A stretch of 61,597 nt of DNA from Enterovibrio baiacu (lineage in GTDB: Bacteria > Pseudomonadota > Gammaproteobacteria > Enterobacterales > Vibrionaceae), in contig NZ_SCHN01000028.1 in NCBI RefSeq assembly GCF_004120195.1, positions 1-61,597 on the forward strand. Reading direction: 5' to 3'. The position numbers and the translations under genes are program-made. This document shows, in pieces, positions 1-61,597 of this stretch. The notes beneath the pieces were generated by a model that searched no databases, was not told where the DNA came from, and was given only the letters and a program-made list of their open reading frames with translations. Numbering within the stretch: position 1 is the first letter of the stretch; each line of letters begins with the position of its first letter.

Positions 1-256
1 TGAGTCGTTTGATCTCTTGGGCGGGTGTTTCTTTCGACTGCGTCATGTTGGGTAGCCTCATTGGCTTGGACCAATCTAATCTACCATGTTTTCTGAGCCA
101 CACCAGAACAGTGCTTCTCCCTTGGATACCATAACGTTCCTGAGCTTGTTTGTATGTCAGTTCGCCGTTTTCAACCCGTTCGACAACGGACAATTTAAAG
201 CCCATTGAATAATCACGGGAAGTTCGGCGGATACGCTTGGAGTTTGACTCTTTCAT
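1..256 (-). CDS. IS3-type transposase OrfA, N-terminal part (cut by window edge)
   Basis: The frame opens at an ATG at 254-256 and runs off the left edge, so only about 85 residues are visible. The start MKESNSKRIRRTSRDYSMGF, followed by a helix-turn-helix segment with YKQAQERYGI and STVLVWLRKHG, is typical of the small DNA-binding OrfA of IS3-family elements. OrfA binds the element ends and is normally joined to the integrase-like OrfB by programmed frameshifting. OrfB would lie outside the window, so I cannot tell whether the element is complete. Confidence 0.75.
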   Translation of the reverse strand, partial: MKESNSKRIRRTSRDYSMGFKLSVVERVENGELTYKQAQERYGIQGRSTVLVWLRKHGRLDWSKPMRLPNMTQSKETPAQEIKRL

Positions 257-297
257 GAATAAGTCTCCAAAGTGTCAACTTATTCCAGGACGAGACA
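1..297 (-). mobile_element. Terminal part of an IS3-family-like insertion sequence
   Basis: The transposase start is preceded by a short leader. Read on the minus strand, the leader begins TGTCTCGTCCTGGAATAAGT at position 297. Beginning with TG and lying about 40 bp from the orfA start fits an IS3-family terminal inverted repeat. The other end and any target duplication are outside the window, so the boundary at 297 is an inference. The element sits a few bases past the terminator of the neighbouring kinase gene. Confidence 0.5.
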
Positions 298-305
298 TAT
301 TGATG

Positions 306-337
306 AAAAAAGCCGATGCAACTGCATCGGCTTTTTT
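306..337 (-). terminator. Rho-independent terminator of the hybrid kinase gene
   Basis: A 9-bp perfect stem, gccgatgca/tgcatcggc with a 2-nt loop, is flanked by A and T runs on both sides. It can act in both directions and lies downstream of the minus-strand kinase gene. Confidence 0.85.
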
Positions 338-420
338 GTGTCTGCTGTTTGCTTATTGTTACCAAGCACTTACTGTTGCCAAGTGCTTACTATTGCTAAA
401 TAGTTACTCTTACTAAATGG

Positions 421-3400
421 TTAGCCCGTTTTCTTTTTCAAATCTTTCAAGTGCTCTTCCGCGGTAATGAAATCAAACTGGTTGATGGCATCTTGCAGAC
501 GCTTGAACTCTTCCATTTGGTGACACCATTGCGGCAAGGCTTTTGACAGTACGCCAATCTTGTCCTGCACCTCAATATCAAACTCTTGAAGGCTAACTTG
601 AAGCGAGTTGAGCTGTTCAATCAAGTAACCGTCTAACGGCTTAATTTCTTCTTCAACCACTGGCGTTTCAGCCACGGCAGTCTGGCTAATGATTTCATCG
701 AACACATCTATCGCAGAGACAATCATGCTTTTCAACGCCAACACGTCGCTTTCACTGACTTCCTCACCAGTATTGTATTTTTCCTCTAAGCCACACGCGT
801 AGTCTGCAATTTCCGTCGCGCCGATATTGCTTCCCGCCCCTTTGCAGGAGTGGGCAAGAATGGCTTTTTCTGCCGTATCTTCTGAGGTGAGTAGCTGCTC
901 CATGGCCGTCGCTTGAGACGTGAGGAACAGAGACAATATCTTGAGGTATTTCGCTTTGTTGCCCCCCAAGCGCTGAACCCCTTCACTGAGATTGATGCCT
1001 GGGATCTTATCAAGCATCATGTCGAACATGGTGTCATCGTATTCCATTCCCACTCTCCTTCGGGTTCTTTCTTCGTCCGTCATCAATGAGATCGCTGACT
1101 CAGCCGCTTCGGCTGAGGGCACCTCAGAGCTTAAAGACGCCGCCTGTTCACTCTCTTTGTCGTTCGTGGTCTCGGTGTCAGGTGTCACCTCTGCGTGCGC
1201 GACTAGCGGCTCTGGTGGCGTCCCCCCTGGGGCTTCTACTATCGAGGCCTCCACTATCGGGGTTTCTTCGATCTCAACAACCGCTGCTTTCGCGTTATCT
1301 ATCGCGCCATTTTCTGTTGCGAACACCATTTCTTTTTCAAGCGACGCTGGCGCGACAACGACATCTTGTTGCTCAATAACAGCTTTTTTCTCAGAAACAT
1401 TGGCATCAGCGCTTTCCGCCGCCGGTTTCGATAACCACTCGATCAGGGTGTTTTTGAGTAAATTAAAATCAATGGGCTTAGCAATATGGCCGTTCATGCC
1501 CGCCTCTCGGCATGCAGCAACATCATGGGATTCTGTGTTTGCTGTCATCGCAAGGATGGGTAATTCAGTGAGTTGGAGATCCTGACGGATCATTTTGGTG
1601 GCCGTGACCCCGTCGACAACAGGCATTTGCATGTCCATTAACACTAAGTCGACAGTGTGCTCTTTGAGCATGTCTACCGCTTCACCGCCGTTGTTGGCGA
1701 CAAGCACCTCCAGCGGTAACACTTCCATCGCGCCAATTGCCACTTCCTGATTGACCAAGTTGTCTTCCACCAGGAGAACCACTTTGCCGTCCACTTTCAT
1801 CGCTTCTTGATCGAAAACATCTTCGACTTCAAGTTCAGGTTCTGGTGCCTTTTTAGGTGCAGATCCCCCCCCTAAAAAGCGAAGTTCCGCCGATGCTGCG
1901 CTGTTTCCGCTCATGTGACTCGGCTGGCTTTCTGGTTTGCTCTCTGGACTTTCTACAGTCTTGTTATCACTCGCGCTGACAGCATCCATGAGGGCTGATG
2001 GCAATATGGGTTTCTGTACCCACTTAAAGGAGAACGAGGGACGTGTTTCATCAACATCAAAGCCATTATCAGGCCCACAAACAATGATGGTGGACGGGGT
2101 TTTGCCACTTCGGGTCAATGCCGACGTCAGGAAGGACACCATGTCATGTTCTAGGCTGTCCCAATCCGCCACCACATAATCTAACGAGCCATTTTGTAGA
2201 CTGGATTCTTTCTCTCGAAGTTCTTCAATCGACCGACACTGGCTGATGGTTGCACCCGCGTAAATGAAGATGTCGCTGATCGCAGAGAGTTGAGACATGT
2301 TTGAAGAGACGAGCAATACGTTCTTCGCAGAGAGCTCACCTGACCACGTATCGCCTAAGCGAGATGTTTCATTCACACCTGACTGACAAGGCAAGGTGAA
2401 AGAAAACACACTGCCCTCTCCCCACCGACTGTCAGCGAACAGTTCTCCGCCCATCAACGCGACCAATTCTCGCGACAAACTTAAGCCAAGCCCTTTACCG
2501 CCATAGCGACGCGACGTGGAGTTGTCAGCCTGATTAAACGGTTGAAAAAGCCCATCGAGATCTTTTCGGCGAATACCTAACCCGGTGTCATGCACAGAGA
2601 AACGAATGTTCACGTCATCTTCACGGCGAGATTCGAGCGCAACAGATAGGGTGACTTCACCCACTTCCGTAAACTTCACGGCATTGTTACCCAGCGCCAT
2701 CAAGACTTGCGTGATGCGTACTGAATCCGCATCAATGATTTTGGGTATGGCCATGTCCATCAGAACATGGAACTGGAGGTTTTTCTCATAAGCTTGTTCG
2801 CCGAGACTTTTAGCAACGGGAGAAAGCAAGGTTTCGATGTTGCATTCCACCCATTCAATTTCGAGATTACCCGCTCTCACGTTAGTAAACGCCAATACCG
2901 TATTTAGCGCTTCTAATAAGGTGTGCCCCGATGAAATCACACGCTTAATGTAGCGTTTTTGCTTACCTTCTAGCCCGCTATCCAATGCCAATTGAGACAT
3001 ACCCAAAATCGCATTGAGTGGCGTTCTAAATTCATGAGACATGTTGGACAAGAAGTCTTTCTTGGCTTGATATGCGGAACGCGCGGAGCGTTTCGCCGTA
3101 TCCAACTCATTGAGTTTTTGGAGGTAGGCTTGCCTTTGCTCTTTAAGGGCATCTTTGGTCTGTTGAAGCGTAATTGCCCCCCAGACCAAGAGCGCGATCA
3201 GCACCAACAATAAACCAACCAAAAGCGGCACTGCTGTTAATACACCGCCCCCACTGGTTGGGGGAAGTGCAGTGCTTGAGAGGTAGCCACTCTCTTCTCT
3301 CGCCAATGTCACTGTGGAATGCATGAGCATCAACATCACAGAGAACGCTGCAAGGAAGCGTGTGGTTAAGAGGCTCATCCTATTGATTATTTTTCTCATC

Positions 3401-3459
3401 GCACGTTTTGGGTCTTCGAGCACCGCATTCACATTCAACGTACTGGCCTCCAGTGACAT
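421..3459 (-). CDS. Hybrid sensor histidine kinase (HisKA-HATPase-REC-REC-Hpt)
   Basis: Multi-domain phosphorelay kinase of about 1012 residues in the inner membrane. Two hydrophobic segments (about 35-50 and 73-96) enclose a periplasmic stretch of only about 25 residues, so there is no real periplasmic sensor domain. A coiled-coil linker leads to the HisKA box SHEFRTPLN (His near 142), an N-box NNAVKFTE, and G-boxes DTGLGI and GGKGLGLSLS. The first receiver is degenerate, with Ser-Ser in place of the acidic pair (VLLVSSN). The second has VEDN and the phosphoacceptor in LMDMQMP (near 609). An acidic Ala/Glu/Pro linker of about 120 residues precedes an Hpt domain with AHSCKGAGSN (His near 871). 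The architecture resembles BarA/ArcB kinases without the HAMP or PAS part. It is divergent from an HD-GYP regulator, its probable partner. The ATG at 3459 has no good ribosome site, and internal ATGs (near residues 21 and 28) are possible starts. Confidence 0.88.
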   Translation of the reverse strand: MSLEASTLNVNAVLEDPKRAMRKIINRMSLLTTRFLAAFSVMLMLMHSTVTLAREESGYLSSTALPPTSGGGVLTAVPLLVGLLLVLIALLVWGAITLQQTKDALKEQRQAYLQKLNELDTAKRSARSAYQAKKDFLSNMSHEFRTPLNAILGMSQLALDSGLEGKQKRYIKRVISSGHTLLEALNTVLAFTNVRAGNLEIEWVECNIETLLSPVAKSLGEQAYEKNLQFHVLMDMAIPKIIDADSVRITQVLMALGNNAVKFTEVGEVTLSVALESRREDDVNIRFSVHDTGLGIRRKDLDGLFQPFNQADNSTSRRYGGKGLGLSLSRELVALMGGELFADSRWGEGSVFSFTLPCQSGVNETSRLGDTWSGELSAKNVLLVSSNMSQLSAISDIFIYAGATISQCRSIEELREKESSLQNGSLDYVVADWDSLEHDMVSFLTSALTRSGKTPSTIIVCGPDNGFDVDETRPSFSFKWVQKPILPSALMDAVSASDNKTVESPESKPESQPSHMSGNSAASAELRFLGGGSAPKKAPEPELEVEDVFDQEAMKVDGKVVLLVEDNLVNQEVAIGAMEVLPLEVLVANNGGEAVDMLKEHTVDLVLMDMQMPVVDGVTATKMIRQDLQLTELPILAMTANTESHDVAACREAGMNGHIAKPIDFNLLKNTLIEWLSKPAAESADANVSEKKAVIEQQDVVVAPASLEKEMVFATENGAIDNAKAAVVEIEETPIVEASIVEAPGGTPPEPLVAHAEVTPDTETTNDKESEQAASLSSEVPSAEAAESAISLMTDEERTRRRVGMEYDDTMFDMMLDKIPGINLSEGVQRLGGNKAKYLKILSLFLTSQATAMEQLLTSEDTAEKAILAHSCKGAGSNIGATEIADYACGLEEKYNTGEEVSESDVLALKSMIVSAIDVFDEIISQTAVAETPVVEEEIKPLDGYLIEQLNSLQVSLQEFDIEVQDKIGVLSKALPQWCHQMEEFKRLQDAINQFDFITAEEHLKDLKKKTG

Positions 3460-3606
3460 CAATGGTGGGTGAAAACAATCGAGAAAATAAGCAGCGCCTG
3501 TACGCTAAGCTCATGTCTCAATTAAAATAAATATAACTCATAATTGGAACATTATTAAGAGTAGACCTAGGATTGTATAAGTGGAAAGTCATTCAGGATC
3601 CCTTTG

Positions 3607-4707
3607 ATGCTGTCACCGGAAATCAAGACAAATAAACGCGCTACCGTCCTGGTTGTCGACGACACCCCGGAGAATCTCGTGTTTGTCAGTGAGATGTTGC
3701 GAGACAAATATGAAGTGAAAGCAGCAACAAACGGACAAACGGCGCTCGCCATTGTTGAAAAGTTCTCTATCGACCTGATTTTGTTAGACGTTGTAATGCC
3801 CGGCATGGATGGCTACGAAGTTTGTCGTCAAATTAAGGCCAAAAAGTCTGCGCACGATATTCCGGTCATTTTCCTTACGTCAAAGTCGAAATCAGAGGAT
3901 CAGGAATACGGTTTTTCGGTGGGTGCTGCTGACTACATCATGAAACCCATGAGCCCGCCAATTACAATGGCGCGCATCAAAATCCATCTTGAAAACAAGG
4001 CGTCTCAAGATTTTCTTTCCAATCAGAACGAATTCTTGGAAGCCGAAGTTCAGCGTCGTGTCAAAGAGCTCAGCGTGATTCAAGACGTGACGATTAACGC
4101 CTTGGCGAGCCTCGCCGAAACACGTGACCAAGAAACCGGTAATCACATTCTCCGAACGCAATACTATGTGAAAATTCTGGCTGATCAGCTCTATTTGCGC
4201 GGGAAGTTTCCAGACGTTGTCACCCCTGAGTACATCACCATGGTGTTCAAGACTGCGCCGTTGCACGACATCGGCAAAGTGGGGATTCCAGACGCCATTT
4301 TGCTCAAGCCGGGCAAGCTGACCGCCGACGAATTTGATGTCATGAAGTCGCACGCCAAGCTCGGGTACGATGCCATTATGAAGGCCGAAAAAGAAGTCGA
4401 CGCTGAATACCCGTTTCTGAATGCCGCCAAAGAAATTGCCTTTGGTCACCATGAAAAGTGGGATGGCTCGGGGTATCCGCAAGGGTTGATGGGGGAAGAC
4501 ATTCCGCTCAGTGCGCGTTTAATGGCTGTTGCCGACGTCTTCGATGCGCTAGTCAGTAAGCGCGTGTACAAATCCGCAATGTCCCATGATGAAGCGTTTG
4601 AAATCATTCGAGAAGGCAAAGGTTCGCACTTTGACCCAATGCTTGTCGATTTGATGTTTGATATGAAAGACGAGTTCATAAAGATCGCTGAAACTTACAA
4701 AGATTGA
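3607..4707 (+). CDS. Response regulator with HD-GYP phosphodiesterase domain
   Basis: 366-residue cytoplasmic two-domain regulator. Residues about 12-130 form a CheY-like receiver with LVVDD and the phosphoacceptor in LLDVVMPGMDG. A short helical linker (about 135-160) leads to a C-terminal HD-GYP domain with HDIGKVGIP and the full signature HHEKWDGSGYP, so it is probably catalytically active. HD-GYP proteins hydrolyse cyclic di-GMP, usually lowering biofilm formation and raising motility; RpfG has the same layout. The ATG at 3607 is preferred over the TTG directly before it, because AGGA at 3595-3598 gives an 8-nt spacing. The divergent hybrid kinase, about 150 bp away, is the likely phosphodonor; this pairing is inferred from position only. 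Confidence 0.9.
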   Translation: MLSPEIKTNKRATVLVVDDTPENLVFVSEMLRDKYEVKAATNGQTALAIVEKFSIDLILLDVVMPGMDGYEVCRQIKAKKSAHDIPVIFLTSKSKSEDQEYGFSVGAADYIMKPMSPPITMARIKIHLENKASQDFLSNQNEFLEAEVQRRVKELSVIQDVTINALASLAETRDQETGNHILRTQYYVKILADQLYLRGKFPDVVTPEYITMVFKTAPLHDIGKVGIPDAILLKPGKLTADEFDVMKSHAKLGYDAIMKAEKEVDAEYPFLNAAKEIAFGHHEKWDGSGYPQGLMGEDIPLSARLMAVADVFDALVSKRVYKSAMSHDEAFEIIREGKGSHFDPMLVDLMFDMKDEFIKIAETYKD

Positions 4708-4749
4708 TCAGCGATTCAGTGATCCACAGGCGCTTAAACTTACTGCGCA

Positions 4750-4795
4750 TTACCGCACCTTCTTCAGTTTCAATATCCCATAGAAAGTGCGGTAA
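4750..4795. repeat. Inverted repeat between two convergent genes
   Basis: ttaccgcac (4750-4758) and gtgcggtaa (4787-4795) are perfect 9-bp arms with a 28-nt loop, between the HD-GYP gene and the LysE-type gene that converge here. There is no T-run, so it is at best a weak terminator. Confidence 0.4.
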
Positions 4796-4804
4796 CAAAG
4801 CCGT

Positions 4805-5437
4805 TTAGCCCACAGCTAACCAAACCCCAACCCCCATCATTAGGGTACCCGCGATTCTATTCATCAAACGCACGTTGCCGCTTTTCTGCAGAAAATGGCG
4901 CAGTGTGCGACCACCACTTGCGTACAACAGCAAACAGCCGAATTCCGTCATCAGGATGATGCCTATCAATACGGCCAATTGCGGTGGCATCGCGAGTGAT
5001 GGATTGATGAAAGGAGGCAGCAACGAAATCATGAACGCCCACCCTTTCGGGTTCGCGATAGCGGTGACGAAGCCTTGCATCGCAAGTGTCATCGGTGAAG
5101 TGTCAGTGCCCGCTGACAAATCTGACGGAATCGCCATTTTGCCACGAGACATCCACATTTGTAGGCCGAGATAGAACAGATACGCCCCGCCTACATATTT
5201 CAGCACGCTGAACAGACTCGGGTAGTTCAACATGATGGCTGCCACGCCAATCACGGAAGAAATGGAAACCAGCGCAACGCCAATCAACTCTCCCCACATC
5301 ATGTGAAGGCTACGACGCACGCCAATGCTCATGCCTAGCGTCATCGCTAGTGTCATGCACATACCCGGCGTGACGGATACGAAAAAGAAAGTGGGAATAA
5401 ATACCGCCAGCATAGCGATATCAACTGCAGATGCCAC
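4805..5437 (-). CDS. LysE/RhtB-family amino acid exporter
   Basis: Inner-membrane protein of 210 residues with about six hydrophobic segments. The N-terminal signature FVSVTPGMCMTLAMTLGMSIG and the central GGAYLFYLGLQMWMSR and ANPKGWAF segments are typical of the LysE/RhtB family, which exports amino acids such as homoserine, threonine or leucine. The substrate cannot be read from the sequence. I chose the GTG at 5437, because GGAG (complement of 5443-5446) lies 5 nt upstream. A longer frame from a TTG at 5506 would add an unlikely extension, and an ATG at 5413 is the other candidate. It lies downstream of the TRAP genes but is separated from them by a terminator. Confidence 0.82.
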   Translation of the reverse strand: MASAVDIAMLAVFIPTFFFVSVTPGMCMTLAMTLGMSIGVRRSLHMMWGELIGVALVSISSVIGVAAIMLNYPSLFSVLKYVGGAYLFYLGLQMWMSRGKMAIPSDLSAGTDTSPMTLAMQGFVTAIANPKGWAFMISLLPPFINPSLAMPPQLAVLIGIILMTEFGCLLLYASGGRTLRHFLQKSGNVRLMNRIAGTLMMGVGVWLAVG

Positions 5438-5532
5438 GTTAACTCCGGACAAAATGAGGCAAAAGAAGTGTAGTAAAAACCGAGTCTGCACAAGCGTCAA
5501 GCTCAATTATTAGCCCCGTCCGAATGTTGCTA

Positions 5533-5560
5533 TAAAAAAGCCCCCAAATTTGGAGGCTTT
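5533..5560 (-). terminator. Terminator of the TRAP transporter operon
   Basis: A near-perfect palindrome (arms agcccccaaa and tttggaggct, 5539-5558) is followed on the minus strand by a run of T. It lies just after the large permease stop codon. Confidence 0.8.
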
Positions 5561-5571
5561 GTTTTTATTCG

Positions 5572-6951
5572 CTATCCGTAGACTGCATCGGGCAACCAAG
5601 TCGCCAGTGTTGGCCAGTACGCGAGCAACGCCAGCATCACTAACTGAATCAAGATAAACGGCAGTACGCCACGGTAGATGTCCATGGTGGAAATGGAATC
5701 TGGCGCCACACCGCGTAAGTAAAACAGCGAAAAGCCAAATGGCGGCGTCAGGAATGACGTCTGCAAGTTCAGCGCAATCATGATCCCAAGCCACACAGGG
5801 TCAACACCCATGGTCAGCAATATCGGCGCGACAATCGGGATAACCACGAAGGTGATCTCAATGAAGTCGAGGAAGAAGCCCAAGAGGAACAGCACCAGCA
5901 TCACGAGTAACATGGCACCGAACACACCACCCGGCAGGCTCATCAAGAAGTCACGAACAATGTCATCACCACCGAACCCTCGGAACACCAAAGCAAACAG
6001 GGATGCGCCAATCAAGATCAGGAAGACCATGGCCGTCACTTCGGTCGTGCTTCTTAAGACGTCGCGCAAGATCGACAGGCTAAACATACGTTTGCTGACA
6101 GCCAGAATAATTGCGCCAACCGAGCCAACAGATGCTGCTTCCGTTGGTGTTGCTATACCACCAAGGATCGAGCCCAACACCAGCACAATCAACAGCACTG
6201 GCGGGAACAATACGGTAAGCACCTGCATCCACAACTCTTTGCTGACTTTTCTTTCTTCAGCAGGAATAGGCGGAACACGGTGTGGTTGGGTAATCGCAAT
6301 CACGATCAAATAAACGATGTACATGCCCACCAGCATAAAACCGGGGATCAACGCACCTAAAAAGAGGTCACCGACAGTGACGCTCTCTGGCGAGAAAATA
6401 CCTTGATCAAGCTGGGCTTGTTGATAAGCCGAAGAGATGACATCGCCCAGCAATACCAACACGATAGACGGCGGAATGATTTGCCCTAACGTGCCGGACG
6501 CACAAATGATGCCCGTCGAAAGCCTTGGGCAATAGCCACGTTTCATCATTGAAGGCAAAGACAGTAACCCCATGGTCACCACGGTTGCACCTACAATGCC
6601 GGTACTTGCTGCTAGCAACATGCCCACGATGGTCACTGAAATGCCTAAGCCGCCCGCAAGCCCGCCAAACACTTGCCCCATGGTATCGAGCAAGTCTTCC
6701 GCGATGCGCGATTTCTCAAGCATGACCCCCATGAAGATAAACAAGGGAATCGCCACCAATAGCTCATTCGACAAGGTGCCTTGAATACGGTTTGGAATGG
6801 CTTCCAAAAACGCAGGATCAAACGTGCCCGTTACACCGCCAATCAACGCAAACAGAAGTGCAGAACCACCAAGGGTGAACGCGACAGGGTAACCAACCAG
6901 CAAGACGCCAAAGGTAAACAGGAAAAGGAACAGGGCGAGGAATTCACTCAT
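5572..6951 (-). CDS. TRAP transporter large permease (DctM/TakM type)
   Basis: 459-residue integral membrane protein with about 12 hydrophobic segments, the normal size for the DctM subunit that carries the translocation path of tripartite ATP-independent periplasmic transporters. Recognisable stretches are FMGVMLEKSRIAEDLLDTMG, IGGVTGTFDP, GTLGQIIPPSI and LQTSFLTPPFGFSLFYLRG. Its start overlaps the small permease stop by 4 bp (ATGA), so the two are probably translationally coupled. The large permease, small permease and binding protein are all present and in order, so the transporter appears complete. Energy comes from a sodium or proton gradient (family knowledge). Confidence 0.94.
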   Translation of the reverse strand: MSEFLALFLFLFTFGVLLVGYPVAFTLGGSALLFALIGGVTGTFDPAFLEAIPNRIQGTLSNELLVAIPLFIFMGVMLEKSRIAEDLLDTMGQVFGGLAGGLGISVTIVGMLLAASTGIVGATVVTMGLLSLPSMMKRGYCPRLSTGIICASGTLGQIIPPSIVLVLLGDVISSAYQQAQLDQGIFSPESVTVGDLFLGALIPGFMLVGMYIVYLIVIAITQPHRVPPIPAEERKVSKELWMQVLTVLFPPVLLIVLVLGSILGGIATPTEAASVGSVGAIILAVSKRMFSLSILRDVLRSTTEVTAMVFLILIGASLFALVFRGFGGDDIVRDFLMSLPGGVFGAMLLVMLVLFLLGFFLDFIEITFVVIPIVAPILLTMGVDPVWLGIMIALNLQTSFLTPPFGFSLFYLRGVAPDSISTMDIYRGVLPFILIQLVMLALLAYWPTLATWLPDAVYG

Positions 6952-7514
6952 AGCGCGTGCTCCTCATCGTGATCTTCAAGTTGCTTGGCAATGTCTTGGT
7001 GACCTGTAATGGTCAGCACAGACTTCAAGGCTTCAGCCACGCCTTGAATGATCATAAGGACAGGCATCAATAAGATACTGGTTTTGAACAGGTACTTTGC
7101 TTCTACGCCGCCCGCTTCTTGCGAGCCTTCCATGATCTGCCAAGAAGCCATGACGTAATCCCACGCGATGTAGAAAATAAAGCTGCACGTAGGAAGCAAT
7201 AAAAAGATAAAGCCGAGTAAATCGACCCATGCCTTTTTCTTTTCTGACATGGGGCGGTAAAAAATATCAACGCGAACGTGAGCGCCTTTCAACAAGGCAT
7301 AAGCAGCTCCGAGCATGATGACGTAGTTATGGAAATACAGGACAGATTCTTGCAAAAACACGGATCCGGAATTGAGCACATAGCGCATAACGACCACCAC
7401 AAAGGTGATAAGCACGATGGCTAAGACGAACCAGGAAACAATGCGTCCCGTCCAATCACTAAAACGGTTGATGCCCTTGATAAGCGCGATCAATTGGGGC
7501 GAGGCGGTATTCAT
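6948..7514 (-). CDS. TRAP transporter small permease (DctQ type)
   Basis: 188 residues with four hydrophobic segments, as in DctQ subunits, which brace the large permease in the inner membrane. The motif WFVLAIVLITFVVVVMRYV and the segment ALLKGAHVRVDIFY (the conserved G-H-V-R-V-D) identify the family. The C-terminal tail is charged (LEDHDEEHAL). The gene overlaps the large permease by 4 bp. A stable hairpin lies between it and the binding-protein gene upstream, so it is probably made in smaller amounts than the binding protein. Confidence 0.92.
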   Translation of the reverse strand: MNTASPQLIALIKGINRFSDWTGRIVSWFVLAIVLITFVVVVMRYVLNSGSVFLQESVLYFHNYVIMLGAAYALLKGAHVRVDIFYRPMSEKKKAWVDLLGFIFLLLPTCSFIFYIAWDYVMASWQIMEGSQEAGGVEAKYLFKTSILLMPVLMIIQGVAEALKSVLTITGHQDIAKQLEDHDEEHAL

Positions 7515-7553
7515 AGAACTACTCTAACATCAGCCTATTGGCTAAAATTGGAA

Positions 7554-7583
7554 AGAAAAAGAGGCGATCTAGGATCGCCTCTT
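7554..7583 (-). terminator. Hairpin terminator/attenuator between TRAP binding protein and permeases
   Basis: Arms gaggcgatc (7561-7569) and gatcgcctc (7573-7581) form a 9-bp stem. On the minus strand it is followed by a T-rich run. It lies inside the operon, so partial read-through would give more binding protein than permease. Confidence 0.75.
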
Positions 7584-7589
7584 AAAAGG

Positions 7590-8699
7590 TTATTGCGGGT
7601 TACGTGCGTTCAACATGGCTTGCTCAGAAATGGCATGCCAATCGATCGCTTGGTCACGGAAGCCTTTGTAAGACTCGTAAACTTTCTTACTGATTTCGTC
7701 TACCTGTGCTTGCTCGGCAACCACTTCATCAGACAGCGCTTGTAGCTGAGACAGCACTTCTTTCGGGTATGGACGCAAATCAACCTTGTGCTCGTTCACC
7801 AAGCTTTCCAACGCTGCATTGTTACGCGCGGTAAACTCAGCAATCATGTCAGCATTCGCCACGCGGGTCGCCGCTAGAACGATAGACTGCAGATCTTTTG
7901 GCAACGCATCGAAAGCTTTTTTGTTGATCAGCGCTTCCAGCGTTGTGCCTGGCTCGTGCCAACCTGGGTAGTAGTAGTACTTCGAGGCTTTATGCAGGCC
8001 GAAAGCAAGGTCGTTGTAAGGACCTACCCACTCAGTTGCGTCAATGGCACCAGATTGCAGTGATGGGAAGATTTCACCACCCGGCAACAGTACTGGCGTA
8101 CCGCCCGCACGTTTCAACACTTCGCCACCCAAACCTGGGATACGCATTTTCAGACCTTCAAGGTCGCTGATCGTGTTGATTTCTTTGTTAAACCAGCCAC
8201 CCATTTGCACGCCAGTGTTACCTGCAGGCATTGGGATAATGCCAAACGGTTCGTACGCTTCAGCCCAAAGCTCAAGACCACCACCGCTGTAGATCCAGCC
8301 ATTCATTTCTTGTGCTGTCAGACCAAAAGGCACTGCCGCGAAGAATTGACCCGCTGGCGCTTTACCTTTCCAGTAGTAACCTGCACCGTGGCCCATTTCG
8401 GCGGTACCACGAGACACGGCATCAAACACATCCAGTGCGCCAACAAGCTCACCTGCACCGTATACTTTCACGTCCAAACGCCCATCACTCATCTCAGTGA
8501 TCAGCTCAGCAAGGTTGTTTGCCCCTGTGCCTAGCCCTGGGAAGTTTTTCGGCCAAGTCGTTACCATTTTCCAACTGATTTTTTCTTGTGCTGCTGGCTG
8601 CGCCTGCGCACTCGCTTCCTGCTTTTCTTCACCACAACCAGATAACAGCACACTCAGTGCGACTGCTGTTGCGGCAAGAAACGAACGACGTTTGTACAT
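7590..8699 (-). CDS. TRAP transporter substrate-binding lipoprotein, 2-oxo acid/monocarboxylate type
   Basis: 369-residue DctP-family binding protein. The N terminus MYKRRSFLAATAVALSVLLSGC ends in a lipobox, so it is predicted to be lipid-anchored rather than freely periplasmic, which is less usual for TRAP binding proteins. The body carries the family core WPKNFPGLGTGANNLAELI, FFAAVPFGLTAQEMNGW, MRIPGLGGEVLKRAGG and TEWVGPYNDLAFGLHKASKY. The YYYPGWHEPGT segment recalls TakP and the lactate-binding TRAP proteins, where a Trp and a Glu here contribute to a cation-bridged carboxylate site. The inferred substrate class is a 2-oxo acid or hydroxy-monocarboxylate. AAGGAG lies 7 to 8 nt before the ATG. 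Confidence 0.92.
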   Translation of the reverse strand: MYKRRSFLAATAVALSVLLSGCGEEKQEASAQAQPAAQEKISWKMVTTWPKNFPGLGTGANNLAELITEMSDGRLDVKVYGAGELVGALDVFDAVSRGTAEMGHGAGYYWKGKAPAGQFFAAVPFGLTAQEMNGWIYSGGGLELWAEAYEPFGIIPMPAGNTGVQMGGWFNKEINTISDLEGLKMRIPGLGGEVLKRAGGTPVLLPGGEIFPSLQSGAIDATEWVGPYNDLAFGLHKASKYYYYPGWHEPGTTLEALINKKAFDALPKDLQSIVLAATRVANADMIAEFTARNNAALESLVNEHKVDLRPYPKEVLSQLQALSDEVVAEQAQVDEISKKVYESYKGFRDQAIDWHAISEQAMLNARNPQ

Positions 8700-8823
8700 G
8701 AGAGTGATCTCCTTGCTTGGGAAAGGCGAAAGATTTAGCAGTACTGAAGGTTTACATCTAAAAGTAGGTACTGCCTAACTAACACGACGCTCATCAATGG
8801 CTCTCGATGAGTTAATGGTTTGT

Positions 8824-8840
8824 TGCAATAACTTTACCCA
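8824..8840 (-). promoter_or_regulatory. Possible sigma-54 promoter of the TRAP operon
   Basis: On the minus strand, GGGTAAAGTTATTGCA places a GG 10 nt before a TTGCA, matching the -24/-12 spacing of sigma-54 promoters, though the -24 element is a poor match to TGGCAC. Transcription would start near 8814, about 115 nt before the binding-protein start. No convincing sigma-70 promoter was seen nearby. Confidence 0.25.
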
Positions 8841-8873
8841 TTATCGTCACCCGCAAATAGCGAAAGGGCGAGG

Positions 8874-8895
8874 TTGTTTGAAGTTGGTCAAACAA
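8874..8895. promoter_or_regulatory. Perfect 8-bp inverted repeat, candidate operator for the TRAP operon
   Basis: TTGTTTGA and TCAAACAA are separated by 6 bp, about 180 bp upstream of the binding-protein gene. The spacing suits a dimeric regulator. No regulator gene is adjacent. The remainder of the 8700-9076 interval shows only the terminator at its far end. Confidence 0.4.
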
Positions 8896-9009
8896 TGATC
8901 GCTAGAAATCTAAACATCTGATAGATAACGGCCTCTGTGACCGACCAATAACGTGCTACGCCGCAGCGATACGCGCTTCTTCATTTTTGTTTGAATTTTC
9001 ACGCAGAGA

Positions 9010-9038
9010 CAAAAACGCCTTCCTCAAGGAAGGCGTTT
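9010..9038 (-). terminator. Terminator of the PepSY/DUF2946 genes
   Basis: Arms aacgccttcc and ggaaggcgtt form a 10-bp stem with a 4-nt loop, followed on the minus strand by TTTTTG. It lies just after the PepSY gene stop. Confidence 0.88.
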
Positions 9039-9076
9039 CATCCTGTTTTCACATCAAGGTCATCAAGCCTTTTGCG

Positions 9077-10540
9077 TTAACTGAGGGCGTCTTTGAATGT
9101 CGCCATATATCGGCAAATCAACGCATCCATCGCCATCAAAGCCACGATGGTTAACCCTGCCATGGGGAACGCGACACACACCAAAACGACGCTGACAACA
9201 CCCACTTTCCAAAGCCCTGAATCCACGGCTTTTGGCGGTGCACCGAGTTTGCGCTGTCCTGCAGGACGACGTTGCCACCACATCACCGCACCCGTTACCG
9301 CAATCAAAATAAACGCCAAACAGAAAAGTACGTTGGCGATTTTATTGATGATGCTGATATCGCCCTGATGCAAGGCAATCCCCGCCGCCATGGCTTTCGC
9401 AACAGTGTTGTAATCACGCCAGGTGACATCAGCGAGCACTTTTCCAGAATACTGATCAATGTGGGTGGTTCTGTCCTGCGTAGGGTCGGTAATATCGCCA
9501 CTCATGGTGTTGGCTGACACCGTAAACACCCCCGATTCAGAACGCGGGAAGTTGAGTTTGTATTGCGTAAAACCCAGCGCTTTCGCTTCGTTCACAACAC
9601 GATCGATACCGATTGGCTGGGCCACCAACCCTACTTTTTCACCTTTCCCTGACGCTGAACCTGAAGCCGTCTCCTCGCCATGCACGTTCCCCTTAGATTC
9701 AGGAAGTGGCGTCAACTCAAGGTTCCACGGTATCTCTTCTTCTGCACCATGATTGAGCGATTTGTGGTTTAGGGATGACACAGGCACATCATCCCATTTT
9801 TGGGCGGGGAAACTGCCCCAAGGTTGCACGATTTTCGCGCCCCAAATACCCGCCCACGCCAAACCACTCAGCACGAAAAAAAGAAGCACAATAGACAGGA
9901 CGCCACCGATATTCGCATGAAGGTCACGAAGCAACGTCCGTGTTCCGCTGTTTGTTCGAATTTTCAAAAATCCCGCGCGGCGCGCATTGTCATTCGGTAA
10001 CCAAAGATAGATCCCTGACACCAACAAAATAACGGTAAGACTGGCGGCAATCTCAATCAGATAGTCGCCGACATCACCGATCAATAAGGTGCCATGAATG
10101 TCGTTTGCTAACTGATACCAACTGTCGCTGCGATCAATGGTACCAGTGATGTCTGCCGTGTACGGGTTAACCAACACAAACTGCGTCGATTCATCAGCCA
10201 TGGTGACAGAAAAGCGATTAGCAACATCCGAAGAGGTTGCAGGAACAAACTGCGTCACCGTGCCCTCAGGGTATGCCTGCTGCACAGCCTTTAATTGGAC
10301 TGAAATGGGCAAAAGTGCTTGCGATGAATAGGCGTCGGGATTAATCGAAAGCACCTCGCCATACCGCGCAGACTCAATCTCATCATCAAACAGCATGATG
10401 AGACCGGTAATACTGAGCATCAGCATAAAGGGGACGACAAATAAGCCTGCATAGAAATGCCAGCGCCACGTGAGAAAGTAGCGAGACTTTTGCGTCGCCT
10501 GGGTGCCTGCCAGAGGGGGGGTGGGGTTAGAACTCACCAT
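9077..10540 (-). CDS. PepSY-associated transmembrane (PiuB-type) protein
   Basis: 487-residue inner-membrane protein. It has the classic layout of PepSY_TM proteins: an N-terminal helix after RYFLTWRWHFYAGLFVVPFM, a periplasmic PepSY region (about 50-150), a second helix (about 190-215) after a conserved IHGTLLIGDVGDYLIEIA, a large periplasmic loop, and further helices near 385-485. The RDLHANIGGVLSIVLL segment also fits. Such proteins are often encoded with TonB-dependent receptors and are thought to reduce ferric siderophores or act in metal uptake. No receptor gene is present here. Its minus-strand neighbour upstream is a DUF2946-like gene, a frequent companion. Iron regulation is plausible, but I could not find a clear Fur box. 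Confidence 0.85.
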   Translation of the reverse strand: MVSSNPTPPLAGTQATQKSRYFLTWRWHFYAGLFVVPFMLMLSITGLIMLFDDEIESARYGEVLSINPDAYSSQALLPISVQLKAVQQAYPEGTVTQFVPATSSDVANRFSVTMADESTQFVLVNPYTADITGTIDRSDSWYQLANDIHGTLLIGDVGDYLIEIAASLTVILLVSGIYLWLPNDNARRAGFLKIRTNSGTRTLLRDLHANIGGVLSIVLLFFVLSGLAWAGIWGAKIVQPWGSFPAQKWDDVPVSSLNHKSLNHGAEEEIPWNLELTPLPESKGNVHGEETASGSASGKGEKVGLVAQPIGIDRVVNEAKALGFTQYKLNFPRSESGVFTVSANTMSGDITDPTQDRTTHIDQYSGKVLADVTWRDYNTVAKAMAAGIALHQGDISIINKIANVLFCLAFILIAVTGAVMWWQRRPAGQRKLGAPPKAVDSGLWKVGVVSVVLVCVAFPMAGLTIVALMAMDALICRYMATFKDALS

Positions 10541-10670
10541 GAATCATTCCTTTTTTCATGTACAACCCCACCGCGCTTCCTTGGCATCATTGAGATACGC
10601 GGATAAACGCAGTGACATTGCATGTTGATTGTACGTTTGGGTCGATGCCCTTGTTGTTTTTATGCGGTGT

Positions 10671-11057
10671 TTAAACAGGAAGGAATGACGGTGGTGCACG
10701 GGTAACGGGTTGCTCAAACCGAACCCTTTTTACGAGATAAGCATAAGGCTCAAGCACGGTATCCGTGTTGAGGGTGTAAATCGGTTCCAAAGAAAGGGAG
10801 TGATGGTGAAAGGAAGAAAAATGACTAAAAGGACAAGGTTTGCTGCTGTGGGTTTTAGACGGCTCACCTTCTTCTATCTGCACCCGCTCAAAGCCATTGA
10901 CGGTACAAAGCGTTGCCCACACGCCTGCGCTGCTGCCATGCGCATTAATCACTGGCATCAAGGAAACGAGCAACCAGCTTAAGGCACTCGCACAAAGCAT
11001 GACATGTCTGAACAACGTATTACACGTCAAAGAAGCAGTTAATGTCATATTCACCAT
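10671..11057 (-). CDS. Small DUF2946-like membrane/periplasmic protein
   Basis: 128 residues with one N-terminal hydrophobic segment (about 17-38) ending at an alanine-histidine-glycine cleavage-like site. After it come GVWATLCTVNGF and a CPFSHFSSFHHHS block; the pattern of a helix, a lone Cys, then a Cys/His-rich patch resembles DUF2946 proteins found beside TonB receptors and PepSY genes. It precedes the PepSY gene on the same strand with a 130-bp gap. The start is uncertain: the ATG at 11057 has no clear ribosome site, and one at 11048 (MTLTAS) is preceded by GGTGA. Function unknown; a role in metal handling is inferred only from the family and neighbour. Confidence 0.55.
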   Translation of the reverse strand: MVNMTLTASLTCNTLFRHVMLCASALSWLLVSLMPVINAHGSSAGVWATLCTVNGFERVQIEEGEPSKTHSSKPCPFSHFSSFHHHSLSLEPIYTLNTDTVLEPYAYLVKRVRFEQPVTRAPPSFLPV

Positions 11058-11285
11058 ATGTATCTAATTAACCAGATACTTTACTGTAAAAATGACGTTA
11101 ACGACGTGCTTCAGTGCAAAAACTAAGCATTCGGTTCACGAACAACAGAAATATAATTACAAACCGCGCGGGTTTGGGTATTTGTATAGGTGAGCACATC
11201 ATCATTGCTCGGCCCTCGCGCATCGCTTCGTAAAACCCTCTGAGCCCTTCCTCAAAAAGCCACGAAAAAACGCAAACGAACGTAT

Positions 11286-11301
11286 AGACGTCTAGCCGTA
11301 A
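11286..11301. promoter_or_regulatory. MetJ operator (met box pair) upstream of metNIQ
   Basis: A perfect met box AGACGTCT (11286-11293) is followed directly by a diverged second box AGCCGTAA. MetJ with S-adenosylmethionine binds tandem 8-bp boxes. The boxes lie 9 bp before the TTGACT -35 element, so methionine repression of metNIQ is expected. The rest of the 11058-11421 interval shows no gene and no SAM-riboswitch-like structure. Confidence 0.75.
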
Positions 11302-11310
11302 AAATATCTA

Positions 11311-11339
11311 TTGACTTGTCGCTCGACTATAAATAGCAT
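11311..11339 (+). promoter_or_regulatory. Putative sigma-70 promoter of metNIQ
   Basis: TTGACT (11311-11316), a 17-bp spacer and TAGCAT (11334-11339). The -35 is good and the -10 modest. It would give a leader of about 75 nt. Confidence 0.5.
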
Positions 11340-11421
11340 CAAATTCTAGGTTAAAGAACAAAAGCAACAACTATCACTACATTTTAACGATTATTTAACA
11401 CGATTTTGTCCAGGATGGCTT

Positions 11422-12456
11422 ATGATCGAAATTAGTCAGGTTAATAAAGAATTCAAGCAAGGTGTGAAAACGATTCATGCTTTGCGTGATATTGACCTTC
11501 ACATTCCAAAGGGCAGGATTTTTGGGGTTATCGGCGCATCGGGCGCAGGTAAGAGCACCCTGATTCGCATTGTTAACTTGTTGGAACGCCCAACAAGCGG
11601 GACTGTGAACGTCGATGGCGTAGAACTCACCACCCTTTCAGCGTCAGAACTGACCCGTGAACGTCAGAAGATCGGCATGATCTTCCAGCACTTTAATCTT
11701 CTTTCGTCTCGCACAGTGTTTGATAACGTGGCGTTGCCCCTCGAACTCGCAGGCAAAGAACACGCACACATCCAAACCAAAGTCACCGAATTACTGGAGC
11801 TGGTTGGCCTTGAAGACAAACATACTAGCTACCCTTCGAACCTAAGTGGTGGACAAAAACAACGCGTCGCCATTGCACGCGCACTTGCCAGTGACCCTAA
11901 AGTCCTGCTTTGCGACGAAGCCACCAGCGCCTTGGACCCAGCCACTACCCACTCTATTTTGAATCTGCTGCAAACCATCAATCAGAAATTGGGGCTCACC
12001 ATTTTGCTGATCACCCATGAAATGGATGTGGTGAAGCGCATTTGTCATGAAGTGGCGATCATTGGCGACGGGAAATTGGTGGAAAAAGGCACGGTCGGCG
12101 ACATCTTCGCCCACCCTAAAACGGAACTGGCGCGTGACTTCATTCGTGCCACCTTGAACTTGTCGATTCCTCAAGATTACGCAGAACGCCTTCAAACCGA
12201 AAACACCGGTACGCTTCCTCCTTTGGTACGCCTTGAATTTACGGGTACCAGTGTGGATGCGCCGCTCGTGAGCCAAGTTTCCCGTAAGTTCAATATCGAT
12301 GTGAGCATTCTGAGCGCTGACATGGATTACGCAGGCGGCGTGAAATTCGGCCTTATGCTCGCCGAGTTTTTCGGCGATGCGTCGGACGTCACCAACGCCT
12401 TAGCGTATTTAAAAGAAAACAACGTCAACATCGAGGTACTTGGTTATGTCGCTTAG
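11422..12456 (+). CDS. metN: Methionine ABC importer ATP-binding protein MetN
   Basis: 344-residue ATPase that powers high-affinity methionine import. It begins [20 protein letters not shown], has Walker [10 protein letters not shown], the Q-loop region MIFQHFNLL, signature [15 protein letters not shown], Walker [13 protein letters not shown] and the H-loop ITHEMDV. Residues about 265-344 form the C-terminal NIL/C2 regulatory domain ([20 protein letters not shown]), which binds methionine and inhibits transport when the cell is replete. The length equals that of known MetN. The stop codon overlaps the start of metI. The met box operator upstream predicts MetJ control. Confidence 0.97.
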
Positions 12457-13138
12457 TATTGCTGCCGTTTCTGGCTGGTTCGCTGAAAACGAACGCCTTG
12501 TCAGCCTCTTGATTGATGCCCTCGGCCAAACCCTCACCATGGTGTTTGTCTCTGGCTTTGTTGGCTTTGTATTTGGTATCCCTTTGGGTGTTTTACTGCA
12601 CCTTTCCAAGCCGCGCGGATTGCTTGAAAACAAGCTTCTAAACCGCAGCCTAGGCGCGATCGTGAACATTGGGCGCTCGATTCCTTTCATCATTTTGCTG
12701 GTTGCCATCATTCCATTCACTCGCCTCGTCGTGGGCAGTTCGATCGGCACAGCAGCGGCGATTGTGCCTTTGATTGTGGGGGCGATTCCTTTCATTGCTC
12801 GCCTTGTTGAAGGTGCGCTGATTGAAGTGCCATCGGGCTTAGTAGAAGCCGCGCAAGCCATGGGGGCTACCCCATTACAAATCATCCGTAAGGTGCTGCT
12901 ACCCGAGGCTCTACCGGGCATCGTCAACGGCGCGACCATTACCTTGGTCACGCTGGTGAGCTATTCCGCCATGGCGGGAGCGGTTGGCGGTGGTGGTTTG
13001 GGTGATGTGGGGATTCGCTACGGATACCAACGCTTTGATGGCACCGTCATGATGATCACCATTGTCATGCTCGTTATTTTGGTTCAACTCATTCAGTCGG
13101 CGGGTGACTACTTCGTTAAACGCGTCGACCACAGATAA
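12446..13138 (+). CDS. metI: Methionine ABC importer permease MetI
   Basis: 230-residue permease with about five hydrophobic segments. The ABC permease EAA loop is visible as [20 protein letters not shown], followed by [15 protein letters not shown] and the [19 protein letters not shown] segment typical of MetI. The ATG at 12446 overlaps the last codons of metN by 11 bp, so translational coupling is likely. It forms the membrane channel with MetN as the ATPase and MetQ as the receptor. Confidence 0.97.
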
Positions 13139-13162
13139 AGCAGAACAACAGAAAAGAAAACG

Positions 13163-13202
13163 ATGGCGCAGAAAGGCGATATACCCATTCCTTCTGTGCC
13201 AT
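13163..13202 (+). other. Intergenic hairpin between metI and metQ
   Basis: atggcgcagaaagg (13163-13176) can pair with ccttctgtgccat (13190-13202) to form a long, slightly imperfect stem. No T-run follows, so it may stabilise the metQ message or mark an RNase site rather than stop transcription. Confidence 0.4.
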
Positions 13203-13247
13203 AGAAAATCAAAAAAATGGAAATTTAAGCTCATAGGAGATGCGCAA

Positions 13248-14060
13248 ATGACGTTTAATCTAAAAAAAATCGCGACGGTACTTGGTCTGGCTTCCGCGCT
13301 TGCATTGACGGGTTGCGGGGAAGAAAAAGCGGTTGATCTCACCAAAGTAAAAATCGGCGTAATGGCAGGTGCAGAAGAGCAAGTTGCAGAAATCGCAGTA
13401 AAAGTGGCGAAAGAAAAATACGGCCTAGACGTAGAGCTGATCACCTTTACAGATTACGTATCCCCCAATGCGGCATTGGAAGAAGGCTCGATTGATGCCA
13501 ACGCCTTCCAGCACAAACCTTACTTGGATCAGCAAATTTCTGACCGTGGCTACAAATTCGAAATCGCAGGCAATACCTTGGTTTACCCAATTGCAGGCTA
13601 CTCAAACACAGTGACCTCGGTTGACCAAATTCAAGATGGCGCACAAATCGCCGTGCCTAACGACCCAACAAACCTAGGCCGCTCTTTGCTGCTTCTTGAA
13701 CAGCAAGGTCTGCTAACACTGAAAGACGGTGTTGGCCTTCAAGCAACCGTGTTGGATATCGTGGGCAACCCGAAGAACTTGGACATTGTTGAGCTAGAAG
13801 CAGCGCAACTTCCTCGCTCACTGGATGACGTAACACTGGCGATCATTAACAACACTTACGCTGCAACCATTGGCCTTTCACAAGAAAAAGATGGCGTGTT
13901 TGTTGAAGACAAAGAATCCCCTTACGTGAACCTGATTGTTGCGCGCGCAGATAACGTGAATGCAGAAAACGTGAAGCAGTTTGTTTCTGCTTACCAGTCA
14001 GATGCGGTTTACACCGCAGCGGTAGACACCTTCCAAGGTGGTGTGGTGAAAGGCTGGTAA
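13248..14060 (+). CDS. metQ: Methionine-binding lipoprotein MetQ
   Basis: 270-residue lipoprotein of the NlpA family that delivers methionine to MetNI. The N terminus MTFNLKKIATVLGLASALAL leads into the lipobox LTGC. The body has VKIGVMAGAEEQVAEIA, NAFQHKPYLDQQ, IAVPNDPTNLGRSLLLLEQQ and NNTYAATIGLS, all standard for the family. The frame stays open upstream, but the ATG at 13248 has AGGAGA 7 nt before it and starts a proper signal peptide. It is followed by a strong terminator. Confidence 0.96.
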   Translation: MTFNLKKIATVLGLASALALTGCGEEKAVDLTKVKIGVMAGAEEQVAEIAVKVAKEKYGLDVELITFTDYVSPNAALEEGSIDANAFQHKPYLDQQISDRGYKFEIAGNTLVYPIAGYSNTVTSVDQIQDGAQIAVPNDPTNLGRSLLLLEQQGLLTLKDGVGLQATVLDIVGNPKNLDIVELEAAQLPRSLDDVTLAIINNTYAATIGLSQEKDGVFVEDKESPYVNLIVARADNVNAENVKQFVSAYQSDAVYTAAVDTFQGGVVKGW

Positions 14061-14099
14061 TTTGCCCATAACCTGATTCCTTTTTCTCCCCCAATGCCA

Positions 14100-14130
14100 A
14101 AAGCCTGTGTAAAACACAGGCTTTTTCTTT
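14100..14130 (+). terminator. Terminator of metNIQ
   Basis: Arms aagcctgtgt and acacaggctt with a 3-nt loop, followed by TTTTCTTTTT. Confidence 0.92.
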
Positions 14131-14183
14131 TTGTGCATGTCATCATGCGCGATGTTTTCTCAAAGGATGATTTTCGGGCGCAT

Positions 14184-14948
14184 ATGGATATTCTCGCCAC
14201 ACTCGGTCTTTTTGTCGGCTCGCTGATCGCAAACACCCTTGCATCACTTGCAGGTGGCGGTGCGGGCTTGCTGCAACTCCCCCTGCTTATTTTTCTCGGG
14301 CTCGCTTTTTCTGTCGCCCTCGCGACCCATAAAGTCGCCTCCGTTGCGCTTGGTTTAGGCGCAGCGATTCGTCACTGTCGAAGCGGTAATCTCAGTCTCG
14401 CCTTAACCGTTTACGTCACACTCGCCGGCGCTGCGGGTGTCATTGCAGGGGCAAACCTCATTCTGTTCATTCCAGGCCCAACGGCGGAAGGGTTGCTCGG
14501 TGTTTTCATCATCTTGTTGGGGCTGTATTCCCGCGCCCGAAAAACCTTGGGGCATGAAGCAGACCCTAAGCATCGCGATACTGTAGGCATGATCATCGGC
14601 TGTGCCGGCTTAAGTGCCATCGGCATACTGAATGGCTCGCTCACCGCAGGCACAGGCTTGTTCGTCACCCTCTTTTTGGTTCGATGGTTTGGACTGGATT
14701 ACAAACAAGCCGTCGCACTCACACTGGTCAGTGTTGGCCTATTTTGGAATGGATTAGGGGCTATCACCTTAGCCATTGCGGGTGCAGAGATTTACTGGCC
14801 ATGGATACCCGCCCTGCTTGTCGGCTCTTTGCTGGGAGGCTATCTCGGTGCCTACATGGCGGACAAATACAGCAACAAACTGATCAAAATTGCCTTTGAG
14901 CTGCTGACCTTTGCCGTCGGCATTAAATTGCTCGTGGGCGTGCTTTAA
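14184..14948 (+). CDS. TauE/SafE-family (sulfite/anion exporter-like) permease
   Basis: 254-residue inner-membrane protein with about eight hydrophobic segments. The duplicated signature of the family is visible: NTLASLAGGGAGLLQLPLLI near the N terminus and IGILNGSLTAGTGLFVTLFL in the second half. Members export sulfite, sulfoacetate or other small organic anions, but the substrate here is unknown. The frame extends upstream into the metQ terminator. I chose the ATG at 14184 because it gives a normal family start (MDILATLG) and length; no good ribosome site is visible, and the ATG at 14145 is an alternative. An Rdx-family gene follows 9 nt later, probably in the same transcript. Confidence 0.82.
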   Translation: MDILATLGLFVGSLIANTLASLAGGGAGLLQLPLLIFLGLAFSVALATHKVASVALGLGAAIRHCRSGNLSLALTVYVTLAGAAGVIAGANLILFIPGPTAEGLLGVFIILLGLYSRARKTLGHEADPKHRDTVGMIIGCAGLSAIGILNGSLTAGTGLFVTLFLVRWFGLDYKQAVALTLVSVGLFWNGLGAITLAIAGAEIYWPWIPALLVGSLLGGYLGAYMADKYSNKLIKIAFELLTFAVGIKLLVGVL

Positions 14949-14957
14949 GGAAGAAGA

Positions 14958-15230
14958 ATGAAAGCGCAGATTAAGATTTACTATTGTCGTCAATGCAACT
15001 GGATGTTGCGCTCAACCTGGATGAGCCAAGAGCTTCTAACGACGTTCAGTGAGGAAATTGAAAGCCTCACCCTACACCCCGACACTGGTGGGCGTTTTGA
15101 AGTGCATTGTAACGATGAAATGATCTGGGAAAGAAAGCGTGATGGTGGCTTCCCTGATGCAAAACAGCTAAAGCAACGGGTGCGCGACGTGATCGATCCG
15201 ACACGCAACCTTGGCCACGTTGACAGCTAA
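14958..15230 (+). CDS. Rdx-family SelW-like thioredoxin-fold protein
   Basis: 90-residue protein. IKIYYCRQCNWMLRSTWM carries the CxxC redox motif (C-R-Q-C) in the position of the CxxU site of eukaryotic selenoprotein W, and FSEEIESLTLHPDTGGRFEV plus ERKRDGGFPDAKQLKQRVRD match the rest of the Rdx (SelT/SelW/SelH) fold. Here the second position is Cys, and there is no in-frame TGA to suggest selenocysteine. Physiological substrate unknown; a thiol redox role is inferred. AAGGAAGAAG precedes the ATG, and the gene follows the TauE-like gene by 9 nt. Confidence 0.85.
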   Translation: MKAQIKIYYCRQCNWMLRSTWMSQELLTTFSEEIESLTLHPDTGGRFEVHCNDEMIWERKRDGGFPDAKQLKQRVRDVIDPTRNLGHVDS

Positions 15231-15234
15231 CGGC

Positions 15235-15373
15235 TAGGGTCTGTTGACCTTTGGTGATGATTTTTGCACCAGTGTGTGGCGACTTTATGCAAGGCCAAGA
15301 CTTCAAGCTGTAGTTTGTCTACAAGAGAAGCGAAGAACGCAGGAGAAAGACGCCACCAGCAGACTGAGCGCAA
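15235..15373. repeat. Possible non-coding repeat element (12-mer end shared with 34899)
   Basis: This gap between two convergent genes opens with tagggtctgttg (15235-15246), and the same 12-mer occurs at 34899-34910 in another intergenic gap. The rest of the interval has no open frame of note. It looks like a fragment of a dispersed, MITE-like element, but only one end is matched in this window. Confidence 0.3.
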
Positions 15374-15769
15374 TCAGTCTGCCAACATGCCAAACATAAC
15401 AATACTGTTATAACTGACGATGCCTTTAATCTCACCATTTTCGACCACGGGCGCACGGCTTATGCCAAAACGTTCGAACAAACGCGCGCAGTATTTCACG
15501 TTCATGTCTGGGGACACACCCAGCGCAGGTTTGGTCATGATTTCATACACATTCACGCGTTCTGGCGACTTGTTCTGTGACAACACTTTCTTGGCGATGT
15601 CGTTCATCAATACCAAACCATACTCGTCATTCTCATCGCGTTTTTTCACGATCAGGCATTTGATTTCTTTGCTTCTCGCGATGCGAATGGCCTCGGCAAC
15701 CGTCGTTAAACCATCAATAAGCGCGAAATCGTCTTTCATCACTTCTCTCACGCATTTGCTCTCTTTCAT
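15374..15769 (-). CDS. CBS-pair protein of the DUF1538/PII-like operon
   Basis: 131-residue soluble protein made of two CBS motifs and little else. The first spans about 5-58 (VREVMKDDFALIDGLTTVAE, IKCLIVKKRDENDEYGLVLM). The second spans about 72-128 (VYEIMTKPALGVSPDMNVKY, RAPVVENGEIKGIVSYNSIV). CBS pairs usually bind adenine nucleotides and gate an attached or partner protein, often a transporter. It is the last gene of four on the minus strand. Its start overlaps the PII-like gene stop by 4 bp. The ligand is not readable from the sequence; adenylate sensing is an inference from the family. Confidence 0.88.
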   Translation of the reverse strand: MKESKCVREVMKDDFALIDGLTTVAEAIRIARSKEIKCLIVKKRDENDEYGLVLMNDIAKKVLSQNKSPERVNVYEIMTKPALGVSPDMNVKYCARLFERFGISRAPVVENGEIKGIVSYNSIVMFGMLAD

Positions 15770-16116
15770 AGCTCGTCCTCAATCACAGTACTGAGTTCTT
15801 GTACTTGGTGTGCCACGCCGACAGCATCTTCCACGTCGAGCTGTACCGCGATCCCTTTCCCTGAACTGGCATCAAACTCCCCGACTTCATTCACGGTTTC
15901 AAGAATGCTGCGTGCTAGGTGTTCCTCAACCAAAAACAGGACAACATCGCGTTGAACATCCAGCGTCAGGCCAAAGAAGGTTTTCTTTTTTGTCAGCCCT
16001 TCACCGCGCGCATTGTTGATGACCGTTGCCCCAGTTGCCCCCGCTTTACGTGCTGCATCAAGCACAGCATCTGTTTTTGAATCTTCAATAAAAGCGACGA
16101 TCAATTTAAACCGCAT
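15766..16116 (-). CDS. PII-like (GlnB-fold) signalling protein
   Basis: 116 residues with the PII ferredoxin-like pattern: [20 protein letters not shown] for strand 1 and helix 1, AARKAGATGATVINNARGEG leading into a T-loop region (about 36-52), VVLFLVEEHLARSILETVNE for strand 3 and helix 2, and SGKGIAVQLDVEDAVGV as the B-loop and last strand. The T-loop is altered: there is no YRGxEY motif, so uridylylation at Tyr51 is not expected. This places it among PII-like proteins (compare SbtB beside SbtA) rather than classic GlnB/GlnK. It overlaps both neighbours, which points to a regulator of the adjacent DUF1538 membrane proteins. CutA-like proteins share the fold and are an alternative. Confidence 0.8.
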   Translation of the reverse strand: MRFKLIVAFIEDSKTDAVLDAARKAGATGATVINNARGEGLTKKKTFFGLTLDVQRDVVLFLVEEHLARSILETVNEVGEFDASSGKGIAVQLDVEDAVGVAHQVQELSTVIEDEL

Positions 16117-16922
16117 TAGGATTCCCTCGTTTCGTTACTGACGCGTTGACGCCGGGCGACCCACTCCGTGATTTGGGCATAGCCCATGACGGTGATCATC
16201 GGAAAGAGACTGGCGAATGCTATTAACCCAAAACCATCAATCATGGGATTTCTCCCTGGTACCGTAGACGCAAGGCCAAGGCCGAGTGCTGTCACTAACG
16301 GTACGGTGACTGTCGAAGTCGTCACGCCACCGGAGTCATAGGCCAGTGGCACAATAAACTTCGGCGCATAAAAGGTTTGGATCACCACCAGCACATAGCC
16401 AGCAATGATGTAGTAATGAATCGGATCACCTTCCACGATGCGGTAGCAGCCGAGCGCTATCCCCATCGATACGCCAAGGGCGACAGAAAAACGCAAGCCA
16501 TTGACGCTGATAGCACCGCCAGAGACTTGCGCTGCTTTAATGGCGACGGCTATCAAAGAAGGCTCTGCCACCGTGGTACTGAAGCCGATGGCTGCCGCGA
16601 AAATGTAAACCCAGTAATAGTGCTGCCATTGCACTTCCGCAGGCATGATGCCGCCTTCCCCAAAGAGAAATTCGGGTGCCGTGAGCTGAATTGCCATGGA
16701 CTCACCAAGCGGGAACAGCGCCATTTCCAGCCCCATCAAAAACAGCGTTAACCCAAACAACACGTACGCAAAACCAAACGCGATCCGTTTGAGGTTGGCG
16801 ATGGGCTGACGTAACACCGCAAATTGGAAACCAAACAAAATACACACGATGGGAAACACATCGCGTACGGTCGAGAGGAAGGTATCAATGAAGGTAGGAA
16901 TAAGGGATTGCAACAAGGTCAT
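16116..16922 (-). CDS. DUF1538 membrane protein (second paralogue)
   Basis: 268-residue polytopic inner-membrane protein, a paralogue of the gene upstream. Shared segments include [45 protein letters not shown], and [20 protein letters not shown] followed by [20 protein letters not shown]. The two TT-x-x-x-x-P elements, one in each half, suggest an internal duplication. An extra loop after the ESMA motif ([20 protein letters not shown]) distinguishes it from its partner. The family is uncharacterised; a transporter is inferred from topology and from its PII-like and CBS partners. Its start overlaps the upstream stop by 4 bp, and its stop touches the PII-like start. Confidence 0.88.
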
Positions 16923-17653
16923 ATCGCCACCATGCCGTAAACCATGACGAAAATCATCGGAGAAAGTGAGGCAAACGCAATCAGGCCAAAGCCGTCAACC
17001 ATGGGGTTTCGCCCTTTGATCACCGTGGCGAGCCCGACCCCCAGCGCCGTCACTAAAGGCACGGTAATGGTCGATGTGGTGACGCCGCCAGAATCGTAGG
17101 CGATACCGATGATATAGCGCGGCGCGATCATCGTCATCGCAACCACCAAGAGATAACCACCAATGATGATGCGATGAATTGGCCAGCCTTTAAGGATACG
17201 CAATACACCCAGCATGATGGCAAAACCCACAGAGAGCGCGACCGTGATCCTTAGGCCATTGGCGTAGCTGTCCTGCGCTTCCATCGCCATGGGGATCATT
17301 CCCCCTTCCGCCGCGACTTCTGCCGCTTCCGCAGCCACAGCAGTGAGCGCAGGTTCAGCGATAGTCGTGCCAAAACCGAGCAGGAACGCAAACACCATCA
17401 GCCAAAAAACACTGCCTTTTCGAGCGAGTGCGTGCGCCATGGATTCGCCAATCGGAAACAGGCCCATTTCGAGGCCAAAGACAAAGAAGGTAAGCCCCAT
17501 CACCACCAGCACGAGGCCAACGAGGATAGACGCAAGATCAGGCATGGGTTGTTGAAGCACAAACACTTGGAAGAAGCCGATCACCAAAATAATCGGAAGC
17601 AAGTCTTTAAAACTTCCCAACATAGCGGATAGCAATGCAGTGATTCCCTTCAC
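16919..17653 (-). CDS. DUF1538 membrane protein (first paralogue)
   Basis: 244-residue polytopic membrane protein, first gene of the four-gene operon. Residues 94-103 read [10 protein letters not shown] and residues 188-201 [14 protein letters not shown]; the similar polar TT...P elements, each followed by an Ala/Val-rich helix, suggest two structural repeats, as in carriers with paired re-entrant loops. LFPIGESMA (about 65-73) and [20 protein letters not shown] (about 213-232) are the other conserved blocks. About seven to eight hydrophobic segments are visible. An Ala/Glu-rich loop ([11 protein letters not shown]) follows the first motif. No function is established for DUF1538 to my knowledge. 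Confidence 0.88.
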
Positions 17654-17848
17654 ACTCGCTCCATTTTGGTGTCGCTTAATTGTCTACAAACGTAACCAGA
17701 TGTAACAAAGTTTTCCAGACCACAGATTGAATAGGGTGATTAAGCTAGCAAGGTTTCGTTTAAAACCTGAACGAAAGGCACGTCTGGAATGATCATTTAA
17801 CCATTTGAATGCATACTCAATACAACAGCCCAGCGCAAAAGGTTAACA

Positions 17849-18745
17849 ATGCACATTCTAATTACTGGTGGGACAGGTCTCATTGGCCGCACTTTGATCA
17901 GCAAACTCGGTGACCACGAAATCACCGTGCTTACGCGCTCGCCTCAAAAAGCGAAAAGCGTGCTGCCTTCAACCGTCACCACCATTGCAGATCTCGATGA
18001 ACTCACGGACTTCAACAACATCGATGCAGTGATTAATTTGGCAGGCGAACCCATTGTCGATAAGCGTTGGTCAGATCAGCAAAAAGGCATCATTTGCTCA
18101 AGCCGATGGGGCATCACAGAAAAAATCGTTAGCCGCATTCTCACCGCTGACAATCCGCCTAAAACGCTGATAAGCGGCTCGGCGGTGGGCTATTACAGCG
18201 ACCAGAAAGGCGCGATTGTCGATGAGTCTCTGGTGGTGGATGCCACGGATTTCGCCCATGCTGTGTGCGCAAATTGGGAAAAAATCGCCTTACGCGCCAA
18301 ACCCGCTAAAACCCGTGTCTGTTTGCTAAGAACGGGCATTGTTCTTAGCAAAGAAGGTGGAGCTCTGAAGAAGATGCTTCTGCCTTATCAATTGGGTTTG
18401 GGTGGCCCAATCGCCGATGGGACTCAGTACTTCCCTTGGATTCATATCGAAGACATGGCCAATGCCATCGTGCATCTTCTCACTAACAGTGAAGCGAATG
18501 GGGCATTTAACCTCACAGCGCCAAACCCCGTCACTAACCGCGAGTTCAGCCAAAGTCTGGCGGCCTCTCTTGGGCGACCACACATTCTGTTTACACCCGC
18601 GTTTGCCATCAAATTGATGCTGGGCGAAGCAGGGCAATTGCTGTTAGAAGGACAACGCGCCATCCCAAAAGCATTGGAAACAGATGGGTTCGAATTTACC
18701 TACACAGAAATTCGCCCAGCGCTCGACAACTTGCTTCGCCAGTAA
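17849..18745 (+). CDS. yfcH: TIGR01777-type NAD(P)-dependent epimerase/oxidoreductase YfcH
   Basis: 298-residue cytoplasmic Rossmann protein of the extended SDR superfamily. It begins MHILITGGTGLIGRTLISKL with the GGTGxIG dinucleotide motif, continues with AVINLAGEPIVDKRWSDQQK, SGSAVGYYSD and RTGIVLSKEGGALKKML, and ends with a DUF1731-like tail (VWR/PxF region near 230-295). The length matches E. coli YfcH. The reaction it catalyses is unknown. It is divergent from the DUF1538 operon and has its own terminator. Confidence 0.9.
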   Translation: MHILITGGTGLIGRTLISKLGDHEITVLTRSPQKAKSVLPSTVTTIADLDELTDFNNIDAVINLAGEPIVDKRWSDQQKGIICSSRWGITEKIVSRILTADNPPKTLISGSAVGYYSDQKGAIVDESLVVDATDFAHAVCANWEKIALRAKPAKTRVCLLRTGIVLSKEGGALKKMLLPYQLGLGGPIADGTQYFPWIHIEDMANAIVHLLTNSEANGAFNLTAPNPVTNREFSQSLAASLGRPHILFTPAFAIKLMLGEAGQLLLEGQRAIPKALETDGFEFTYTEIRPALDNLLRQ

Positions 18746-18801
18746 GCGCCCTTTCTGGCATACGCAGCGAGAGAGGCTTCACATCAGACAATTCAAGAAA
18801 C

Positions 18802-18829
18802 AAAAAGGCACGCAAATGCGTGCCTTTGT
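18802..18829. terminator. Bidirectional terminator between yfcH and ybbP
   Basis: Arms aaaggcacgca and tgcgtgccttt (11 bp) with a 2-nt loop. The run of A on the left makes it strongest on the minus strand, at the end of ybbP. Confidence 0.85.
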
Positions 18830-18851
18830 CATTTTTAATGATACCTAGAAT

Positions 18852-21293
18852 TTAACGCTTCAAGGGTTCCAGCAACCCACGCAGCATCCACGCGACCGTC
18901 ATAAACACGAGGCCGACCGCAATCATAGGCAGACTCAACCACACTTCAGGGTGCAAACGAACAGGCAGTTCTACGCCCCATTTGAGCAATGCCGCCATCG
19001 CAAGTTCTGCCCCCCCTACCGCCATGCAGCCAGATACCAGCGCCATGATGCCGTACTCCGCCCAAAGCGTGGTGTTGATGCGTTTCTTACTCGCGCCCAA
19101 GGTGCGGTAGAGCATGATTTCACGTTGTCTTTCTGAGAGCGTTATCCGCAGCAGCGTGAGCAGTAACAACAAACCGCTGACCACAGCAAGCCCCGCCAAC
19201 ACAGATAGCGACAAACTCACCTGACGCAACATGACCTGGATTCGTCCACTCATGGTACGCAGATCCAATAAGGTGACCGTTGGGTAGTCGCGCCCCAGTT
19301 GATTTACGATGTCACTCTGCTCGCTCTCGAGGCGGAAGCTCACTAGCCAGTTGGCAGGCAAACTCTCAACCAGTTGAGGGTCAAAAATGAAATAGAAATT
19401 CGGCTTCATGTTTCGCCATTCCACGTCTCGTACGGAGTTAATGGTGGCGTTGAACTCTTGGCTGTTCACACTAAAGGTCAGCTCATCGCCCATTCGTAAC
19501 CCAAGTCGCTCTGCAATGCCGCTTTCTACCGACACGCCACCTTCTGTGGGCCATGTGCCTTCTAGCAATTCATTGTGCGTTGGCAGTTCATCACGCCATG
19601 TGAAGTTCAATTCGCGGCGTAAGGCTTCGTCACGCTCTTCACGGTTTGGTTCCATGTCTGCGTAACGGTTGCCATTGTTTGCAACCAAGCGGCCACGAAT
19701 GATGGGGTACGCTTCTGAGCGCTCAAGGTTGTTCTCATCCAAACGCCCGACATAGTCGTCCAATTCAGACTTCGCGATATTTAACGCGAACACATTCGGT
19801 GCGTTAGGCGGCAGCGTTTGTTGCCAATCTTCCAACAAATCAGTACGAAGCAGCCAGATGATCGACAGCAGCATAAACGAGGTCGCAAGCGCCCCAAGCT
19901 GCGCACCACTTGATGCAGGGTTACGGGTAATGCGGCTCAATGCCAATTTGAACGCAGGTTGCGTCACGCGTTTTTGAGCAAAACGCAGCACCATGACGCC
20001 AATGGCAGCAAGTAAGCTCAACATCACCACCAGCGCTGCCAACACTAGCCACAACAAGCGGTTGTCATAAGACCACGCGACCAATGCGAAGATAGGCACA
20101 GATGCCAACAACCAACTCCAAGGATTCTTTCTCGCTTTCACCGCACCTTGGGATTGCAACACGCTCAATGCAGGCGCGTCGATCAAACGAATGAGCGGAA
20201 TGCCCAGCGCAGGTAACGCCACCAGCAAAGCGACCAATGGCCCTAAGAACCAAGGTAACAAGCCATAACTAGGTAGCGGCGATGGCAATACATCCGCCAG
20301 AGGCAGACGAAGCAAATATTCCAGCGCAGCACCGAACGACAACCCCAACACGGTCGCCATGATCATTAACATCACAAGCTGTCGGCCCAGCCAACGCCTG
20401 ACCCAGCTTCGCTGCGCCCCAAGGCTTTTCACCATGGCAAGGGTTTGGGTGCGGCTATCCACATAATGCTGGCAAGTAAGCAGCAAGGTCGCGGCTGCCA
20501 TGATGATGACCAGCACCACCGTCAGCGACAAATAGCCGCGGCTGCGATCCAACATGTCGCCGGTGCGATCCCCGGTATTTTCATCAATCCAACGCTGCCC
20601 TTCAGCAACCGGATACACGGCTTTTACGGCTTCAAGTTCGCTGTTGTTACCGCTAAAAAAGTAGCGATAATTAACACGGCTTCCCGGACGGACGACCCCA
20701 GCAGCTGCCACATCGCTTTGGTGCATCATGGCGGCGGGCATTTGGCTAAATGGGTTAAATGACAGTTCCGGCTCAGACACGATCAAGCCTGACACTTGCA
20801 GGCTGACATCCCCCACGTCCACGCTGTCACCCACTTGCACATCCAGTAAGGTAAACAAACGCTCTTCCAGCCAAAGTTCGCCGGGTTTAACGCTGTCATG
20901 CATGCTGGAATCACCTTGCAGTTCAAGGTTTCCACGCAGCGGATAGTTACTTTCAACCGCCTTCACGCTGATGAGTTGCATGTTGTCTTGGCTAAACGCC
21001 ATGGTGCCAAATCGTGTTTGATCAGACACTTCAACATCAAGGGTTTCGAAATTTGCGAGAGTTTGTTCGGTGAGAGGCTGGTTGCTTCTTAGCACAAGGT
21101 CAGCAGCCAGCATCGAGCGACCTTGCTGTGTCAGCACAGACTCAATGCGCCCTGCTAATGCCGACAAGGCAAACACACACGCGATGATCAGCGCCAGCGC
21201 CGCAACAACGGGCCAGAGCTGACCATGAAACAATTCACGCCACGCCCAGCGCCAAACTAAGGTGCCTTTCTTTCCATGTCGAGATTCGCTCAT
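18852..21293 (-). CDS. ybbP: FtsX-like ABC transporter permease YbbP
   Basis: 813-residue inner-membrane protein with the layout of the E. coli YbbP group: a first helix (about 22-42), a large periplasmic region, a first FtsX block (helices about 260-420, LTVVLVIIMAAATLLLTCQH), further helices, a second periplasmic region, and a second FtsX block near the end (LSVLAGLAVVSGLLLLLTLL, TLGASKKRINTTLWAEYGIM). It pairs with the ATPase YbbA, encoded just upstream and overlapping by 4 bp. The E. coli locus has the same order (ybbO, tesA, ybbA, ybbP). Such complexes act mechanically in the envelope or on lipoproteins and lipids; the exact role is not established. Confidence 0.93.
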   Translation of the reverse strand: MSESRHGKKGTLVWRWAWRELFHGQLWPVVAALALIIACVFALSALAGRIESVLTQQGRSMLAADLVLRSNQPLTEQTLANFETLDVEVSDQTRFGTMAFSQDNMQLISVKAVESNYPLRGNLELQGDSSMHDSVKPGELWLEERLFTLLDVQVGDSVDVGDVSLQVSGLIVSEPELSFNPFSQMPAAMMHQSDVAAAGVVRPGSRVNYRYFFSGNNSELEAVKAVYPVAEGQRWIDENTGDRTGDMLDRSRGYLSLTVVLVIIMAAATLLLTCQHYVDSRTQTLAMVKSLGAQRSWVRRWLGRQLVMLMIMATVLGLSFGAALEYLLRLPLADVLPSPLPSYGLLPWFLGPLVALLVALPALGIPLIRLIDAPALSVLQSQGAVKARKNPWSWLLASVPIFALVAWSYDNRLLWLVLAALVVMLSLLAAIGVMVLRFAQKRVTQPAFKLALSRITRNPASSGAQLGALATSFMLLSIIWLLRTDLLEDWQQTLPPNAPNVFALNIAKSELDDYVGRLDENNLERSEAYPIIRGRLVANNGNRYADMEPNREERDEALRRELNFTWRDELPTHNELLEGTWPTEGGVSVESGIAERLGLRMGDELTFSVNSQEFNATINSVRDVEWRNMKPNFYFIFDPQLVESLPANWLVSFRLESEQSDIVNQLGRDYPTVTLLDLRTMSGRIQVMLRQVSLSLSVLAGLAVVSGLLLLLTLLRITLSERQREIMLYRTLGASKKRINTTLWAEYGIMALVSGCMAVGGAELAMAALLKWGVELPVRLHPEVWLSLPMIAVGLVFMTVAWMLRGLLEPLKR

Positions 21294-21967
21294 GCCGCCC
21301 CCGCCAACGTACCTGCATTGATGTGTAATGTGCGCGTGCAGCGATCGGCTAACGCGGGATCGTGCGTAACAAGAATCAAAGTGGTGCCGTGATCGCGGTT
21401 AAGCGAGAACAGAAGATCAATCACAGTCGCCGCAGTGTGTTGGTCAAGGTTACCTGTCGGCTCATCCGCAAACAGCACGCGAGGGCGAGTCATGAACGCG
21501 CGCGCAATGGCGACACGCTGTTGCTCACCGCCAGAAAGTTGGGAAGGAAGGTGTGTTTCACGGCCTTTCAATCCCACGGAAGCGAGCAGTTCGAGTGCAC
21601 GGTCTTCGTCTTCATCATCGCCGCGGATCGTGCAAGGGAGCATGACGTTTTCAAGTGCGTTCAAAGAAGGAACGAGCAAGAAGCTTTGGAAAACAAACCC
21701 AATGGATTCGGCGCGAAGCGCGGCGCGCCCATCATCATCTAGTTGACTAAGCGGCTTGCCGAGAAGCTCGATTTCTCCGGTGCTTGGGGTGTCTAATCCG
21801 GCGAGCAATGTCATCAAGGTGGATTTACCCGCGCCAGAAACCCCAACCAAAGCAATACTTTCGCCCTGCTCGACCTGAAGGGAAACATCCTGCAGAATGG
21901 TCAGAGTCTGTGCATTCGTTGTCACTGTTTTCGTGACGTTCTTCGCCCTGATCACTGGAGTTGTCAT
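21290..21967 (-). CDS. ybbA: ABC transporter ATP-binding protein YbbA
   Basis: 225-residue ATPase of the LolD/MacB-like group. Walker A is GVSGAGKST, signature [14 protein letters not shown], Walker [13 protein letters not shown] and the H-loop is VTHDPAL. It couples to YbbP. The ATG at 21967 is preferred because AAGGA on the minus strand lies about 9 nt before it; an ATG three codons upstream has poor spacing. The start codon shares its CATG with the start codon of tesA on the other strand, so each gene's promoter must lie inside the other gene. Confidence 0.93.
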
Positions 21968-22562
21968 GATTCGCATCCTTTCTTTTTGTCTTTTGATTAT
22001 CAGTCAAAGCGCCGTCGGACAGACGCTGCTTGTACTTGGAGATAGCTTGAGTGCAGGCTATCAAATGGCGATTGAAAAAAGCTGGCCTAGCTTGCTGGAG
22101 CCTCAATTGGTCGAGCAAGGCACAGTGACGAAGGTCGTCAATGCCAGTATCTCAGGCGACACCAGCGGCAACAGCCTTGACCGTCTCCCAGCCTTACTGG
22201 AACAGCATGCCCCTGCCTGGGTAGTGATTGAACTTGGTGCTAACGACGGATTACGCGGATTTCCGCCAAAGAAAATACGCGAGAACCTGACAAAACTGAT
22301 CACTTTGAGCCAAGAAAGTGGCGCTAAAGTCATGCTCATGCAAATTCAAATCCCACCTAATTATGGTCAACGATACAGCAATGCTTTTGCAGATATCTAT
22401 CCAGAGTTAAGTAAAGAAATGCAAATCCCACTTATTCCCTTCTTTATGGAAAAAGTCGTGATGACGGAAGGATGGATGATGCAAGACGGCCTTCATCCTA
22501 AAGCCATTGCTCAACCGTGGATTGCTGATTTCATGCAAGAACACATTACGCCAAACCTGTAA
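21966..22562 (+). CDS. tesA: Multifunctional acyl-CoA thioesterase I / lysophospholipase L1
   Basis: 198-residue periplasmic SGNH hydrolase. A signal peptide ([19 protein letters not shown]) precedes LLVLGDSLSAGY with the nucleophilic Ser, then GDTSGNS, ELGANDGLRG with the oxyanion Asn, and DGLHPKAIA with the catalytic Asp-His. TesA hydrolyses acyl-CoA, acyl esters and lysophospholipids. The frame is open further upstream, but the ATG at 21966 has GGAG 6 nt before it and begins the signal peptide. ybbO follows 20 nt later on the same strand. Confidence 0.96.
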   Translation: MIRILSFCLLIISQSAVGQTLLVLGDSLSAGYQMAIEKSWPSLLEPQLVEQGTVTKVVNASISGDTSGNSLDRLPALLEQHAPAWVVIELGANDGLRGFPPKKIRENLTKLITLSQESGAKVMLMQIQIPPNYGQRYSNAFADIYPELSKEMQIPLIPFFMEKVVMTEGWMMQDGLHPKAIAQPWIADFMQEHITPNL

Positions 22563-22582
22563 AAACAAGGAAATACATAAGA

Positions 22583-23410
22583 ATGAATAACACGGTTCTC
22601 ATCACAGGATGTTCAACGGGTATTGGCTATGTATGTGCACATGCATTGGTAAAAGAAGGCTTTGATGTCATCGCATCTTGCCGAAAAGACGAAGACGTTG
22701 CACGCCTCCAACAAGAAGGGTTGCATTGCATCAAACTCGATCTTGCAGACACGGCCAGCATTCTTTCTGCGGTTGAAACCGTAAAAGCTCACACTGGCGG
22801 AAAACTGTATGGGTTATTCAATAACGGGGCGTATGGTCAGCCCGGTGCATTGGAAGATCTTCCGACCGATGCCTTGCGCGAGCAATTTGAAGCCAACTTC
22901 TTCGGCTGGCACACACTCACGCAAGCGGTGATCCCAATGATGCGTGCCAATGGCAAAGGGCGGATCATTCAAAACAGCTCCGTGCTTGGCATCATCGCGT
23001 TGAAATTTCGCGGCGCATACAACGCCAGCAAATTTGCAATTGAAGGCTGGACGGATACCATCCGCCTCGAACTTGCCGACACGCCCATTCAAATCAGCTT
23101 GATTGAGCCAGGCCCAATCGAAAGTCGTTTTCGCGCCAATGCCCTCGCGGCTTTCCATCGTGCAATAAACATTGATACAAGCCGCTTCACCAACGCGTAT
23201 CTCTCGCAAAAAGACCGCCTTGAAAGCGAACATTCGACCAACAAATACACCTTGCCTGCTGACGCGATCGTACCGCCATTGCTTCACGCATTGACGGCAA
23301 CGACACCTAAAATTCGTTATCGCGTCACCAAACCCACGCAGTACATGGCCGTCTGCAAACGCCTATTGCCGGCAAGAATGCTCGACAAGATCTTGGCGAA
23401 AGGTGGCTAG
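22583..23410 (+). CDS. ybbO: Short-chain dehydrogenase YbbO
   Basis: 275-residue classical SDR. It has the cofactor motif TGCSTGIG near the N terminus, FNNGAYGQPG (the NNAG equivalent), a Ser in QNSSVLGII and the active-site YNASK. In E. coli YbbO is an NADP-dependent reductase reported to act on aldehydes and hydroxysteroid-like substrates, and it lies beside tesA, as here. An ATG preceded by AAGGAA at the end of the short tesA-ybbO gap supports the start. It is probably co-transcribed with tesA. Confidence 0.9.
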   Translation: MNNTVLITGCSTGIGYVCAHALVKEGFDVIASCRKDEDVARLQQEGLHCIKLDLADTASILSAVETVKAHTGGKLYGLFNNGAYGQPGALEDLPTDALREQFEANFFGWHTLTQAVIPMMRANGKGRIIQNSSVLGIIALKFRGAYNASKFAIEGWTDTIRLELADTPIQISLIEPGPIESRFRANALAAFHRAINIDTSRFTNAYLSQKDRLESEHSTNKYTLPADAIVPPLLHALTATTPKIRYRVTKPTQYMAVCKRLLPARMLDKILAKGG

Positions 23411-23601
23411 TGAGATTTTGATCCCAGAAAAAAATCGAAAGATCATGACTTCACCGTCACATTCTTGTCATAAATGCTGGGTAATATAGCTCCTGTACCG
23501 TGAAACACCTGCCCCCTACAACCAAATTAATGTGATGAGTGTCGGATCAGGCCGTGAACGGGGACAACAAAAAATTATAAATTCCCCAAAGGAGCCGGGC
23601 T

Positions 23602-23667
23602 ATGTCCCTAAGTCAATTGAACTGGCTCTGTTTGAGTGTGACGCTGGCGGTTTTGCTTGTGCTTTAA
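23602..23667 (+). CDS. 21-residue hydrophobic peptide (candidate small membrane protein)
   Basis: ATG at 23602 with a strong AAAGGAG ribosome site 9 nt upstream. The peptide begins MSLSQLNWL and ends in a Leu/Val-rich stretch (CLSVTLAVLLVL), which could just span or enter a membrane. It sits alone in the 465-bp gap between ybbO and ybbN and is followed after about 30 bp by a strong terminator, so a short transcript encoding only this peptide is plausible. It could also be a leader peptide or chance. No other gene is visible in 23411-23875. Confidence 0.4.
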   Translation: MSLSQLNWLCLSVTLAVLLVL

Positions 23668-23698
23668 GTCAGCGAACTATTCGACAAGCGCCAAAGAG

Positions 23699-23727
23699 AA
23701 GGCCACTGTGATTACAGTGGCCTTTTT
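23699..23727 (+). terminator. Terminator after the 21-residue ORF
   Basis: Arms ggccactgt and acagtggcc with a 4-nt loop, followed by TTTTT. Confidence 0.9.
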
Positions 23728-23875
23728 CGATCTTGCCTAATGTGCTGCCGGTGTCATCAATTCAGGCGATTACCCCAAACTTTGTTATCTAGGCATAAAT
23801 TCACGGCTTAATGCCTTGAATTTTCAACGCTGCCGCCCCACCTTTACAGCATTACTTAAATGATCAGGCCTATCC

Positions 23876-24730
23876 ATGCACCCAAACTACATTGTTGAAC
23901 TTACCGAGCAGAACTTTCAGCAAGTGTTGGAAGCCTCTGCCTCCGCACCTGTACTGATCCACTTTTGGGCACAAATGAGCCCAGAAAGCACTGAAATTAC
24001 GCCTGTTCTTGAAAAACTGGCTCATGAATACGGCGGCGCATTCACCCTTGCCTTGCTGGATTGTGAACAACAACAAATGCTAGCGTCTCAATTTGGCGTG
24101 CGCGCATTGCCCACCATCGCACTGTTTAGCAATGGACAACCGGTTGATGGCCTAGGTGGGCCACAGACGGAGCAAAGCGTTCGCGAGATGTTGACGCGTC
24201 ACCTGCCTAGCCAAGAAGAAATGGCCTTAAAACAGGCACAGGCTTTAATAGCCAACGAGCAATACACAGAGGCACAGGCAATCTTAAAACCCCTTGAAGC
24301 CGTGCTGGGTGAAGCGGGTTTGTTTAAATTGGCCATGGCGGAATGCTATGTAGGCACCCAGCAATACGATGCTGCGGAAGCCTTGCTTGCGACCGTGCTC
24401 ATGCAAGATCAAGACGCGCAATACAAAACCTTGATGGCCAAAGTAGAGCTTCATAAACAAGCCGCTGATACTCCTGAGATCCGTGAACTGCAAAACGCTT
24501 ACGATGCAGATCCAACCAATACATCGTTGGCGTTTGAACTTGCGATTCAATTGAGCCAAGTGAACAAACAAGAAGAAGCGCTAGAGCTTTTGATTGGTTT
24601 ACTGCGTAAAGATTTGAATGCGCAAGATGGCGAAGCGAAGAAAACCATGATGGATATTCTCGCCGCATTGGGGCAAGGCAACGAAGTTGCTGGACGCTAC
24701 CGTCGTCAGCTTTACTCTCTTCTGTACTGA
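23876..24730 (+). CDS. ybbN: Thioredoxin-domain co-chaperone YbbN (CnoX)
   Basis: 284-residue cytoplasmic protein. Residues about 5-110 are a thioredoxin fold (PVLIHFWAQMSPESTEITPV, FGVRALPTIALFSNGQPVDG) in which the CxxC site is replaced by S-P-E-S, so it cannot act as a normal dithiol reductase. The remainder is a helical TPR-like region (about 118-284) with EAQAILKPLEAVLGEAGLFK and ANEQYTEAQAIL. In E. coli CnoX holds unfolded clients under hypochlorite stress and passes them to GroEL. A terminator follows. Confidence 0.92.
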   Translation: MHPNYIVELTEQNFQQVLEASASAPVLIHFWAQMSPESTEITPVLEKLAHEYGGAFTLALLDCEQQQMLASQFGVRALPTIALFSNGQPVDGLGGPQTEQSVREMLTRHLPSQEEMALKQAQALIANEQYTEAQAILKPLEAVLGEAGLFKLAMAECYVGTQQYDAAEALLATVLMQDQDAQYKTLMAKVELHKQAADTPEIRELQNAYDADPTNTSLAFELAIQLSQVNKQEEALELLIGLLRKDLNAQDGEAKKTMMDILAALGQGNEVAGRYRRQLYSLLY

Positions 24731-24754
24731 TCGACGCAGATCATAGATAAAACG

Positions 24755-24781
24755 AAGGCCGTCATTTCACGGCCTTTTTTA
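24755..24781 (+). terminator. Terminator of ybbN
   Basis: Arms aaggccgt and acggcctt with a 6-nt loop and a run of seven T. Confidence 0.9.
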
Positions 24782-24807
24782 TTGCAAAGCCAACGACGAA
24801 GTCATGT

Positions 24808-26028
24808 TCAATACACCACCATTTTCACCCCTTCTATGTCACTGACCTCCGGCGTGCCTTTTAGGTGATGACCAAAATAACTAAGCAACAACTGATTCGA
24901 TGATTGGTGCATTAATTCCGCATCAATCGACCCCGTAAGCCCAAGAAACTTGCCGATGGGGAGATGGTTGAGGTCAGAAAAATTCAGGTGGGCCGCCCCG
25001 ACAAACAACGCTTCACAACTTCCTGACACCGCTTTCGTCTCAAACAGCGTCTGATTTATCCACGCCATGCTTTCATCAGACGGTGGTTCCGCAACATCAC
25101 CATAGGCAACACAAAGTGGCACCTTCATCGTTTCTTGCAATGAGTTTGTGTACACGTAGCTGTCCAAGCTCAGTGCAGCCTTTATATTGGGCTCACTAAA
25201 GGCGAGATCCGCAGCAACACTGCCGCCGAAAGAATGCCCGAACACACCCACAGATTCAGCGTCAAGGTGCCCTTGTAGTGGCGTTGGGATAGCCCCCAAG
25301 TTAACACGCGTCAGCGCGCGGATGACACGTCGATTGTTCTCAGACCATTCGTCCACGTAGCCAGGAATATTTCGAAACAGCCCTTCTTCAAGCGTTGACG
25401 TCGCATCGATCCAATCATTGATCGTCGCGCTTGTTCGCATAGACACCGCGGCGCGATCCATCGCGGCGATCCGTTCAGGGGCATGCTGAGGGTCGAGAGG
25501 TATTGACTGGTAAACAAGAGCGCCGTTTACGCGCTTCGTTACCACGCTATGGCCGGGGTGACTGAGTGAGAGAACAACATACCCATGACTTGCCAACTCT
25601 TCCATCTGAGTGAGGTTTTGATAGGCGTGTGAACTGAAGCCATGGTTAAACAATAAAACCGGATGACGCCCCGAAAATACCTCGGCGTCGATATGCGCAA
25701 AAGAAGGACGCTCATCTTCCAACAATGACGCGGGGATTTTCTGCTTTTCACTGATGGCCTCAGCAATATAAGAGGCCATGTAAGGCAAGAAATTATTACT
25801 CACGGAAGGCTGCGCAGGATACCACGCTGTCACGACGACCCACTGTCCACCCTCGGTCACTTCGAACTCAGTGACACCAACTGCGTGCACACCTGTTGGT
25901 GCGGGTTTATCTGGCTGCGGAATTAAAAAAAATGCGGTAACGAGAAGGGCAAGAAGAGATAAAAAGGCGTAGCCAATATATTTTAAGAATTTCATTACGT
26001 ACCTGTTTGAATATGACGTTCCATTCAT
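24808..26028 (-). CDS. Membrane-anchored alpha/beta hydrolase (PAF-acetylhydrolase-like)
   Basis: 406 residues from the first ATG (25995 is a second possible start, giving 395 residues and a cleaner membrane anchor [20 protein letters not shown]). After the anchor come the alpha/beta hydrolase features HPVLLFNHGFSSHAYQNLTQ, SHGYVVLSLSHPGHS and the nucleophile elbow FGHSFGGSVAADLAF. A DSYVYTN stretch and a late histidine (GAAHLNFSDL) could complete the triad. The arrangement resembles predicted dienelactone hydrolases and platelet-activating-factor acetylhydrolases. It is likely to act in the periplasm. The substrate is unknown. Confidence 0.8.
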   Translation of the reverse strand: MNGTSYSNRYVMKFLKYIGYAFLSLLALLVTAFFLIPQPDKPAPTGVHAVGVTEFEVTEGGQWVVVTAWYPAQPSVSNNFLPYMASYIAEAISEKQKIPASLLEDERPSFAHIDAEVFSGRHPVLLFNHGFSSHAYQNLTQMEELASHGYVVLSLSHPGHSVVTKRVNGALVYQSIPLDPQHAPERIAAMDRAAVSMRTSATINDWIDATSTLEEGLFRNIPGYVDEWSENNRRVIRALTRVNLGAIPTPLQGHLDAESVGVFGHSFGGSVAADLAFSEPNIKAALSLDSYVYTNSLQETMKVPLCVAYGDVAEPPSDESMAWINQTLFETKAVSGSCEALFVGAAHLNFSDLNHLPIGKFLGLTGSIDAELMHQSSNQLLLSYFGHHLKGTPEVSDIEGVKMVVY

Positions 26029-26127
26029 ATTCTCACCAACACGTAGAATGGTTAACCCCAGAAATGCCCGAAAATAAATACAAACATGTTATTCCAACAA
26101 ATACGTCACATCGCCAAACGAAGGTTA

Positions 26128-26538
26128 TTATTCCGGTTTTGACTCGTCATCAGAAGAAGACAGCGCATTAATAATGGGACAACAAGCACCATTATCGCCA
26201 GGACACGCACTTGCCAGCGTTTTCAAGCTCGTTTTCATGGCTTGAAGCTCTTTGATTTTCTCATCAATTTCTTCAATTTTTTCGAGTGCCTTTTTCTTTA
26301 CATCGGCACTTCTTCGCTTTGGATTTCTCGACAATTCGAGTAACGCCTGACATTCATCAAGGCTAAAACCCACGAGGCGAGAGCGGCGGATCATTTGCAA
26401 CTCATTCACCTGACGTTCGCTGTAGTCGCGATAGCCGTTTTCACTGCGCGATGGTTCGCTGATCACGCCTTTTTGTTCGTAAAAGCGAATGGTTTTGGCG
26501 TTTAACCCCGTAATGCGGGACACCTCATTGATCTTCAT
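26128..26538 (-). CDS. cueR: Cu(I)-responsive MerR-family regulator CueR
   Basis: 136-residue MerR-type activator. An N-terminal winged helix (MKINEVSRITGLNAKTIRFY, with ENGYRDYSERQV) is followed by a dimerisation helix (about 80-110) and the metal loop ACPGDNGACCPI. Cys112 and Cys120 fall at exactly the positions used by E. coli CueR for linear Cu(I) binding. It is divergent from copA, whose promoter carries a 19-bp-spaced MerR-type operator. Confidence 0.93.
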   Translation of the reverse strand: MKINEVSRITGLNAKTIRFYEQKGVISEPSRSENGYRDYSERQVNELQMIRRSRLVGFSLDECQALLELSRNPKRRSADVKKKALEKIEEIDEKIKELQAMKTSLKTLASACPGDNGACCPIINALSSSDDESKPE

Positions 26539-26581
26539 GGCTCACTCCTACTGACTCAATATCACAGCATTAACACCGCGC

Positions 26582-26612
26582 TTGACCTTACATCTACTGG
26601 AAGGTTTATGCT
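26582..26612 (+). promoter_or_regulatory. CueR-controlled copA promoter (19-bp spacer)
   Basis: TTGACC (-35, 26582-26587), a 19-bp spacer holding the dyad ACCTTACATCTACTGGAAGG, and TATGCT (-10, 26607-26612). The over-long spacer and the ACCTT...AAGGT dyad are the signature of promoters that MerR-family activators untwist. Confidence 0.9.
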
Positions 26613-26676
26613 TTATATTATGAACAAAAGACCTGCTTCATCGCAAGCAAGGCATGCTAAGTAAAAGGTACCGCTC

Positions 26677-29421
26677 ATGGCTGATTCAAACACTGTTGTC
26701 GCATCGACGCCGACATCAGACACATCGCTGATCACGCTTCCCCTTTTAGGATTGCGCTGCATGGGTTGCGCACGAAAAGTAAAAAGTGCAACAGAAGCCA
26801 TTGAAGGCGTTACGTTTATTGATGCAGACCCCCACTCACTCACAGTGAATGCTGATGCGCCGCTTGATGCGATTGTAGAAGCCGTTAATGTGCTGGGTTA
26901 TCAAGTGGGTAACACCGTTACAGTTCCACTCACAGGGCTGAGTTGTGGCAAGTGCGTTGCAAAACTGACGCGTGCGTTTGCATCAAACCCACACGTCTTT
27001 TCTCAGGCGGTCAGTAAAACAGAAGCCAGCATTACAGGGTTGCTCGATAAAGACGCGGTGATTCGTGTTGTCGAAGCGACGGGGTATCACGTCCCCGCGC
27101 CCTCCGATATCAAAGGCACGTCATCTGATGAAGCAACATCTGAGCCCCATGCAGAAACCAAGGCTGAATACGAAGAAGCGCCTCGTACTTCCACGCACAC
27201 TCAGCAACTGATTCTTTCCGGCATGAGCTGCGCGAGTTGTGTTTCTTCGATAGAAAAAGCAGTCAGGGCTGTTGAGGGCGTCAATACCGTCAACGTGAAT
27301 TTAGCGGAGCGCACTGCACTCGTCTCAGGCGATGTGGATGCGAATCTGTTAATTACCGCGATTGAGCAAGCAGGCTATGGCGCTGAACTCAGCGAAGATG
27401 AAGCGACACGTCGAGAACGCCAAGCGGCACTTCATACCGCGCAATTTGCCGAACATAAACGCAATACATGGCTCGCCCTAGGCCTCGGTGCGCCTTTGAT
27501 GTTGTGGGGCATGCTCGGCGGCACCATGAGTGTGGAAAGCACCGCCAGCCAAATCGGCTGGGGCATCATTGCCGTCGTGACCTTGCTGTTGCTTTGCACT
27601 GCGGGGAAACACTTCTTCGCGAATGCGTTTAAGGCAGCACGACATCATCGTGCCAGCATGGACACGCTTGTCGCATTGGGGACAGGCTCTGCGTGGCTTT
27701 ACTCCACGGCAGTTGTTCTCGCACCTGCGCTTTTCCCTGAACAGGCTCGCCATGTGTATTTCGAAGCAACAGCCATGATTCTCGGCCTCGTGACATTGGG
27801 GCATGCGCTGGAAGCCAAGGCGCGCGCATCCACGTCCAAGGCGTTAGATCGCTTGCTCGATCTCCAACCTGCGACCGCCATCATTGTTGAAAATGGCCAA
27901 GAACGCGAAGTGGCCTTGGCCGATGTTCAAGCTGGCATGACGCTACGCGTTAAACCGGGCAGCAAAATTGCCGTCGATGGCATTGTTGAAGAGGGTGACA
28001 CCTTTGTTGATGAATCCATGTTGACGGGTGAACCGCTTGCCGTGCGCAAAACCCAAGGTGATACCTTGCACGCGGGCACCATTAACCAACATGGCAGTTT
28101 GTTATTTAAAGCGACTGGCATTGGCAGCGATACCATGTTGTCACGCATCATCCAATTGGTGCGTCAGGCACAAAGCAGTAAACCCGCTTTGGCGCGAATG
28201 GCGGATACCGTGTCTGCCATTTTCGTCCCGACCGTCATGATCATCGCGATTTTAACGGCGCTCGGCTGGTACAACTTTGGGCCAGACCCAAAACTGAGCT
28301 TCATGCTTGTCACAGCCACCACGGTGCTCATCATCGCCTGCCCTTGCGCATTGGGATTAGCCACACCGATGTCTGTCACAACAGGCGTTGGCCGAGCGGC
28401 AGAGCTGGGCGTTCTGATCCGTGATGCAGAAGCGCTTCAACACGCGTCACGCATCGATACCGTTGTGCTCGACAAAACGGGCACGCTCACCGAAGGCAAG
28501 CCGCAGGTGACATCTATCCTTGCCATGCACGGAACGGATGATGATTTGCTGCGCATTGCCGCAAGCCTTGAACAAGGCTCTGAGCATCCACTTGCTAAGG
28601 CCGTGATTGATGCTGCAAATGACCGTGCCCTCTCTCTATCGGCTGTCAGCCAGTTTGAAGGCATTCCCGGTAAGGGGCTAAAAGCCGTCATCGATGGTCA
28701 ATCCTACTTACTCGGCAATGCGCGTTTGTTAGAAGAGAACCATATCGTTCTCTCAGCACATGCGAACGCGGCCAAAAACGTCGCCATGCAAGGTGAAACG
28801 GCAGTCTATCTCGCTACGGACGGCCAATTGCTTGGCATCATCGGTATTAGTGACCCACTGCGTCATGATTCCAAAGCCGCCGTTACTCGCTTAAATGCGC
28901 TCGGTTATAAGGTGATGCTGCTGACGGGAGACCATCCCGATACCGCGAACGCCATTGCTGCTTTAGCAGGAATCGAAGAGGTGGTTGCAGGCGTTCTGCC
29001 TGACGGTAAAGCCGATGAAATCACGCGCCTTCAAGCGCAAGGGCGTCGTGTTGCCATGATTGGTGATGGCATCAACGATGCACCTGCGTTAGCAAAAGCA
29101 GAAGTGGGGATTGCAATAGGTAGCGGCAGCGACGTGGCCATCGAAAGCGCGCAAATGACGCTAATGCGCCACTCCATTGATGCGGCAACGGACGGTCTTT
29201 TGCTTTCCAAAGCGACGCTCAGAAACATGAAGGAAAACCTGTTTGGCGCATTTGTTTACAATTCACTGGGTATTCCCATTGCCGCGGGTGTGCTATATCC
29301 CCTCACCGGCACGTTACTGAGTCCGGTCGTTGCGGGCGCAGCCATGGCTTTGTCTTCCATTACGGTTGTGATGAACGCCAATCGACTGCGTTGGTTTACC
29401 CCCAAACGAGGTAACGCATGA
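26677..29421 (+). CDS. copA: Copper-exporting P1B-type ATPase CopA
   Basis: 914-residue inner-membrane Cu(I) pump. Three N-terminal heavy-metal-associated domains are visible, with CMGC (28-31), CGKC (90-93) and CASC (185-188); the second is weak. The core has LTGEP (actuator), the intramembrane ACPCALGLATP metal site, the phosphorylation motif DKTGTLTEGKP, SEHPLAKA (nucleotide binding) and GDGINDAPALA. The start is supported by AAGGT 7 nt upstream. Its stop overlaps the start of a tiny ORF. CueR control is predicted from the promoter. Three rather than two metal-binding domains explains the length. Confidence 0.97.
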   Translation: MADSNTVVASTPTSDTSLITLPLLGLRCMGCARKVKSATEAIEGVTFIDADPHSLTVNADAPLDAIVEAVNVLGYQVGNTVTVPLTGLSCGKCVAKLTRAFASNPHVFSQAVSKTEASITGLLDKDAVIRVVEATGYHVPAPSDIKGTSSDEATSEPHAETKAEYEEAPRTSTHTQQLILSGMSCASCVSSIEKAVRAVEGVNTVNVNLAERTALVSGDVDANLLITAIEQAGYGAELSEDEATRRERQAALHTAQFAEHKRNTWLALGLGAPLMLWGMLGGTMSVESTASQIGWGIIAVVTLLLLCTAGKHFFANAFKAARHHRASMDTLVALGTGSAWLYSTAVVLAPALFPEQARHVYFEATAMILGLVTLGHALEAKARASTSKALDRLLDLQPATAIIVENGQEREVALADVQAGMTLRVKPGSKIAVDGIVEEGDTFVDESMLTGEPLAVRKTQGDTLHAGTINQHGSLLFKATGIGSDTMLSRIIQLVRQAQSSKPALARMADTVSAIFVPTVMIIAILTALGWYNFGPDPKLSFMLVTATTVLIIACPCALGLATPMSVTTGVGRAAELGVLIRDAEALQHASRIDTVVLDKTGTLTEGKPQVTSILAMHGTDDDLLRIAASLEQGSEHPLAKAVIDAANDRALSLSAVSQFEGIPGKGLKAVIDGQSYLLGNARLLEENHIVLSAHANAAKNVAMQGETAVYLATDGQLLGIIGISDPLRHDSKAAVTRLNALGYKVMLLTGDHPDTANAIAALAGIEEVVAGVLPDGKADEITRLQAQGRRVAMIGDGINDAPALAKAEVGIAIGSGSDVAIESAQMTLMRHSIDAATDGLLLSKATLRNMKENLFGAFVYNSLGIPIAAGVLYPLTGTLLSPVVAGAAMALSSITVVMNANRLRWFTPKRGNA

Positions 29422-29501
29422 TCATTAACTTCATAGGCATTGGCCTGATTGGGCTAATCATCTGGTGGTTTTGGCTATCAGACAAAAATGATAACCAGTA
29501 G
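29418..29501 (+). CDS. 27-residue single-helix membrane protein coupled to copA
   Basis: The ATG overlaps the copA stop codon (ATGA), indicating translational coupling. The peptide begins MIINFIGIGLIGLIIWWFW and ends with a polar tail (SDKNDNQ), so one membrane helix with a short soluble tail is predicted. In layout it recalls CcoS, the small protein encoded after the CcoI copper pump, but it is shorter and I see no sequence motif to prove homology. A role in CopA assembly or copper handoff is speculative. Confidence 0.55.
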   Translation: MIINFIGIGLIGLIIWWFWLSDKNDNQ

Positions 29502-29619
29502 TAAAAACGCTTTCGTGGTCGCAGTCGTTTCAAATGCGGCTGTGCCACCTAGCGATAAAAACGTGACAGACGGCGCGCAACACTCGCCGTACTGCTGCAA
29601 TAAAGTCTCGACGCATTGA
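29488..29619 (+). CDS. Possible 43-residue Cys/His-ended small protein
   Basis: This frame overlaps the end of the tiny ORF before it and ends within the ribosome site of the DUF411 gene, filling the gap exactly. The N-terminal part is hydrophobic (FVVAVVSNAAV) and the C-terminal part reads QHSPYCCNKVSTH, with two adjacent Cys and two His that could bind a metal. No good ribosome site precedes its ATG, so it may be chance. The tight packing in a copper operon is the main reason to list it. Confidence 0.3.
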   Translation: MITSSKNAFVVAVVSNAAVPPSDKNVTDGAQHSPYCCNKVSTH

Positions 29620-29629
29620 GGAGAAAACA

Positions 29630-30064
29630 ATGAAAAACCTGCCGAAGTTCGCCGCATTATCCCTAGTTCTGCTTTCAACAAGCACACTGGCTGCAACAGG
29701 TACAACCTATAAATCCCCATACTGCGGCTGTTGTAAAGAGTGGGTAAAGCACATGGAAGACAATGGCTTCGACATGGTCTCTGAAGATCACGTCAACATG
29801 GACCCAATCAAAGTAAAATTCGGCATCAAGCCTCAATTGGCGTCTTGCCACACAACCGTTATTGATGGGTATGTTTTCGAAGGCCACATTCCTGCCAGCG
29901 ACGTAAAAAGCTTCTTAGAGAAGAAACCTAAACTGGCGGGCCTTGCCGTGCCTGGCATGCCGATGGGCTCTCCAGGTATGGAATATGGCAACCAGAAAGA
30001 TGCATATAACGTTGTCGCCTTTTCTCATACAGGCATGACCATGGTGTATAACAAGCACAACTAA
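29630..30064 (+). CDS. Periplasmic DUF411 (CopG-like) metal-binding protein
   Basis: 144 residues. A signal peptide (MKNLPKFAALSLVLLSTSTL, cleaved after ALA) leads to YKSPYCGCCKEWVKHMEDNG with a CxxC-type site (CGCC), then LASCHTTVIDGYVFEGHIPA and GLAVPGMPMGSPGME, the conserved blocks of DUF411. Family members are encoded near copper resistance genes and bind copper through these Cys residues and Met-rich segment. A GAGGAG ribosome site precedes the ATG. It lies downstream of copA, probably in the same operon. Confidence 0.9.
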   Translation: MKNLPKFAALSLVLLSTSTLAATGTTYKSPYCGCCKEWVKHMEDNGFDMVSEDHVNMDPIKVKFGIKPQLASCHTTVIDGYVFEGHIPASDVKSFLEKKPKLAGLAVPGMPMGSPGMEYGNQKDAYNVVAFSHTGMTMVYNKHN

Positions 30065-30119
30065 AGCTGACTTTTACACCCGTAGCCTCCATACTGAAAA
30101 CCACGGTTATGGAGGCTTA

Positions 30120-30986
30120 ATGAAACGTTTTTTCCCCGCATTATTCTCACTTTTCTTCGCGCAAGCAGTGACAGCCGAACCTTTGGTTTGGCAAGCACAA
30201 AAAGGTGACCTCACTTATACCCTCATGGGCTCAGTCCATGTCGGTAAGCCAGAGTTTTACCCACTTCCCGACATTATTGAATCTCGCTTTGTGGCAGCTG
30301 ACGCCCTGATTGTTGAAGCCGATGTCATCAACGACACCCAGCTAAATATTCCCAAAGGCAAACCATCAGGCGATGTGATAACGTCAAAGCAGCGCGCTCA
30401 ACTTGCTGAAATAGCGAAAGAACTCGGCTATCAAGATTCCCTGCTTCTCAACATGCCACCATGGCAAACAGCAATGGTCTTGCAGATAGCGCAAACCAAG
30501 AAGCTACAATTTCACCAAATGCTGGGGGTCGACCTACATTTTCTATCCCGAACGGACAGCCTTAATCTTCCTGTCATCAGCTTAGAATCCGTGCAAGAAC
30601 AAATAGATTTGCTCGCTAACGCCCGCGATGATGGTATTGAACTGCTCGACGACACCTTGCTGCATTGGGAGTTATCGAAGAGTTTTCTGCCTTGTATGAT
30701 TGAGGCGTGGCACCTTGGTGATAATGAAAAAATGGCCACCATTGCCGATGACATGAGTGATACGAACAATTTTGAACGTAAGATTCTTGTTGATAGAAAT
30801 CTAAACTGGATTGAAATGCTGACCGACTCAGCACAAATACCGAACGGAGATTATGTGGTGATTGTAGGGGCGTTACATTTGCCGGGAGAAGAGGGGCTAC
30901 TAACCTTATTGAAAAATAAAGGGTTTACTATCACGCAGTTGAATCAAGGCCAAAAAGCGGGCTGCGAACTGCCAGAATTACCTTAG
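30120..30986 (+). CDS. TraB/GumN-family protein
   Basis: 288 residues with a signal peptide (MKRFFPALFSLFFAQAVTAE). The TraB/GumN signature appears as LMGSVHVGKPEFYPLP at the start and YVVIVGALHLPGEEGLLTLL near the end; the two G-x-x-H elements suggest a metal-dependent hydrolase fold, and related proteins were proposed to be Tiki-like peptidases. Function here is unknown. A strong ribosome site (GGAGG) precedes the ATG. No clear terminator follows. Confidence 0.85.
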   Translation: MKRFFPALFSLFFAQAVTAEPLVWQAQKGDLTYTLMGSVHVGKPEFYPLPDIIESRFVAADALIVEADVINDTQLNIPKGKPSGDVITSKQRAQLAEIAKELGYQDSLLLNMPPWQTAMVLQIAQTKKLQFHQMLGVDLHFLSRTDSLNLPVISLESVQEQIDLLANARDDGIELLDDTLLHWELSKSFLPCMIEAWHLGDNEKMATIADDMSDTNNFERKILVDRNLNWIEMLTDSAQIPNGDYVVIVGALHLPGEEGLLTLLKNKGFTITQLNQGQKAGCELPELP

Positions 30987-31003
30987 CGATAAAAAGGTCG
31001 GCC

Positions 31004-31084
31004 TTAGCTGCCGACCACCACTTTGGTCACAATCATTGATACGAAGAAAAGCAAAATAAACCAAATAATGAATGACTTGCGCAT
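31004..31084 (-). CDS. 26-residue single-helix membrane peptide
   Basis: On the minus strand an ATG at 31084 opens a frame beginning MRKSFIIWFILLFFVSMIV and ending TKVVVGS. The positive N terminus and a single hydrophobic helix are typical of bacterial small membrane proteins. AGGG lies 9 nt upstream of the ATG. No partner gene is adjacent on this strand. Coding status is not proven. Confidence 0.4.
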   Translation of the reverse strand: MRKSFIIWFILLFFVSMIVTKVVVGS

Positions 31085-31295
31085 AGAACTACCCTGTTGG
31101 TGCTGATTGGATTCTTTGATGGTGGGTATTTTACCGCAATGTGGTGGCTGTGGTAGTGAGATTTCGAGTTTCGGAATAGCCTACTCTACATGAATACCAC
31201 CAGCTCGCTTTTCGTCTATACGCTCTCGCTTTTCTCGCCACGCGAATCTGTTCTTACTCGCTATCTTCTATTTTGATAACCAACCCCACAGACGC

Positions 31296-31329
31296 AAAAA
31301 AGGCTCTGCATTTCTGCAGAGCCTTTCGA
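31296..31329 (-). terminator. Terminator of the tRNA-Pro array
   Basis: ggctctgca and tgcagagcc form a stem flanked by A and T runs, with T6 on the minus strand, four bases past the last tRNA-Pro. Confidence 0.9.
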
Positions 31330-31332
31330 AGG

Positions 31333-31409
<77 letters not shown>

Positions 31410-31438
31410 ATATTCTTTGTGTTTCTTCAGAGTGCTCT

Positions 31439-31505
31439 CAGAGGGTCACCCTCTGGTCCGCTACTCACAAGAGCCGGATGCGCCACAAAGCTGCGCTATT
31501 CACCG
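31439..31505 (-). pseudogene. Decayed tRNA-Pro fragment A
   Basis: The 5' part matches tRNA-Pro (CGGTGAATAGCGCAGCTT, then a diverged D arm), but the anticodon stem is scrambled and the T arm and acceptor 3' strand are missing. The remnant GACCAGAGGGT runs into a short palindrome. Confidence 0.8.
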
Positions 31506-31616
31506 AGTATTTGGTTCCAAAGCTTATAGCTCTAGTTCCTGATGCTGACTCTATGTTCAGCTAGTAACAAGATTGCTTTTCGAAACTCGCGTCTCGTCAT
31601 CTCGCCACTTAAATAG

Positions 31617-31693
<77 letters not shown>

Positions 31694-31741
31694 AGATACA
31701 ACGCTTTCTGATTTCTCAGAGGCGGCTGTTAACCTAAATAG

Positions 31742-31847
31742 TGGTCGGTGAAGAGGGATTCGATGGGACTTGCCGTCAAGCCCCCAACCCTCTGGTCCGC
31801 TTTTCACCAAAAGATGGATGCGCTACCAACCTGCACTATTCACACCG
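31742..31847 (-). pseudogene. Decayed tRNA-Pro fragment B with internal insertions
   Basis: Both acceptor ends and the CCA are recognisable, but there are insertions in the anticodon and T-arm regions, and the anticodon loop is lost. At about 106 nt it cannot fold as a tRNA. Confidence 0.8.
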
Positions 31848-31884
31848 CTTACTGAATTAACAGAGGTGGATGTCTACCCAAATA

Positions 31885-31961
<77 letters not shown>

Positions 31962-31992
31962 ATCTTTTTTGTGTTTCTTCAGAATACTCTCA

Positions 31993-32058
31993 GAGGGTCA
32001 CCCTCTGGTCCGCTATTCCCAAGATCCGGATGCGCCACAAAACTGCGCTTCTTCTCCG
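31993..32058 (-). pseudogene. Decayed tRNA-Pro fragment C
   Basis: Closely similar to fragment A, including the agagggtcaccctct palindrome, and more diverged at its acceptor end. It is 552 bp from fragment A, the same offset as between tRNA copies 1 and 3, so the two blocks arose by duplication. Confidence 0.75.
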
Positions 32059-32095
32059 AAAATCCCCGCTACGCTGTGCGCTGCGGAGGTGGCTT

Positions 32096-32123
32096 ATATT
32101 ACTCATCCTCGCCGCAGACTCAA
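32096..32123 (-). promoter_or_regulatory. Putative promoter of the tRNA-Pro array
   Basis: On the minus strand, TTGAGT (complement of 32118-32123), a 16-bp spacer and TAATAT (complement of 32096-32101) are followed by a GC-rich stretch, as at stable-RNA promoters. Confidence 0.5.
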
Positions 32124-32240
32124 GTGTTTTATGATGATTTTCACTCGTTACGGACCGATCGCTTAAAGGATCACCAAATGCGGACAAATTGCGACCACAA
32201 ACACAGTTAGAAAAGCACGTGCTACTAACCCGAACTTCAC

Positions 32241-32254
32241 TTGATCTGGATCAT
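32241..32254 (+). promoter_or_regulatory. FNR-like site upstream of the DUF3149 gene
   Basis: TTGAT-CTGG-ATCAT differs from the FNR consensus TTGAT-N4-ATCAA at one base. It lies 62 bp before the DUF3149 start. No clear -10 element was found at the expected distance, so this is tentative. Confidence 0.4.
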
Positions 32255-32315
32255 CACGGATTGTTTTACCAATTGGCAACCTGGCTTTAACGTTAACAGA
32301 CAAAGGAATACAAAG

Positions 32316-32456
32316 ATGGACTTCTGGTTAGACCTACTTTTCGGAAACGCAATTGGCCTCTCCTCAATGATCGTCATTTTTGTCGCACTCGGCATGATCA
32401 GTTTCATGGGAGGCTTCTTTGTCTATAAGGCATTCAAAGATCCGGAAACGAACTGA
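32316..32456 (+). CDS. DUF3149 small membrane protein
   Basis: 46 residues: MDFWLDLLFGNAIGLSSMIV begins a single hydrophobic helix (about 14-40), then a charged tail (FKDPETN). This is the usual length and pattern of DUF3149 proteins, which have no known function. The ATG at 32316 has AAGGA 8 nt upstream. A possible FNR site and a downstream terminator suggest a single-gene transcript. Confidence 0.8.
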   Translation: MDFWLDLLFGNAIGLSSMIVIFVALGMISFMGGFFVYKAFKDPETN

Positions 32457-32556
32457 ATCCCTTAAGCGATATGTTTAAACCAAACGCGAGTATCGAACAG
32501 TAAAATAGCGCGCCAAACGCTCTGTTCGACTAACGTACTTCGGTTGAGTTGCTTAC

Positions 32557-32594
32557 ACCAGGGTACTCGCTATATGCGGTACTCTGGTTTTTTT
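32557..32594 (+). terminator. Terminator downstream of the DUF3149 gene
   Basis: Arms accagggtac and gtactctggt form a 10-bp stem with one G-U pair, followed by seven T. Confidence 0.8.
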
Positions 32595-32716
32595 GTCCTT
32601 ACTTTTTGCGAGCGACAACGAGTGCGGATTGAACATTTTCTAAGCAGTCAGTTTGCTTCCTACAAGATCTCTGCGTAAATTGTCATTATACTCAAGCGAC
32701 GCTTCACCAATCCGTA

Positions 32717-33307
32717 ATGACTATGAACGGCAATAATGAGTCGGATTTATTCCGGGAAATGATGGCAGATGTCGCCCCTATCGCGCACGATACGGTGGAG
32801 AAAGTCAGCCAGTCACACAAGCCTACTGACGCTCAGCTTGCGAGACAAACTGCGGCACAAAAGTTGTCGGACAGTAATCCTGATTACCTGTCTCTCGATT
32901 ACGCAGAGATGCTCAAGCCTGACGATATCGTCACCTTTAAGCGACCAGGCGTGCAAGATGGCGTGTTTAGAAAGCTTCGCTTAGGCAAGTATGACATTCA
33001 CGCGCGCCTCGATTTGCACAAGTACACCCTTAAAGATGCACGAGAAGAAATCCTTACCTTTTTGAAACAATGCCAACGCATGGACGTAAGAACCGTCATC
33101 ATTGTTCATGGCAAAGGCGAGCGCAGCAACCCACCAGCGCGAATGAAAAGCTTTGTTTGCCAGTGGCTTGAACAGATCAGCGATGTAATGTGTGTGCACT
33201 CAGCACAGCGTCATCATGGCGGCACAGGCGCGGTATATGTTCTGTTGAAGAAGAGCCAAGACAAGAAATTGGAAACGCGTGAGCGTCATTTAAACCGACG
33301 CGCATAG
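32717..33307 (+). CDS. smrA: Smr-domain DNA nickase-like protein SmrA
   Basis: 196 residues. The N-terminal half is polar and includes a conserved YAEMLKPDDIVTFKRPGVQD block. The C-terminal half is an Smr domain with DLHKYTLKDAREEI, VIIVHGKGERSNPPARMKS (the GKG motif) and HHGGTGAVYVLLKK. E. coli SmrA has the same layout and nicks DNA in vitro. The first ATG has no good ribosome site, and a second lies two codons later. A terminator follows. Confidence 0.88.
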   Translation: MTMNGNNESDLFREMMADVAPIAHDTVEKVSQSHKPTDAQLARQTAAQKLSDSNPDYLSLDYAEMLKPDDIVTFKRPGVQDGVFRKLRLGKYDIHARLDLHKYTLKDAREEILTFLKQCQRMDVRTVIIVHGKGERSNPPARMKSFVCQWLEQISDVMCVHSAQRHHGGTGAVYVLLKKSQDKKLETRERHLNRRA

Positions 33308-33321
33308 CTGAAAAGAAACGT

Positions 33322-33350
33322 AAAAAGGAGCCTGTGTGGCTCCTTTTTTA
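33322..33350 (+). terminator. Terminator of smrA
   Basis: Arms aaaggagcc and ggctccttt with a 5-nt loop and a T-run. Confidence 0.88.
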
Positions 33351-33369
33351 TTGGCTATTTACTGGCTTT

Positions 33370-33984
33370 TTAGAGCGTCACGACAACGCGAACCGCCAAG
33401 CCAATAAGCACGATACCGCAGAATTTATCAATCCACACCGCGCGACGTTTGAGCGTGTCGAGCATTCGGCTGGACGACAACACTAGCGCGACAAGGGTGT
33501 ACCAAAGTCCATCAATAACCAACGGTGTCGCGACAATCACAGAGCGACTAAACACATCGGTACCCACGGCAACAAATTGACTAAACAATGCCAAGAAGAA
33601 CAGGGCGAGTTTAGGGTTCAGTACAGAAATCATGGCACCGTCACGCGCCGCTTCAAGTAGGGTCGTTTTGTCCCCGGATTCAAGCTTAGCGGCAACACCG
33701 CCTTTTGATTGCAGAGATTTGATGCCCAGCCACGCTAAGTAACCGGCGCCCGCATAGGCGATGATCTGAAACGCCATCGGAGATTCTTTCAATATCACCG
33801 CGAGCCCAAGCAAGGTAATCACGGCGTATAAGCCCACACCCAGGGCGTGTGCCCACGCGGCAACGATACCGTGCAAACGGCCTCCCGCTAAGCTGTGCCT
33901 CACCATCACTACAAGACTTGGGCCTGGGGACATTGCGCCCAACATGCAGACTAAAACAAGGCTTAGCCAAACAGAAACCGTCAT
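33370..33984 (-). CDS. LysE/RhtB-family amino acid exporter
   Basis: 204-residue membrane protein with about six helices. MLGAMSPGPSLVVMVRHSLA is the conserved first block, followed by YAGAGYLAWLGIKSLQSKGG and ISVLNPKLALFFLALFSQFV (the N-P-K motif). It belongs to the threonine/homoserine exporter group; the substrate is unknown. It overlaps the LprI-like gene by 4 bp and is the last gene of the ybaK-lprI-lysE operon. Confidence 0.9.
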   Translation of the reverse strand: MTVSVWLSLVLVCMLGAMSPGPSLVVMVRHSLAGGRLHGIVAAWAHALGVGLYAVITLLGLAVILKESPMAFQIIAYAGAGYLAWLGIKSLQSKGGVAAKLESGDKTTLLEAARDGAMISVLNPKLALFFLALFSQFVAVGTDVFSRSVIVATPLVIDGLWYTLVALVLSSSRMLDTLKRRAVWIDKFCGIVLIGLAVRVVVTL

Positions 33985-34400
33985 TTTTCGTTGTCCTTAC
34001 CCCCCATCAAATGATTGATGCGGTCGATTTGTTCATTCGTGAGTTCAATCTTACAGCTCAAATACCCCAAGCCGCTACCGGATCCTGACGCAAAGCTCGC
34101 TTCCACCATTTTGCATTGCTTATCACGCCATGCATTGAAACTTTCTTGCGTGGCTTTCGCTGACATCACCGCCGTTTTCATTGAAGACACGGCATCAAGC
34201 TTGGCGAAATGTTCCGTCAGCGCTTTTTCTTTGGCAATGAGCTCAGCTTCTGCAATCTGCCAGTGGTTATCAAGGCATGCAGCCACTTCAACCTGCGTTT
34301 CATGTGCCGTGTAACAGTGCATGAGGACAGCGTCACTGCTTTTACTCGCCATCGCGGGGAGGCTCATTAGCGACAACATCAGCACACCGATATACTTCAT
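33981..34400 (-). CDS. LprI-like (DUF1311) periplasmic protein
   Basis: 139 residues with a signal peptide ([20 protein letters not shown]). The mature part is helical with four Cys ([52 protein letters not shown]), the arrangement of the LprI/DUF1311 family. M. tuberculosis LprI inhibits lysozyme, but many relatives have no assigned role. It overlaps both neighbours by 4 bp (ybaK stop and exporter start). Confidence 0.85.
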
Positions 34401-34879
34401 TTACCTTCCTTACCTATCTCCGCCATCTTCCCTTGCGTTAAAGTCAGCAAATCAGAGGGCGTTAGTTCTATCTCTAATCCTCTTCGACCTGCGCTGACAT
34501 ATATCGTTTCAAACTGTTCAGCACTTTTATCCAATAACGTGGGTAAACGCTTCTTTTGCCCTAATGGACTGATGCCGCCCACCACATACCCTGTTGTTTT
34601 CTCAGCGATAACAGGGTTCGCCATTTCCGCTTTTTTTGCGCCTGCCGCTTTCGCCGCGGCTTTTAAGTCAAGTTGCCCTGCAACAGGCACAATGGCGACT
34701 GCCAGTTTTTTTGGATCGCCATTCATCGCAAACAACAAAGTTTTGAATACACGACTGGCATCTTGTCCCAACACACTTGCGGCTTCTAAGCCAAAATGGG
34801 TGTTATTCGGATCATGCTCATAGCTGTGTACATGAAAAGAAATGCCGGACTTTTCCGCGAGGGTGATTGCAGGCGTCAT
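34397..34879 (-). CDS. ybaK: Cys-tRNA(Pro)/tRNA deacylase YbaK
   Basis: 160-residue editing protein. [20 protein letters not shown] is followed by the conserved Lys in [12 protein letters not shown], then [20 protein letters not shown] and [20 protein letters not shown] (the GGISPLG motif), as in YbaK/EbsC. YbaK removes cysteine mischarged onto tRNA-Pro by prolyl-tRNA synthetase. It is the first gene of the operon with lprI and lysE. A tRNA-Pro array lies about 2.3 kb away, probably by chance. Confidence 0.93.
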
Positions 34880-34898
34880 AACTCTTATCTCTGGTTAT

Positions 34899-34910
34899 TA
34901 GGGTCTGTTG
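34899..34910. repeat. Second copy of the tagggtctgttg 12-mer
   Basis: Perfect match to 15235-15246, in a 70-bp gap between ybaK and a terminator. The bases after it differ. Confidence 0.3.
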
Positions 34911-34951
34911 GCGCTTGATAAACCAACGTGAGAACCTCCTGATAATGACAT

Positions 34952-34981
34952 AAAAAAAGGCACTGATAACAGTGCCTTTTT
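34952..34981 (-). terminator. Terminator of the nucleotidase gene
   Basis: Arms aaaaaggcactg and cagtgccttttt (12 bp) with a 4-nt loop; the minus strand ends in T7. Confidence 0.9.
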
Positions 34982-35088
34982 GAGAAGTCTTAGAGAACCA
35001 TCACTTGCTCTCTACTTATACGCAATCAAGGTAACAGCGTGCTCATACGCATGCCGCTACGTTGTTTTAATTGCGAAAGCATCGCGCC

Positions 35089-36765
35089 TTATTTGTAAAC
35101 CATTTCGCCATTTGGCGCATATTTGTTCACATCAATCGGCGTGTTCTTCTCAAGGAAGTCCTTCAATACTTCTGCGTCAACAAAACCTGTGTTTACGTTG
35201 CCTGGGTGGTCTGTGATTTTCGGGTAACCATCACCGCCCGCAGCGTTGTAGCTTGGTACAGTGAAACGGTAGGTTTTGTTTGGATCAAGGGCTTCACCGC
35301 CGATCTTCACATCACTGACACTGTCACCGTCAACAACCATTGAGATGCCATAGAACTGCGCGTATGCGCCTGAATCTACTGGCTTGGTTGCAACAACGTT
35401 TAGGTAATCCAACACTTCTGCGCCACTCATGTCGGTGTAAGTCACCATGTTCGCAAACGGTTGAACTGTCAGCACGTCTTTGTAAGTGACTTCGCCAGCT
35501 TCGATAGAATCACGCACACCGCCAGAGTTCATCACAGAGAAGTCTGCTTTCGCACGCTCTTTGTGCGCAGCTGCGATCATACGACCCAGGTTGGTTTGTT
35601 GGAAACGCACCACGTTGCGATCACCTTCGAGCTTGTCGTTGGTTTCTGCAATCTTCACATTCAACTGATCCTGACCTTTCTCTTGGTAAGGTTTCAGGAA
35701 GTCGTAAATGCCTTTGTCTTTTGGAATTTCATTTTGAATAAAGACACGTTTCTTCTCGCCATTCACCTTAATTTTCTTTTTAAGGTTCACTGGGATCAAA
35801 TCGTAAGACACCAAGTTCAGCTCGCCATTACGGAATTCGAAGTCCGCTTTACCGACGTATTTGCCCCACTCGTGCGCTTGAACAATGTATGTGCCGTTTT
35901 GGTTATCAGGCTTACACTCGTCGCCAGGCTTGAAGGTTTTGCTCGCAACATTCGGGCCTTCCATACAAACAGGCTCTTGTGAGTGACCACCCACAATCAT
36001 GTCCAGTGAACCTTCGTCCAAGTAGCGCGCAAGTGCAACATCGCCAGGTGCATTGATGCCACGGCGACCGTCTTCATAGTGGCCCATGTGCGTCGCTGCA
36101 ATAATGATGTCTGGGTTTTCAGTTTTTTCCAGCTCAGCGATCAGTTTCTTCGCTTCTTCTTTCGGGTCACGGAATTCCAACCCACCGATGAATTCTGGGT
36201 TACCAATTTTTGCTGTGTCTTCAGTCGTCAGACCCATGACAGCAATGCGCAAACCGTTCTTTTCAAACATTTCGTACGCTTGGTATTTACGCTCGCCCGT
36301 TGCTTTGTCATAGATGTTGGCAGAAAGCATTGGGAAGTCAGCCCAGTTCATTTGCTTTTCAAGGACATCTAGCGGGTTATCAAACTCGTGGTTACCCAGC
36401 GCCATTGCGTCATAACCGATCATGGTCATGCCTTTAAAGTCTGGTTCTGCATCTTGCAGATCAGATTCAGGAACACCCGTGTTGATGTCACCACCAGAAA
36501 GCAAAAGTACTGCCGCACCCTCTGCTTCAGCTTCCGCGCGAAGTTTGTCGATCAGTGTTTTACGTGCAGCCATACCATACTCGCCGTGGCGGTTATGCCA
36601 AAAGCGGCCATGGTTGTCGTTGGTATGAAGAATGGTGACGTTATAGGTGGTATCCGGTTGCCAGCCTGGCACAATTTCCTTTGTTTCAGTAGTGGCAGAA
36701 CAGCCTGCGAGTGACGCAAGCAACGCAGCGCTGATAGCTGCTTTGAGAGAAAGGCGATCCGTCAT
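35089..36765 (-). CDS. ushA: 5'-nucleotidase/UDP-sugar hydrolase lipoprotein (UshA/NutA type)
   Basis: 558 residues with a lipoprotein signal (MTDRLSLKAAISAALLASLA, then GCSATT). The metallophosphatase domain shows ILHTNDNHGRF, GGDINTG, ALGNHEFDNP, ATHMGHYE and VGGHSQEP. The C-terminal nucleotidase domain shows NSGGVRDSIEAGEVTYKDVL and PSYNAAGGDGYP. It degrades extracellular nucleotides for uptake. In Vibrio the surface-exposed enzyme is known as NutA, and lipidation matches that more than the soluble E. coli UshA. The ATG at 36765 has AGGTAAC 4 to 10 nt before it; a longer frame from 36846 is less likely, as it would bury the signal peptide. Confidence 0.93.
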   Translation of the reverse strand: MTDRLSLKAAISAALLASLAGCSATTETKEIVPGWQPDTTYNVTILHTNDNHGRFWHNRHGEYGMAARKTLIDKLRAEAEAEGAAVLLLSGGDINTGVPESDLQDAEPDFKGMTMIGYDAMALGNHEFDNPLDVLEKQMNWADFPMLSANIYDKATGERKYQAYEMFEKNGLRIAVMGLTTEDTAKIGNPEFIGGLEFRDPKEEAKKLIAELEKTENPDIIIAATHMGHYEDGRRGINAPGDVALARYLDEGSLDMIVGGHSQEPVCMEGPNVASKTFKPGDECKPDNQNGTYIVQAHEWGKYVGKADFEFRNGELNLVSYDLIPVNLKKKIKVNGEKKRVFIQNEIPKDKGIYDFLKPYQEKGQDQLNVKIAETNDKLEGDRNVVRFQQTNLGRMIAAAHKERAKADFSVMNSGGVRDSIEAGEVTYKDVLTVQPFANMVTYTDMSGAEVLDYLNVVATKPVDSGAYAQFYGISMVVDGDSVSDVKIGGEALDPNKTYRFTVPSYNAAGGDGYPKITDHPGNVNTGFVDAEVLKDFLEKNTPIDVNKYAPNGEMVYK

Positions 36766-36801
36766 GGTGTTACCTATTTGTTTGTTGAAAACCTTGCGGT
36801 C

Positions 36802-36823
36802 AGGGCGCACAACATCGCGCCCT
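36802..36823 (-). other. 5'-leader hairpin of the nucleotidase gene
   Basis: agggcgc (36802-36808) and gcgccct (36817-36823) form a 7-bp GC-rich stem with an 8-nt loop, about 40 nt before the start codon. It may influence translation or message stability. Confidence 0.35.
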
Positions 36824-36987
36824 ATGCACTGTGTTAACGTCGACATTTATGTCGTTTTCATGAGGTAGTCTAAATATATAAGTTAACCAGCACATTCTTC
36901 TCTAAACAAAGTGCCGCCTAGATCACTGAAAAACACACTTACGGGCGTGAACGTTCAGGATTTAGACGGCATATAAGTTACGAGCGA

Positions 36988-38331
36988 TTATTTTTTCTGC
37001 AGCTTGCCTTTGGAGCGAGCAATGGCAAATGCCGCCGCCAACGCCAGTAGGAAACAGTAGTAGGATTGGCTCACCACAGACAACGGCGACAGCTCAAAAA
37101 TCGAACCCAATAGCAGAGCCTGAGCGCCATATGGCAACAAACCTTGTACGACGCAAGAGAAGATATCCAACAAGCTCGCACTGCGTTTAGGTTCAACGCC
37201 ATGCTGTGTCGCCAGCTCTTTCGCTACGCCACCAGACACGATAATGGCCACGGTATTGTTTGCAGTACAAAGGTTGCTGATGCTCACCAAGATAGCGATA
37301 CCGGCTTCACTGGCGCGTGATGATCCTTTCTCTGCCGCTTTGTCAGCGCGGGATAGAATCAAACGGCTCAGCTTTTCGGTGACAAAGGCAAGGCCACCTT
37401 GTTGGCGCATCAACTCTGCCAAGCCGCCAATCAACAAGGATAACAAGAAGATCTCTTGCATGTTGCCAAAGCCCGCGTAGATATCCTGGCTGAAGGACAT
37501 CACGCTGTAATCTTCAATGCGCGCAATGCCCACAGCACCCGCAAACACGATGCCCAACGCGAGCACCACGAACACATTCACGCCATAAACAGCCAGACCT
37601 AAGATGGTCAAATACGGCAATACTGCCAGCCAATCAATTGCGCCCGAGGCTGGCGCCTGCGTCACTTCGTTTGAAAAGAAGAAAATAACCAGCGTCACAA
37701 GCGCCGCAGGGACTGCAATTTTCACGTTCTCTCGGAACTTGTCTTTCATGTGACAACCTTGAGAGCGCGTCGCAGCAATGGTGGTATCTGAAATAATAGA
37801 AAGGTTGTCACCAAACATTGCACCGCTCAGCACCACACCTGCCATCAACGTGGCATCGATACCCGTACTTTGCGCAATGCCCAATGCAACTGGTGCAACG
37901 GCAGCAATCGTGCCCATTGACGTACCCATCGCCGTTGCGATGAACGCTGAAATGAGGAACAGTCCTGGCAAAATCATGCTTGATGGTAATACCGCCAAGC
38001 CCAAGTTTACCGTCGCATCGACGCCGCCCGTAGCTTTTGCAACCGCGGAAAAAGCACCGGCTAGCAGATAGATCAAGCACATCGCCGTGATATCACGGTG
38101 AGATACGCCCTCAATAAACTGACCAATGGCATCGTTGAGCTTTTCTTTACTCATCAATACCGCAAGCACTATCGCCGGCAAAACGGCAATCGGAGCAGGT
38201 AATTGGTAAAAGGCGAAATCGACATTTTGCGTCGAGAAATAGATGCCAGTGCCAATGAACAAACACAAAAACAGCCCAAACGGCAAAAGCGCTTTAGCTG
38301 AAGGTGTTGGGGAAATTTGCTTCTCTGTCAT
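36988..38331 (-). CDS. metT: NhaC-family carrier, predicted methionine transporter MetT
   Basis: 447-residue inner-membrane protein with about 11 to 12 helices of the NhaC Na+/H+ antiporter superfamily: GAFSAVAKATGGVDATVNLG, TAMGTSMGTIAAVAPVALGI, SGAMFGDNLSIISDTTIAAT and SNLCTANNTVAIIVSGGVAK. The NhaC subgroup called MetT was predicted by comparative genomics to import methionine, because its genes carry MetJ sites. Two tandem met boxes lie directly upstream here, which supports that assignment over an ion antiporter. Transport of methionine itself is not shown by the sequence. Confidence 0.8.
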   Translation of the reverse strand: MTEKQISPTPSAKALLPFGLFLCLFIGTGIYFSTQNVDFAFYQLPAPIAVLPAIVLAVLMSKEKLNDAIGQFIEGVSHRDITAMCLIYLLAGAFSAVAKATGGVDATVNLGLAVLPSSMILPGLFLISAFIATAMGTSMGTIAAVAPVALGIAQSTGIDATLMAGVVLSGAMFGDNLSIISDTTIAATRSQGCHMKDKFRENVKIAVPAALVTLVIFFFSNEVTQAPASGAIDWLAVLPYLTILGLAVYGVNVFVVLALGIVFAGAVGIARIEDYSVMSFSQDIYAGFGNMQEIFLLSLLIGGLAELMRQQGGLAFVTEKLSRLILSRADKAAEKGSSRASEAGIAILVSISNLCTANNTVAIIVSGGVAKELATQHGVEPKRSASLLDIFSCVVQGLLPYGAQALLLGSIFELSPLSVVSQSYYCFLLALAAAFAIARSKGKLQKK

Positions 38332-38386
38332 GTTGTGTTACATCGTTTTTGTGATTTGGAACGAAGAGTAAAATGAAACCATCAAC

Positions 38387-38392
38387 GCGTCA
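38387..38392 (-). promoter_or_regulatory. -35 element of the metT promoter
   Basis: On the minus strand, TTGACG followed after 17 bp by TACTCT forms a plausible promoter. The met boxes abut its upstream side, the same arrangement as at metNIQ. Confidence 0.45.
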
Positions 38393-38398
38393 ACATAT

Positions 38399-38414
38399 AG
38401 ACGTCTAAACGTCT
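38399..38414. promoter_or_regulatory. Tandem MetJ boxes upstream of metT
   Basis: AGACGTCT (38399-38406, perfect) and AAACGTCT (38407-38414, one mismatch) stand directly in tandem, the standard MetJ operator. Confidence 0.85.
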
Positions 38415-38536
38415 GAATCATTTCAGTACGGTTTATTACAACGTATTAAAATGAAAAGGTTTCGTTATGTAAAAACTTGAACTCCTGCCATAAAAATCAA
38501 TTAATTTCATAGCGTTAAAAGAAAACACTCTATGAT

Positions 38537-38550
38537 GCGAGTGCGCTCGC
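38537..38550. other. Small hairpin in the metT-chemoreceptor gap
   Basis: gcgag and ctcgc with a 4-nt loop. The rest of the 38332-38720 gap holds the two promoters and no gene. Confidence 0.3.
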
Positions 38551-38604
38551 CCCTGAGGTGCTTATCGGAATTTCAAGTAAAGTAAAATAGTTGCACATTC
38601 CCCC

Positions 38605-38631
38605 TAAAGCCGCTTCACACCGCGCCGATAC
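38605..38631 (+). promoter_or_regulatory. Sigma-28 (FliA) promoter of the chemoreceptor gene
   Basis: TAAAGCCG-N11-GCCGATAC matches the flagellar/chemotaxis sigma-28 consensus (TAAA, 15-bp spacing, GCCGATAA) at almost every conserved base. Transcription would begin near 38640, giving a leader of about 80 nt. Confidence 0.85.
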
Positions 38632-38720
38632 ATTACGCCGTACCAATAATAAATATAGCGCTCTGATCCTGACTGTTCGGGATCTGTTTTTATCATGAGT
38701 TCGATGCAAGGAAGTTAACA

Positions 38721-40595
38721 ATGACGCTGACACTCAAACAGAAGTTGATAGGTACCTGTCTTTTGGCCGTCACGGCAATGGCGATGGTCCTTTCTATGCT
38801 TGCCGCCAATCAACTGTCTACACAGACCCAACACAACCTTGAGGATCGCGTCACGAGTATGTCTGACGTTGCCAAGGCGGGGATTTCCGACTGGCTCGTC
38901 GCACATGAAACGGAATTATCTGGGTTTATCAAAACACAACCTCACAGCAACCCGGAGCAAGCATTGAAAATGCTCCAAATTGCAGGTGAATTTGCCATGA
39001 CCTTCTATGCAAAGGCCGACGGCACCTTGTACCTCGCTAACGGCGCAAACGTGGATATTGATCCTCGACAACGCCCTTGGTACGTCGATGCGGTTAAGAA
39101 AGGCGACAACATCAGCACTGAGCCTTATCAAGACGCACTGACTGGCGACACCATGGTGACGGTTGCCACGCCGACCTACACAAATGGCAAGTTGAGCGGT
39201 GTCATCGGTGGCGATATTAGCCTTCGTAAAATCGTGAATGACTTGGCCCAGTTCCGTTTCGGCGACAATGCCTATGGCATGCTGTTGACCGACAAAGGTA
39301 CGTTAATTGCCCACAAGGATGCAGCACTTCGCGGGAAACAGCTTTCGCAATACAACGCAGCACTTGATATTTCGACCGTGAAAGACGCCGCGTTCAACGG
39401 TGATATGTTGTCACTTTCCCTAAACGGTGAAGACAAAGCGTATTACTTCGCGATGCTGCCTAACACGAACTGGATTATCGGTATTGAACTCGATATGGCA
39501 ACCGAGTTAGCGAGCCATAACCGCGCTGTCACAACACTCATCATCACCAGTGTCGCCATTACCTTGTTGGTGCTAGCAATGGCAGCTTGGGTAGTGAGTT
39601 TCTTGTTCCGCGATTTGAAACGCGTTTCCACCGCGATGGCTGAAATCGCCAGTGGCGATGCTGATTTGACTCAGCGCCTCACACCGCACAGCAACGACGA
39701 AGTGGGTCAGCTCGCGCAGAACTTCAACACCTTCGTGGCTAACATGCACACCATGGTGACACACCTGAAAAACGTGGGTGAAGCACTCGCGGTTCAGGCG
39801 AACACATCAGCCGAGCAAGCCAGTGAACGCAGCGCGAGAATTCGTGGTCAGCAGGATGAAATCAATATGGTGGCAACCGCCATCCATCAAATGACCGCAG
39901 CCACCCATGAAATTGCAGGCAGCGCGGAAAACACGGCACAACTGTCAAAAGAAGCCGTTGATTGCTCGTCTACCGGTGCCTCTCAGGTAAACCAAAGTCA
40001 GGTGTCGATCGGTAATTTATCGACAGAAGTCGAATCTGCCACGGCAGTTATCGCTGAACTGCATGCGCATACGCAGAGCATCAACTCGATTCTTTCTACG
40101 ATCCAAGGTATTGCAGAGCAAACCAACTTGCTGGCATTGAACGCGGCAATCGAAGCTGCCCGTGCGGGTGAACAAGGTCGCGGCTTTGCCGTGGTAGCGG
40201 ATGAAGTTCGCGTATTGAGTCAACGTACGCACGATTCAACCCGTGAGATTCAGGCGACCATCGAGACACTGCAAACCACGACACATTCCGCGGTTCAAAT
40301 CATGGAAGACAGCCGTCATTTGGCAACCACCAGCGTTGATGATGCTAACTCTGCAACCGTGAGCTTGTCGCAAATCACCACGTCGGTTTCCACTATCAGT
40401 GACATGGCGACCCAGATCGCGTCAGCGGCGGAAGAGCAATCCTTGGTAACGTCTGAAATCACCCGCAATACCGAAGCCGTTCGCACAGCGTCCGATCAGT
40501 TGGCAGCAGAGGCGAATCAAGCCAGCATTCAGGCCAGCGAGCTATCTGGTCTGTCTCAGCAACTGAATGCGGAAATTTCACGCTTCAGGTTGTAA
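38721..40595 (+). CDS. Methyl-accepting chemotaxis protein with dCache sensor
   Basis: 624 residues. An N-terminal helix (about 10-30) and a second near 272-296 enclose a periplasmic double-Cache domain. A HAMP linker ([20 protein letters not shown]) and the cytoplasmic signalling hairpin with the highly conserved [20 protein letters not shown] follow. In the sensor, [12 protein letters not shown] with DISL downstream resembles the residue set (R, W, Y, D) used by amino-acid-sensing dCache domains, so an amino acid ligand is plausible. AAGGAAG precedes the ATG. It is divergent from the predicted methionine transporter and is driven by a sigma-28 promoter. A terminator follows. Confidence 0.93.
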
Positions 40596-40630
40596 CGCAT
40601 CGCTGCAAAACCAGCGAGATGAAAACGAGA

Positions 40631-40656
40631 AAAGCCGGCATAAGCCGGCTTTTTTA
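40631..40656 (+). terminator. Terminator of the chemoreceptor gene
   Basis: Arms aaagccggc and gccggcttt with a 4-nt loop and six T. The same hairpin could serve the converging kdsA. Confidence 0.88.
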
Positions 40657-40711
40657 TTCGATGCTGTTCAGTTTGCTAATTCAAAACGGAACACGTCAGT
40701 TGGAGCAAGAC

Positions 40712-42389
<1,678 letters not shown>

Positions 42390-42391
42390 TC

Positions 42392-42775
42392 TTACCCCAA
42401 CAACTGCGGCGTTTTGGTGATAGCTAGGTTAGCGGCAGCATAGACCCAACCTAAAGCACCAAAGAAAGCAAACAGTCTGAACAAGGTGCCTTGGCTGTAA
42501 TTGAGTGCCACAAAGCCCAAGGCAATATACGCAATAACGCAGGTCAGTTTTTCGGTCATCCATACTGCACCCGGCGTAAACGGTGTGAAGCCTGTAATCA
42601 CCACGAGAGAGATACCCGTTAGTAACAGTGCCGTGTCGATAACATGAGGAACGACTTTCACCCACTTCTTCTCGAGCATTTTGCTGTCCATCATGCGCCA
42701 TACAAAACGAATGATGAATAACGTCACGCTAAGCGCGATGGTAAAAAGGTGTATATGCTTCAATGCAACGTACAT
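42392..42775 (-). CDS. sirB2: SirB2-family small membrane protein
   Basis: 127 residues with four hydrophobic segments. The motif KHIHLFTIALSVTLFIIRFV (His near the N terminus, start of helix 1), KVVPHVIDTALLLTGISLVV and the conserved W in GALGWVYAAANLAITKTP match the SirB family. Named from a Salmonella sirA-regulated locus. No biochemical function is known. It fits the standard prmC-sirB2-sirB1 order. Confidence 0.9.
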   Translation of the reverse strand: MYVALKHIHLFTIALSVTLFIIRFVWRMMDSKMLEKKWVKVVPHVIDTALLLTGISLVVITGFTPFTPGAVWMTEKLTCVIAYIALGFVALNYSQGTLFRLFAFFGALGWVYAAANLAITKTPQLLG

Positions 42776-42811
42776 AGTCCGTCTATCTCTTTATTGTTTT
42801 ATAAGGTGGCG

Positions 42812-43657
42812 TCAGCGCGAATAGCGCCCCAGCGTAACACGATCTTGTCCTGCGTAATCTTGCACCGTTTCCACATTGCAGAATCCAGCGTCAGAAAAAA
42901 TGGTGCGAACCACATCGCCTTGGTCATAACCGTGTTCAATTAAAAGCCAGCCATCTGTCACCAAATGCTGAGGGCTTTTCTGGCAAATATGGCGAATATC
43001 CGCCAAACCATGGTCATCAGCAATCAGCGCTGTTTTAGGCTCAAACCTCACATCGCCTTGCGACAAATGCGGGTCTTCTGGATCGATATACGGCGGATTG
43101 CTCACGATCATGGTGAAGGTTTGGTCCGCAAGGTTGTCAAACCAACTGCTTTGCAGAAACTCTGCATTACTGATGGCATTGTCTTGCTGATTACGCACAG
43201 CAAGTGCAACGGCTTCAGGACGAAGATCAACACCCACGACACGCATGTCTTGGCGTTCGCTTGCCAATGACAATGCAATTGCGCCCGTGCCTGTACCTAA
43301 ATCCAACACTCGCCCTTCGCCCGCAGGTAAACGCGCGAGCGCAAGTTCGACCAAGCGTTCAGTATCAGGACGAGGGATGAGCGTGCTTGGCTCAACGTTG
43401 AGTCTTAACGACCAAAAATCACGATAGCCGATGATATACGCCACAGGTTCGCCCTTTACACGGCGAGCCAGTAACGTATTGAAGCCACTTTCTTCTTCCT
43501 CAGACAACATCTTGTCTGACCATGTATAGAGATAGCTGCTTGGCTTATCTAACACATGGCAAAGCAGGACTGACGCATCAATCTTGGGAGAAGGGCTATG
43601 ATTTTCACTTAGCAAAAGCGCTGCATCACGCAGCGCATTTTCAATGCTGATGGGCAT
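42812..43657 (-). CDS. prmC: Peptide chain release factor glutamine methyltransferase PrmC
   Basis: 281 residues. The SAM-binding motif is VLDLGTGTGAIALSLASERQ and the catalytic motif IVSNPPYIDPEDPHL (NPPY), with a helical N-terminal substrate domain. PrmC methylates the glutamine of the GGQ motif in release factors RF1 and RF2. Its start codon touches the stop of prfA (the RF1 gene), so the enzyme and one of its substrates are translationally linked. Confidence 0.96.
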   Translation of the reverse strand: MPISIENALRDAALLLSENHSPSPKIDASVLLCHVLDKPSSYLYTWSDKMLSEEEESGFNTLLARRVKGEPVAYIIGYRDFWSLRLNVEPSTLIPRPDTERLVELALARLPAGEGRVLDLGTGTGAIALSLASERQDMRVVGVDLRPEAVALAVRNQQDNAISNAEFLQSSWFDNLADQTFTMIVSNPPYIDPEDPHLSQGDVRFEPKTALIADDHGLADIRHICQKSPQHLVTDGWLLIEHGYDQGDVVRTIFSDAGFCNVETVQDYAGQDRVTLGRYSR

Positions 43658-44745
43658 TAGTGTTGCTCTGCCAACGCTGCCAATTGGTCCGCTTGGAACT
43701 CTTGCATGATTGGCTCAACAAGGCAGTTCAAGTCACCTTCCATCACTTCATCCAAACGATAAATCGTCAGGGTGATGCGGTGGTCAGACACACGGCCTTG
43801 TGGGTAGTTGTAAGTACGAATACGGTCAGAGCGATCACCAGAACCTAGCAGGTTACGGCGTGTGCTTGCTTGTTCAGCCGCGCGTTTTTCTTCCTCGGCT
43901 TTGATCAAACGTGCAGCCAGTACTGACATCGCTTTCGCTTTGTTTTTGTGCTGTGAACGCTCGTCCTGACACTCAACCACAGTGCCCGTTGGCAAGTGGG
44001 TAATACGAATAGCAGAGTCGGTGGTGTTAACGTGCTGACCACCCGCGCCCGATGAACGGAAGGTATCAATTTTCAGATCAGACGGGTTGATGTCTGGAAT
44101 TTCTGCTTCAGGAATTTCAGGCAAGATCGCAACGGTACACGCTGATGTGTGGACGCGGCCTTGCGATTCAGTTGCTGGAACACGTTGAACGCGGTGACCA
44201 CCTGATTCGAATTTCAATACGCCGTAAGCGCCGTCACCAGAGATGCGTGCAACCATCTCTTTGTAACCGCCTTGCTCAGAGTTGTTGGCGTTGATCACTT
44301 CCACACGCCAGCCTTTTGATTCGGCAAAACGGCTGTACATACGGAACAAATCACCGGCAAAAATACCCGCTTCATCGCCGCCCGCACCGGCGCGGATTTC
44401 AATGAAACAGTTACGTTCGTCGTTAGGATCTTTTGGCAATAACAACACTTGAAGTTCATCAGTCAGGCGTTCGATTTCTTCTTTCGCTGCTTTCACTTCT
44501 TCTTGCGCCATTTCGCGCATTTCCGGATCGTCTTCGTTCGCCATTTCTAGCGCCGCTTCAAGATCATCTTCCGCTTGCTTGTATGACGTGAAGCACTTGG
44601 TGACTTCTTCAAGCTGGCTGTACTCTTTCGACAACGCACGGAATTTATCCTGATCGCCAATAATGCCGGGATCACTCAGAAGGTGTTGCACTTCTTCGTA
44701 GCGCTCGCTCAGCGCTTCTAATTTGGCGAGAATAGATGGTTTCAT
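43657..44745 (-). CDS. prfA: Peptide chain release factor 1
   Basis: 362 residues, normal for RF1. The codon-recognition motif PAT appears in [20 protein letters not shown], and the catalytic GGQ in [21 protein letters not shown]1 reads UAA and UAG stop codons and triggers peptide release. The order hemA-prfA-prmC is conserved in Gammaproteobacteria. Confidence 0.98.
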
Positions 44746-44760
44746 AGTGAATTCTTTTAA

Positions 44761-46020
44761 CTACTTTTGAGGATCCAGACCTAGGCTCTGACGAAGCGTG
44801 TCTAATGTGCGTTCGTCACCATTTCTGGCGGCTTCTTGCATGGCCTGAGTGGGCGCATGGATCAGTTTATTGGTCAATTTATTGCTTAGCTCTTTGAGCA
44901 CTTTTTCAGGGTCAGTCCCATTCGCAAGGGCTTGAAGGCTTCGGCTAAGCAATTCATCTTTGAGTGCTTCAGAATCCGCACGGTACTGCTTGATACTGTC
45001 CACCGCATCACGAGAACGCATCCAGGTCATGAACCCAAGGCTTTCCTCATCAACAATGGACTCCGCTTGAACGGCAGCGGCTTTTCGTTGTTCTCGATTG
45101 CGTTCAACGATTGATTGGAGATCATCAACCGTATACAGGTAGGCATCATTCAACTGACCTACCCCTTCTTCAATGTCACGTGGCACAGCAATGTCAATCA
45201 ACAACATGGGTTGATGACGACGTGCTTTCAGTGCTTTCTCAACCATGCCTTTGCCGATAATAGGCAAAGGGGCAGCGGTTGAACTGATCACAATGTCAGC
45301 ACGGTGCATGTGCTCTGGGATTTCTTCCAGAGAAATAATTTCTGCGCCGAACGCGTCAGCAAACGGTTTTGCACGTTCACGGGTTCGGTTTGCCACGATA
45401 ATCTTACGGCAGTTGTGCTCATAAAGATGTTTGGCGACGAGCTCAATGGTTTCACCTGCACCGACAAGCAAGGCGGTTGTGGTTTCCAATGACTCAAATA
45501 TCTGACGTGCCAGCGAACAGGCTGCAAACGCAACAGAGACAGCATTGCCACCAATGTCGGTTTCAGTACGCACACGCTTAGCCACCGTAAAGGTTTTGTG
45601 GAACAAGCGCTCAAGTGGGCCGTTAATGACGTCGAGATCGACCGATTCGGCATACGCTTGTTTCACTTGCCCAAGGATTTGGGGCTCCCCCAACACCAAA
45701 GAATCAAGGCCGCTGGCAACCCGCATTAAATGCTGTGCCGCTGCTTGGTCATGATAGGTATAAAGGCAAGACAACAGTGCTTCGCTGTCGAGATTGTGGA
45801 ATTGTTGCAACCAATCAACAACGTTGCCTGGGCTTGGGTGATCGGTTTCGCAGTAAATCTCGGTTCGGTTACAGGTAGACACAATGACCCCACTCTGCAC
45901 GACCTGCTGATTTTTCAGCTGGGATAATGCATCGCGAAGTTGTTGCGGTGAAAAAGCGACTTTTTCACGCAAGTCGACCGTAGCGGTCTTGTGATTGATT
46001 CCGAGAACTAACAAGCTCAT
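44761..46020 (-). CDS. hemA: Glutamyl-tRNA reductase HemA
   Basis: 419 residues. It starts [20 protein letters not shown] and has the active-site Cys in [15 protein letters not shown], the NADPH-binding part with [20 protein letters not shown], and [11 protein letters not shown], then a C-terminal dimerisation region. It makes glutamate-1-semialdehyde, the first step of C5 haem synthesis. It is the first gene of the prfA/prmC/kdsA run and is divergent from lolB. No confident promoter was found on the hemA side. Confidence 0.97.
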
Positions 46021-46419
46021 TAAGCAGGGTTACCGACAGCACCAGATGAAATCCGAGCCGAGGATTTTACTTTATGGGCTCTTCGATTAAAAGATAACAT
46101 TACTTCCTCACCGTCGCGAACCTGACTATATCTCTAGCCAAGTGAGAATACTTAGCATTCATGTTTATTTTTTGCCGACTTTTTCAGCAGTTATGCTTTT
46201 CAAATCCGCGCGTTTGACCCTAACATTCCCCTCTATACAAAGATACTTGGCTTTTTGCGCTCACGTCATCGTTAAGCCTATGAAGATTTGGTCTAAATCA
46301 TGACTAACCCACATCTAAGAATGATGAAGTCTTCCTATAAGCAAAGCTGCTTACACACTGCATCTTGAGATATACTAGGCCACTATTTTCATGATGATAA
46401 AGGTACGCGGAGCATAATT
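46021..46419. other. 399-bp gap between hemA and lolB (no gene seen)
   Basis: It contains the divergent promoters of hemA and lolB. On the lolB side TATACT at 46371-46376 is a good -10 without a clear -35. A partial dyad (aaatccgagccgaggattt, about 46047-46065) lies near hemA. No RNA gene was recognised. Confidence 0.4.
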
Positions 46420-47037
46420 ATGACCCGAAACGTCAAGCATTTATTCCACACTTTATTGCTCATTGTAAGCGTTTTAGGGCTATCCGCATGTGCGACCAAA
46501 CCCGCGCCAATGACGGAATGGGAAACACACGAACAAACCCTGTTGGACATTACCCAGTTCACCGCAAAAGGAAAAGTGGCCTTCATCAGCCCTGCCCAGC
46601 GTGTCTCCGCGAATTTTGTCTGGGAGCAAAATGGTGATTCCATGTCATTACGTCTCACTAATTTTCTCGGCTCGACCTTATTAAAACTTGATGCCACCCC
46701 AAAGGGCGCCATTTTGGTCGACAATGAGGGGCAACGTTATATCGGACGCGATGCCGCAAGCCTATTACAAAAACTCACGGGCATTGCGTTGCCAGTGAAT
46801 GACATGACGCAGTGGATTAAAGGTCTGCCCGCCGACACGAACGATTTCACACTCGGTGCAGACAACCGTCTTGCTTTCTTATCAGAAAACGATGCCTCCA
46901 CCAATAAACCGGGTTGGCAGCTGGATTACCAAGCTTATGACGCGGCAACCGACAGCTTGCTACCTGCAAAAATCAAAATGAACCAGAACGATCAAAAAGT
47001 GAATCTGGTGATCTCCAATTGGAAATACACACAATGA
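46420..47037 (+). CDS. lolB: Outer membrane lipoprotein receptor LolB
   Basis: 205 residues. The signal peptide ends with LGLSACATK (lipobox L-S-A-C). The mature part has [40 protein letters not shown] and LDYQAYD, as in LolB. LolB accepts lipoproteins from LolA and inserts them in the outer membrane. Its TGA overlaps the ispE ATG, as in other Gammaproteobacteria. Confidence 0.95.
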
Positions 47038-47888
47038 GTCAAACACGTTCGGTATGGCCATCACCTGCCAAACTCAACCTTTTTCTCTACATCACGGGTC
47101 AACGAGAAAACGGCTACCACGATTTGCAAACCCTGTTCCAATTCCTCGATTACGGCGACACACTCACCATCACGCCCAATGAAACAGGCAAAGTGACCCT
47201 ATCACCAGACATTGAAGGCGTTCCGGTAGAAAGCAATTTGATTTACCGCGCCGCCATGGCATTGAAAAGTAACGCATCACACTCACTCGGTGCGCATATT
47301 CATGTCAATAAAGTGCTGCCAATGGGCGGTGGCTTAGGTGGCGGCTCATCGAATGCCGCCACCACCCTCGTTGCACTCAACCACCTTTGGAACACAGGTC
47401 GCTCAACTGACGAACTGGCAGAGATGGGCTTGGCGCTAGGCGCTGATGTACCCGTGTTCGTTCGTGGCGTGACTGCTTTCGCAGAAGGGGTTGGCGAATT
47501 GCTTCAACCTGCCTACGCTGAAGAGAAATGGTATATAGTTGCTAAACCGGACGTAAGCATCGAAACAGCAAAAATTTTTGGTCACCCTCACCTGACTCGC
47601 GACACGCCAAAGCGCTCACTAAATGCGCTATTGGCGGGAAATTACGAAAACGATTGCGAAAAGATAGTGAGAGAGTTGTTTCCAGAGGTTGATAAGGCTA
47701 TTTCGTGGCTGCTAGAATACGCGCCGTCAAGATTGACCGGAACGGGCGCCTGCGTCTTCGCGGAATTCGAAAATGAAGCAGCGGCTCGTTCAACATTAAA
47801 CAAATTGCCCGACTGGCTTTCTGGATTCGTCGCGAGAGGTGTGAATACATCACCGCTTGTAACCACGCTGAACGAACAAACCCAGTGA
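47034..47888 (+). CDS. ispE: 4-diphosphocytidyl-2-C-methylerythritol kinase
   Basis: 284 residues, GHMP kinase family. [20 protein letters not shown] and [15 protein letters not shown] form the N-terminal part. The ATP-binding glycine loop is [16 protein letters not shown], and the C-terminal motif is [14 protein letters not shown]. It phosphorylates CDP-methylerythritol in the MEP isoprenoid pathway. The ATG overlaps the lolB stop (ATGA). Confidence 0.97.
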
Positions 47889-47930
47889 GACAGACAAAAA
47901 TCAATGGATACAACCCCGAGGTTTTCCACC

Positions 47931-48875
47931 GTGCCTGATATGAAGCTGTTTGCTGGTAATGCAACGCCTGTACTCGCCCAACGCATCGCGAATCGCCTAT
48001 ATATGTCACTAGGTGACGCAACCGTTAGCCGTTTTTCTGACGGAGAAGTGTGTGTACAAATCAATGAAAACGTACGGGGTAGCGACGTATTCGTTATCCA
48101 GTCGACATGTGCGCCAACCAATGACAACCTAATGGAATTGGTTGTGATGATCGACGCACTGCGTCGAGCATCAGCTGGCCGAATCACTGCTGTTATTCCT
48201 TACTTTGGTTACGCTCGTCAGGACCGTCGTGTTCGTTCAGCGCGTGTGCCAATCACTGCTAAAGTTATCGCAGACTTCCTGTCAAACGTAGGTGTTGACC
48301 GCGTATTGACGGTTGACCTGCATGCAGAGCAAATCCAAGGCTTCTTCGACGTACCAGTAGACAACATCTTCGGTACACCTGTTCTGTTGGAAGACATGCT
48401 GGCGAAGAAACTGGAAGATCCTGTTGTTGTTTCTCCAGACATCGGTGGTGTTGTACGTGCGCGTGCAACGGCAAAACTTCTGGATGACACAGACATCGCG
48501 ATCATCGACAAACGCCGTCCACGTGCGAACGTTTCTCAGGTTATGCACCTTATCGGTGACGTTGAAGGCCGTGACTGCATCATCGTTGATGACATGATCG
48601 ACACCGGTGGCACACTGTGTAAAGCTGCAGAAGCACTGAAAAACCGTGGCGCGAAGCGTGTATTCGCATACGCAACCCACGCAGTGTTCTCTGGCAACGC
48701 GCCACAAAACATCAAAGAATCAGTGATTGACGAAGTTATCGTAACCGACTCCATCCCACTGACTGCTGAAATGCAAGCAACAGGTCGTGTTTCTCAACTG
48801 ACCCTGTCTGGCATGCTGGCTGAAGCTATTCGCCGTATCAGCAACGAAGAATCAATCTCAGCAATGTTCGATTAA
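47931..48875 (+). CDS. prs: Ribose-phosphate pyrophosphokinase Prs
   Basis: 314 residues, starting at a GTG that gives the conserved start [11 protein letters not shown]; a GAGG lies 9 nt before. Frames from earlier codons would add residues absent from relatives. The body has [38 protein letters not shown] and the PRPP loop [20 protein letters not shown]. It makes PRPP for nucleotides, histidine, tryptophan and NAD. It follows ispE by about 40 bp and is ended by a strong terminator. Confidence 0.97.
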
Positions 48876-48890
48876 TCGAATACTTACGAG

Positions 48891-48921
48891 AAAAAACGCC
48901 CTGCTCATGCAGGGCGTTTTT
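48891..48921 (+). terminator. Terminator of prs
   Basis: Arms aaaacgccctgc and gcagggcgtttt (12 bp) with a 4-nt loop, then T. Confidence 0.92.
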
Positions 48922-49076
48922 GTTTCTGGCGTTATCCGCAGTCCATCTCGCCATGTCCTGCATCTTCAAGTTGCTTGGGTATAGTGGTAGGATATGCCGC
49001 CTTTAGCGCTGACGAGTGAGCCTCTCGGGACTTCCTCGCGCCTGACGTGTTAAACAATAACAACGAGAATCTCATC

Positions 49077-49667
49077 GTGAGCGACCAAATTCGCCTTTTA
49101 GTGGGGCTGGCTAATCCAGGGCCAGAATATGCAAAAACCCGCCACAATGCGGGCGCTTGGGTAGTCGAAGAGTTAGCCCGTATTCATAACGTGCAACTCA
49201 AAGAAGACAAAAAGTACTTTGGGCTGACTGCCAGAATCAGCATCGGTGGTGAAGATCTCCGCTTGTTGATCCCGACAACCTTTATGAACCTATCGGGCAA
49301 GGCCGTGGCACCACTGGCAAAATTCTTCCAGATTAAGCCAGAAGAAATTATGGTTGCCCATGACGAGCTAGACTTGCCTCCGGGTGTCGCTAAATTTAAG
49401 AAAGGCGGTGGCCATGGCGGTCACAATGGTCTTCGCGACATCATCAGTAAAATGGGCAACAACAAAGAATTCTACCGTCTTCGAATTGGGATCGGGCATC
49501 CCGGTCACAAAGACAAAGTTGCAGGGTTTGTATTAACCAAAGCGCCTGCAAACGAACAAAGCCAAATCGAACAAGCAGTTGATGAAGCGGTACGCTGTAT
49601 CGACATTTTGCTCAAAGACGATTTGGCCAAGGCGCAAAACCGCCTTCATACATTTAAAGCGCAATAG
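49077..49667 (+). CDS. pth: Peptidyl-tRNA hydrolase
   Basis: 196 residues. [20 protein letters not shown] with the catalytic His, [39 protein letters not shown] and [10 protein letters not shown] are the family blocks. It frees peptides from prematurely released peptidyl-tRNAs. I chose the GTG at 49077 because it gives the usual family start ([10 protein letters not shown]); an upstream GTG at 49047 would add an Asn-rich extension. ychF follows 26 nt later, a common pairing. Confidence 0.96.
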
Positions 49668-49693
49668 CGCCATAAACGAAAGGTTACCATCTC

Positions 49694-50785
49694 ATGGGTT
49701 TTAAATGCGGTATCGTTGGCTTGCCAAACGTAGGTAAATCAACTCTGTTCAACGCTCTGACGAAAGCCGGTATCGAAGCGGCAAACTTCCCGTTCTGTAC
49801 CATTGAACCAAACACGGGTGTGGTACCTGTGCCGGATCTTCGCTTGGATGCACTGGCAAAAATCGTTAACCCTCAACGTATTCTGCCAACCACGATGGAA
49901 TTCGTAGACATCGCAGGTCTGGTTGCAGGCGCGTCAAAAGGTGAAGGTCTAGGTAACAAATTCCTAGCAAACATCCGTGAAACCGATGCGATTGGTCACG
50001 TTGTTCGTTGTTTTGAAAACGACAACATTATCCACGTAGCGGGTAAAGTTGATCCAGCAGATGACATCGAAGTCATCAACACAGAGCTAGCACTGGCTGA
50101 CCTTGAAGCGTGTGAGCGTGCAATGCAACGCCAAGCGAAGAAGGCAAAAGGCGGCGACCGTGATGCGAAAATTGAAATTGCAGTGCTTGAAAAGCTACTT
50201 CCTGTACTGGAAGAAGGCAACATGCTGCGTTCAGTTGAGCTGACCAAAGAAGAAAAAGCAGCGGTTGATTACCTGAACTTCTTGACCATGAAGCCAACCA
50301 TGTACATCGCGAACGTGAACGATGACGGCTTTGAAAACAACCCATACCTCGACAAAGTGCGCGAAATCGCTGCTGCTGAGAACGCAACCGTTGTTGCTGT
50401 TTGTGCGGAGATTGAAGGCGAGCTTTCAGAGCTAGATGCTGATGAAGCGGCTGTTTTCCTTGAAGAAATGGGTCTGGAAGAGCCAGGTCTTAACCGTGTT
50501 ATCCGTTCAGGCTATGAACTACTCACGCTACAGACTTACTTCACCGCTGGCGTGAAAGAAGTGCGTGCATGGACTGTTCCAGTGGGTGCGACTGCGCCGC
50601 AAGCTGCTGGTAAAATCCACACCGACTTCGAAAAAGGCTTTATCCGTGCTGAAATCATTGGCTACAACGATTTCATCGACAACAACGGTGAAGCTGGCGC
50701 GAAAGTCGCTGGTAAATGGCGTTTGGAAGGTAAAGAATACATTGTTAAAGATGGCGATGTTATCCACTTCCGCTTTAACGTTTAA
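49694..50785 (+). CDS. ychF: Redox-regulated ATPase YchF (OLA1)
   Basis: 363 residues. The Obg-family P-loop is [20 protein letters not shown], the switch II region is [20 protein letters not shown], and NVNDD replaces the GTP-specific NKxD motif, so ATP preference is expected. The C-terminal part is a TGS domain (about 275-360; [20 protein letters not shown]). YchF binds ribosomes and is linked to oxidative stress responses. A terminator follows. Confidence 0.97.
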
Positions 50786-50805
50786 TTCCCATCGTTAACG
50801 CGATT

Positions 50806-50834
50806 TTAAAAGCTGGCTTTTGCCAGCTTTTTTC
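50806..50834 (+). terminator. Terminator of ychF
   Basis: Arms aaaagctggc and gccagctttt with a 4-nt loop and T6. Confidence 0.9.
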
Positions 50835-50948
50835 GTTTTAGATCTCCCTAGTTTCGCCATTTGCAGACCAAATGAATAAGAAAACACCTCCCCCTGCTCA
50901 AAATCACAGCGAAGTCACCAATATGATAAAAAAAGCATGGAAAAAAGG

Positions 50949-50977
50949 TTGACGACACCCGAGGTTCTTCGCATAAT
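50949..50977 (+). promoter_or_regulatory. Promoter of the eight-gene tRNA operon
   Basis: TTGACG (50949-50954), a 17-bp spacer and CATAAT (50972-50977) are followed by GCGCCCCGC, a GC-rich discriminator typical of stringently controlled stable-RNA promoters. The first tRNA starts about 33 bp after the expected transcription start. Confidence 0.85.
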
Positions 50978-51016
50978 GCGCCCCGCACTCAGGGCATGTC
51001 CCTGAACGAAAAAGAT

Positions 51017-51093
51017 GGCTACGTAGCTCAGTTGGTTAGAGCACATCACTCATAATGATGGGGTCACAGGTTCGAATCCCGTCGTAGCCACCA
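51017..51093 (+). tRNA. tRNA-Met(CAT), elongator, copy 1
   Basis: 77 nt, identical in pattern to the E. coli elongator gene metT/metU (GGCTACGTAGCTCAGTTGG, anticodon CAT) with encoded CCA. The first pair G-C rules out the initiator tRNA. Confidence 0.97.
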
Positions 51094-51135
51094 TCTTTTC
51101 AACGTGCGACGCTTTCTTAATGAAAGCAACAATAT

Positions 51136-51220
51136 GCGGAAGTGGCGAAATTGGTAGACGCACCAGATTTAGGTTCTGGCGCCGCAAGGTGTGAGAGTTC
51201 AAGTCTCTCCTTCCGCACCA
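51136..51220 (+). tRNA. tRNA-Leu(TAG), copy 1
   Basis: 85-nt class II tRNA with a long variable arm and anticodon TAG in CCAGATTTAGGTTCTGG; encoded CCA. Confidence 0.97.
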
Positions 51221-51255
51221 TATTTAAAGGATCACGCTTATAGCGTGATTGCTGT

Positions 51256-51330
51256 TGGGGTATCGCCAAGCGGTAAGGCAGCGGCTTTTGATGCCGCCAT
51301 TCCCTGGTTCGAATCCAGGTACCCCAGCCA
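51256..51330 (+). tRNA. tRNA-Gln(TTG), copy 1
   Basis: 75 nt, starting TGGGGTATCGCCAAGCGG, anticodon TTG, with encoded CCA (GCCA end). Confidence 0.97.
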
Positions 51331-51341
51331 TATTCTGGCTT

Positions 51342-51418
51342 GGCTACGTAGCTCAGTTGGTTAGAGCACATCACTCATAATGATGGGGTCACAGGTTCGA
51401 ATCCCGTCGTAGCCACCA
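51342..51418 (+). tRNA. tRNA-Met(CAT), elongator, copy 2
   Basis: 77 nt, identical to copy 1, 11 bp after the preceding tRNA-Gln. Confidence 0.97.
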
Positions 51419-51498
51419 TTAATTCGAAGGCCTTTGGCTTTCAAAACAGACTGACACTGTCACGTGTTCCGAAGCGTTAGCTTTAGTCTGAAAAATTT

Positions 51499-51583
51499 GC
51501 GGAAGTGGCGAAATTGGTAGACGCACCAGATTTAGGTTCTGGCGCCGCAAGGTGTGAGAGTTCAAGTCTCTCCTTCCGCACCA
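51499..51583 (+). tRNA. tRNA-Leu(TAG), copy 2
   Basis: 85 nt, identical to copy 1. Confidence 0.97.
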
Positions 51584-51660
51584 TATATCTTGTTCCTCTC
51601 AGCCTTCAACGGTGAAGAGAAGGTTTCAGACAAGACTAAAAAACTGAAACTACTAGGATT

Positions 51661-51745
51661 GCGGAAGTGGCGAAATTGGTAGACGCACCAGATTTAGGTT
51701 CTGGCGCCGCGAGGTGTGAGAGTTCAAGTCTCTCCTTCCGCACCA
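51661..51745 (+). tRNA. tRNA-Leu(TAG), copy 3
   Basis: 85 nt. It differs from the other copies by one base: A to G in the variable-arm region (GCCGCGAGG in place of GCCGCAAGG). Confidence 0.97.
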
Positions 51746-51816
51746 ATCCTCTTGCTCTTTATAGCTGCTTTCTGGCAGAATAAAGAAATCAGGCAAGTAA
51801 AAATTCTGATAACAAT

Positions 51817-51901
51817 GCGGAAGTGGCGAAATTGGTAGACGCACCAGATTTAGGTTCTGGCGCCGCAAGGTGTGAGAGTTCAAGTCTCTCCTTCCGCACC
51901 A
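51817..51901 (+). tRNA. tRNA-Leu(TAG), copy 4
   Basis: 85 nt, identical to copy 1. Confidence 0.97.
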
Positions 51902-51937
51902 TATTTTAAGAGTCATGCTTCAATGCGTGAATTCTGT

Positions 51938-52012
51938 TGGGGTATCGCCAAGCGGTAAGGCAGCGGCTTTTGATGCCGCCATTCCCTGGTTCGAATCCAG
52001 GTACCCCAGCCA
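51938..52012 (+). tRNA. tRNA-Gln(TTG), copy 2
   Basis: 75 nt, identical to copy 1; last tRNA of the operon, about 10 bp before its terminator. Confidence 0.97.
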
Positions 52013-52020
52013 CAACATTT

Positions 52021-52050
52021 AAAAGCTCACCTTCGGGTGGGCTTTTTTTG
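52021..52050 (+). terminator. Terminator of the tRNA operon
   Basis: Arms agctcacc and ggtgggct with a stable TTCG tetraloop and T7. Confidence 0.92.
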
Positions 52051-52181
52051 TTTTAGCCCCCCTCTTCTTGTTCCTTCTCTCGTTTTTCCTTTTTATTCGT
52101 ATGGTTGAATCATTTCACATACGCTGTAGTCTTACTTCTCAACGCTTATCGACCTACGCATTTACGCAGGGAAGCAGCAGT

Positions 52182-53669
52182 ATGACGAATCGCACCCATT
52201 TTCCAAACACTAACCCTATTTCCACGCAGCGCTATACCAGCCTGCCTGACGATATGTATGTCGCTTTAGCACCCAAGCGTAGTGAAAGCCCAACAATGCT
52301 CACCCTCAACAAAGGGCTGATTGAAGAATATGGCCTTTCTACTGAATGGTTCGACAGTGAAGATGCGCTCGGTTTCTTATCGGGCAATCACGATTATGAC
52401 GGTGCTTCTCCGATTGCCATGGCGTATTCCGGCCACCAGTTTGGGCATTTTTCTCCCCTGCTTGGCGATGGTCGCGCGCACATGCTCGGCCAACTGACAA
52501 CGGCTGACGGCAAACGCGTGGATGTGCAACTTAAAGGCTCAGGGCGAACCCCTTTTTCTCGCGGCGGTGATGGTAGAGCCACGCTCGGTGCAGTTATCCG
52601 CGAATACCTCATCAGCGAAGCCATGGCAGGTCTTGGCATTCCTACGACACGCACATTGGCCTTGGTGACAACGGGTGACAGCATCATGCGTGATTACCAA
52701 ATGGTACCCGGTGCGATTCAGGTGAGAACAGCTGAAAGCCATTTGCGTGTCGGTTCGTTCCAATACGCCTATTCGAAACTGGGAAAAGAAGGCGTACAGG
52801 CACTTGCTGATTTCGCGATTGAAGCGCATTTCCCCGACATCAAAGACAGAGATGACAAATACCCTGCTTTCCTCGAAGCCGTTTCTCTTCGCCAAGCTGA
52901 TTTGATTTCACAATGGATGCTTGTGGGCTTTATTCATGGTGTCATGAACACCGATAACGCCGCCATTGTTGGTGAGTCTATCGATTTCGGCCCCTGTGCC
53001 TTTATGGATGATTTCAAAGCCAATCAAGTCTTCAGCTCCATCGACCGAGACAGTCGCTATGCGTGGAAGCAACAAGCCTCCATTGGCTATTGGAATTTAC
53101 AGCGACTCGCAGAAACCTTATTGCCGCTGTTTGATGAAGACACTGACAAGGCAGTGAACATTGCCGAGGCACACATTGGCGCGTTCGTTCCACGCTTCCA
53201 ATTGGCGTTCCAAGAAGGACTAAAGCGAAAGCTTGGGATAACCAGTGATTCAGATGCCGCAGAGGCATTTGTTGATGACGTGCTGCCAATGCTCGAGGAC
53301 GAACGTATCGACTTTACCTTGTTCTTTGATGCGCTCACCAAAGTGGCAGAAGGCAGCGCAGAAGATACCCTGCTGCGTTATTTCGATCATGCAGAAAAAG
53401 GAAAGGAATGGCTGGCGAAATGGCAACAATTTAGCGCCCGAGACCAAGCAACGTTATCCGCCATGAGAAACGCTAATCCTGCATTGATTGCAAGGAACCA
53501 CCAGGTGGAGAAAGCCATTGAAGACGCCACAGAACGCAATGACTTCACGTTATTTCATCGACTCAGTCATGCTTTGAAAAACCCTTACGTGGTCAGCGAT
53601 CAAAACACCGACCTTCAAGACGCACCGCGACCAGAGCAATGTGTATTGCGTACCTTCTGTGGAACCTAA
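52182..53669 (+). CDS. selO: Protein adenylyltransferase SelO
   Basis: 495 residues from the ATG at 52182; an earlier ATG at 52068 would overlap the tRNA-operon terminator region and is unlikely. The YdiU/SelO blocks are AYSGHQFGHFSPLLGDGRAH, QLKGSGRTPFSRGGDGRATL, REYLISEAMAGLGIPTTRTL, GFIHGVMNTDN and the metal-site region IDFGPCAFMDDF. SelO is a pseudokinase that attaches AMP to proteins during redox stress. The C terminus is FCGT; this bacterial form has Cys where eukaryotic homologues may carry selenocysteine, and there is no recoded TGA. Confidence 0.94.
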   Translation: MTNRTHFPNTNPISTQRYTSLPDDMYVALAPKRSESPTMLTLNKGLIEEYGLSTEWFDSEDALGFLSGNHDYDGASPIAMAYSGHQFGHFSPLLGDGRAHMLGQLTTADGKRVDVQLKGSGRTPFSRGGDGRATLGAVIREYLISEAMAGLGIPTTRTLALVTTGDSIMRDYQMVPGAIQVRTAESHLRVGSFQYAYSKLGKEGVQALADFAIEAHFPDIKDRDDKYPAFLEAVSLRQADLISQWMLVGFIHGVMNTDNAAIVGESIDFGPCAFMDDFKANQVFSSIDRDSRYAWKQQASIGYWNLQRLAETLLPLFDEDTDKAVNIAEAHIGAFVPRFQLAFQEGLKRKLGITSDSDAAEAFVDDVLPMLEDERIDFTLFFDALTKVAEGSAEDTLLRYFDHAEKGKEWLAKWQQFSARDQATLSAMRNANPALIARNHQVEKAIEDATERNDFTLFHRLSHALKNPYVVSDQNTDLQDAPRPEQCVLRTFCGT

Positions 53670-53704
53670 TACCGCCTTGAGGCATAGCGCTAACCCATAT
53701 CCAT

Positions 53705-53734
53705 AAAAAATGGGGCATCATCGCTCCATTTTCA
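53705..53734. terminator. Bidirectional hairpin between selO and ubiF
   Basis: Arms aaaatggggc and gctccatttt (one mismatch) with a 6-nt loop, with A-rich and T-rich flanks. Confidence 0.7.
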
Positions 53735-53759
53735 ATTGCACAACGGTAACCCTTAAGGG

Positions 53760-54920
53760 CTAAAGGCCCATGGCATATTTCAGCACCTGCGTTTTTATCG
53801 GCCCACTGTTTTCGGCAACCTTTAAACCTATATTGCGCAGCAGCTTCAACGGCGCAATATCGTTACTGAACCCACCGTAAAACACATCCATGCCCGCCTG
53901 CATCAAGAGATTATCAGGCTTACGTTTTCGCTCATAAGCAGCAAAAACAGCGCTATCAGCCCACTCAGTGCCAGCATCCGCAACCACATCGAGCAAGGCA
54001 TCGACATCTTTGAACCCGAGGTTAACCCCCTGCCCTGCAAGTGGGTTGATGGTATGCGCTGCATCCCCCAAGAGCACAACGCCTTTGCTGTAATAACGCT
54101 GAGCATGACGACGGGTGAGTGGGAATGCGCCTTGCGCGATAACCTCAATCTCGCCAAGCTCTGGTGGGAAATGCGACACAATTTCTTGTTTTAGCGCGTC
54201 TGGCGACATCGCACCAAGCTGCTTGATGCGTGTGGGATTGTCATACCACACCAGCGAACCTTGATGACCCGGTAGCGGCAAAAATGAGCGCGGGCCTTCT
54301 GGCGTAAACCACTGCCACGTAATGTCTTGCTGCGGCAGTTCGGTGCTTACGTTCACCAGCATGCAGTGTTGTCGATAATCCCATGCCGTTACGCCAATGT
54401 TGGCATAATCACGAACGCGAGAGTTTGCACCGTCTGCACCGACGAGCCAGAGACCGAGTAGCTGCTCACCGTTATCCAGTTCAACAGCATGCCCGTCTTG
54501 TTCCGCCCATAGGGTTTTGATTGTATTCGGACAGAACAAGGTTAAATTCTCATGGGCTTCACACGCTTCCCACAGTGCCAATTGGAGAATGCGGTTTTCG
54601 ACAATAAAACCCAACTCCATCAAATCCATGCTGTCACTGCTAAAGCGGATCCGACAATCTGGGTGATCCCACGTTTCCAATCGACGGTAAGGGCAAAGCC
54701 GCATCTTAAGCACGGCATCCCACACTTTGAGCGATTTGAGCAAAGAAACCGAAGACGGTGAAATCGCGGAAACCCTCAAATCCATAGGCTGCTCAGCGGA
54801 AAAAGGCTTGGGCGCTTCTCTTTCCACCATGGCAACACGCTTTCCCTGCTTAGCAAGGCCAAGTGCCGTTGCGGCGCCCACCATGCCGCCGCCAACCACG
54901 ATAATATCGAATTGTTTCAT
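53760..54920 (-). CDS. ubiF: FAD-dependent ubiquinone hydroxylase (UbiF type)
   Basis: 386-residue flavoprotein monooxygenase. The N-terminal dinucleotide motif is VVGGGMVGAATALGLAKQGK, the mid motif LVGADGANSRVRDYANIGV (DG) and the C-terminal GD motif is LLGDAAHTINPLAGQGVNLG. UbiF, UbiH and UbiI share this fold. Its position next to miaB matches the E. coli ubiF locus, so C-6 hydroxylation of the demethoxyubiquinone intermediate is inferred from context. The divergent gap to miaB is about 290 bp. Confidence 0.88.
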   Translation of the reverse strand: MKQFDIIVVGGGMVGAATALGLAKQGKRVAMVEREAPKPFSAEQPMDLRVSAISPSSVSLLKSLKVWDAVLKMRLCPYRRLETWDHPDCRIRFSSDSMDLMELGFIVENRILQLALWEACEAHENLTLFCPNTIKTLWAEQDGHAVELDNGEQLLGLWLVGADGANSRVRDYANIGVTAWDYRQHCMLVNVSTELPQQDITWQWFTPEGPRSFLPLPGHQGSLVWYDNPTRIKQLGAMSPDALKQEIVSHFPPELGEIEVIAQGAFPLTRRHAQRYYSKGVVLLGDAAHTINPLAGQGVNLGFKDVDALLDVVADAGTEWADSAVFAAYERKRKPDNLLMQAGMDVFYGGFSNDIAPLKLLRNIGLKVAENSGPIKTQVLKYAMGL

Positions 54921-55032
54921 AAGACAATCTCTTTAAATCCTTCCTGCATTCTACTGACAACCAGATTAAATGCGACATTCAGGGGCTTATCTCCGCGTGA
55001 AATCCACCATTAAATTTGGGGAGAAGGTGATC

Positions 55033-55061
55033 TGGTCACAGAATGTCTAAAGCAGTACAAT
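55033..55061 (+). promoter_or_regulatory. Putative promoter of the miaB operon
   Basis: TGGTCA, a 17-bp spacer and TACAAT (55056-55061), about 150 bp before miaB. The -10 is good and the -35 fair. Nothing else was recognised in the ubiF-miaB gap. Confidence 0.45.
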
Positions 55062-55212
55062 ACGCGGCTTGCTGTTAACCAGCGCAGTTTCTCTGCGGGT
55101 TAACCAAAAACAGAATAAACATTTTCGGCTGACACTAAACACCCTGAAATTGCATCGTGTGTAGACCTCTCAGCCGAAAGACGTAGAAACATCAACATGA
55201 GCAATGAGTTAC

Positions 55213-56637
55213 ATGGCTAAGAAACTGCTGATCAAAACCTGGGGCTGTCAGATGAATGAATACGATTCATCAAAAATGGCAGATCTTCTCAATGCGGCCG
55301 GCGGCTACGAGTTGACCGAAGAGCCGGAAGAAGCAGACGTACTGCTGCTTAATACCTGTTCGATCCGTGAGAAAGCTCAGGAGAAAGTGTTCCACCAATT
55401 GGGACGCTGGAAAAACTTAAAAGATCAGAACCCTGATCTTGTGATCGGTGTTGGCGGTTGTGTGGCAACGCAAGAAGGCGACCACATTCGCGAACGCGCA
55501 CCTTATGTTGATGTGATTTTTGGCCCTCAAACGCTGCACCGTTTGCCTGAGATGATTAAACAATCTCGCGCAGACCATGGCCCAGTGATGGACATTTCTT
55601 TCCCAGAGATCGAAAAGTTCGATAACTTGCCAGAGCCCCGTGCAGAAGGCCCAACCGCATTCGTTTCCATCATGGAAGGTTGTTCAAAGTACTGCACATT
55701 CTGTGTTGTACCTTACACCCGCGGTGAAGAAGTCAGCCGTCCACTTGACGACGTACTTTACGAAATCGCACAGCTTGCAGAGCAAGGCGTGCGTGAAGTT
55801 AACCTATTGGGTCAAAACGTGAATGCTTACCGCGGCGAAATGCACGATGGTGAGATTTGTTCATTTGCAGAATTGCTACGCTATGTGGCGGCGATCGACG
55901 GTATCGACCGTATTCGCTACACCACCAGCCACCCAATCGAGTTTACTGACGACATCATTGACGTGTACCGCGATACACCTGAAGTGGTTAGCCACCTGCA
56001 CTTGCCAGTGCAAAGTGGTTCAGACCGTATTCTGACCATGATGAAGCGTCCACATACTGCGATCGAATATAAATCGAAGATCCGTAAGTTGCGTGAAGCG
56101 CGCCCTGACATCGCCATGAGTTCTGACTTCATCGTTGGTTTCCCTGGTGAAGAAGACGCAGATTTCCAAGCGACCATGAAGCTTATCCGCGACATTAACT
56201 TCGACATGAGCTTTAGCTTCGTGTACTCACCACGCCCAGGCACACCAGCGGCAGACATGCCAGATGACACGCCTGAACAAGTGAAGAAAGAGCGCTTGTA
56301 CGAGCTGCAACAGCAAATCAACGCACAGACCATGATCTTTGCGCGCCAAATGCTGGACACAGAGCAACGTATCTTGGTTGAAGGTCCATCTCGTAAGAAT
56401 CTCATGGAGCTTCGCGGCCGTACTGAAAACAACCGCGTGGTGAATTTTGAAGGTTCTGTAGATTTGATCGGTCAATTTGTAGACGTGAAGATCACAGACG
56501 TATTGACCAACTCACTACGTGGTGAATTGATTCGTACTGAAAAAGACATGAACTTGCGTATCGCTATCTCTCCTTCTGAGATGATGGCAAAGACGCGCAA
56601 AGAAGATGATCTTGGCGTGGGCGTGTATACTCCGTAA
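55213..56637 (+). CDS. miaB: tRNA-2-methylthio-N6-dimethylallyladenosine synthase
   Basis: 474 residues, equal to E. coli MiaB when the ATG at 55213 ([20 protein letters not shown]) is used. The methylthiotransferase domain has the three auxiliary-cluster Cys ([30 protein letters not shown]). The radical-SAM cluster is [17 protein letters not shown], and a TRAM domain ends the protein. It adds the methylthio group to A37 of tRNAs reading UNN codons. First gene of the miaB-ybeZ-ybeY-ybeX-lnt operon. Confidence 0.98.
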
Positions 56638-56666
56638 TAACACGGTAGCCACACGGCCATTCGACA

Positions 56667-56717
56667 CCCCGCTGTCACGGCGGGGGTAATCACTGGTTTT
56701 AGGCGCGAGTGCGCGCC
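56667..56717 (+). other. Two GC-rich hairpins between miaB and ybeZ
   Basis: ccccgc/gcggggg (56667-56686) and ggcgcg/cgcgcc (56702-56717). Neither has a U-run, so they may be processing or stability elements rather than a terminator. Confidence 0.4.
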
Positions 56718-56804
56718 GCCATATCACCGTCAAGACAAGCTGCGAGAAGCTTCCATCCCTACGCAGCTTCTATTGATAGAGATATTAAGCTTGCGAGGAC
56801 AGCA

Positions 56805-57896
56805 TTGAACAAAGTCATTACCCTAGAAGTATCGCTGGAACCAGCTGATAATTCACGCCTAGCCAGCCTTTGCGGCCCATTCGATGACAACATCAAGCAA
56901 CTAGAACGCCGCCTAGGTGTCGAAATTAATCGCCGAAGCCATCAATTCTCCGTCGTTGGCAAAGAACACACCGCCACTGCCGCTATTGATATTCTGAAAA
57001 CGCTTTACGTTGAAACTGCACCCGTCAAAAACCGAACGCCGGATTTAGAGCCAGAGCAAGTTCACTTAGCGATCAAAGAAAGTGGCGTGCTCGAACAAAC
57101 CGTTGAATCGTCGATTCCTTACGGAAAAGAAATCAACATCAAGACCAAAAAAGGCGTGATTAAGCCGCGTACACCCAACCAAGCGCAATACATTGCGAAC
57201 ATGGTGACGCACGACATCACCTTTGGTGTTGGCCCTGCCGGTACAGGTAAAACTTACCTTGCGGTCGCTGCTGCGGTTGATGCACTTGAGCGCCAAGAAA
57301 TCCGTCGAATCTTGCTGACACGCCCAGCGGTTGAAGCGGGTGAAAAACTGGGTTTCTTACCGGGTGATTTGAGCCAAAAGGTCGACCCTTATCTGCGCCC
57401 ACTTTACGATGCCCTGTTTGAAATGCTGGGTTTTGAGCGCGTAGAGAAGCTGATCGAGCGTAATGTCATTGAAGTAGCACCACTGGCTTACATGCGTGGG
57501 CGCACACTGAACGATGCGTTCATCATTCTGGATGAAAGCCAGAACACCACCGTAGAACAAATGAAAATGTTCCTCACGCGCATTGGCTTTAACAGCCGCG
57601 CGGTCATTACGGGTGACGTGACGCAAATCGATTTACCACGAAATACCCGTTCAGGTCTTCGCCACGCCATTGAGGTATTGGCCGACGTGAACGAAATTAG
57701 CTTTAACTTTTTCCAAGCCGATGATGTTGTTCGCCACCCAGTCGTAGCGCGCATTGTTCTCGCTTATGAGGCTTGGGAAGCGGAAGACGCAAAAGCGCGT
57801 AAACATGCCGAAGAGCGTCGTCGACTAGAGCGTGAAGCTGCACTTAGCGCAGTGTCACACTCAGATGAAAAGCCATCAGAAGAGAAGCAACCTTAA
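56805..57896 (+). CDS. ybeZ: PhoH-family ATPase YbeZ
   Basis: 363 residues from a TTG at 56805, chosen because GAGGA lies 5 nt upstream and the resulting start (L/M-N-K-V-I-T-L-E) fits the family; a longer ATG frame from 56709 runs through the upstream hairpins. The N-terminal part (about 1-110) is KH-like (RRLGVEINRRSHQFSVVGKE). Walker A is GPAGTGKTYLAVAAA and Walker B ILDESQNTTVEQMK. It acts with YbeY in rRNA maturation; the mechanism is not fully known. Confidence 0.94.
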   Translation: MNKVITLEVSLEPADNSRLASLCGPFDDNIKQLERRLGVEINRRSHQFSVVGKEHTATAAIDILKTLYVETAPVKNRTPDLEPEQVHLAIKESGVLEQTVESSIPYGKEINIKTKKGVIKPRTPNQAQYIANMVTHDITFGVGPAGTGKTYLAVAAAVDALERQEIRRILLTRPAVEAGEKLGFLPGDLSQKVDPYLRPLYDALFEMLGFERVEKLIERNVIEVAPLAYMRGRTLNDAFIILDESQNTTVEQMKMFLTRIGFNSRAVITGDVTQIDLPRNTRSGLRHAIEVLADVNEISFNFFQADDVVRHPVVARIVLAYEAWEAEDAKARKHAEERRRLEREAALSAVSHSDEKPSEEKQP

Positions 57897-58361
57897 ATGC
57901 AATACTATGTCGACCTACAAGTCGCAACGCAAAACGAAGAAAAACTGCCGTCGGAAGAACAACTTCAGACCTGGTTTCAACAAGCGGTGAAATCTTTTCG
58001 CGAACAAGCGGAAGTGACCATTCGTATCGTTGATGAGTTTGAAAGCCAAAGTCTAAACCGTGACTATCGCGGCAAGGACAAACCAACGAATGTATTGTCA
58101 TTTCCTTTTGAAGCTCCTCCTGGTGTAGAGTTAGATCTGCTAGGCGACCTGATTATTTGCCGTCAGGTTGTAGAAGAAGAAGCAAAAGAACAGAATAAAG
58201 ACCTGTTTGCCCACTGGGCCCACATGGTTGTACACGGCAGTCTCCATCTGCTAGGTTATGACCATATTGATGATGAAGAAGCGGAAGAAATGGAATCTCT
58301 CGAGATTTCGATTATGAATGCGCTTGAGTTTCCGAACCCATACGCAGCCGACTTCATCTAA
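57897..58361 (+). CDS. ybeY: Endoribonuclease YbeY (16S rRNA maturation)
   Basis: 154 residues. The metal-binding signature is [20 protein letters not shown] (H-x3-H-x5-H), and the conserved N-terminal part includes [15 protein letters not shown]. YbeY processes the 3' end of 16S rRNA and helps ribosome quality control. It starts directly after the ybeZ stop. Confidence 0.97.
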
Positions 58362-58385
58362 TTTAACGTTGTAAATATTGAGACA

Positions 58386-59252
58386 ATGAACGAAGACAAC
58401 TCACAAAGCTCTGACGGTCCGAGTAGAAAGACCTTCTTCGAACGCCTTGGTCAAATCTTTCAGGGAGACCCGAAAGACCGCCAGGAATTAGTAGATGTAT
58501 TCCGTGATTCGGAACAGAACGATCTAATCGATCACGAAACACGGGACATGCTAGAAGGCGTAATGCAAATCTCTGAGATGCGCATTCGCGATATCATGAT
58601 TCCACGTTCGCAGATGGTGACCATCGAACGCGCACAACCTCTCGAGGAAATCATTAACGTTATCAACGATGCCCAGCATTCTCGCTACCCGGTAATCAGT
58701 GATGACAAAGACCATGTTGAAGGCATTTTGCTAGCGAAAGATTTACTTCGCTACTTGATCCGTGACAGCGAACCGTTCGACATCGACAAGGTGATCCGCC
58801 CTGCCGTTGTTGTCCCGGAAAGCAAGCGTGTTGACCGACTCCTCAAAGAGTTTCAGGAAGAACGCTACCACATGGCCATTGTTGTCGATGAATTCGGTGG
58901 TGTATCTGGCGTTGTAACCATTGAAGATATTCTCGAAGAAATCGTCGGCGATATTGAAGATGAATATGACGACGATGAAGAGCAAGAAATCCGCCAGTTG
59001 AGCAAACACACCTTTGCGGTGAAGGCGCTCACAACACTGGAAGATTTTAACGAGAAATTTGGCTCTCAATTTAATGACGATGACATCGACACCATTGGTG
59101 GATTGGTGATGACCAGCTTTGGTCACCTGCCAACACGTGGTGAAGAAGTCGACATCGAAAACTTCCACTTCAAAGTGACAGCAGCCGACAGTCGACGCGT
59201 TATCCAATTGCAGGTTACTATTCCAGACACTACTGCAGAGGAAACGGCATAA
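58386..59252 (+). CDS. ybeX: CBS-pair/CorC_HlyC protein YbeX (CorC)
   Basis: 288 residues. Two CBS motifs (about 65-185: [30 protein letters not shown] block, and [20 protein letters not shown]) are followed by a C-terminal CorC_HlyC domain. The acidic loop [19 protein letters not shown] lies between them. CorC was linked to magnesium and cobalt efflux, and YbeX to ribosome metabolism. It is the fourth gene of the miaB operon. Confidence 0.95.
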
Positions 59253-59259
59253 TCGTCAC

Positions 59260-60810
59260 ATGCTAAACGTTCAAACTTTTAAGCGGCCCCAAGCATTCAA
59301 GCGGATCTTCGGGGCCGCTTTTTCTGGTGCGCTCGCGACACTGGCATTCGCCCCGTATTCATTTTGGCCAGCCATGCTGGTTTCTTTGGTTCTGTTGTTC
59401 CTGCTTCTCCATAAGCAATCGCCTAAAAGTGCTGCGCTCATTGGATTCAGCTGGGGGATGGGGCAATTCTCAACGGGCATCGGTTGGGTATATGTGGTCA
59501 TCGAGCAATTCGGTGGGCTACCTACCGCCGTCGGATTGATTCTCATCGGCTTACTCATCGCCTATCTTGCGCTTTTCCCCGCGCTCTTTGGCTACTTACT
59601 CCAACGTATTCAACTTCCTTTGGCACAATCGTACTTGTTGCTTGCCCCTTCGCTGTGGCTACTCATCGATTGGTTCAGAGGATGGTTCTTAACGGGCTTC
59701 CCGTGGCTCTGGCCGGGTTACAGCCAAATAGACAGTCCACTCGCCGCCTTTGCCCCTATGTTTGGCGTACAGGGCATTACATTGGCTGTTGTGGTCATTG
59801 CGGCTGCAATTGCCCTCACCTTGCTGAGTCGAAAAGCGACCATGCTACTCCCCGCACTTGTCGTGGCAGTGGTTGCTGTTGTTTCAGGCCAAATACAATG
59901 GGTGCAAGAAACCGGAAAAACGGTAGATGTGGCCATGGTGCAAGGAAATGTCCCTCAAGAGCTGAAATGGTTGCCAAGCCAACGCTGGCCGACCTTATTG
60001 AGCTACCAAGACATGACGCGCCAAAACTGGGATGCAGACATTGTGATCTGGCCTGAAGCGGCGATTCCAGCCCTTGAGCGCGATCTTCCTGATTTCTTGG
60101 CAAGGCTTGATGCTGCCGCACGGAACAATGATTCTGCCATCATCGCTGGCGTTTTAGATCAAAACTCACAAGGGCAGTTCTACAACAACGTGATCACCTT
60201 GGGTGATAACGGCACGGAAGGTTACAGCTATCCGGCTGCCGAGAGCTACAGTAAACACCACTTACTGGTGTTCGGGGAGTTTGTGCCGTTTGCTGACATT
60301 CTGCGCCCGCTTGCGCCATTGTTTAATTTGCCGATGTCATCCTTTAGCCGTGGTGAGTACACACAGCCAAACATTGATGCCAAGGGCTACCAACTGGCAC
60401 CTGCCATTTGTTATGAAATTGCCTTTAGCGATCAGGTTCGTCACAGCCTGACGCCAGATTCCGATTTCATTCTAACGCTCTCAAACGACACATGGTTTGG
60501 CACCTCCATTGGCCCTCACCAGCACCTAGAAATCGCGCAGATGCGAGCACTTGAGAACGGCAAGCCCGTGCTTCGTGCTACCAACACAGGGCTGACTGCT
60601 GCGATTGACTACAAAGGTCAAATCATTGAGCAGATCCCGCAGTTCGAAACGGTCGTCCTGCGCACCGACATCGCCACAACGAATGGACAAACGCCTTATA
60701 CCCGCTTCGGCGATTGGCCGCTGTACCTGTGGATTGTGCTTTCTGGTATTGCACTTCTTGTGATGCGCCGAGCTCAACACGCAACAACTGTTGGCGAGTC
60801 GCAAAAATAA
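59260..60810 (+). CDS. lnt: Apolipoprotein N-acyltransferase
   Basis: 516 residues. An N-terminal set of about six to seven hydrophobic segments is followed by a periplasmic nitrilase-like domain. The catalytic Glu is in IVIWPEAAIPALERD, and the Cys in QLAPAICYEIAF, with the RGEYTQPN block between. Lnt adds the third acyl chain to lipoproteins, which the lipoproteins in this window (MetQ, LolB, UshA and the TRAP protein) would need. It starts 8 nt after ybeX. Confidence 0.97.
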   Translation: MLNVQTFKRPQAFKRIFGAAFSGALATLAFAPYSFWPAMLVSLVLLFLLLHKQSPKSAALIGFSWGMGQFSTGIGWVYVVIEQFGGLPTAVGLILIGLLIAYLALFPALFGYLLQRIQLPLAQSYLLLAPSLWLLIDWFRGWFLTGFPWLWPGYSQIDSPLAAFAPMFGVQGITLAVVVIAAAIALTLLSRKATMLLPALVVAVVAVVSGQIQWVQETGKTVDVAMVQGNVPQELKWLPSQRWPTLLSYQDMTRQNWDADIVIWPEAAIPALERDLPDFLARLDAAARNNDSAIIAGVLDQNSQGQFYNNVITLGDNGTEGYSYPAAESYSKHHLLVFGEFVPFADILRPLAPLFNLPMSSFSRGEYTQPNIDAKGYQLAPAICYEIAFSDQVRHSLTPDSDFILTLSNDTWFGTSIGPHQHLEIAQMRALENGKPVLRATNTGLTAAIDYKGQIIEQIPQFETVVLRTDIATTNGQTPYTRFGDWPLYLWIVLSGIALLVMRRAQHATTVGESQK

Positions 60811-60853
60811 GAGCAAACATCCCTGAAATTACCGTGTCCTACGTTACATTGAT

Positions 60854-60886
60854 GCTGAGGTTGAAAGGCAACCTCAGTCTTCTTTG
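60854..60886 (+). terminator. Possible terminator of the miaB-lnt operon
   Basis: gctgaggttg and caacctcagt (about 10 bp) with a 5-nt loop, followed by TCTTCTTT; the T-run is interrupted, so it may be leaky. Confidence 0.6.
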
Positions 60887-60919
60887 AGCGGCTTTTTAGC
60901 ACCAGACACGGAGATTCTC

Positions 60920-61504
60920 ATGCGCGCCTTAGCTCGATACGTTTCACTTTTCTCACTGCTTTTCACCACCATCTTCTTCACGCCTGCGCAGGCTGCGGAA
61001 CCGTCGGCTGAGTTATTTGCAGACACCCGCGCGGCTCTCGCGAACTTCCATCGCTTCGATCCTGTTAAACCGTTTTTCGAAAAAGCCTATGGATACGCGG
61101 TCTTTCCGTCTGTGGGCAAAGGCGGGTTCTGGATTGGTGGGGCTTATGGCAATGGCCTTGTCTACCAAGGCAACCAAACCGTTGCGGAAGCTGAGCTTAT
61201 TCAGGTGTCGATTGGCTTAACCTTCGGCGGACAGGCCTTTAGCGAGATTTTGTTTTTCGAAGATAAAGAAACATTCGACAGCTTCATGTCGGGAAGTTTT
61301 GAACTCGGCGCACAAGCCTCAGCCACCGCGTTAACGGAAGGTGCAGCCGCACATGTCGGCACAACAGGCACCTCCGCCAGCGCTGGAAACGTTCAATCAA
61401 AAGCGTATTACATCAATGGCGTCGCCATTTTCACACAAGCCAAAGGCGGGTTAATGCTGGAAGCCGCACTTGCCGGTCAGACATTTAACATCGCGCGGTT
61501 TTAG
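60920..61504 (+). CDS. Periplasmic SYLF-domain (Ysc84-like) protein
   Basis: 194 residues from the ATG at 60920, preceded by GGAG 6 nt upstream. A signal peptide (MRALARYVSLFSLLFTTIFF, cleaved after AQA) leads to the SYLF domain: FEKAYGYAVFPSVGKGGFWI, GGAYGNGLVYQ and LTFGGQAFSEILFFEDKETF, ending AKGGLMLEAALAGQTFNIARF-like. Such proteins bind phospholipid in related systems. The bacterial role is unknown. A heptamer tandem repeat begins 18 bp after the stop. Confidence 0.87.
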   Translation: MRALARYVSLFSLLFTTIFFTPAQAAEPSAELFADTRAALANFHRFDPVKPFFEKAYGYAVFPSVGKGGFWIGGAYGNGLVYQGNQTVAEAELIQVSIGLTFGGQAFSEILFFEDKETFDSFMSGSFELGAQASATALTEGAAAHVGTTGTSASAGNVQSKAYYINGVAIFTQAKGGLMLEAALAGQTFNIARF

Positions 61505-61522
61505 GGGATAAGAACGAAGAGC

Positions 61523-61597
61523 GGTACTGGGTACTGGGTACTGGGTACTGGGTACTGGGTACTGGGTACTGGGTACTGGGTACTGGGTACTGGGTAC
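61523..61597. repeat. Heptamer tandem repeat (GGTACTG)n, reaching the window edge
   Basis: More than ten perfect units of GGTACTG, 75 bp in view, run off the right edge without variation. The unit contains the palindrome GTAC. Its full length and downstream gene cannot be seen. Confidence 0.97.

Follow-up and report, generated by a model that had tools for sequence, protein, structure and literature searches.

A four-gene operon of the marine-type bacterium Enterovibrio baiacu, located within a 61,597-nucleotide stretch of DNA (NZ_SCHN01000028.1; hereafter the window), is best explained, with rather better than even confidence, as encoding a PII-gated antiparallel UmpAB antiporter that is further modulated by a CBS pair in some lineages. 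The transporter itself is a known, little-studied type of two-part sodium/proton exchanger. Under the proposed mechanism, the operon would provide a regulated monovalent cation/proton antiporter in which UmpA and UmpB, homologous seven-helix subunits, would be inserted oppositely to form an antiparallel heterodimer. The acidic residues E100 and D187 of both subunits, invariant or nearly so, may form the site of Na+(K+,Li+)/H+ exchange, and a PII-like protein would serve as a cytoplasmic subunit dedicated to the antiporter, inhibiting or gating exchange reversibly depending on a bound small molecule. The broader statement is put forward at about even confidence: UmpAB-PII would be a widespread antiporter under direct PII control, occurring from Clostridia to Vibrionaceae and in Campylobacterota, built of two oppositely inserted seven-helix halves and carrying the PII subunit covalently in many Campylobacterota.

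We know of no earlier PII-gated antiporter, and this one, if the mechanism is correct, would be the first known to us. pH and Na+ homeostasis would then be tied to a metabolite signal through PII and, in some lineages, additionally through a CBS sensor. With a PII-like subunit that is found alongside the antiporter in several phyla and joined to it covalently in one of them, the reach of PII signalling would widen to include pH and sodium homeostasis; proteins at present annotated as "P-II family nitrogen regulator" would shift to ion transport, and DUF1538, a family for which no solved structure was found, would receive a directly testable architecture.

Operon layout and identity of the transporter

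According to the open reading frame calls, umpA, umpB, the PII-like gene and the CBS-pair gene follow one another on the minus strand as a four-gene operon (Table 1). The start/stop overlaps noted in the first-pass annotation were recovered from the coordinates: 4 bp between umpA and umpB (16919-16922), 1 bp between umpB and the PII-like gene (16116), and 4 bp between the PII-like and CBS genes (15766-15769). The terminator-like stem-loop is a possible end of the operon; three such sites occur, compared with an average of 3.5 for shuffled sequence, so the argument for a terminator is its position and not the count.

Table 1. Positions of genes, protein elements and the stem-loop in the window.
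Feature	Position	Strand	Remarks
umpA, first DUF1538 subunit	16919..17653	(-)	244 aa, GTG start; PF07556, NF041627 match
umpB, second DUF1538 subunit	16116..16922	(-)	268 aa; PF07556, NF041628 match
PII-like subunit, short T-loop	15766..16116	(-)	116 aa; PF00543
CBS-pair protein	15374..15769	(-)	131 aa; PF00571, two stretches
TTIAEP element of umpA, residues 96-101	17351..17368	(-)	E100 and P101 in 317/317 domains
D187..P199 element of umpA	17057..17095	(-)	D187 in 316/317 domains
Shortened T-loop of the PII-like subunit, residues 37-56, KKTFFGLTL signature	15949..16008	(-)	F47 and G49 in 40/40
Terminator-like stem-loop	15354..15387	(-)	14 pairs; spans the CBS stop codon

Both membrane proteins scored above the PF07556 (DUF1538) cut-off of 22.6 bits (UmpA 235.4 bits, UmpB 225.1 bits), and no other Pfam relative of either was obtained under E 0.04 in a search to E 10. 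The NCBIfam models for UmpA (NF041627, 371.5 bits) and UmpB (NF041628, 341.2 bits) were the top matches in the correct gene order, with scores below the curated cut-offs of 490 and 500, respectively, and the window proteins were therefore placed among DUF1538 pairs with homology to UmpAB and not called the NCBIfam equivalog. No solved structure was matched by UmpB to E 1, and a profile of the UmpA-UmpB-PII triple fusion matched PII chains only, and no DUF1538 chain, among solved structures.

In 2017, the paired DUF1538 proteins of Halomonas zhaodongensis were described as UmpAB, an antiporter of heteromeric make-up for Na+(Li+,K+)/H+; according to the accessible part of that report, co-expression of umpAB in E. 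coli KNabc resulted in Na+(Li+,K+)/H+ antiport, the two subunits co-precipitated, and both genes were needed for the full effect (PMC5484666). The membrane system is thus not an undescribed one, as had been supposed at first. The Halomonas pair shares with the window pair the start/stop overlap of its genes, seven predicted transmembrane helices per subunit and conserved acidic residues, to which its authors drew attention, whereas the accessible text mentions P-II or CBS zero times and does not propose the inverted topology predicted here (PMC5484666). Because Halomonas UmpAB works in E. coli without PII or CBS on the clone (PMC5484666, accessible part), these partners look like regulators and not like core components.

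An unlikely but credible alternative is that the PII-like protein truly regulates UmpAB while the physiological substrate is another solute, Na+/H+ antiport in E. coli vesicles being a side activity. A single heterologous characterisation was found in the open-access literature, which leaves room for such a solute; on the other side, many of the genera among the listed relatives are marine, halophilic or alkaliphilic. The PII-controlled transporters AmtB, Amt1, SbtA, NrtABCD and UrtABCDE move metabolites or ammonium (PMC10710835, accessible part), but UmpAB was found to confer tolerance to salt and alkali and to exchange Na+, Li+ and K+ in a pH-dependent manner (PMC5484666, accessible part), which argues for a genuine cation/proton antiporter.

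Genomic linkage and natural fusions

The PII-like gene lies directly downstream of the DUF1538 pair in 30/30 best-scoring loci of the window's family, in 29/29 loci of a phylum-wide draw and in 77/77 decidable loci of a wide scan. One polypeptide, UmpA-UmpB-PII, is encoded at 20 of the latter 77, a fusion being counted only if the DUF1538 and PII matches shared one stop-free frame; the "PII" frames at four other loci (L108, L111, L114 and L118, among frames of 276-611 aa) proved to be long overlapping frames and were not counted. The PII domain is attached to the C-terminus of UmpB, in many Campylobacterota. Both Pfam domains were present in 117 of 120 homologues among the matches listed for one fused protein (itself included, all close relatives), and a PF00543 gene was adjacent at all eight plasmid loci examined (six clostridial, two alphaproteobacterial).

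Counted genome by genome, 72 of 77 DUF1538 clusters have an adjacent PII-like gene, 69 being linked by coordinates (gaps of 36-264 bp) and three more on inspection, one of them with the PII-like gene just upstream. No adjacent PII-like gene was seen for five of the 77 (G338:C78, G365:C189, G486, G329 and G360). The fetched DNA of G365:C189, G329 and G360 confirmed all three as unlinked, and in G329 and G360 the PII-like and CBS genes stand together as a separate unit, on a different contig from the DUF1538 cluster. PII-like genes without DUF1538 nearby were present in nine fetched loci. When the studied Halomonas clade was searched for with NF041627 in 121 genomes of one family (that of G382), 40 were matched and none reached the cut-off; the PII-like gene was present in eight of the ten best unfused loci of this family (L193-L202), upstream of umpA in L200 and L202, and L194 and L197 end too early for its presence to be told.

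The coupling of DUF1538 to a PII-like protein that had been proposed from the window is borne out by this survey and by the natural fusion; the coupling to CBS applies in many lineages but is not general, the CBS protein being a frequent, not constant, partner that is missing from the UmpA-UmpB-PII polypeptides. Since the gene for the PII-like protein usually neighbours those of the exchanger, and the protein is fused to it in some bacteria, a sensor that switches the exchanger on or off is suggested.

Co-transcription of the PII-like and CBS genes without any contact of their products to UmpAB appears very unlikely. Co-regulation alone can explain adjacency, orphan PII-like copies occur, and the five unlinked clusters, together with the separate PII-like and CBS units of G329 and G360, fit such an explanation; fusion of the PII-like protein to the C-terminus of UmpB, and an adjacency that has been kept in groups as far apart as Clostridia and Gammaproteobacteria, argue against it. 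No report of a link between UmpAB and PII-like or CBS proteins was found in the open-access subset of the literature, which is weak evidence. In the literature match for PII together with DUF1538, "PII" denotes an unrelated sequence motif.

Predicted arrangement of UmpA and UmpB

Seven peaks were read by eye from the hydropathy plot. The loop charge bias (K+R) amounts to -5 for UmpA and +4 for UmpB of the window and is higher in UmpB than in UmpA in 153/155 pairs, with loop borders that were chosen after inspection of the window's own loops. The same relation was obtained in 52/54 pairs after thinning at 80% identity and in 6/6 at 50% (UmpA negative in three); thinning at 60% identity left 10/11 pairs and a weaker opposition of the two homologous genes, UmpA being negative in only seven. 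Distant pairs gave 12/12, seven of them lying outside the 155. This opposite loop charge predicts an antiparallel heterodimer of seven-helix subunits: UmpA is predicted to have its N-terminus inside and its C-terminus outside, and UmpB to be inverted relative to UmpA, with a cytoplasmic C-terminal tail at the point of PII fusion. The two exchanger halves are thus probably oppositely oriented in the membrane. The UmpB tail has an only slightly positive net charge, and the linkers of the fusions are acidic, with a strongly hydrophobic stretch in 5/86.

Homologous gene pairs of the YdgE/YdgF and DUF606 types have likewise been proposed to be antiparallel on the basis of K+R bias, and one such family includes two-domain fusions (PMC3962082, accessible part). 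UmpA and UmpB differ from these in being seven-helix proteins with a PII partner, and their odd helix number permits direct fusion without an extra helix.

The first-pass annotation had placed the duplication within each DUF1538 protein, on the strength of paired TT-x-x-x-x-P elements. TT..P elements do occur in both halves of UmpA, spaced as T96-T97-x3-P101 and T192-T193-x5-P199 and not by a literal x4; the first TT is variable (114/155 UmpA sequences have T96 and 116/155 have T97), and the conserved positions are E100, P101 and D187 (Table 1). The duplication itself was rejected, at the sequence level only: profile comparison of the UmpA halves at one split point gave 13.3 bits (E 0.15, probability 0.4%), within the range of 20 column-permuted controls (9.0-14.8 bits, one higher than the real value) and close to the reversed control (13.0 bits). 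Repeats invisible in sequence may exist in structure, and together with the TT..P elements this would suit inverted repeats with paired re-entrant loops in each protein and a parallel UmpA/UmpB pair; we nevertheless consider that arrangement highly improbable, as the score of the halves does not rise above the controls and seven helices with opposite charge bias favour the antiparallel one. Inversion between UmpA and UmpB, instead of within one DUF1538 protein, is supported by the opposite loop charge.

PII-like and CBS-pair proteins

The PII-like protein is a member of the PII superfamily (PF00543, 42.2 bits; gathering cut-off 25), and G26, T31, F47, G49 and G100 are each invariant in the alignment of its family (40/40). 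The same genome contains two canonical PII genes, to the first of which the protein is 28% identical. Alignment with both canonical proteins agreed with the earlier remark that a uridylylation-type T-loop is lacking: the loop is five residues shorter and carries no tyrosine at the modification site, Tyr51 of canonical PII. The residues K90, R101 and R103 of canonical PII are also absent at the aligned positions, and residues that make phosphate contacts in canonical PII are changed, so that the protein departs from GlnB/GlnK in T-loop length, tyrosine and all three of these positions. An ordinary nitrogen-regulating PII (GlnB/GlnK) that ties the transporter to 2-oxoglutarate and uridylylation would agree with the PF00543 score and with the database name of the relatives, but is scarcely credible in view of the missing residues and of the two further canonical genes.

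Among known PII-controlled transporters, AmtB/GlnK is similar in the linkage of the PII gene to the transporter gene and provides a model for contact between T-loop and transporter (PMC10710835, accessible part), but GlnK is uridylylated, whereas the window T-loop is short and without tyrosine, and an ammonium transporter stands there in place of a cation/proton antiporter. SbtA/SbtB offers a functional analogy, a PII-family protein controlling a Na+-linked membrane transporter (PMC10710835, accessible part). Its transporter is of a different family, DUF1538 being the only significant family in the window transporter; the PII-like profile reaches SbtB at E 0.021 only, a weak match, and the window operon is not an SbtA-family transporter beside SbtB.

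In the PII-gated mechanism favoured here, the short FFGL-tipped T-loop would dock on the cytoplasmic face, close to the C-terminus of UmpB where the natural fusion occurs. We infer this docking site, an inhibitory direction of control and a small-molecule ligand; no binding or transport assay of the PII-like protein was found in the open-access literature. All six clostridial loci encode a tandem double PII-like protein, so that a simple 1:1:1 trimer would fit poorly as stoichiometry. The CBS pair, for which the first-pass annotation suggested adenine-nucleotide sensing, may be an additional sensor that modulates exchange in some lineages. Its nearest solved relative by sequence is CBS-CP12 (PDB 5nmu, E 3.9e-24), taken as a lead only, to which the window protein was matched over the CBS pair only.

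Operon and protein identities

The first-pass annotation had described four coupled minus-strand genes as a candidate undescribed membrane system. The coupling was confirmed from the ORF coordinates, with start/stop overlaps of 4, 1 and 4 bp along umpA, umpB, the PII-like gene and the CBS-pair gene. The label "undescribed" had to be withdrawn: both membrane proteins match DUF1538 in Pfam, a family labelled Na,Li,K/H+ antiporter UmpA/UmpB in NCBIfam, and their best NCBIfam matches are UmpA then UmpB, the expected order, yet under the curated equivalog cut-offs. According to the consulted parts of Meng et al. (2017, PMC5484666), co-expression of Halomonas zhaodongensis umpAB in an E. coli host devoid of three Na+/H+ antiporters conferred tolerance of salt and alkali along with Na+(Li+,K+)/H+ exchange that depended on pH; UmpA and UmpB also co-precipitated. 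The cloned insert held four ORFs, none of them PII-like or CBS, so the transport core functions without both in E. coli; a text search of the paper's main text returned no mention of P-II or CBS.

Features of the operon and its surroundings in the window
Feature	Position	Strand	Remark
umpA	17653-16919	minus	244 aa
umpB	16922-16116	minus	268 aa
PII-like gene	16116-15766	minus	116 aa
CBS-pair gene	15769-15374	minus	131 aa
Terminator-like stem-loop	15387-15354	minus	14 pairs; spans CBS stop codon
Methionine-uptake-like ABC genes, TSUP-like permease, Rdx/SelT-like small protein	11422-15230		downstream neighbours, by eye
Sugar-epimerase-like gene	17849-18745		upstream neighbour, divergent, by eye

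Terminator-like sites are as numerous as expected by chance, and the case for the stem-loop is positional. The genome carries one DUF1538 pair and three PII-family genes (two canonical, plus that of the operon), and the nearest named relatives of the PII-like protein are from Enterovibrio and Grimontia (94% identity), which probably places the host in the Vibrionaceae. Alignment with the two canonical proteins bore out the proposed lack of a uridylylation-type T-loop: the loop is five residues shorter, the modification tyrosine is absent, and the positions aligned with K90, R101 and R103 (presumably canonical PII numbering) are altered. All 40 diverse aligned members share G26, T31, F47, G49 and G100, and their T-loop consensus is approximately KKTFFGLTLE. 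The family profile matched known PII structures weakly (best 9p1x, E 1.2e-6; SbtB, E 0.021).

Linkage of DUF1538, PII-like and CBS genes

DUF1538 was found in 181/247 genomes sampled from the window's family and in 126/398 from its phylum. On the locus, genome, fusion and plasmid surveys, the PII-like gene is a near-constant partner and the CBS gene a frequent one. Loci were surveyed with profiles for DUF1538, PII-like and CBS; the first three sets (L003-L141) are top-scoring DUF1538 matches and non-random. A PII-like gene lay downstream on the same strand in 30/30 window-family loci (L003-L032), in 29/29 others drawn across the phylum (L033-L061, the window's family supplying at least six of these too) and in all 77 decidable loci of a genome-contig scan (L062-L141, the best 80 of 587, three ending too early to decide), which upholds the proposed partnership. 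CBS followed in 30/30 window-family loci, 23/23 decidable phylum-draw loci (six undecidable) and 57/57 scan loci whose PII-like gene is unfused. Hand-picked loci across genera (L142-L161; L153 empty) had PII-like in 18/19 and CBS in 13/18. The CBS part of the proposal stands as a frequent association, but no CBS match was seen with the UmpA-UmpB-PII-like fusions of the scan or at some picked loci. A second picked set, partly of odd cases (L162-L181), held DUF1538 in 11 loci, with PII-like downstream in 9/11 and CBS in none of these nine, and PII-like without DUF1538 in nine.

By eye, PII-like genes without adjoining DUF1538 recurred in argB-like/glutamate-cysteine-ligase-like or mutS/secA-like neighbourhoods (L162, L163, L165, L166, L168, L169, L180). 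A second, divergent DUF1538 class (L170-L175, L181) is fused, 567-601 aa where complete, with an adjoining divergent PII-like gene and no CBS match.

For a genome-by-genome count, 63 of the 126 phylum-draw genomes with DUF1538 were hand-chosen to span genera; 62/63 had a PII-like match. The 150 DUF1538 places among the matches listed formed 77 clusters in 60 genomes, and in 69 clusters PII-like lay 36-264 bp downstream. Two of the remaining eight were linked on inspection (L172, L173), in one PII-like lay immediately upstream (L177, L200), and the last five were unlinked: G338:C78 (L160), G365:C189 (L205), G486 (L178; no PII-like match in that genome), G329 and G360. In the latter two, PII-like and CBS form their own unit on a separate contig (L207, L209; family f59) away from the UmpAB pair (L206, L208). 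Conversely, 21/90 PII-like places among the matches listed were unlinked; those fetched without nearby DUF1538 belong to families f47 and f60, apart from L207 and L209 (f59).

Fusions, plasmids and compound operons

A single UmpA-UmpB-PII-like chain of approximately 640-690 aa occurred in 20/77 scan loci from the best 80 of 587 (L079-L082, L086-L089, L091-L101, L103). Nineteen have campylobacterotal or older epsilonproteobacterial titles; the other, a Kangiella MAG (L103), could be a misbinned contig. No CBS match was found within 600 bp downstream or elsewhere on these 20 loci. Among the 120 matches listed for one fusion protein (all close relatives, the query included), 117 carry both Pfam domains.

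A plasmid search gave nine records; in all eight opened (six clostridial, two alphaproteobacterial) a PF00543 gene follows DUF1538. The six clostridial ones (L185, L186, L189, L190, L191, L192; DUF1538 fused) encode two PII-like domains in tandem (217-224 aa wherever the start is unambiguous), and in L190 the match to the first domain is weak; UmpAB:PII stoichiometry may therefore differ from that of single-PII systems. Compound operons at L200 and L202 comprise fused UmpAB, PII, CBS, PII, and separate UmpA and UmpB; L177 is a locus of the same kind.

Proposed topology and control of the exchanger

Comparing one half of UmpA with the other as profiles revealed no internal repeat at the sequence level, contrary to the duplication suggested earlier for DUF1538. 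Our reading of the averaged hydropathy profile is seven peaks, and seven TM helices are predicted for each protein in the consulted parts of PMC5484666. K+R were counted in six loops, with borders fixed after inspection of the window's own loops, and bias was taken as odd minus even. The counts alternate in opposite phase: over 155 related, non-independent pairs, mean bias was -2.9 for UmpA (negative in 142) and +4.3 for UmpB (positive in 154), and UmpB exceeded UmpA in 153. After thinning, UmpB exceeded UmpA in 52/54 pairs at 80% identity (UmpA negative 43, UmpB positive 54), 10/11 at 60% (7 and 11) and 6/6 at 50% (3 and 6). In 12 distant loci (five, L170-L174, within the 155 and seven outside), the second domain exceeded the first in 12/12 and the first was negative in 8/12, the opposition being clearest in five clostridial loci.

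Acidic residues predominate in the linker of 86 fused pairs (on average 5.2 D+E versus 1.0 K+R), and five linkers contain a strongly hydrophobic 19-residue window. The UmpB tail carries a small net positive charge (K+R versus D+E: fused 3.4 and 2.8, unfused 3.7 and 2.6); N-termini average 0.1 and 1.2 for unfused UmpB, and 1.6 and 0.6 for UmpA. A C-terminal PII fits a putative layout in which each domain has seven helices, the linker lies outside and the chain ends in the cytoplasm. E100 and P101 (UmpA numbering) are invariant and D187 nearly so in DUF1538 domains, matching what the UmpAB authors note about conserved acidic residues (PMC5484666, consulted parts).

From sequence, we infer that UmpA and UmpB would form an antiparallel exchanger, gated by the PII-like protein as a subunit at its cytoplasmic face. 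Of the two possible directions of control, inhibition is likelier than activation: the core is active in E. coli when PII is missing, and PII inhibits the transporters that the consulted parts of a review describe as under its control (PMC10710835). In the parts of the sources consulted, the UmpAB antiporter (PMC5484666), PII control of transporters (PMC10710835) and antiparallel gene pairs (PMC3962082) are already known; in searches of an open-access subset of the literature, the combination, the UmpA-UmpB-PII fusion and the cross-phylum conservation appear to be new. Among solved structures, the window's CBS protein is closest by sequence to CBS-CP12 (E 3.9e-24) and, at a guess, may contribute a nucleotide signal to control of the exchanger.
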